Source: a virus | DNA: 24,009 bases | IMG/VR virus record: IMGVR_UViG_3300012924_000027 | Location: 1-24,009 of that record | Strand: one strand, 5' to 3' | Part shown: piece after piece, positions 1 to 24,009 of the stretch | Layout: every line of letters starts with the position of its first letter | Numbering within the stretch: the stretch's first letter is position 1 | The notes under the pieces: model-generated | The model's database searches: none | Seen by the model: only the letters and a program-made list of their open reading frames with translations | What the model was told of the DNA's origin: nothing | Translations under genes and position numbers: made by a program

Positions 1-114
1 CTGGGCCGCAACGCCCGCTACATCCAGCGGTCCTATGCGGCGCAGGACGCCAACCGGACAGCCCGCGCGGCTCGCAAGGCGCTGAACACCGATCCGCCCC
101 AAGGCTCCCGGTGA
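1..114 (+). CDS. 3' end of an unidentified gene (partial)
   Basis: The frame is open from the window edge to a TGA and gives 37 residues ending in NTDPPQGSR. The visible part is basic and Ala/Arg-rich (ANRTARAARKAL), which suits the C-terminal helix of a small protein, but no family is recognisable from so short a tail. The next gene starts at a GTG inside the GTGA formed with this stop. That 4-base overlap is typical of co-translated phage genes and is the main reason to call the fragment real. Function unknown. Confidence 0.5.
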   Translation: MGRNARYIQRSYAAQDANRTARAARKALNTDPPQGSR

Positions 115-428
115 ACCCGCTGCGCCTCATTGCCGAGGCGGTCGGCCGCGTCCAGGTGTGGGGCGGCTGCCACAAATGCGGTAGCCGACTCGCCCGACTC
201 CAGTCCGGCCTCTGTCCCGCATGCGTCAAGGCGCACGAGGAAGCCACCGAGCAGGCGCGCCGGGTGGACGAGATCGTCAAGGTGCGCGGCACTCGGCAGG
301 ACTGGAGTCCGACACAGCACAACGTGGTGACGTCGCATCCGTGGATCTGGCAGCGTGCCGGATTCGAGTTCGAGTCTCTCGCCGAGGCCGAGGAATTCCG
401 CCTCGAGCACGAGAGCGACGAGCTGTGA
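111..428 (+). CDS. Small zinc-ribbon protein, function unknown
   Basis: A 105-residue protein starting at GTG inside the upstream stop (GTGA). Residues 20-38 hold two CxxC pairs (CHKC at C20/C23 and CPAC at C35/C38), a compact four-cysteine zinc ribbon. The rest is charged: a helical stretch rich in Glu/Arg (about 40-60) and an acidic C-terminus (AEAEEFRLEHESDEL). Such short zinc-ribbon proteins are common among actinophage non-structural genes and may bind nucleic acid or protein, but nothing here fixes a partner. It sits between two overlapping reading frames, so it is probably part of one transcript with them. I do not recognise a named family. Confidence 0.75.
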   Translation: MNPLRLIAEAVGRVQVWGGCHKCGSRLARLQSGLCPACVKAHEEATEQARRVDEIVKVRGTRQDWSPTQHNVVTSHPWIWQRAGFEFESLAEAEEFRLEHESDEL

Positions 429-478
429 ACGCGACCGTTACCAACGCACCCGAACAGCCGGATCAGCACGGCGAGTAG
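425..478 (+). CDS. Possible 17-residue micro-ORF
   Basis: A GTG overlaps the stop of the zinc-ribbon gene in a GTGA and opens a 17-codon frame (VNATVTNAPEQPDQHGE) ending in TAG. The overlap is the same geometry used by neighbouring genes, so translation by re-initiation is plausible. The peptide has no recognisable motif and could be incidental. About 75 bases without a convincing gene follow before the next ribosome-binding site. Confidence 0.25.
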   Translation: MNATVTNAPEQPDQHGE

Positions 479-554
479 CGCAACCCTCACCGATCGACCA
501 CAGCGCGCCGTGAGCGCGCCCACACTTTCAGCCATCTACTTCAGGGGGACCATC

Positions 555-1310
555 ATGACCGATCCGAACGAGCCGATGCCCGAGTACGGGACAGAAGCCT
601 ACGACCGCTGGTACCGCGCCCGATTCGGGCCAGTCGCGCTGACCCAGCCACCGCCGAAACAGGGCCACCGCGGTCGAACCATCTTCCTGTCCTGCGTCGC
701 CGCAGCCGTCGTCATCGGCGGTATCGGTGCCGCGGCCGGAGGCTCTCACCACCACAAGACGGCAGCCGTCGCGAGCTCGGCGCCGGCCGGGGACTCGATC
801 GCGCAGGACCCAACCACTCCCAGCGGCGACAGCAAGGTCGACCAGACCCCGACCGACACGCCGACGTCCGGCGCCGACCCGTCCGCGATCAATGTCGCGA
901 TCGGCTCGACGGTCAACATCACCTCGAGCGAGGACTCGGCCCTGAACGTGGACGTGAAGGTGAACAGCGTCGCATCGCACCTCTACCCGGCCGACTGGGA
1001 TCCGACGTTCATGGACTCGTCGAACCGCCCGAAGAACGGGCGCTTCCTGACGATCAACGTCACGGTCGCGGTGCAGGGCGGCAGCTACGACTACAACGAG
1101 TGGGACTTCGGGGTCCAGGAGGCTGACGGCACCGCATACTCCGTCATGGACGGCAACGCGACCAGCGGTGACTTTGAGCCGTCTCTGTCATCGGGGACCT
1201 TGCATGCTGGCCAGAAGATCCGCGGGAACGTGACCTTCGATGTGCCGCTGACCAAGGGCGCCGTCGTGACACTGTCCAACGGCGGCGAGCTCCTCGGATC
1301 CTGGAAATGA
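555..1310 (+). CDS. Membrane-anchored DUF4352-type surface protein
   Basis: A 251-residue protein. The ATG at 555 is chosen over an upstream in-frame GTG (510) because AGGGGG lies seven bases before it. Layout: a cytoplasmic N-terminus of about 40 residues with a Pro/Tyr-rich start; one hydrophobic helix at about 43-62; a Ser/Thr/Pro/Asp-rich linker to about 112; then a beta-rich domain to the end. That domain has the look of the DUF4352 immunoglobulin-like fold (GSTVNITSS near its start, then RFLTINVTV, and LSSGTLHAGQKIRGNVTFDV). The FLSC at the start of the helix is not a convincing lipobox, since the hydrophobic core follows it. DUF4352 domains occur on surface proteins of Gram-positive bacteria and their phages, sometimes beside superinfection-exclusion lipoproteins; a role of that kind is inference. 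The stop overlaps the next membrane-protein gene (ATGA), so the two are probably made together. Confidence 0.8.
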   Translation: MTDPNEPMPEYGTEAYDRWYRARFGPVALTQPPPKQGHRGRTIFLSCVAAAVVIGGIGAAAGGSHHHKTAAVASSAPAGDSIAQDPTTPSGDSKVDQTPTDTPTSGADPSAINVAIGSTVNITSSEDSALNVDVKVNSVASHLYPADWDPTFMDSSNRPKNGRFLTINVTVAVQGGSYDYNEWDFGVQEADGTAYSVMDGNATSGDFEPSLSSGTLHAGQKIRGNVTFDVPLTKGAVVTLSNGGELLGSWK

Positions 1311-1609
1311 CCGCCGTCATGATGCCCGCCTACGCGCGGCCGGCGATCAACTGGTGGTCGATCGTGACCCTGCGGCTGCTCGCCATCGTCGCCATGCTGC
1401 TGTCCGCCTGGGCGCTGCTATTCGCGACCATAGAGACTGCCTTCGCCATGGCGTGGGGTCAGCAGGCGGAGATCGTCCGCGTGTTCAGCTCGGATCCGCA
1501 TTACGCCCGGGCGGCGTTCACCGGCCTTGTCGTTGCCATCGCCTTCTGGCTCGGCGCGTCAGCTCTCTGGTATGCCGCAAGCTGCCGCCGGTTCCCCGGC
1601 ACGCGCTAG
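1307..1609 (+). CDS. Small two-helix membrane protein
   Basis: A 100-residue protein whose ATG overlaps the stop of the DUF4352-type gene by four bases. It has two hydrophobic segments, about residues 20-50 (LRLLAIVAMLLSAWALLFAT and on) and about 70-92 (TGLVVAIAFWLGASALWY), separated by a short soluble stretch (QQAEIVRVFSSDPHYAR), and a basic C-terminus (CRRFPGTR). This fits a small inner-membrane protein. Tight coupling to the anchored surface protein upstream suggests a partner or shared task at the envelope, but no family is recognised. A holin role is less likely, since a better holin lies beside the lysin on the other strand. Confidence 0.7.
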   Translation: MTAVMMPAYARPAINWWSIVTLRLLAIVAMLLSAWALLFATIETAFAMAWGQQAEIVRVFSSDPHYARAAFTGLVVAIAFWLGASALWYAASCRRFPGTR

Positions 1610-1632
1610 CCCACAACGGAAGGATAATCACC

Positions 1633-1893
1633 ATGGTCTTTATCAAGCCTGACCCCGCAGTTGTTAAGGCGCCTGCGCGGGTGCTCATACCGTCGGCCTG
1701 GGTGCAGCAGATCTTCAGCGCAGATCAGGCCAACGCTGGCGGCGTGGTTCGCCGTGCTCGCCGCGACGTCGATCAGTACGCGTCGCTCGAGGTGGTCATG
1801 GAGGAAGCCCGCGTGCGCGGGTTCCACGTCCTGGAGACCGGCGACCAGGTCGTCATCCTGTGCCATCAGGGCGACGTAATCATTCACTGCTAG
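1633..1893 (+). CDS. Unrecognised 86-residue cytoplasmic protein
   Basis: The ATG at 1633 follows a GGAAGGA ribosome-binding site; longer in-frame extensions upstream would run through the previous gene and are rejected. The N-terminal third is hydrophobic but not transmembrane (PAVVKAPARVLIPSAWVQQI). The middle is a basic helix (GGVVRRARRDVDQYASLEVV). The end is probably beta (ETGDQVVILCHQGDVIIHC) and carries Cys-His pairs (ILCH and IIHC at the very end) that could bind a metal, though this is only suggestive. There is no recognisable domain. It lies 23 bases after the two-helix membrane gene and just before a strong hairpin, so it is probably the last gene of this small plus-strand unit. 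Confidence 0.65.
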   Translation: MVFIKPDPAVVKAPARVLIPSAWVQQIFSADQANAGGVVRRARRDVDQYASLEVVMEEARVRGFHVLETGDQVVILCHQGDVIIHC

Positions 1894-1906
1894 ACCCGGG
1901 CCGCTG

Positions 1907-1931
1907 TCCCGCACTCCACGGGGGTGCGGGA
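1907..1931 (+). terminator. Hairpin after the first plus-strand gene set
   Basis: An 11-bp stem (TCCCGCACTCC against GGGGTGCGGGA, one G-U pair) with a three-base ACG loop lies 14 bases after the stop of the 86-residue gene. No U-tract follows, so it may be a U-less terminator of the kind proposed in actinobacteria, an RNA-stability element or a partial attenuator. The next gene has its own ribosome-binding site 12 bases downstream. Confidence 0.55.
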
Positions 1932-1959
1932 TAGCTCCATATAGAGGAAGGTGAACGAC

Positions 1960-2172
1960 ATGTCCCCGTTCAAACGCAAGGGCGGCGGGATCAGCGGCAG
2001 CCACGGGCCGGCGCACGACAGCGGCAAGGGCCTCACGAAGCCCTGCCCAGCATGCAGCGGTCAGGGCCACACGATGAAGTTCAAGAAGCGGATCAAGGAC
2101 GGCAAGACCATCACCGAGTCGGTGCGGCAGGTCTGCTCGCGCTGCCACGCGTCCGGGTTCGTGGCACGATGA
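1960..2172 (+). CDS. DnaJ-type zinc mini-protein, first copy
   Basis: A 70-residue protein. The ATG at 1960 is preferred to the in-frame GTG at 1951, because the GAGGAAG ribosome-binding site touches that GTG but lies about nine bases before the ATG. It carries two half-motifs of the DnaJ cysteine-rich domain: CPACSGQG (C29, C32) and CSRCHASG (C59, C62), joined by a basic loop (MKFKKRIKDGK). DnaJ proper has four CxxCxGxG motifs forming two zinc sites; two motifs make one zinc site. No J domain is present, so it is not a co-chaperone in the usual sense. Proteins like this are common orphans in actinophages. Its stop overlaps the ATG of a second gene of the same type. Confidence 0.75.
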   Translation: MSPFKRKGGGISGSHGPAHDSGKGLTKPCPACSGQGHTMKFKKRIKDGKTITESVRQVCSRCHASGFVAR

Positions 2173-2360
2173 CATCCATGGAGAAGGCCGCCGCAACCTG
2201 GAACGTCATGTGTCCGACATGCAGGGGTACCGGGATGGCGCCGGCGCCCACGATGTACGTCGATCACGACGGCAACGGCTCGACCGCATACACCTCGAAG
2301 CGGTGCAAGGACTGTGCAGGCGAGGGCTGGATGCCGGTGAACGGCAAGCCTCAGACGTAA
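2169..2360 (+). CDS. DnaJ-type zinc mini-protein, second copy
   Basis: A 63-residue protein whose ATG overlaps the previous stop (ATGA). It has CPTCRGTG (C15, C18) and CKDCAGEG (C46, C49), closer to the DnaJ CxxCxGxG consensus than its upstream neighbour, with a less basic loop between (PTMYVDHDGNGSTAYTSKR). One zinc site is expected. The same two-motif layout and the adjacency suggest an old tandem duplication. Its last ten bases overlap the end of an opposing gene of the same type, so the two transcripts are complementary at their 3' ends. Function unknown; nucleic-acid or protein binding is a guess. Confidence 0.75.
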   Translation: MTSMEKAAATWNVMCPTCRGTGMAPAPTMYVDHDGNGSTAYTSKRCKDCAGEGWMPVNGKPQT

Positions 2361-2533
2361 CGCTTGTGGTAGCCGACGCCGCCGCACGAGTTGCAGAGCT
2401 GCGAATCCTTCTTGGTCGTGATGATCGTCTTGCCGTTCTTGTCCTTCGTCTTATACTGGCGATCGACCCAGATCAGGCCGCCGCCCTTGCACCGTCCGCA
2501 GGTCTGCCGGATCTCCTTGCGCTCCTTGGTCAT
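2351..2533 (-). CDS. DnaJ-type zinc mini-protein, third copy
   Basis: A 60-residue protein starting MTKERKEIRQ. This ATG is preferred to one six bases upstream because the GGGGGA site is correctly placed only for it. It holds CGRCKGGG (C12, C15) and CNSCGGVG (C47, C50) around a Lys/Thr-rich loop (TKDKNGKTIITTKKD), very like the loop of the first plus-strand copy (KDGKTITE). It therefore looks like an inverted relative of the two plus-strand genes, which it meets tail to tail with a 10-base overlap. It lies downstream of another small zinc-type gene and a 14-bp hairpin. Function unknown. Confidence 0.75.
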   Translation of the reverse strand: MTKERKEIRQTCGRCKGGGLIWVDRQYKTKDKNGKTIITTKKDSQLCNSCGGVGYHKRYV

Positions 2534-2552
2534 GCCCATCCCCCGATCGTAG

Positions 2553-2594
2553 AGCCGTGCCGCGCGGCCCGGGTGGTCATCGCGCGGCACGGCT
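2553..2594 (-). terminator. 14-bp perfect hairpin between two minus-strand small genes
   Basis: AGCCGTGCCGCGCG (2553-2566) pairs perfectly with CGCGCGGCACGGCT (2581-2594) around a 14-base loop. It fills most of the 65-base gap between the two minus-strand zinc-type genes, five bases after the upstream gene's stop. No U-tract follows on either strand. It could be a U-less terminator or attenuator limiting read-through into the downstream gene, an RNA-processing signal, or a protein-binding palindrome. Confidence 0.5.
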
Positions 2595-2598
2595 GGCT

Positions 2599-2751
2599 CT
2601 AGGCGACTTTCTTGATCGCGACGGCGCTGCCGGTGTGCAGATGCCAGCGGCAGTAGTAGCGCGGCGGTAGGCCGTCCTTGCGGGTCACCTCGTAGGCGGC
2701 GAGTTTCGGGCACGGCGCCGGGTACGACTGGCAATGCACTGGCCGAGACAT
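2599..2751 (-). CDS. Small Cys/His protein, probable zinc binder
   Basis: A 50-residue protein starting MSRPVHCQSY. The candidate metal ligands are C7, C14, C34 and H37 or H39 (CRWHLH), a spacing that suits a treble-clef or ribbon-like zinc site. The rest is short and basic, ending AVAIKKVA. Several upstream starts in the same frame are possible (GTG two codons earlier) and the ribosome-binding site is weak, so the start is not certain. It is the first gene of a minus-strand pair running away from the repeat-bearing divergent region, so its promoter should lie in 2752-2889. I know no named family for it. Confidence 0.6.
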   Translation of the reverse strand: MSRPVHCQSYPAPCPKLAAYEVTRKDGLPPRYYCRWHLHTGSAVAIKKVA

Positions 2752-2804
2752 GATCACTACCCGTGTCTGAGTAGGAACAGAGAGCGGCCAGCGTAGCACC
2801 GATC

Positions 2805-2858
2805 GGGACCGTTGGGACCGTCAAGCCTTTTGGGACTGTCGGGACAGACGGGTCTGTT
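2805..2858. promoter_or_regulatory. 9-bp phased GGGAC repeat array in the divergent gap
   Basis: Six consecutive 9-base units lie in perfect phase: GGGACCGTT, GGGACCGTC, AAGCCTTTT, GGGACTGTC, GGGACAGAC and GGGTCTGTT. Four begin GGGAC, one begins GGGTC and the third unit does not match. The consensus is GGGACNGTY. The array occupies the centre of the 138-base gap between the minus-strand Cys/His gene and the plus-strand HTH gene. Direct repeats in a divergent promoter region beside a small DNA-binding protein suggest an operator. No clear -35/-10 pair was found. Confidence 0.65.
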
Positions 2859-2889
2859 TCGCTCCTGATGATCCGTTCCGGATGTGATC

Positions 2890-3078
2890 ATGACGGGCAT
2901 GTCGCCCGAGTACGTCTCCACGCCCGTCGCGGCCAAGGCGCTAGGGATAGGAAAGACGACGCTCGGCGTGTGGGCGCGCGAGGGCAAGGTGACGCCGGCC
3001 TACATCACGCCGGGCGGCCAGTACCGGTGGGATCTCGATGACCTCCGCCGGCAGCTCGGCATCAGGACGCAAAAATAG
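2890..3078 (+). CDS. MerR/BldC/excisionase-like DNA-binding protein
   Basis: A 62-residue protein consisting almost entirely of a MerR-type winged helix-turn-helix (HTH_17 class). STPVAAKALGIGKTTLGVWA forms the HTH with its recognition helix. It is followed by REGKVTPAYITPGGQYRW, the beta-hairpin wing with the characteristic GG-x-YRW turn, then a short closing helix (DLDDLRRQLG). The size matches the stand-alone DNA-binding proteins BldC and phage excisionases rather than full MerR regulators; there is no effector or dimerisation domain. The start is uncertain: GTG 2884, ATG 2890 and ATG 2899 are all in frame, and GGA at 2880-2882 best suits 2890. It is divergent from the Cys/His gene across a 9-bp repeat array, its likely operator. 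It could be a transcriptional regulator or a recombination directionality factor; no integrase is in the window to favour the latter. Confidence 0.8.
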   Translation: MTGMSPEYVSTPVAAKALGIGKTTLGVWAREGKVTPAYITPGGQYRWDLDDLRRQLGIRTQK

Positions 3079-3126
3079 CCCCGACGGCGCTCTCATCGAC
3101 GAGGAAACGAGAGAGCGCCGCCGGGG
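3079..3126 (-). terminator. Terminator of the minus-strand late operon, possibly bidirectional
   Basis: A 16-position stem (3079-3094 against 3111-3126; CCCCGACGGCGCTCTC) has a single A/C mismatch and a 16-base loop. Read on the minus strand it is followed at once by CTATTTTTGCG, so it is a good intrinsic terminator for the structural operon ending at 3149. On the plus strand the A-run precedes the stem and no U-run follows; it may still stop the HTH transcript, whose stop codon abuts it. Confidence 0.85.
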
Positions 3127-3148
3127 TGTCCGTGCGGTATGTGCGGAT

Positions 3149-4225
3149 CTAGCGAGCAGTGACGAGCGGGACCGCCGCAGTGTCATAACGGAGTTGGCCG
3201 TTACCGGTGAGCCCGGTCGCCCGAAAGGGATTGCCGAACTTCGAGCTGCAGCTGTCGTAGGAGACCTGCAGCGGCGCTATCCCGGTGACACCGTGCCAGC
3301 CGCCGAGCTCGCAGTCTCGGTAGGCAATGCGGGCCGGGCCGCGGTAGGTAGCGGTCTGCCCGTTGCCGACCTTGAACGCGTTCGCCGTGTCGGACAGCCC
3401 GTCCCAGACGACATGCCCGGCCGCTCCCCAGCTGCAGTCGATCAGGCGGGAGTCCTTCGAGCGGAGCTCGGCGCGGACCCCGGTCGCATGGAACATCTGC
3501 ACACCGTCGGCGTGCGGTCCCGGCCCAAGCACGACCATGGTGCCGGCCGGGACACCGTCGTTGGACTGGCCGGTGTGTAGCCAGGAGTTGAAACCGTCGA
3601 TCGTGACGCAGCCGCCGTAGTCGAACCGGAGATACGTGCCGTGGCTACCCTCGAGCTTCGAGTTCCGGATCGAAAAATTGACCGCCTGGTCCTCTTGCGG
3701 ATGGCCGGGTGTCATCCCGGACCACAGCCATGCGTTCGAGAAACTCGCGTCGTTGCTCAACGCCGGCTGGTCGAAGGCGATCTCGGAGTTGAGGTTCGCC
3801 GTGGCCGGGCCGTTGAGGCCGACGCCGTATGCCCACGAGCCCATCCATTCGCACCGCTTGAAGAGTCCGTCCTGGTTGGATGCTGCGACGGAGGAGAGGA
3901 AGTACAGGCCGCCGGCGTTCGGGGTCGCGGACTGGAACGTCAGGTCCGCGAACTCGAAATTACGCAGCTGCCCCCGCGCGGCCAGCATCGGCTCGGTCGA
4001 GGCCCATTGCAGGATGGTGCCGCGTTTCCGGCCGCCCCGCCACCGCACGCCCTGCAGCTGCCCGGTGTCGGGTGGGAGGAGCGAGGTGAGGAGTTTCGCG
4101 GTGCCGGTGAAGTCGAATACCAGGTCGGTGCGCATCATCCCGGCCGCGGTCTTGTCCGCGAGCCATGCCTTGATGCCGGCCTGCACCGCAGCGTCGGTGG
4201 GTTCGGTGATGACGGTCGCGGTCAT
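3149..4225 (-). CDS. Beta-helix tail adhesin, last gene of late operon
   Basis: A 358-residue protein. The ATG at 4225 (MTATVITEPTDAA) overlaps the upstream stop as ATGA, so longer in-frame extensions are rejected. After a short helical start (about 1-45) the protein is a run of short beta strands with repeated Asn/Gly/Asp turns and phrases such as VRWRGGRKRG, FEFADLTFQS, FKRCEWMGS, FSIRNSKLEG, VTIDGF and RLIDCSWG. That pattern is typical of a right-handed parallel beta-helix as in pectate lyases and tail spikes. No catalytic triad can be assigned by eye. Position at the end of the tail-fibre cassette suggests a receptor-binding or glycan-degrading tail component; an enzymatic activity is inference. 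Confidence 0.65.
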   Translation of the reverse strand: MTATVITEPTDAAVQAGIKAWLADKTAAGMMRTDLVFDFTGTAKLLTSLLPPDTGQLQGVRWRGGRKRGTILQWASTEPMLAARGQLRNFEFADLTFQSATPNAGGLYFLSSVAASNQDGLFKRCEWMGSWAYGVGLNGPATANLNSEIAFDQPALSNDASFSNAWLWSGMTPGHPQEDQAVNFSIRNSKLEGSHGTYLRFDYGGCVTIDGFNSWLHTGQSNDGVPAGTMVVLGPGPHADGVQMFHATGVRAELRSKDSRLIDCSWGAAGHVVWDGLSDTANAFKVGNGQTATYRGPARIAYRDCELGGWHGVTGIAPLQVSYDSCSSKFGNPFRATGLTGNGQLRYDTAAVPLVTAR

Positions 4226-4587
4226 GGCGTATAGAGCAGGTCGTGCAGGTTCCCGCCGCCGTCGGGGACTTGGATGGTCCAGGTGCTCGCGCCTTCCCGG
4301 ATCCGGTAGTACGAACCGGCGGCGAGGCCACCGGTCGGGTACAGGTTCAAGATCCACAGGCCGGTGGAGTCGGTGACGGCGGTGGCCCAGTTGACGATCT
4401 CCCGGCCATCAGGCAGCCACGGGTTCGAGCTGACCAGTTGGGCGTAGACGGTCAGGCCGACATCGGGTGATCCGTTGGGTTTCACCAGGATGTTCGTCAC
4501 CGGGACGGCTTCCAGTGACACGACGGTGCTGCCCGGCAGCGCGAGCCCTGGCATGGCGATGCCGGGATAGGCGGCAGTGATGGTCAT
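4222..4587 (-). CDS. Small beta-sandwich tail protein
   Basis: A 121-residue protein starting at the ATG that overlaps the upstream fibre stop (ATGA). It is almost all beta: LPGSTVVSLEAVPVTNILV, VGLTVYAQLVSS, a Trp-containing segment (NPWLPDGREIVNWATAVT), DSTGLWILNLYP and SYYRIREG, ending VPDGGGNLHDLLYTP. The layout resembles carboxypeptidase-regulatory/Cna-B-like folds used in phage fibres. It resembles the first 120 residues or so of the larger fibre at 7883-9895 (compare STTGVFTVNLIP and DWYYDVHITG), as if that N-terminal domain existed here as a separate chain. A virion-attachment or chaperone role for the neighbouring fibres is plausible but unproven. Confidence 0.6.
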   Translation of the reverse strand: MTITAAYPGIAMPGLALPGSTVVSLEAVPVTNILVKPNGSPDVGLTVYAQLVSSNPWLPDGREIVNWATAVTDSTGLWILNLYPTGGLAAGSYYRIREGASTWTIQVPDGGGNLHDLLYTP

Positions 4588-6686
4588 GGCAGCAACGTCC
4601 ACGCCCACGACGGGGCCGCGGAGTAGGTGAGGGTGATGGTGTGGCCGCCGGGGACGATGAACGTGCCGGCCTGGACGAGTTGATCGGTGGCGTCGATCTT
4701 CGTGTTGGCGGTCATGGTGCCGCCGGCCACGACGACGGCCGCGGTCCGGCGGTAGGTGTTGGTGAATGCGACCGTGGTGGCGGGGACGGTCGGGGCGGTC
4801 ATGGGGCCGGTTGGGCGGCGGTAGTTTTTGAAGTTGACGTTCAGGCCGCCGACGATGGTCGGGTCGGTGAGGTCGTAGGACGCCCACCCGATCTCGCCGT
4901 ACAGGGACGAGTTGTTGTCTTTCAGGTGCCCGGATCCGCCGGCTATCAGCTGTTCATTGTCGAACAGGCCGACGAAGATCGGGAATGAGCTGCTCGCCGA
5001 CCCGACGACTTCGATCCCGGTTTTGTAGTATTCCAGGCCGATGTACCGGATGCTCGCGCCGTGGATCGCGGCACCGGGGACGCCGATGAACACGCCGGTA
5101 TTGACGTACAGGAAGCCGAGCCGGTCGGCGTTGAAATGCTCGTTGATCGAGATGCCGTAGTAGAAGCCTTCACAGGTGAACGACTCGACCAGGGATATGT
5201 CGTTGTTGGAGTTCTTCGGCATCGCCAGACCGAGGCTGAGGGAGTTCGTCGGCGTGGTGGTCAGGTTGGGGGCGGTGGCGACGACGGGGATAAACGCTAT
5301 CGCTTTCGCTTCCCGGACCATTGCCGAGGCGCACTGCCGGAAGTCGAAACCGACGAACGACGGGTTCTGCGGGGCGGACACGGTGATGCCGTCGATGATG
5401 ACGAGGATGTTCGAGAACTTGTCATTCGAGCCGACACCGCCGTTGTAGTTGGGTCCCGGGCCGCCAATGATGGACGGGTCACCCCAGGTGCCGTCGGTGG
5501 TCTGCCCCGTCAGTGTGGTCAGGATCGTGGTGCCGTCGTGTTGCGGAACGGTCTGGTTCCAATGCGAGTACGCGGCGGAGGACAGGCCGTGCAGGACGAG
5601 GGTGACCTTGTGGACGGTCGAGATGACCAGCGGTAGCGGGATGATGGCGTTACCCAGCGACGCGGCGTCGCCCTTCGTCAACGGGCCGTTGCAGAAGTAC
5701 AGCTTCGACTGGAACCACACGTCAGCCCGGAACGTGCCGGCCGTCTGACAGTTCGTAACAGCAGTCGCCAGTGCGGCCTTGATGGCGGCGGTGTCGTCCG
5801 TGCCGTACACGGTCCGGGCACCGGAGACAGTCGTACCCGCTGTCGTGGCCAATGTGACGGTGGATGAGTTGGTGAATCCGGTGATCGTGGTTGTCAGCTG
5901 CGCGGCGGCCGCACCCGCCCCGGCGACGGTGATGGCCTTCCCGACGTCCCCGGATATGAATACTGCGGTGGCACTCGTGAACGTCGCGGTGGCGGTGGTA
6001 ATAGCACCGTCGTAGATGACCTTCGCATCCCCCTTCGCGCCGGAGTCCTCGACATACACCCGGGCGCCCTTGATCTGCGCCATGGACGCGAGCGTCGCCC
6101 CGGACAGGTTCGCCAGTGCCGTCGCCGGACTGGCGACGTCGGACAGGTTCGACGCGCGTTGGTTTGATGCCGCGATCGCTGCCGCCTGCGCCGCTGTGGC
6201 CGCACCGTTCGTATCGAACGCCCCGGTATTCGCTACTGCGGCGGTGCCGAGCCCGAGCGATGTCCGCGCCGTGGCTGCGTTGGTGAGGTCGACAAGGTTG
6301 CTGGCCTTCTGCAGCGCGCTGGCCGTGGCCGCATTGGCCTTCGTGGTCGCATCCGTGGCAGCAGCGGAGATCGCGGCCGACTGGGCGTTACCGGCCTTGG
6401 TGGTGGCGTCGGTCGCGGCTGCCGATATTGCTGCGGACTGCGCACCGCTCGCCTTCGTCGTCGCGTCCGTAGCCGCCGCGGACTGCGCCGCTGCTGCCGC
6501 CCCGGACGTGTCGAAGTCTCCGGCCGGATGATCGGCCGCCGTACCGAGCGCATTGATCGCAACGATGGCTTCGACGATCGCCTCGTCGCGGGCCAACAAT
6601 TCGGCCCCGGAAATCGCGACCGCAGTGGACGACGGATAGTCGGTGTAGTCGGTCCGGACAGGCGTGTACGGGGTGATGCTCGGCAT
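4584..6686 (-). CDS. Tail fibre with Ala-rich repeats and pectate-lyase-like beta-helix
   Basis: A 700-residue protein. The ATG at 6686 (MPSITPYTP) has AGGAG eight bases upstream; extensions to earlier starts are rejected. Residues 1-60 are a short N-terminal attachment segment. Residues 62-130 form an Ala-rich helical stalk with 19-residue repeats built on AQSAAISAAATDATTKA. Residues 128-200 hold phage-fibre repeats (KASNLVDLTNAATARTSLGL). From about 204 (QIKGARVYVEDSGAKGD) begins a pectate_lyase_3-like parallel beta-helix, with about 60 inserted residues (230-293, VFISGDVGKAITVAGAGA) before the GTDDTAAI motif. A C-terminal beta domain ends SAAPSWAWTLLP. From about 330 on it is a clear paralogue of the 670-residue fibre at 7883-9895. 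The expected role is host receptor binding, possibly with glycan cleavage. Confidence 0.8.
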   Translation of the reverse strand: MPSITPYTPVRTDYTDYPSSTAVAISGAELLARDEAIVEAIVAINALGTAADHPAGDFDTSGAAAAAQSAAATDATTKASGAQSAAISAAATDATTKAGNAQSAAISAAATDATTKANAATASALQKASNLVDLTNAATARTSLGLGTAAVANTGAFDTNGAATAAQAAAIAASNQRASNLSDVASPATALANLSGATLASMAQIKGARVYVEDSGAKGDAKVIYDGAITTATATFTSATAVFISGDVGKAITVAGAGAAAAQLTTTITGFTNSSTVTLATTAGTTVSGARTVYGTDDTAAIKAALATAVTNCQTAGTFRADVWFQSKLYFCNGPLTKGDAASLGNAIIPLPLVISTVHKVTLVLHGLSSAAYSHWNQTVPQHDGTTILTTLTGQTTDGTWGDPSIIGGPGPNYNGGVGSNDKFSNILVIIDGITVSAPQNPSFVGFDFRQCASAMVREAKAIAFIPVVATAPNLTTTPTNSLSLGLAMPKNSNNDISLVESFTCEGFYYGISINEHFNADRLGFLYVNTGVFIGVPGAAIHGASIRYIGLEYYKTGIEVVGSASSSFPIFVGLFDNEQLIAGGSGHLKDNNSSLYGEIGWASYDLTDPTIVGGLNVNFKNYRRPTGPMTAPTVPATTVAFTNTYRRTAAVVVAGGTMTANTKIDATDQLVQAGTFIVPGGHTITLTYSAAPSWAWTLLP
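6330..6488 (-). repeat. 57-bp coding repeats in the fibre stalk
   Basis: Two full 57-base units (6387-6443 and 6330-6386) encode AQSAAISAAATDATTKAGN and a near-identical copy. A shorter third unit (about 6444-6488) encodes AQSAAATDATTKASG. The DNA copies are diverged at third positions, so the repeat is old or selected at protein level. It forms the presumed coiled, Ala-rich stalk of the tail fibre. Confidence 0.75.
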
Positions 6687-6697
6687 GGGAGTTTCTC

Positions 6698-7855
6698 CTA
6701 CTGGGTGACTGCGTGGCCAGCATTGGGGCCGTCTGCCCAAACGTTCCCGGACCAGGTGGCACCAGACACGGGATAGGCGACCGGCCCGTAATAGCCGCCC
6801 TTGGCGGCGTACCGGGTCGTGAACTGGTTGTTCGTGAATGCCATGTTCGGTGGGTTCGGGATCCCGGAGTGGTCGCCGCCGCCCTCGTAGATGACGTATC
6901 CGCCGCCGCCGAGCAGGTTGTTATCGACGGTGTGGTTTCCCTGCGATCCGCCGTCCTCGTAGAACGCGACTGCGGAATTCTGCCCCAACTGGTTCAGCAG
7001 TGTGTTGTGTCGCACGATTAGCGGTTCCGGCCCGGCCGAGCCGGATAGGACGGCGTTGACGTGGTCGTTGCCTTGACTGGCGAGGTTGTGGACGTAGTTG
7101 TCCTGCACCAGGCCGGAGTTGGTTTGGATGCCGCAGGACGCATCGGCGATGTCGTTCGCAAGGATCTTCGTGCCGGTCGAGTCGAAGAAGATATCTTTGA
7201 TGCCGGCGGTGAGCCGGCCGGTATCGGTGCCGCCGCTGGGTTGCATCGCCGATATTTGGTTGTGTTCGATGGTGGCGTTCTTCGCATGCCGCAGTTCGAT
7301 ACCGAAGTTGTTCCCGCCGCCGCCGAGGAATTGCACAATATTGTTGGAGACGGTGACGTTCGCGCCGGTGATCTGCACCGTTTCCGACACCTGGTAGCCG
7401 GTGAACACGGCACCGTTACCGGAGATGATCACGTTGCCGTTGACGACTTTCCAGCCCGCGCCGGAGGTAATGTCTTCCGGTACCCGCTGGACCGGTTTCC
7501 CCGCTAGTACGCCGGTCGTGGATGCGTCGGGGTAATCACCGGATGGCGGCGTGGTTTCGGAGGCGCTCGGGCTGGTCGGCGGTGCCGTGGTTGGCGGGAT
7601 TGTCGTCGGCGGGACGGTGGTCGTAGCCGGCGGGGTCGTCGGTTCGGTTGTCGGCGCCGCCACGCACGCCAGCGGCGACACGACACCGGCCAGGATGGAG
7701 AAGCTGCAAGTCTGGTCGCCCTGCACGGATCCGCCGGTCTGCCCCGATGCGGTGAGGGACAGCGTCACGATGGCGCCGAGCGCTACGCCGGCAACACTGG
7801 ACGCGATCGTGATGGACCGTTTACGCCGGTCGAGTTTTTGGGCGTGCTTCGCCAT
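6698..7855 (-). CDS. Signal-anchored beta-helix protein
   Basis: A 385-residue protein with GAGGAG eight bases before its ATG. Residues 1-13 are basic (MAKHAQKLDRRKR), 14-36 are hydrophobic (ITIASSVAGVALGAIVTLSL), giving a signal peptide or signal anchor. Two cysteines follow in 49-64 (TCSFSIL, PLACVAAP), then a Thr/Pro-rich linker at about 66-105 (runs of TTPPA, TVPPTTIPP), and a parallel beta-helix to the end. The helix shows repeated Asn-rich turns: VTVSNNIVQF, ATIEHNQISA, LIVRHNTLLN, HTVDNNLLGG, MAFTNNQFTT. This is the carbohydrate-binding or lyase-like fold, without a recognisable catalytic set. A secreted or surface-anchored protein between two virion fibre genes is unusual. It could be a host-surface display protein, or a fibre-related protein with a hydrophobic N-terminus that is not exported. 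Confidence 0.75.
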   Translation of the reverse strand: MAKHAQKLDRRKRSITIASSVAGVALGAIVTLSLTASGQTGGSVQGDQTCSFSILAGVVSPLACVAAPTTEPTTPPATTTVPPTTIPPTTAPPTSPSASETTPPSGDYPDASTTGVLAGKPVQRVPEDITSGAGWKVVNGNVIISGNGAVFTGYQVSETVQITGANVTVSNNIVQFLGGGGNNFGIELRHAKNATIEHNQISAMQPSGGTDTGRLTAGIKDIFFDSTGTKILANDIADASCGIQTNSGLVQDNYVHNLASQGNDHVNAVLSGSAGPEPLIVRHNTLLNQLGQNSAVAFYEDGGSQGNHTVDNNLLGGGGYVIYEGGGDHSGIPNPPNMAFTNNQFTTRYAAKGGYYGPVAYPVSGATWSGNVWADGPNAGHAVTQ

Positions 7856-7882
7856 GGCAAGTCTCCTCGTGATGTGTGCGGG

Positions 7883-9895
7883 CTACACGCCCCGCGCGAT
7901 CCAGACCCACGTCGGGGCGGAGGAATAGTCGACCTCGATGGTGCGGTTGTTCGGTACCGTCACATGACCGGTCGCGATCGGCAGGGCCGCACCGTCGACC
8001 TTCAGTCCCGTCAATGTTCCGGTGATGTAGACGTCGCAGTCCCGGAAGTACGGGTTCCGCAGCGGCACGGTTGTGGCCGGTACTGACGGGGGTCCGACGA
8101 CGCCCTGTGCGATCTGGTAATTCTTGATCGACACATTCGTTGCACCCACGACCACGGGTGCAGTCAGCTGATAGTCGGACCAGCCGATTTCGCCATAGAT
8201 CGCCGAATGCGGGTCGTTGAAATGCCCGGCACCGCCGGACAGTTTCGACTCGAAATCGAACAGGCCAATGTTCACTGGGAACTGTGAGCTCGATGTGACG
8301 CCGCCGACTTCCCAACCGGTCTTGAAGAACTCGCATCCGATGTAGCGGATCGATGCGCCATGGATCGGGGCACCGGCGATGTTGGAGTACAGGGCCGTGT
8401 TGATATACAGGAACCCGATACGGCCGGCGTTGAAATGCTCGGTGAACGACAGGCCGTAGTACCAGCCCTCGATCGTGACGTTGTCCATCCAGGAAATGTC
8501 GTTGTTGCCGGTGTTCGGCATCCCGATGGCGAGACTGTTCGAGTTCGTCGGGATCGTCCCGAGCGTGTTCGGTGCCGTACCGATCACGGGAACGTTCGCG
8601 ATCAGGGCACAGTCCCGGAACATCGCTGACGCGATCTGCCGCGCATCGACACCCACGAACGACGGATTCACGGGAACGTTGAAGTCGATCCCGTCCACAA
8701 CCAGCAGCATGTTGTTGAACTTGTCCGTCGCCCCACCGCCCCCGTTATAAGACGGGCCGGGGCCGCCGATGATCGACGGATCACCATACGTACCGTCCGG
8801 GGTCAAACCGGTCAGCGTCGTTTTGATGACGGTGCCCGTGGTCTGCGGGACCGTCTGCAGCCAATGCGAATACGCCGCCGACACACCCGAACCCTTGAAC
8901 GCCAACGTCACCTTCGCCGCCGTCGACGCAATGATCGGCACAGGCAGGATCGCATTACCCAACGTCGCGCCACCGATCACGGGACTGCCGTTGACCAGGT
9001 ACGTCTTCGCCTGAAAATGCACCTCGGCGTAATTGCTGCCCGTCGACGACGCTGCCGCCACCGCCGCGTTGATAGCGTTCCGGATCGACGTCGTGTCATC
9101 GGTGGTGCCGTTCCCGACAGCGCCGTAATCCTCGACGTAAATCTTCGGGCCTTTGAGTTGCGCCACACCGGCCGTGACAGCCGCTGCTGCGCCGGCTGGG
9201 TCGAACGCGGAGGATGCCTGCGTCGCCGCAGACCCCAACCCGAGGTTCGTCCGCGCCGTGCCAGCGTTCGCCAGGTCCGACAGGTTGCTGGCCTTCAGCA
9301 GCACATCGGAGGTGGCTGGTGAGCCGATATCCGACGGCCCTAGGGTGATCGTCGGACCCGAATGGCCGTTGACGGATACGACCGAACCCGACGCGTTACC
9401 GGGCGTCCACTTCTGCGTGGTCGAATTCCAGGCCGGGACTTGACCGTTCGTCGCCGGGGTCGTGTTGTCGAAATCGGCGAGTTGCGTCAACGCGATCGGG
9501 TTGAGCGTGTTCGGGGGTATCCCGTCGGGCTGGATCAGGGCCGCCAATTTCAGCGTGCCCTGGTCGTGGACGACGACGCATTTCTCGGTGTAGTCGAGCG
9601 GCTGCGGCGTCGAAGCATTGTCCATGCCGGTGATGTGGACGTCGTAATACCAGTCGATCGGTGTCTCGTCGGGGTCGTCCGTGGGGATCAGGTTGACCGT
9701 GAACACGCCCGTCGTGGAGTTTGTAGTGCACGTCGGGACGCTGGTCGTCTTGTAGAAGATCGACCCGTCCGTCGGATCGGCGACACGGTTGATCGACGGC
9801 GTGAATTTCATCAGCGCCGATTTCAGCGGGACATCGTTCCAGTCGAGCAGCGTCCCGGAAACGGCCGCCGCGGGGAGGTTACCGGGATATGCCAT
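7883..9895 (-). CDS. Tail fibre with N-terminal beta domain and beta-helix, paralogue of 4584-6686
   Basis: A 670-residue protein; the ATG at 9895 has AGGA seven bases upstream. Residues 1-120 form a carboxypeptidase-regulatory-like beta domain (VSGTLLDWNDVPLKSALMKF, TTGVFTVNLIP, DWYYDVHITG). Residues 128-200 link through ALTQLADFDNTTP and VVSVNGHSGPTITLGPSDIG, a common phage-fibre motif. Residues 201-225 carry the KASNLSDLANAGTARTNLGL repeat. A pectate_lyase_3-like beta-helix starts near 247 (LKGPKIYVEDYGAVGNGTTD) and runs to about 600. The C-terminal part matches the 700-residue fibre closely (for example GDPSIIGGPGP, IHGASIRYIG, GEIGW). It lacks that paralogue's Ala-rich stalk and inserted segment. 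Likely receptor-binding tail fibre. Confidence 0.85.
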   Translation of the reverse strand: MAYPGNLPAAAVSGTLLDWNDVPLKSALMKFTPSINRVADPTDGSIFYKTTSVPTCTTNSTTGVFTVNLIPTDDPDETPIDWYYDVHITGMDNASTPQPLDYTEKCVVVHDQGTLKLAALIQPDGIPPNTLNPIALTQLADFDNTTPATNGQVPAWNSTTQKWTPGNASGSVVSVNGHSGPTITLGPSDIGSPATSDVLLKASNLSDLANAGTARTNLGLGSAATQASSAFDPAGAAAAVTAGVAQLKGPKIYVEDYGAVGNGTTDDTTSIRNAINAAVAAASSTGSNYAEVHFQAKTYLVNGSPVIGGATLGNAILPVPIIASTAAKVTLAFKGSGVSAAYSHWLQTVPQTTGTVIKTTLTGLTPDGTYGDPSIIGGPGPSYNGGGGATDKFNNMLLVVDGIDFNVPVNPSFVGVDARQIASAMFRDCALIANVPVIGTAPNTLGTIPTNSNSLAIGMPNTGNNDISWMDNVTIEGWYYGLSFTEHFNAGRIGFLYINTALYSNIAGAPIHGASIRYIGCEFFKTGWEVGGVTSSSQFPVNIGLFDFESKLSGGAGHFNDPHSAIYGEIGWSDYQLTAPVVVGATNVSIKNYQIAQGVVGPPSVPATTVPLRNPYFRDCDVYITGTLTGLKVDGAALPIATGHVTVPNNRTIEVDYSSAPTWVWIARGV

Positions 9896-9904
9896 GTCTG
9901 GGTC

Positions 9905-10234
9905 CTATGCAGCCGGAGGAACGACGGGGGCGTTCGGGTCGAGCGGACCGTCGGGGATGTCGTCGGAATCGACCGTGCCGGCATTCGCCTGCCCGGCCCC
10001 GCCGGTCGCCAGCGCGGCAGCCTTCGCTACGGGAGTGACGTATTGGCGGGCGATGAACGCGATTGCATAGGCGGCAGCGGATGCGAGGCCGGCGAGCTTC
10101 TGCTGGTGAACGGTCGGGTCCCAGCCGGTGTAGACGTAGGTAAAGAACCAGATCGCGACGGCCTGAATGGTGCCGGCGATGTGCACGACCGGCTCATTCG
10201 CGATCTTCCGTAGGAGCGCGCGGAGGGCGTTCAC
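9905..10234 (-). CDS. Holin (r1t-like, two membrane helices)
   Basis: A 109-residue protein whose GTG start overlaps the lysin stop (GTGA). It has two hydrophobic helices, about 18-36 (HIAGTIQAVAIWFFTYVY) and about 46-63 (KLAGLASAAAYAIAFIA). The sequence RQYVTPV right after the second helix is typical of r1t-type phage holins. The C-terminal tail is Asp/Pro-rich and hydrophilic (DSDDIPDGPLDPNAP). Position directly after the muramidase gene fits a lysis pair: the holin opens the membrane so the lysin reaches peptidoglycan. Nothing indicates an antiholin start. Confidence 0.8.
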   Translation of the reverse strand: MNALRALLRKIANEPVVHIAGTIQAVAIWFFTYVYTGWDPTVHQQKLAGLASAAAYAIAFIARQYVTPVAKAAALATGGAGQANAGTVDSDDIPDGPLDPNAPVVPPAA

Positions 10235-11088
10235 TTGGCCAGCGCCTTCAGGCGATTGAAATCGGCATCGGACAACATGACCAGCGGAATGCCGGCGTGC
10301 TTCAACGCCGACGCTGACTCGCCGTCGGCGATGATGGTGACACCTGCCCCGGAAACGAGCAGGTACACACCTTTCGTTGTGGGCTTAGCTACAAACATGT
10401 CGGGGATCTCCTCGTGGGTGGGGGGTTTGGAGCTCGGCGGTGTCGGGGCGCCGTAGGTGAGGTCGGCGAGGGTCTGGGCGCCGACGAGTACGTCCTGGTC
10501 GCAATAGCCAGAAACGCCGGGTACGTGGCCGGTTTCGGTGTATTGCCAGACCGCGGCCTTCGTCCACGGCGCCGGGATCTCGCCCATCGACGGCGCATAC
10601 CGGGAGAGGTAGAGCCGCGATTTCGCACACGTCGTGCAATTCCCGGCGGCCGGTCCGACCTGCGGATTCCACCACCAGGCGCCGGTGTAGATATCGAGGC
10701 GGTATCCGGCCGCCTGCACGACGTCGCGGAAGGTGTGGATCCAGGAATGGATCTGCGACGGCGACCTGCCTCCGGCGCCATCGGGCCCGTAGGGTGAGCC
10801 GTTGTGTTCGATATCCAGGATCGGCTGGAGCATGCCCGGGACCTGGTTCAGATGAGCGAGGAAGCCATTCGCGGACGCGCGGGCATCCAGGTTTGGGTGT
10901 GCCCAGAAATAGCCGCCCACTGGGATGCCGAGCGCGAGCGCGCTGGCCCGGTTTCGCATCCAGGTTGCGTCGGGATATTGGGTGCCTTCGATGACCTTGC
11001 CGTAGGCGAATCGGTTACCCGCAGCCTTCGCTGCCTGCCAGTTGATCTGGCCCTGATAATGCGAAAAATCAAAGCCTTTGACTGTCAT
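10231..11088 (-). CDS. GH25 muramidase endolysin
   Basis: A 285-residue peptidoglycan hydrolase of the GH25 lysozyme family, which cleaves the MurNAc-GlcNAc beta-1,4 bond. The catalytic domain covers about residues 1-210: GFDFSHYQGQINW at the start (D7), the DxE motif PILDIEH (D92, E94, presumed catalytic pair), DIYTGAWWW, LYLSRYA and WQYTETGHV, with a closing CDQDV aspartate (D199). A Pro-rich linker (APTPPSSKPPTHEE) leads to a small C-terminal domain at about 230-285 (MFVAKPTTKGVYLLVSG, LVMLSDADFNRL), probably for wall binding or multimerisation; its family is not certain. The ATG at 11088 is chosen because it overlaps the stop of a 15-codon ORF with a good ribosome-binding site. A TTG at 11118 is possible but poorly placed. 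It is coupled to the holin by GTGA. Confidence 0.9.
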   Translation of the reverse strand: MTVKGFDFSHYQGQINWQAAKAAGNRFAYGKVIEGTQYPDATWMRNRASALALGIPVGGYFWAHPNLDARASANGFLAHLNQVPGMLQPILDIEHNGSPYGPDGAGGRSPSQIHSWIHTFRDVVQAAGYRLDIYTGAWWWNPQVGPAAGNCTTCAKSRLYLSRYAPSMGEIPAPWTKAAVWQYTETGHVPGVSGYCDQDVLVGAQTLADLTYGAPTPPSSKPPTHEEIPDMFVAKPTTKGVYLLVSGAGVTIIADGESASALKHAGIPLVMLSDADFNRLKALAK

Positions 11089-11132
11089 CGCGGCACATCC
11101 GGGGCGCGCGCGACCCAATGCGGTGCGGTCAT
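11085..11132 (-). CDS. 15-codon leader ORF before the lysin
   Basis: GAGGAG lies seven bases before an ATG that opens a 15-codon frame (MTAPHWVARAPDVPR) whose TGA overlaps the lysin ATG as ATGA. It is the only good ribosome-binding site for this junction; the lysin ATG itself has none nearby. The likely role is translational coupling, with the lysin translated by re-initiation. The peptide has no recognisable function. Confidence 0.5.
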   Translation of the reverse strand: MTAPHWVARAPDVPR

Positions 11133-11148
11133 GGGTGATCTCCTCGTG

Positions 11149-12039
11149 TTAGGGCGTAGCGGTATCGCTGGGCCCTGCAGGTGTTTCACTGGTGCACGAA
11201 TACGTCGGGGCGTCGACGGTGCCGCCGGAACGAGTGCAGACATGCACGACGCCGGTATCCGGATCCGTCCACGACCAGCTGGCGATAGGTGGTCCGGTTG
11301 CGCCGGTCTCACCCTGCGCGCCGGTCTCTCCCGGCGGACCACTCGCGCCGGACGGTCCGGATGGGCCCGTGCTGCCCGCTGGTCCGGCGGCGGGCGGGTT
11401 CGCGATCAGATACGCCGCGACCGCGCCAGGAAGGTATTGCTGCACCGCGGTGGCGATCTGCGCATCGGTCGGCGCTGGCCCCTGCACGCCTGTTGCGCCG
11501 GACGGTCCGGGGCTGCCCTCGACGCCCGGCGAGCCCGGCACTCCTGACGGCACTGTGCCGCCGGCCTTCCCCGCTGGTGCGGGATGGGTGCGCAGATACC
11601 GGGCCACATACGAGGCGGCGTCAGCGGTGATCTGGGCGGCCGACACGGGCGGCCTGACGGGGTGCGCATGGAAGTATCGACCAACCGCGGTCTGGACCTG
11701 CGCATCTGTCGGTCCCGGACCCTGCTGACCGGTCGCACCCGACGGACCCGCAACCGTGTATGTCGGCGCCGGTGTCGTCGGGGCTACCCGTGTCGGGACT
11801 GCGGTCGCGTTGCCCTTCGAGATCTCGGCGGCTGGCGGCCCCACCGTGGACAGGTGGTTCGCCTTCAGCTTCGCCTGATTCTGCGCATTCGCGATCGTCT
11901 GCTGCTGCAGGCGGTACGGCAGCGGATCGTTCCGGCCCAGATACTGGAATACCAGCAGAATCAGGGCCACCGTGAACGGTACGAACAGCAGCCACAGACC
12001 GTGATGCACATGCTTCGGCAGGACGGGGCTACGAGCCAT
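11149..12039 (-). CDS. Membrane-anchored collagen-like protein
   Basis: A 296-residue protein. Residues 1-13 are basic, 14-34 form one transmembrane helix (GLWLLFVPFTVALILLVFQY), and 38-62 form a Gln/Asn-rich helix. Three Gly-X-Y collagen-like tracts follow: about 98-108, 165-187 (GVPGSPGVEGSPGPSGATG) and 219-251 (GPAGSTGPSGPSGASGPPGE and on). Between them lie repeated helical elements (PTDAQVQTAVGRYF, AAQITADAASYVARYL, PTDAQIATAVQQYL). The C-terminus is short and beta-like with two cysteines (VHVCTRSGG, TYSCTS). Collagen-like tracts in phages usually make trimeric fibre shafts; an N-terminal membrane helix is unusual for a virion fibre. It starts inside the end of a small membrane-protein gene (11-base overlap) and precedes the lysin, so it could act at the envelope or be a lysis accessory. 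No named family is assigned. Confidence 0.75.
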   Translation of the reverse strand: MARSPVLPKHVHHGLWLLFVPFTVALILLVFQYLGRNDPLPYRLQQQTIANAQNQAKLKANHLSTVGPPAAEISKGNATAVPTRVAPTTPAPTYTVAGPSGATGQQGPGPTDAQVQTAVGRYFHAHPVRPPVSAAQITADAASYVARYLRTHPAPAGKAGGTVPSGVPGSPGVEGSPGPSGATGVQGPAPTDAQIATAVQQYLPGAVAAYLIANPPAAGPAGSTGPSGPSGASGPPGETGAQGETGATGPPIASWSWTDPDTGVVHVCTRSGGTVDAPTYSCTSETPAGPSDTATP

Positions 12040-12280
12040 GGCAATGCCGTTCCTGCTCGAGCTCTTTCAACGCAGCCGCGTAACGACGCCCGGCAGCGGT
12101 GGTGCGCGGATAGTCGACCTTCTCTAGGAACCGGCACCACGACTCGTCGACCTTGCGCTGATTCGAGGTGACACGGCTGTTGGTGTGCTGCCATTCGACG
12201 GCGAGGAAGCCGCCCGATACGAGCACGGCGACCATGCCGATGGCTGCCGCCGATGGTGAGATCTTCCGGTAGAGACTCAT
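12029..12280 (-). CDS. Small single-helix membrane protein
   Basis: An 83-residue protein, ATG overlapping the upstream stop (ATGA). A short basic start (MSLYRKIS) leads into one hydrophobic segment at about 9-28 (PSAAAIGMVAVLVSGGFLAV), followed by a charged helical domain with two Cys (SWCRFLEKVDY and ERHCHGS). The N-in, C-out arrangement after a single helix resembles spanin-like or holin-accessory proteins, but actinobacterial hosts have no classical outer membrane, so a spanin label is not justified. Its place beside the collagen-like gene and lysin suggests a lysis or envelope role. Function unknown. Confidence 0.65.
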   Translation of the reverse strand: MSLYRKISPSAAAIGMVAVLVSGGFLAVEWQHTNSRVTSNQRKVDESWCRFLEKVDYPRTTAAGRRYAAALKELEQERHCHGS

Positions 12281-12531
12281 GGCGTCACCAATGCCTGCTC
12301 GAAAGGGCCGCTGTCATCCTCACGCCGGTACGGATCCCGGAGTTTGTCCGCCCGATCCTCATAGGTGCGGGCGAGCCGCAGATCCCGGCGTTGCCGCTTC
12401 GACCCACCGTTATTGCGGTCCCGTCGGGCATCGATGAAATTCGAGACGGCATCGATGATTTTCGCGGTCGCGAGTAGCCCACCTGTGACGGCCGTGCCAA
12501 TAGCGGTGGACAGCACAGCAGGATCCGCCAC
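12277..12531 (-). CDS. Small protein with hydrophobic N-terminal helix
   Basis: An 84-residue protein starting at GTG (12531), with AGAGAGG eight bases upstream. Residues 5-30 are hydrophobic and small-residue rich (VLSTAIGTAVTGGLLATAKI) and could be a membrane or amphipathic helix. The remainder is very charged (NFIDARRDRNNGGSKRQRRD and on), probably helical. Its stop overlaps the next membrane-protein gene (ATGA). An overlapping ATG frame (12536) covering the same DNA lacks the coupling and is rejected. Possible membrane-associated lysis or assembly accessory; no family recognised. Confidence 0.6.
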   Translation of the reverse strand: MADPAVLSTAIGTAVTGGLLATAKIIDAVSNFIDARRDRNNGGSKRQRRDLRLARTYEDRADKLRDPYRREDDSGPFEQALVTP

Positions 12532-12567
12532 ATCATTCGCCTCTCTGCGATACGGATACGGCGGTCA

Positions 12568-13761
12568 TCAGATCCGCACTTCTACATTGCGGATCCGGCG
12601 CGCCATGCCGGCTAGGGTCTTAGCCAGCGCGAATTCGCCATGCTTGCCCAGGGGTGGCGAACCGACAGTAAATTGCGGATTTTCAGCACCATTACCGTCC
12701 GGCGAAATGGTGATCTGCTGCACCCGGTACGCCTGGTTCACGTTCAGGGCGCCGTCTTTGATGACGAGCTGCGGGGCATCACCCAGCCACACATCCGACG
12801 GTCCGCCCCACCAGCCTTCTTGTGGGCTGACCGTGTATGCCGGGGTCGGAGTTTGGGCCTGCGCCAGCAAGGTGTTCGCGCGGGCGGTCAACTGCGACGG
12901 GTCGATGTTGGTGCCGTCCTGACCGAGCTGATAGAGCCCTTCCGGACCGTAGGGTGTCGTCGCCTTCACCCATACCGATTGGCCGGTCGCATCGGTGCCG
13001 TTGAGGAACAGTTGGTTGGCGAACCCGCCGAGATCCAACGTCCGGGTCAGGGTGCAGTTCGAGCCCATGCCCGGCGCGCCGAGGGTTGTCGGGTCCAGAA
13101 TGATGAACTGCGATCCCGGTTTCGCGGTGCCGCGCGATGCCCACGTGGTGAATTCCACCTGCTTCGTGGAATCGTTCGGCACCATGTCCCAGTCGAACGC
13201 AGTGACTGTGGACAGCGCGTCGATGACGGCGTCGATTGCTAGACCACCCTGCACCGTCTGCGTGATGACCGACCCGACGGTCGAATGCTTATCAACGATG
13301 ATCGGACTGGCCGCTACGCCGAGGTCGCTCGCGGCGAGGTTGTAGAGGACCGCCCACCAGGCCCAGCCGGTGATCGTGGCCGTGCCGGCGTGCAGCGAAA
13401 CGAGGTTCGACTGGGACGCGGGCGTGGGCTGCGGGCTGAGCCAGCGGGCGAGCCGGGCGCGGTAGGAATTGGCGGTGATTTCGATCGTGTGGCTATTCGC
13501 GTCGATCGATCTGGACGCGGCAGTGATCGGACCGCGGAATGCCAGCTTTTTCCCGGTGCCGTCTTCCGGGTCCCGCCATGCCCACAGGTCGTGGACCATT
13601 TCCTGCATGAACAGGCCGGCACCGCGTCGGCCGTCAATGGTGGCGTTGAACTGGTGCGGCTGGCCACCCAGATAGAACGTCAGCTGCGGGCCTTGTGCAT
13701 CAGTGAGTTCGTAGGTGGGGCCGACGGCATGGTCACCAATCGCATACGTCCAGGCGACCAT
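12568..13761 (-). CDS. Minor tail protein (tail-tip/baseplate type)
   Basis: A 397-residue protein starting MVAWTYAIGDHAVGPTYELT, with the ATG sharing one base with the upstream TAA. It has a beta-rich N-terminal domain (about 1-110) with AWRDPEDG and an ITANSYRARLARWL helix. A middle region (110-230) contains GSVITQTVQGGLAIDAVIDA and AFDWDMVPNDSTKQVEF. A C-terminal region includes NQLFLNGTDATGQSVWVKA and a Gln-rich helical stretch, ending GEFALAKTLAGMARRIRNVE. The overall design resembles ReqiPepy6 Gp37-like/Dit-associated tail-tip proteins that follow the tape measure and Dit genes in siphophages. It is probably a structural hub or adhesin-support component of the tail tip; the exact homologue is uncertain. 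Confidence 0.65.
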   Translation of the reverse strand: MVAWTYAIGDHAVGPTYELTDAQGPQLTFYLGGQPHQFNATIDGRRGAGLFMQEMVHDLWAWRDPEDGTGKKLAFRGPITAASRSIDANSHTIEITANSYRARLARWLSPQPTPASQSNLVSLHAGTATITGWAWWAVLYNLAASDLGVAASPIIVDKHSTVGSVITQTVQGGLAIDAVIDALSTVTAFDWDMVPNDSTKQVEFTTWASRGTAKPGSQFIILDPTTLGAPGMGSNCTLTRTLDLGGFANQLFLNGTDATGQSVWVKATTPYGPEGLYQLGQDGTNIDPSQLTARANTLLAQAQTPTPAYTVSPQEGWWGGPSDVWLGDAPQLVIKDGALNVNQAYRVQQITISPDGNGAENPQFTVGSPPLGKHGEFALAKTLAGMARRIRNVEVRI

Positions 13762-14528
13762 TACCGCGTTACTTGCCAGTTGAACACGACAGCCTGACCA
13801 CCGGCGCCGGTGGTGCCATCCGTTTTGATGAATTCGAGAATAAACGTCGATGCGTCGGGGGTTGAACTGTTGAAGAACATGTTCGGGAAGTAGGTTTCCC
13901 CGCCGCCGTTGCCACCACCGGCCATCGAGAATAGGACGTTCGACGGGATGGAACCCAGGCCGTGGGTGACAGTTACCCGGCCAGCGCCGGATAGGGTTGC
14001 TGAGTAGCCCATCTGTCCCAGTGACTGCGGGATGTTCGACGCAAGCGCTCGCTTATCGGTGATGTTCGCGTTGACGACGGTGGCTTGTCCTGCCACGACG
14101 GCAACCTGTGCGAGCAGAAGCGCCGACTGCGGGACTGTCGCACCCGAGCCGGTATCTGCTACACAGATCGGACCGGATACGTAGTTGGTCCCGCCGTCGG
14201 ATTGCGGGTCATTGATCTGCTCCACGATCAGGTGCGTCCTGGATCCCGACGGAGGGGCAGCCGGGATAGCGACATTCACGGTCGCTGATTCGTTGGTGTG
14301 ATACGAACCGCCGTTGGACACACGGTCATTAGTGATCGCCGCTGACCCGGACGAGACATCCACCGACATATTTGCGCCGGCGCCGCGCTGCGACACCTTC
14401 AGATGCGTCAGGCCCAGAATGCCTTCGGTCGGCCAAATGCTGGCAATGAGGAGCCGGTCCATGACGCCGGTATAGGTCTGCACTGTGCCGCCGGTTGGTG
14501 CCTGCAACCAGCGGGTTGTGTTCGTCAT
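13761..14528 (-). CDS. Minor tail protein (upper baseplate/appendage type)
   Basis: A 255-residue protein. The ATG at 14528 (MTNTTRWLQAPTGG) is chosen because it overlaps the upstream stop (ATGA) and has GGGAG eight bases upstream; an ATG at 14546 would overlap by 22 bases. Residues 10-155 form a beta domain (HLKVSQRGAGANMSVDVSSG, SATVNVAIPAAP, THLIVEQIND, ALLLAQVAVVAGQATVVNA and NITDKR), a layout seen in phage baseplate and appendage proteins. The C-terminal 75 residues (GYSATLSGAGRVTVTHGLGS and on, ending VVFNWQVTR) look like a small receptor-binding beta domain. It is probably a tail-tip appendage linking to adhesins. Family assignment is by pattern only. Confidence 0.65.
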   Translation of the reverse strand: MTNTTRWLQAPTGGTVQTYTGVMDRLLIASIWPTEGILGLTHLKVSQRGAGANMSVDVSSGSAAITNDRVSNGGSYHTNESATVNVAIPAAPPSGSRTHLIVEQINDPQSDGGTNYVSGPICVADTGSGATVPQSALLLAQVAVVAGQATVVNANITDKRALASNIPQSLGQMGYSATLSGAGRVTVTHGLGSIPSNVLFSMAGGGNGGGETYFPNMFFNSSTPDASTFILEFIKTDGTTGAGGQAVVFNWQVTR

Positions 14529-15415
14529 AGTCGGCGCTCCCGCCATGTCAGGACCGCCTGAGTGACAGCGGACGCACCGGTACCGGTGAACTGGATCTGG
14601 TTAGGGCCTGACGCCAGCCACCACAGGTTTGACTGTGACCAGTCGATAAACTGCTCGCGGGACAGCGTCGGATCGCTATTCGCGGTCACCCGCGGCGATG
14701 TGTCGCCACTACAGTCGATGGCCACGTACTGGTTCGCCGCGATCGTGAACGTCGAGGCGAAGGCGATCGTGGCGCCCGTCGTCGCGTTCGCAATAGCCGG
14801 CGCGGTGACGGGGCCGAATATCTTGATCGTCGGCGGTGTCGGCTGATTCTGTTTGATCGTGATCACGCCCGAACCGGGAGCCGAGCCGGTGCCGTAATCC
14901 CGCGGATACGACAGTGGATACGTCTTCCCGCCGGTCTGCACGCCGCCGAGAAGGACGTTCCGGGTCAGCTCGATCGCTGATTCCCATACGCCGCCCGGCG
15001 CCTGCCAGCCCGCCGTTAAATCGGCATCGGAATAGGTGAGCGGCATCGAGAATTGATCAGCGACCAGCAGCATCCGCCACTGGCCGGTTCCCCATTCCGG
15101 GACCTGCGCAACGAGGTAGAAGCGCTGCGCCGGGTCGGCGAGCTCAGACAGCGTCGTCATGAGCGTGCGGCGCGCCGAGTCATCGTCAGCGACCAGGCCC
15201 AGCGTCACCGCTCGGGCGCCGAAGAACCGGGTCAGGTTTATCGACCCGGGCCTACCAGGTGCATCACTGGTTGACGACCTAATAGCCGGCATTCCCGGAT
15301 CCAGGTCGGTCACGGCATAGGGCAGGCTGGCTGAGTTCGACAGATCAAGGATGATCTGGTTAGCGGTGTCGGTGATCCACGCCGCGGCGAAGTGAGTGGT
15401 CGGCGGGGCGCTCAT
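14525..15415 (-). CDS. Distal tail (Dit-like) protein
   Basis: A 296-residue protein whose ATG overlaps the tape measure stop (ATGA). Immediately after the tape measure gene, siphophages usually encode the distal tail protein, a hexameric ring at the tail end. The N-terminal part (about 1-150) has a beta-rich layout (RFFGARAVTLGLVADDDSAR, FYLVAQVPEWGTGQWRMLLV and on). The C-terminal part (about 190-296) resembles a galectin-like carbohydrate-binding insertion of evolved Dit proteins (ITIKQNQPTPPTIKIFGPVT and on). It ends LTWRERRL. Position is the strongest argument. Confidence 0.7.
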   Translation of the reverse strand: MSAPPTTHFAAAWITDTANQIILDLSNSASLPYAVTDLDPGMPAIRSSTSDAPGRPGSINLTRFFGARAVTLGLVADDDSARRTLMTTLSELADPAQRFYLVAQVPEWGTGQWRMLLVADQFSMPLTYSDADLTAGWQAPGGVWESAIELTRNVLLGGVQTGGKTYPLSYPRDYGTGSAPGSGVITIKQNQPTPPTIKIFGPVTAPAIANATTGATIAFASTFTIAANQYVAIDCSGDTSPRVTANSDPTLSREQFIDWSQSNLWWLASGPNQIQFTGTGASAVTQAVLTWRERRL

Positions 15416-18400
15416 CCGACACCCCGCAGGACCAGCGCTAGCCGCTGACTGAGAGCGTCGGCGTCAGTGTCGGAATAGATGTTGATTGTTGGGTTGGGCA
15501 TGATGTGCTGGGCTGCTTTCCCCGCCCAGCTGGCGTTGCCGTTCGCGATCGACCGGAACGCCTTTTCCTCACTCGGCGTCAGCACGGGCTCGGGCCGGCC
15601 AGTCTCGTTCAGGTTGACCGACAGCCCTTCCGGCAGTAGGCCGCCGGTGTCGTGCTTCGTTACCTTGACCTTCACCGTCTTCGCCTTGATGCTCGAGGCT
15701 TGCCGGTTGAAGTCCAGTTGCAGCTGTTTCGCGAATGCCCGAGCGGCTCGAGTCATCGCATCCGATAGCCGGCCCTCGCGAGAGACGATGCCGGCGACGA
15801 AGTCCTTGGCGATGTTCCCGCCGACTTCACTATTCGCCGCGAGGGTGCCGAACTGCCGTGACGCCAGGCTGATCTGGTTCGTCAGCGACGACACCGACTT
15901 GATATTGGCGTTCGTGCCGGCGACGAGCTCGGCCGCATATGCTGCGCCCTGATCCGGACCGGCCGCGATGATCTGGTTCAGCGCTCGAGCGTTCAGGCCG
16001 CGCTTGGCCAGCGTCTTCAGATTCCGGGAAAACGTCTTGATATCGCCGAGCTTGATCCGCAGGCCAGCGACTAGATTGCCCGAGCCGGTGCCCGTCGGAA
16101 GAGTCGTGACCGCGCCGAACGACGTCGCCGCCTGCACGGCTGACGTCCGGGCGTCGTTGTAGGTGCTCAGCTTCACCTTCAGCGCGTCGCGCTGCTTCGC
16201 CAGTCCTTGCAGGTCGCGGTTTTCCTTCTGCACAAACTTGACCAGCGACGACCGCCGGCTTCCCGTAAACGCGCTGTCAATCTTGCTGATCACGGACGCC
16301 GCGGTGCTGGATATCTTCGACGCGCTAGCGCTGCCGACCATGCCGGCCAGGATCGACGCCAGCAGCTTTTCACCGGTCGCCTGCAGGTTGCTGCGCTGCT
16401 TCGCTGCCGTGGCCCTGGTAGCCGCCGTAGTGGCGTAGACGTACTGCGTTTTCGGCGTGGCGGCCTTGCCGCCAGTGGCAAGGCGCTGGACTGGGCCGCC
16501 ATCGGCATAGAGGCGCATGAATCCCGGCGGGCTAACGCCCGAACCGTAGTTCACCCAGTTCATGAAATTGTCTCCGAGCTGCCGAGCTCGACCGGCCTTG
16601 ATCACCCATTCCTCGTTGGACAGCATCGCCGGGATAGAGTCGGACGTTCCGGTGCCCGGGCCACTGATCTTGCCGAACTTGCCGCCAGTTGCCCCTACCG
16701 GAACCAGCTCTCCCGGAAGTGGCAATTTCACGCCGCCGGGGACGGTGATGCCGGGCAGATTGAACAGGTCATTGCCGGAATTCTTCGGCTTCGTCAGACC
16801 TGATCCGGGAGCGAACAAACCCTTGGGCGTGCTGGTCTTGCCGCCGCCGCTATGGTGCTCCACATAGTTCGTCGTCACCGTATTGGTGACGTTCTTCCCG
16901 TGCAGGCTGTTGATCAGCGACTGCGCCGCCGACACCTGCCCAGCGATACCCGCCCCGGACGCAACAAGCAGGACGCTCTTGCCGTGGAATTGATTGACAG
17001 TTCCCTGCGCCTGCGAATATGTGTTCCGAATGCCAGCCAGGCCGGATGCGGTGAGGGCGACGTCCTTGCCGTGGAATGACGATACGGTGCTGTTCGCAGA
17101 GCGAACCGCTGGACCCGTTGCATTATTCGCCTTCAGATCAACCGTTCGACCGCGTACCTTGTCCAGCGCGCTGTTGGCTTCCTGCACCGCCGGCTGCAGC
17201 AGGTCATTGGCTTTAATGCTGACGGTCTTGCCCTTGACCGTGTCGATGTTCTTCTTGGCCGACTGCACGCCTAGAGATGTGTCGTCGTTAGCCAGAATGT
17301 TGAAGGCTGGAATGGCCGCCCCGGCAGCCAACCCGAAGAATCCCTTAGCGAGCCCCGGAAGCTTGCCCAGCTTACTGCCAGCGGTTTCGGCTTCATCGCC
17401 GAATTTCTTCATTGCCGAGGCGTTGGAATCCAGCAGGTCATCGTTGCCGCCGAGAGCGGCCTTTTCACGGCCCTTGGCACCAGAGAATTTGTCCAACCCG
17501 CCGGCCGCCCCACCAGCCTCCTTGCCCATGTCTTTGAACTTGCCGCCCATGCTGTCGAGCGGATCCTTCGTACCCTTTTTCGGGAACGCGTTATAGATGC
17601 CCTTGAGAATGCCGGGTACCTTAGAAAGCCCGGTCAGTTTCGTGAGCGTCGCCGCCGCGACGAGGACCCCGATATCCTCGCCGATATTCTTCAGGATCGG
17701 CTCGGGAATCTTGTCCAGCCAGCCGGCGATATCCCCGATCGCGGTCGCGACACCTTCTATGGCGGTCGCCACGCCCTCGCTGAATGGACCGGCGAGGTCA
17801 GATGCCAGCGGGCTAACCTTCTGCACCATCGTGTCGATATTCCCGATGATGCCGGGCAATTTCGCCTCGAGCGGGCCGATGATGGGGCTGATACCCTTCA
17901 CCACATCGTCGACGAGCTTCAGCGATGGACCTACTGACGGCGCGAGCCCGACGACAGTGTTACCGGCAAGCTTTCCGATATCGCCCAGGTCCTTTTTGAC
18001 CTGGGGGGCCGTATCGTGCGCAAAGTCGGTGAACTGCTTGAACGACTTCGACTTCCCGGACGCGGCGTCCTGCCCGAACTTGGAGAAGCTCCGTGACAGG
18101 CTAAGTAGTCCGTCCTGGGTCGTCTTTATTTGCGGGTCGAAACCTTGGACGATCCCGAATAGACCGGTGACCGTGTTGCCTGCGACCTTGCCGTAGGTCC
18201 GTATCGACTCCGGGCCGCGCTTGGTGACGAAGTCGTCGAAGTTCTTCCAGAACGGAGAATTCAGCGCCTTGCCGGCGTCGGTCTCCAGGCTGGTGAAAGC
18301 ACCCGCGGCGCCCTGGACCAACGGCGTGGCCCTGGGCAGCTGATCGGCGATGAGTTTGAAGCCGCCACCGATCGTCTTATAGACCTCCGGTTCGGACTTC

Positions 18401-19302
18401 TTCTGGAAATCCGTGACCGCGCCGGTGAACGCCTGATACTGCTTGACCGCAGCCTTCTGCGACGGATCCAGCTGGTCGAGGATCTGCTTTTCCTTCAGCA
18501 GCGCCTTGGCGGTGGGCGAGCCCTTCTCCGCCGCGGCCAGGCGCTGCTGGGCGGTTAGGACCGTAGCGGCCGCCGCGGCCTGCTGCTTCGCGGAGCCGGT
18601 GGCGGACTTCCCCTGCGCAGCCTGGGCCTTGGCGAGCGACTGCTGTGCCTTCAGCACTGCCGGGGATGTACCCGCAGCCTGCGCCTGCTTCAGCTGTAAC
18701 TGGGCCTTAGCTAAACCCTGCGCTGCCGTCTGCACCTTGGTGAACGCCGGCACCGCGACGGCTGCGAACGCTCCGGTACCAAGTCCTGCGGTTGCGAGAC
18801 CAGCGGTGAGACCGCCAAGTACGGGGACGGCGGTAGCGAGACCGCCGAGGGCCGGCGCGAGAGCGGCGATGCCGATGCCCTTGGCCGCCCCGCCGCCGAG
18901 GGACAGCTTGTCCAGCTTTTTCAGGACCGAGTCGAGCTGCGACGTGTTCGTCTTGACGTTGATGCGCTGCGTACGGTCGCGCGTCGCAGCGGCGAGCTGC
19001 GCCCTATATCCACTGAGGCCGCGAGAGTCCAGCTTGATAGCTACAGTCGCATCTTTGGACGCACCTTTCCGGAACCGGGCCATGTCGGCGTCGGCCTGCT
19101 TGGTGTTGACGCCGATCTTCGCGTCTGGCAGTTTCGCCAGGCGTTCCCGGATCTTCTCCTGGGCGTTGCGCCCGATCCGGTCGCCGAGATCCGTCCCGAG
19201 CTTGTCGGCCTGCGGCAGCAGTTGGGAACGGAGTTTCGCGTTCCACGTCTTCGCACTCGGGACAACATCGACGGCGACAGAGCCGACTATTGCATCAGCC
19301 AT
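15412..19302 (-). CDS. Tape measure protein
   Basis: A 1296-residue protein, the longest in the window, placed directly after the tail assembly chaperones. Its start lies eight bases inside the end of the chaperone frame, with GGAAGGG upstream. The N-terminus is helical and charged. A long hydrophobic glycine/alanine stretch lies at about 142-186 (ALAPALGGLATAVPVLGGLT), typical of membrane-active segments. Ala/Lys/Gln-rich coiled coil lies at 190-265. About five repeats of some 27-28 residues lie at 681-812 (centred on VKGKTVSIKAN, VRGRTVDLKAN, FHGKDVALTAS). Near 880-905 is the common GPGTGTSDSIPAMLSNEEWV motif. The C-terminal third is helical, ending LSQRLALVLRGVG. No lytic enzyme domain is visible. 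At the usual roughly 1.5 angstrom per residue, a tail of about 190 nm is expected; this is an estimate from length only. Confidence 0.95.
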   Translation of the reverse strand: MADAIVGSVAVDVVPSAKTWNAKLRSQLLPQADKLGTDLGDRIGRNAQEKIRERLAKLPDAKIGVNTKQADADMARFRKGASKDATVAIKLDSRGLSGYRAQLAAATRDRTQRINVKTNTSQLDSVLKKLDKLSLGGGAAKGIGIAALAPALGGLATAVPVLGGLTAGLATAGLGTGAFAAVAVPAFTKVQTAAQGLAKAQLQLKQAQAAGTSPAVLKAQQSLAKAQAAQGKSATGSAKQQAAAAATVLTAQQRLAAAEKGSPTAKALLKEKQILDQLDPSQKAAVKQYQAFTGAVTDFQKKSEPEVYKTIGGGFKLIADQLPRATPLVQGAAGAFTSLETDAGKALNSPFWKNFDDFVTKRGPESIRTYGKVAGNTVTGLFGIVQGFDPQIKTTQDGLLSLSRSFSKFGQDAASGKSKSFKQFTDFAHDTAPQVKKDLGDIGKLAGNTVVGLAPSVGPSLKLVDDVVKGISPIIGPLEAKLPGIIGNIDTMVQKVSPLASDLAGPFSEGVATAIEGVATAIGDIAGWLDKIPEPILKNIGEDIGVLVAAATLTKLTGLSKVPGILKGIYNAFPKKGTKDPLDSMGGKFKDMGKEAGGAAGGLDKFSGAKGREKAALGGNDDLLDSNASAMKKFGDEAETAGSKLGKLPGLAKGFFGLAAGAAIPAFNILANDDTSLGVQSAKKNIDTVKGKTVSIKANDLLQPAVQEANSALDKVRGRTVDLKANNATGPAVRSANSTVSSFHGKDVALTASGLAGIRNTYSQAQGTVNQFHGKSVLLVASGAGIAGQVSAAQSLINSLHGKNVTNTVTTNYVEHHSGGGKTSTPKGLFAPGSGLTKPKNSGNDLFNLPGITVPGGVKLPLPGELVPVGATGGKFGKISGPGTGTSDSIPAMLSNEEWVIKAGRARQLGDNFMNWVNYGSGVSPPGFMRLYADGGPVQRLATGGKAATPKTQYVYATTAATRATAAKQRSNLQATGEKLLASILAGMVGSASASKISSTAASVISKIDSAFTGSRRSSLVKFVQKENRDLQGLAKQRDALKVKLSTYNDARTSAVQAATSFGAVTTLPTGTGSGNLVAGLRIKLGDIKTFSRNLKTLAKRGLNARALNQIIAAGPDQGAAYAAELVAGTNANIKSVSSLTNQISLASRQFGTLAANSEVGGNIAKDFVAGIVSREGRLSDAMTRAARAFAKQLQLDFNRQASSIKAKTVKVKVTKHDTGGLLPEGLSVNLNETGRPEPVLTPSEEKAFRSIANGNASWAGKAAQHIMPNPTINIYSDTDADALSQRLALVLRGVG
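16867..17262 (-). repeat. Tape measure internal repeats, coding
   Basis: Residues 681-812 of the tape measure hold about five imperfect repeats of about 27-28 residues. Each has a short helix ending in a (V/F/L)(K/R/H)G(K/R) turn followed by a strand: DTVKGKTVSIKAN, DKVRGRTVDLKAN, SSFHGKDVALTAS, NQFHGKSVLLVAS, NSLHGKNVTNTVT. The first two are VKGK/VRGR type, the last three FHGK/LHGK type, suggesting stepwise duplication. Confidence 0.75.
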
Positions 19303-20025
19303 TGTCGCCGCCCTTCCGTCTGTTGATCAGGTCCCGATATGCCAGGGCCTGCTTGCGGATATCGCCGCCGAAGCTGGGAACTAGCTGCCCATCGGCTTCC
19401 GGACTCGGTTCAGGCGCGGCCTGTTCGTCCGGCTCGGCGCGGCGCTTGGATTCCTTGACCTGCTCGACCTTGGAACGTTTCTTCGACTTCTGGCCGGGTG
19501 TAGTTATGCCATTCGCGGCAGCCAGAATGTACGGGGTGATTTCGCCAGACGCCCAGACTGAACCTTCTGGGTCGATAGCCCGCTCGATCGCGTTGCCGGC
19601 TGGCAGGTTATCCACCAGTACGGCCACGCGTCGGACTGTCAGCCCTCCGCACCACAGCCCGAGCAGGTCCACTCCGTATTCGGCCAGTAGCGCAGCCTCG
19701 ACGGCGCCCGGGTATTCATGCAGTAGCGCGGCGAGCCGTACTAGTTTTTTTCTGGTAGCGCGTCACTGTAGGCACCGAAGAATGCTGACAGCTGACTCGC
19801 CTTTGTGTGCGTCTTGCGGAACTCGGCGTATTCATCTTCGCCGACGGCGACCCGCATGCAGGTGCCGGTATCATTGCGGTAAATCGCTTCGAGGCCGTCG
19901 AGGTCCATGTCGACGTCGGCATGGTAGGTGCGACCGTCATAGGTGAATGCGAACTTCTCTTCGCCGGTCGCTTCGGCCTTCTGTGCCGCTGTTGCTCGTT
20001 GTGCAGCGGTTGCGCGTGGTGCCAT
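19295..20025 (-). CDS. Tail assembly chaperone, long frameshifted product
   Basis: The product expected when ribosomes slip -1 at A AAA AAC (19744-19750): the 94-residue upstream chaperone continues for 149 more residues in the overlapping frame, giving about 243 residues. The -1 frame is open straight from the slippery site and reads LVRLAALLHEYPGAVEAALL at once, then YGVDLLGLWCGGLTVRRVAVLVDNLPAGN. This is the hallmark of the downstream part of actinophage chaperones (lambda gpGT logic). The C-terminal part is charged (PGQKSKKRSKVEQVKESKRR and on), ending LINRRKGGDNG. It helps load tail tube protein onto the tape measure and is not part of the mature tail. If translated alone, a GTG at 19672 would give 125 residues, but no good ribosome-binding site supports that. 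Confidence 0.85.
19741..20025 (-). CDS. Tail assembly chaperone, short product
   Basis: A 94-residue protein with GAAGGG nine bases before its ATG. The first 20 residues are Ala/Thr-rich and basic (APRATAAQRATAAQKAEA), followed by a compact domain (KFAFTYDGRTYHADVDMDLD, LEAIYRND, CMRVAVGEDEYAEFRK, ASQLSAFFGAYSDALPEKN) that resembles lambda gpG-type chaperones placed between the tube and tape measure genes. Its stop lies immediately after the slippery heptamer, so it is the more abundant of the two products. An upstream hairpin terminator and a possible structure over the ribosome-binding site may keep its level below that of the tube protein. Confidence 0.85.
   Translation of the reverse strand: MAPRATAAQRATAAQKAEATGEEKFAFTYDGRTYHADVDMDLDGLEAIYRNDTGTCMRVAVGEDEYAEFRKTHTKASQLSAFFGAYSDALPEKN
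19744..19750 (-). promoter_or_regulatory. Programmed -1 frameshift site A AAA AAC
   Basis: On the minus strand the zero frame reads GAA AAA AAC TAG. The heptamer A AAA AAC is a classical XXXYYYZ slippery sequence in the right frame, within a run of seven A's that stands out in this G+C-rich DNA. The stop follows directly, and the -1 frame continues without interruption to 19295. No strong stimulatory hairpin was identified by eye. Confidence 0.85.
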
Positions 20026-20029
20026 GATT

Positions 20030-20091
20030 GCGAGCCCTTCGATGAATTCGCGAGCCCAGGGAAAAGAACCGGCACCGGGCAGGGCTCGCGA
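20030..20091 (-). promoter_or_regulatory. Alternative pairing element: terminator loop versus chaperone RBS
   Basis: The terminator loop in the RNA carries UCGCGAGCCC (20091-20082). This can pair perfectly over ten bases with GGGCUCGCGA just downstream (20057-20048), or over eight with GGGCUCGC (20037-20030), which includes part of the chaperone ribosome-binding sequence GAAGGGCUCGC. The first pairing brackets one arm of the terminator and would compete with it if formed. That function is inference; the complementarity itself is seen directly. Confidence 0.45.
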
Positions 20092-20109
20092 CCATTCGCC
20101 CGGTGCCGG
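20069..20109 (-). terminator. Terminator after the major tail protein gene
   Basis: A perfect 12-bp stem (CCGGCACCGGGC 20069-20080 against GCCCGGTGCCGG 20098-20109) with a 17-base loop lies six bases after the tube-gene stop. In minus-strand RNA it is followed by UUCUUUUCCC, a U-rich tract. It fits an intrinsic terminator that lets only part of the transcription continue to the chaperone and tape measure genes, matching the need for many more tube subunits. Confidence 0.8.
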
Positions 20110-20115
20110 CCGTTA

Positions 20116-20991
20116 TTAGGTGTACAGGCCAGACGCCAGCGCTGGGTTGTCGTTGATGTCTCTGAAGAACGCGCCGTTGGTGTCGATGTAGCATTCCAGC
20201 GTGTACTGCAAGACCGTCAGGTTGTCGGCGTTGTAGATGACGTCGCCGTTGCCGGTGACTTCACCGTTCTGGCAGATGAACCGTTTGTGCACGCTGCCGT
20301 CGACCAGGTCGATACCGAACATGCGCAGGTTCCGGCCGACGAACGGGAGCACGTCGGTGGTGTTGATGCCGTTGACGCCCGGCGTGGTCGTAGCGACGCC
20401 GATCGCGGTCGCGCCGGTGATCGCCTGCGTGGCGGTCATCTGCACTACGTTGCCGGCGGACACTGGGAAGGTGACCACATAGGACGCACCGGCGGTACCG
20501 GTGACCGTGATACCGGTCATGCCGAACGCGGAGTTCAGCGCGGTCGCCAGCGCGGTGGTGGTGATGTTGTAGACCAGCCCGGATGCGGTCGCGACACCCG
20601 GGAGTGTCAGCGTCCACGTACCGGCGGTGCCGGTACCGGTGATGGTGACCGTCTGCACTTCGGCGGTGCCGCCGGTGGTGACGACCGTCGAGTTCGGCCG
20701 GGCGAGACCGTAGGTGATCGCATTCTCTTCCAGGCAGTTGAACGCGAACGTGTGCTCAGCCTGAGACCGCAGCACCCGGACGAGGGCGCCGCCCTGCCAG
20801 CCGTACTTCTTGGTCTCCTGCTTCGTGTCGGTCTCGGTCAGTCCGGCGTCATCCATCCAGCCGAGATCGAGCCAGCCGGCGCCGAACGCGGTCGGCAGTG
20901 GGGAGGTGGGAATCGTGGTGCCCAGCGGCGCAGTCAGAATCCGCTGGGTGATATCCCCATAGGAGCGGGCATTATTGGTATTGATCGCCAT
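20116..20991 (-). CDS. Major tail tube protein with inserted beta domain
   Basis: A 291-residue protein with AGGAGA nine bases before its ATG. Residues 1-105 and about 206-291 make the expected tube subunit: DITQRILTAPLGTTIPTSP, GAGWLDLGWMDDAGL, QAEHTFAFNCLEENAITYGL, then RNLRMFGIDLVDGSVHKRFI, GDVIYNADNLTVLQYTLECY. Between them, about 106-205, sits a Thr/Gly-rich module (AEVQTVTITGTGTAGTWTLT and on to AIGVATTTPG) of the type found as repeated beta domains in phage decoration and tail proteins. It probably projects from the tail surface as an optional immunoglobulin-like decoration. Position between tail terminator and chaperones supports the call. A strong terminator follows. Confidence 0.85.
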   Translation of the reverse strand: MAINTNNARSYGDITQRILTAPLGTTIPTSPLPTAFGAGWLDLGWMDDAGLTETDTKQETKKYGWQGGALVRVLRSQAEHTFAFNCLEENAITYGLARPNSTVVTTGGTAEVQTVTITGTGTAGTWTLTLPGVATASGLVYNITTTALATALNSAFGMTGITVTGTAGASYVVTFPVSAGNVVQMTATQAITGATAIGVATTTPGVNGINTTDVLPFVGRNLRMFGIDLVDGSVHKRFICQNGEVTGNGDVIYNADNLTVLQYTLECYIDTNGAFFRDINDNPALASGLYT

Positions 20992-21090
20992 GATCGGTGT
21001 TCTCCTGTTCTGGGGCGCATCACTCAGCGCCGGGCAAGCTGGGACAGCCGGCTCAGTCGCTGGCTGGAGATAGGAAAGGTGAAGCGCGGT

Positions 21091-21486
21091 CTACGTGGCC
21101 GCGTATATGGTGTGGAAAGTGACCTGCAGGGTCATGCCGAAGCACCGCAGGTCGGTGTTGTCGTACGGGCGGAACGCTGGCCCGCTGATCGTGCGGACTT
21201 TGTTCACCGATGCGCCCATGCCGAATACGTAGCCGGGAAACCGAAACCGCATATCGTGGAACACCTGCTTGGCGAGGGCGCTCGCGGCGATACGGCCGAC
21301 GTCGAAGCAGGCGATGCTGAGCGACGGTTTCCCTATGGTCAGCTGCGTTTCCGGTCCGCCAAGACTGAGCACCCGAATGACCGGCAGCACGCTGGCCATA
21401 TCGGGCGGCGTTTCGGTGCAGCAGAACGCGGCAGGGAACCGGCCCGCGAGCCAGTCCCTGGTCACCGTTTCTTCGTCTGTTTCCAT
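21091..21486 (-). CDS. Tail terminator-like protein
   Basis: A 131-residue protein whose ATG shares one base with the upstream stop (TGATG). It starts METDEETVTRDWLAGRFPAA and continues as alternating helices and strands (SVLPVIRVLSLGGPE, KPSLSIACFDVGRIAASALA, ISGPAFRPYDN), ending MTLQVTFHTIYAAT. The helix-then-VLPVIRV-strand layout and the RPYDN near the end are typical of siphophage tail terminator/tail completion proteins that cap the tube and join it to the head. Its position between the gp10-like gene and the tube gene is the standard place. A 99-base gap (20992-21090) follows before the tube gene and holds only its ribosome-binding site and a weak hairpin. Confidence 0.75.
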   Translation of the reverse strand: METDEETVTRDWLAGRFPAAFCCTETPPDMASVLPVIRVLSLGGPETQLTIGKPSLSIACFDVGRIAASALAKQVFHDMRFRFPGYVFGMGASVNKVRTISGPAFRPYDNTDLRCFGMTLQVTFHTIYAAT

Positions 21487-21803
21487 CAGCCGGCCGCATT
21501 CAAGGCTTTGCGGAGTGTGCCGTGCTCAGGCGTGTTTTTGTTCCCGAACTCGACCGCTACCGCGGCTTGGTCGCTGTTCGATACCCGGCCGTAGGCGCGC
21601 GATGTTTTCGCGTGCTTGACACCCGAGGTGACCTCGAACGCGTCGATGTAGTGCTGACCGTCTGGGTCGTCCGGGTCGAACGGGGCGTCAGCCATCGCTG
21701 CAGCTGCCACCTTCTCGGCCCGAGCATGCATATCGGCCTGCAGGAATCCTGACCGGAGCATCTCGCCGACACCCGAATACGACGGCTTATAGCTCGATGC
21801 CAT
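21486..21803 (-). CDS. HK97 gp10-like head-tail joining protein
   Basis: A 105-residue protein. The ATG at 21803 shares one base with the upstream stop; earlier in-frame starts would overlap the previous gene by about 75 bases and are rejected. It begins MASSYKPSYSGVGEMLRSGF. An amphipathic helix (LQADMHARAEKVAAAAMADA) is followed by HYIDAFEVTSGVKHAKTSRA and by QAAVAVEFGNKNTPEHGTLR. The final VEFG-x-x-x-TPEHGTLRKAL is characteristic of the HK97 gp10-like family of neck/tail-completion proteins. It is expected to act at the head-tail junction. Confidence 0.75.
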   Translation of the reverse strand: MASSYKPSYSGVGEMLRSGFLQADMHARAEKVAAAAMADAPFDPDDPDGQHYIDAFEVTSGVKHAKTSRAYGRVSNSDQAAVAVEFGNKNTPEHGTLRKALNAAG

Positions 21804-22189
21804 CAGCCCGTCACTCTCTTCAGGGGAACGACGACGCTGATATCGGGCTGCCAACCGCTGAACGGATTCGGCGGCCACGCGGACGGTTTACCGTTGACCT
21901 CATATCGCTCCCCCTGGCCGTTGCCCTGTCCATCTAGGACGGGAACGCCAGAGGAATCCACAACAAGCTGCGGTATCACTACATCGATCGCCGTGACATC
22001 GGTCCCGGTCGGCAAATACACCTCGGGGAGCGCTGTCACGATGTCCTGACCGTTGAGCAATTCGGTTGTGCCCCCAGGGGCATAGATCCCAGGGAGCGCG
22101 GTCAGGGTCTCGCTGTAGACATAGTTGCCTTGCGCGTCGCGCCCGGCTATTTCACGCTTGATCAACCCCGCGACAGTGTTGCTGTCCAC
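21803..22189 (-). CDS. Head closure (stopper) protein
   Basis: A 128-residue protein. The GTG at 22189 sits one base after the upstream TGA; starts further upstream would overlap that gene. The N-terminal part is short and helical (NTVAGLIKREIAGRD), the rest beta-rich: YVYSETLTALPGIYAPGGT, VYLPTGTDVTAIDVVIPQL, then RYEVNGKPSAWPPNPFSGWQ and ISVVVPLKRVTG. The Y-x-V-NG-x-P...PNPFSGWQPGI-type motif with a closing strand is common in actinophage head-to-tail stopper proteins. It would sit between the adaptor ring and the tail. The start is the least certain part. Confidence 0.7.
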   Translation of the reverse strand: MDSNTVAGLIKREIAGRDAQGNYVYSETLTALPGIYAPGGTTELLNGQDIVTALPEVYLPTGTDVTAIDVVIPQLVVDSSGVPVLDGQGNGQGERYEVNGKPSAWPPNPFSGWQPDISVVVPLKRVTG

Positions 22190-22190
22190 G

Positions 22191-22616
22191 TCAGAATCCG
22201 TAGACGTAGGCCGGGCCGCTGTTCTCGACCCGAACCGTGTCATTGGTGTATTTCCCGGTGATAGCGCCTGGCTGGTAACCGAGAATCAGCAGCGTGTCGG
22301 CCGCAGTGAGGAATACGGTCCGCATCGGATTCGCGAATGACTGCGACCGCGTGAACGGGCCGGATGTGCTGGCTTCCTGCGACACGCCATCGTCCGGCGT
22401 GACGAGGGCACGTTTCACCATGCCCGCGCACACCATCACCGCGACGTACGGATCCAGATCACCTGAAGTGATCCGGCCGTCTATACCGGGGAACCGTGCG
22501 CGTAGGAGCGCCGAAGCGTCCAGGCATAGGGTCTCGGCAATGACGGTTTCGGCTGCAGTGAGCGGCCGCCAGCGCGCGGCGACGTCATCCGGCGTTGCGA
22601 ATGCGTATCCCGCCAT
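22191..22616 (-). CDS. Head-tail adaptor (connector) protein
   Basis: A 141-residue, mainly helical protein starting MAGYAFATPDDVAARWRPLT. A helix ASALLRARFPGID follows, then the DPYVAVMVCAGMVKRALVTP helix typical of gp6/gp15/gp19-type connector proteins that bind below the portal. The middle includes FTRSQSFANPMRTVFLTAAD, also common in this family, and the end is VRVENSGPAYVYGF. Its position, two small genes after the capsid gene and before the stopper, is standard. One ring of these subunits links portal and stopper. Confidence 0.8.
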   Translation of the reverse strand: MAGYAFATPDDVAARWRPLTAAETVIAETLCLDASALLRARFPGIDGRITSGDLDPYVAVMVCAGMVKRALVTPDDGVSQEASTSGPFTRSQSFANPMRTVFLTAADTLLILGYQPGAITGKYTNDTVRVENSGPAYVYGF

Positions 22617-22628
22617 GACGGCCGCCGA

Positions 22629-22826
22629 CTACTTCGCCGCGGTCTTCGCGGCCGGCTTGTCGTCGGGCTGCACGTCGCCGTCTTCAGCGATGAATTCGCC
22701 CTCGATGAGCCGCAGTAGCTCGTCATCCTTGACGTGCCCCGGAACCGGTGACCCGTAATACAGGTACAGGTCGGAGCCGTCTTCCTTGCGGGTGATGACG
22801 AGCGCCTTGCTGACGACGTATCCCAT
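22629..22826 (-). CDS. Small protein between capsid and adaptor genes
   Basis: A 65-residue protein starting MGYVVSKALVITRKEDGSDL, with GGAG six bases upstream inside the end of the preceding gene. A beta-hairpin N-terminus (LYLYYGSPVPGHVKDDELLR) resembles small phage head proteins at this position. The C-terminus is acidic and then Ala/Lys-rich (DDKPAAKTAAK), like an exposed flexible tail. It is probably a minor head component or assembly factor. No named family. Confidence 0.6.
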   Translation of the reverse strand: MGYVVSKALVITRKEDGSDLYLYYGSPVPGHVKDDELLRLIEGEFIAEDGDVQPDDKPAAKTAAK

Positions 22827-22827
22827 G

Positions 22828-23007
22828 TCATTCTCCGTTCAGGGCGGCGACGATCAACTGAGCGACCGCAATGGATTCGGTTACGGCGATGACGTTGCCG
22901 ACGCCACCGCCGCCGACGGTGTCCGTCGAAATGACGACCGCATCCGATCCGAATACCTGGCGATCGCCAGACTGATTGGCGTATGCGGCCTCATACGTAA
23001 TAGCCAT
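22828..23007 (-). CDS. Small protein following the capsid gene
   Basis: A 59-residue protein; the ATG (MAITYEAAYANQSGDRQVFG) shares one base with the capsid stop (TGATG), so longer in-frame extensions through the capsid gene are rejected. It has a beta-type middle (DAVVISTDTVGGGGVGNVIA) and a hydrophobic helix at the end (ESIAVAQLIVAALNGE). The repeated stop-start coupling makes it a real gene. It might be a head decoration or assembly factor; no family is recognised. Its last codons contain the ribosome-binding site of the next gene. Confidence 0.6.
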   Translation of the reverse strand: MAITYEAAYANQSGDRQVFGSDAVVISTDTVGGGGVGNVIAVTESIAVAQLIVAALNGE

Positions 23008-23942
23008 CAGGTGCCCGTGATCTTGCGACCGGAAGCCGGCTCGACGACGACCGGAACGGTGACGCGCCGCATGCGCAGCTTCCACTGGTCGTTGTCGTCG
23101 TCGCGGATGGTCTTAGCCTGTACGCCGACACCACCAGCGTTTGCGTAGCCGGGGCCGCCGAGATCCTCGTCGGCCATGCCGCCGAGCATGCTCGAGTCCA
23201 CGACCAGCACATTTCCCGTGGTCGGCAGGTTCGGCGTAGACAGCCAGCGCATGCCATCGATGACCGGGAAGCTGCCGGTAACCAGCGGGTTTCGCGCATC
23301 GGTTTCACGAGGCAGGAAGCCGCCGGCCGTGAACTTGGCGTAGGCATAGGCCCAGGTCAGGTCATCGAGGACGACCGTGTCCGGGTCATAGCCCTGGTTC
23401 AGCGCCAGAATCGACGCCTTCGCAGTCGCGACGTCCGTGAGGATGGTCTGTGCCGTACTGGTTGCATTGCTCCACACTGCGCCGCTGCTCGACGCCTGCG
23501 TTGCCGTGATCGCGGAGGCAATCGCCGACAGCGCGATCGAGTCGACGTATTTCACGTTCTGATTGACGAGCTTGATCATTGCCTTATTGACCGGCTGGAA
23601 ATTCTGCCGGGCAATGGACTCGTCGGTCACCTTGGTGTCTTGGCCCCACTTGACAGTCTTCGCGAGCGAAGCCTGTCCGGTCGGGACTCCGGTCAGGGGA
23701 TATTCCGAACCGGGCGCGACCGCACGCGGACTGTCGGTCGTGAAGATCGACTCACCGGTCTCGTACAGAACGGCGCCGCCAGACACTTGGAAACGGCCGG
23801 TCAGCAGGGCATCGGCGATATACCGCTGCTCGGCCAGGGTACGGAGACGCCGTGCGATCAGCGTCGGGGAATTCATGAACCGGCTAATGGTTTCCAGATC
23901 ACCCGAGAGGGTGGTCGACACCGGTGGATAGGTGATAGGCAT
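23007..23942 (-). CDS. Major capsid protein (HK97 fold)
   Basis: A 311-residue protein with GGAAG upstream of its ATG. The sequence has the layout of actinophage HK97-fold capsids: an N-terminal helix (LETISRFMNSPTLIARRLRT), a beta stretch with GGAVLYETGESIFTTD, an E-loop-like segment (PTGQASLAKTVKWGQDTKVT), the spine-helix segment (NKAMIKLVNQNVKYVDSIAL), then PDTVVLDDLTWAYAYAKF. Late strands include RWLSTPNLPTTGNVLVVD and WKLRMRRVTVPVVVEPASGR. Position at the head of the head-tail gene run and before the connector proteins supports the call. No protease domain is fused to it. Confidence 0.9.
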   Translation of the reverse strand: MPITYPPVSTTLSGDLETISRFMNSPTLIARRLRTLAEQRYIADALLTGRFQVSGGAVLYETGESIFTTDSPRAVAPGSEYPLTGVPTGQASLAKTVKWGQDTKVTDESIARQNFQPVNKAMIKLVNQNVKYVDSIALSAIASAITATQASSSGAVWSNATSTAQTILTDVATAKASILALNQGYDPDTVVLDDLTWAYAYAKFTAGGFLPRETDARNPLVTGSFPVIDGMRWLSTPNLPTTGNVLVVDSSMLGGMADEDLGGPGYANAGGVGVQAKTIRDDDNDQWKLRMRRVTVPVVVEPASGRKITGT

Positions 23943-23973
23943 ATCAGGTCACTTCCGTTTCTGGTGGGGAACC

Positions 23974-24009
23974 TCAGCGGTCCATCTGGATCTCGGCGAG
24001 GTTGCCCGC
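23974..24009 (-). CDS. 3' end of the gene before the capsid (partial)
   Basis: Twelve codons are visible on the minus strand, reading AGNLAEIQMDR and stopping at TGA, 31 bases before the capsid ATG. A scaffolding protein or maturation protease usually lies here, but the fragment is too short to tell which. That it is coding at all is inferred from frame and position. Confidence 0.4.
   Translation of the reverse strand, partial: AGNLAEIQMDR

Follow-up and report, generated by a model that had tools for sequence, protein, structure and literature searches.

RbmB of Vibrio cholerae is a secreted beta-helix lyase, associated with an exopolysaccharide (EPS) locus, that depolymerises the matrix polysaccharide and disperses the biofilm (PMC11637428). 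Most of the depolymerases known from phages are spikes on the virion; tailspikes and capsule depolymerases of the HK620, Sf6 and Det7 type are virion trimers without signal peptides. Soluble, diffusible phage depolymerases have been reviewed, and extracellular public goods made by viruses are still little known according to the same review (PMC7232179). In an engineered phage T7 carrying dispersin B the enzyme is released by lysis, and this phage has been used to test the upkeep of a free matrix enzyme by selection (PMC4128545). Judged by its sequence, the product of the gene described here belongs to a so far undescribed family of secreted proteins whose genes reside in EPS clusters; this member is carried by a phage.

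The gene lies in the window, by which we mean the whole 24,009-nucleotide stretch that was analysed, a 24-kb fragment of an uncultured tailed soil phage (virus record IMGVR_UViG_3300012924_000027). Its genes lie almost without exception on the minus strand; among their products are a capsid protein, a tail tube, a tape-measure protein, tail tip proteins, fibres and a GH25 endolysin. Its relevant features, in part defined by comparison with the syntenic phage contig L008, are as follows.

6698 to 7855, minus strand: coding sequence of the probably exported beta-helix protein (385 aa, ATG at 7855), with relatives in viral and bacterial loci
7863 to 7868, minus strand: Shine-Dalgarno-like GAGGAG, 7 nt 5' of the ATG at 7855, read from the sequence
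7745 to 7855, minus strand: predicted export signal with basic n-region and hydrophobic core (residues 1-37), from hydropathy and syntenic L008
7661 to 7744, minus strand: post-signal segment with Cys50 and Cys64 (residues 38-65), common to L008
7538 to 7660, minus strand: Thr/Pro-rich disordered linker (residues 66-106), from composition and the full-length AlphaFold model
6701 to 7537, minus strand: predicted right-handed parallel beta-helix (residues 107-385), from AlphaFold and the family alignment
7055 to 7096, minus strand: conserved polar cluster Y254, H256, H265, N267, from the family alignment
7007 to 7009, minus strand: conserved H283, directly before ladder Asn284, from the family alignment
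7883 to 9895, minus strand: upstream tail-fibre/spike gene, matching PHROG tail-spike/fibre families; L008 homologue 53-57% identical
4584 to 6686, minus strand: downstream tail-fibre gene, matching tail-fibre PHROGs and a pectin-lyase PHROG; L008 homologue 63% identical
10231 to 11118, minus strand: GH25 endolysin, part of this late block of genes (PF01183, E 1.3e-29; PHROG lysis)
9905 to 10234, minus strand: small membrane protein adjoining the lysin, a holin candidate judged solely from where it lies and from a single hydrophobic stretch
3149 to 4222, minus strand: fibre-like protein; in L031 and L203 its homologues directly precede a gene of the beta-helix family

PHROG matches on both sides confirmed that the beta-helix gene sits between two fibre genes, from which it is separated by gaps of 27 bp and 11 bp. 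A scan of the coding strand between the two fibre genes, covering sigma-70 type promoters only, found no promoter-like or terminator-like site. Because the gaps are short and no such site intervenes, it is likely that the gene is co-transcribed with the fibre genes; the co-transcription claimed by the first-pass annotation is thus in keeping with the single gene direction and the spacing, and stands as a likely arrangement deduced from them. The idea that the gene is independent cargo with a promoter of its own was rejected for want of such a site in the sigma-70 type scan. Recent foreign insertion as judged by GC content was also rejected, since the gene (64.1%) does not differ from the window (64.2%).

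Other genes of the window may be mentioned here. Just upstream of the endolysin, positions 11149-12039 (minus strand) encode a protein with an N-terminal membrane segment, a Thr/Pro-rich stretch and collagen repeats, possibly a second surface-anchored product of the late block; the same membrane-plus-collagen layout is found in L018:6626-7204, adjoining the endolysin of that contig. A membrane-anchored DUF4352 protein with a Ser/Thr/Pro linker is encoded at positions 510-1310 of the other (plus) strand, among the non-structural genes. A short open reading frame at 2884-3078 (plus strand) that looks, by eye, like an excisionase/MerR-like helix-turn-helix hints at a temperate phage.

The layout first read from the letters, namely a basic-hydrophobic N-terminus, a Thr/Pro spacer and an Asn-rich beta-helix, was confirmed throughout by hydropathy, composition, AlphaFold modelling and alignment. 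The protein begins with MAKHAQKLDRRKRS, followed by a hydrophobic stretch (residues 15-33) whose Kyte-Doolittle value of 1.91 over 19 residues exceeds the usual membrane cut-off. A second hydrophobic stretch (residues about 54-66) was considered as a membrane segment and rejected, because its hydrophobicity is not conserved in L008. The L008 and window proteins share the pattern '..LTASGQTG..VQGDQTCSFS..GVVSPL.CV', and many family members have a pair of Cys behind the signal. The linker is 79% T/P/S over the measured stretch (residues about 66-106), and residues 1-107 are disordered in the full-length AlphaFold model. The domain itself, which begins with the family opening motif [FYW]P[DN]A[ST][NT]TG, was modelled as a right-handed beta-helix over residues 107-385 with a pLDDT of 90.9 and a pTM of 0.92 (AlphaFold, 28 relatives). 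In the family alignment the Asn-ladder positions N284, N313, N343 and N371 are conserved, and the conserved non-structural residues cluster (Y254, H256, H265, D/N267 and H283); position 267 is D in most relatives and N in the window protein and a Cellulomonas-type subfamily, turning H-x-D into H-x-N.

The window protein had no match in Pfam or PHROGs and nothing above cut-off in NCBIfam. Pfam PF13229 (Beta_helix) did not match it, and scores 33.7 against a gathering cut-off of 25.9 for one relative, L037; a NosD reading (TIGR04247) was rejected at 16.1 bits against a cut-off of 300. Among 50,697 cultured-phage records no match was found for the window protein, even at E = 10, or for four relatives used as queries, and single-sequence scans of IMG/VR and GTDB with the window protein returned nothing. 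A seed alignment, built from weak plasmid matches (26-30% identity) to secreted beta-helix proteins, recovered 32 IMG/VR loci, and a second alignment recovered more, bringing the viral contigs with the domain to 46 besides the window once near-copies were removed. A GTDB scan found 78 bacterial loci with the domain, whose identity to that of the window reaches up to 42%. The first-pass annotation had proposed a search for homologues outside fibre cassettes, and these proved to be many: 61 of 297 sampled genomes of the class Actinomycetes match at E <= 1e-5. With dozens of loci, viral as well as bacterial, sharing both the domain and the layout, neither is likely to be a product of chance. The actinobacterial relatives are annotated 'right-handed parallel beta-helix repeat-containing protein' and the family is otherwise unnamed; we found no published description of it in the open-licence literature.

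As judged by inspection of open frames, a signal-like N-terminus accompanies the domain in 37 of the 46 other viral contigs, is absent from six, two of which bear a virion-fibre-like N-terminus, and is unclear or truncated in three. An A-x-A motif follows the hydrophobic core in 17 of 22 signal-bearing rows, against a shuffled mean of 11.5 (p 0.003), an enrichment that is modest because these segments are Ala-rich. The bacterial relatives are secreted proteins or lipoproteins, in which a signal or lipobox is followed by an S/T/P linker and the domain. Because the n-region and h-region, the A-x-A pattern and the layout are conserved in relatives, we regard export of the window protein as highly probable. 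Its own signal has no clean A-x-A; A36-S37-G38|Q39 is a candidate cleavage site, and the signal may be either cleaved there or kept as an anchor. Of the surface display proposed earlier for a 'signal-anchored' protein, the export is therefore upheld by the signals of viral and bacterial kin; the anchoring is not borne out, as most relatives look cleavable and hence secreted. The rhizobial relatives (L003, L004, L048-L066) lack a signal peptide. RTX-like repeats point to type I secretion; such repeats occur in the rhizobial L004, near wecB and CpsD-like genes, and export of the rhizobial relatives would take this other route.

The nearest bacterial kin, from Cellulomonas (L037, L040, L042), Microlunatus (L038) and other Propionibacteriaceae (L039), lie in EPS clusters, and further relatives in Nocardioides, Pedococcus, Leifsonia, Cryobacterium and Lentzea share this setting. 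Their neighbours are polymerase/ligase, glycosyltransferase and sugar-nucleotide genes, with Wzy_C, Glycos_transf_2, Glycos_transf_1, UDP-glucose dehydrogenase, polysaccharide flippase and dTDP-sugar epimerase confirmed by Pfam; Wzz-like neighbours gave no Pfam match, so the EPS argument rests on Wzy_C, the glycosyltransferases and the sugar-nucleotide enzymes. We compared 20-kb stretches round the top-scoring match in 20 different genomes, picked by score and not by context, with 20 arbitrary stretches of equal size from the same genomes. A Wzy homologue lay within about 10 kb in 19 of the 20 best-match loci and in none of the 20 controls (Fisher p 3e-10; some genomes may be related), the number of PF04932 copies per genome being 1-6 in the 15 genomes checked. 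On the same chain as the beta-helix, Pedococcus L045 carries a carbohydrate-binding NPCBM domain and Acrocarpospora L107 a DUF4082 domain. The beta-helix gene is repeated in tandem in the phage contig L024 (7368-9682) and in many bacterial EPS clusters (L147-L152, L156, L158-L160).

The window member resembles this actinobacterial family in domain, opening motif, signal or lipobox with S/T/P linker, and H-x-N/D motif. It differs in its place: the family resides in Wzy-type EPS clusters, whereas the window gene has phage genes as neighbours and lies in a fibre/lysis block. Queries from EPS clusters found no EPS-gene homologues in the first 32 viral loci. Because the bacterial relatives reside in EPS clusters, one of them is fused to NPCBM and the His/Asp-Asn cluster is conserved, the target of the window protein is probably a glycan. 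The setting of the bacterial genes thus speaks strongly, if indirectly, for the earlier supposition that it acts on surface sugar; a catalytic effect of the beta-helix on the sugar coat is putative.

Contig L008 is syntenic with the window over both fibre homologues (53-63% identity), the beta-helix gene, the small 4222-4650 gene and the holin candidate, which there too adjoins the lysin; its GH25 lysin homologue is 66% identical. Integrases are encoded further on in the L008 contig and in the L018 contig. Twelve signal-bearing copies, window included, have an endolysin within about 2.5 kb (the others being L008, L011, L017, L018, L025, L029, L034, L195, L204, L205 and L210). Elsewhere the gene is found amid head and tail genes, on contigs whose portal, capsid or tape-measure genes were confirmed; this is the setting of L009, L012, L023 and L035, where the beta-helix gene does not adjoin an endolysin. 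Between the capsid and beta-helix genes of L012 (3771-7453) lie a methyltransferase-like gene and, directly upstream of the beta-helix gene, sugar genes identified by Pfam, for a GDP-mannose 4,6-dehydratase and glycosyltransferases. In L222, L225, L226 and L227 the domain follows a virion-fibre-like N-terminus and a poly-Gly linker, with no signal, and L006, L021, L030 and L032 are also without a signal. The beta-helix module thus appears to serve phages in two ways, as a part of virions and as an exported product.

On a history tree of 71 rows the phage and bacterial copies interleave, with at least 11 label changes, of which six are forced by well-supported branches; the number is eight when only bacterial rows of clear EPS context are kept. 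Some 'bacterial' rows may be prophages (L072 looks so), and the count was no lower when L072 and L103 were recoded as phage. Because of this interleaving, the tree argues for several transfers of the gene between phages and bacteria.

Fold comparison (Foldseek, PDB) placed the window protein near a GH87 glucanase, the RbmB lyase, the AlgG epimerase, chondroitinase B and phage tailspikes, with no match reaching E 1e-3 (best E 1.9e-3, TM about 0.5 at best), and an hmmsearch of PDB gave a best E of 0.06. No catalytic class is assigned because no PDB match reaches E 1e-3, and a GH28-like reading was rejected for lack of a significant match. RbmB, the second-best PDB fold match, is a right-handed beta-helix that is secreted and associated with an EPS locus, and appears to be the closest functional analogue; however, it is bacterial, shows no significant homology in sequence or fold (Foldseek E 2.4e-3, TM 0.33), and catalysis is proven for RbmB only. 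Phage tailspikes share the beta-helix fold and are encoded with tail fibres, but they are virion trimers, and in the window protein an export signal followed by a disordered linker takes the place of a virion-binding domain. It does not look like a typical virion tailspike, because a virion-attachment N-terminal domain, sought by hydropathy and AlphaFold, was not found. Like the diffusible depolymerases and dispersin B of T7, the window protein would be a free enzyme made by the phage, a public good that acts on the matrix; whereas dispersin B leaves by lysis, it would use host Sec before lysis, and its enzymatic activity is putative. By analogy, it would work most like a free depolymerase or matrix-remodelling protein, and we do not file it as a depolymerase because no catalytic family matched.

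We therefore favour, with a probability of about 0.5, a Sec-exported, glycan-directed beta-helix captured from actinobacterial EPS or capsule clusters and made late with the fibre and lysis genes. Late transcription with the fibres is suggested by the close spacing and common direction of the genes; the N-terminal signal, judged by its conservation, would then lead the protein to Sec, and the disordered Thr/Pro linker would span the wall or protrude from it. Once outside, the beta-helix may bind, and probably cleave or modify, the host extracellular polysaccharide. The sugar coat of the dying cell and its neighbours would thus be loosened, and progeny could escape without sticking to the glycan that the fibres recognise. 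That release and spread of progeny is the purpose falls somewhat short of an even chance. Further points in favour of this explanation are the polysaccharide enzymes among the fold neighbours, the endolysins close to twelve signal-bearing copies and the synteny with L008. Against it speak the lack of a recognised catalytic family, the N where H-x-D usually has D, the want of a clean A-x-A in the window signal, the signal-less relatives that look like virion fibres and the copies that do not adjoin an endolysin; the protein might also remain attached to the cell without ever being released. A broader scenario is more tentative still: repeated capture, by phages of actinobacteria, of a host EPS-cluster enzyme that serves as a Sec-secreted late public good and not as a virion-bound depolymerase, opening the sugar matrix before and at lysis, with the domain also placed on virion fibres in some lineages.

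The protein might instead be a virion component, a third fibre or tip protein with its hydrophobic N-terminus buried in an attachment site. The position of its gene between two virion fibres would suit this, as would the beta-helix being the commonest phage spike fold, the structural-type N-terminus of the domain in L222 and L225-L227, the signal-less L006, L021, L030 and L032, and the several signal-bearing copies among head and tail genes. Residues 1-107 are, however, predicted to be disordered, unlike an attachment domain, and the conserved n-region, h-region and A-x-A, the paired Cys that follow and the same layout in non-phage bacterial kin all point to export; we consider a virion role unlikely. 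A probable surface location, the link to glycans and nearby fibres that probably bind the same surface would also accord with superinfection exclusion or receptor masking, an idea already raised in the first-pass annotation: kept on the infected cell, the exported protein would hide or change the glycan receptor, and sibling phages would fail to adsorb. Apparent late expression would limit its use against early superinfection, and many relatives look cleavable and hence secreted, which makes this quite improbable.

Temperate phages of Gram-positive bacteria often place cargo genes next to lysis genes. Lysogenic conversion, with a cargo gene beside the lysis genes shaping the EPS matrix of the lysogen to its benefit, would fit the integrases of L008 and L018 and the several copies that form the last gene of a late block. 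The window gene, by contrast, lies inside the fibre operon (11-27 bp gaps) with no promoter- or terminator-like site of its own in the sigma-70 type scan, and its GC content is not atypical, so we hold conversion to be distinctly improbable. Repeated exchange between phages and bacteria, with at least six label changes forced by well-supported branches, could even mean that the gene was captured from a host not long ago and is a neutral hitchhiker, playing no selected role in the window phage. Yet the gene is intact in every full-length phage copy, the polar cluster is conserved, the same cassette is found in the diverged L008 and the gene recurs beside lysis genes, all of which leaves this very improbable indeed.

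A widespread natural signal-bearing family beside endolysins would make the public-good question directly testable. About one in five of the sampled actinobacterial genomes has the undescribed family, which appears to be a standing part of EPS clusters and gives a hint as to the surface sugar that these uncultured phages encounter.
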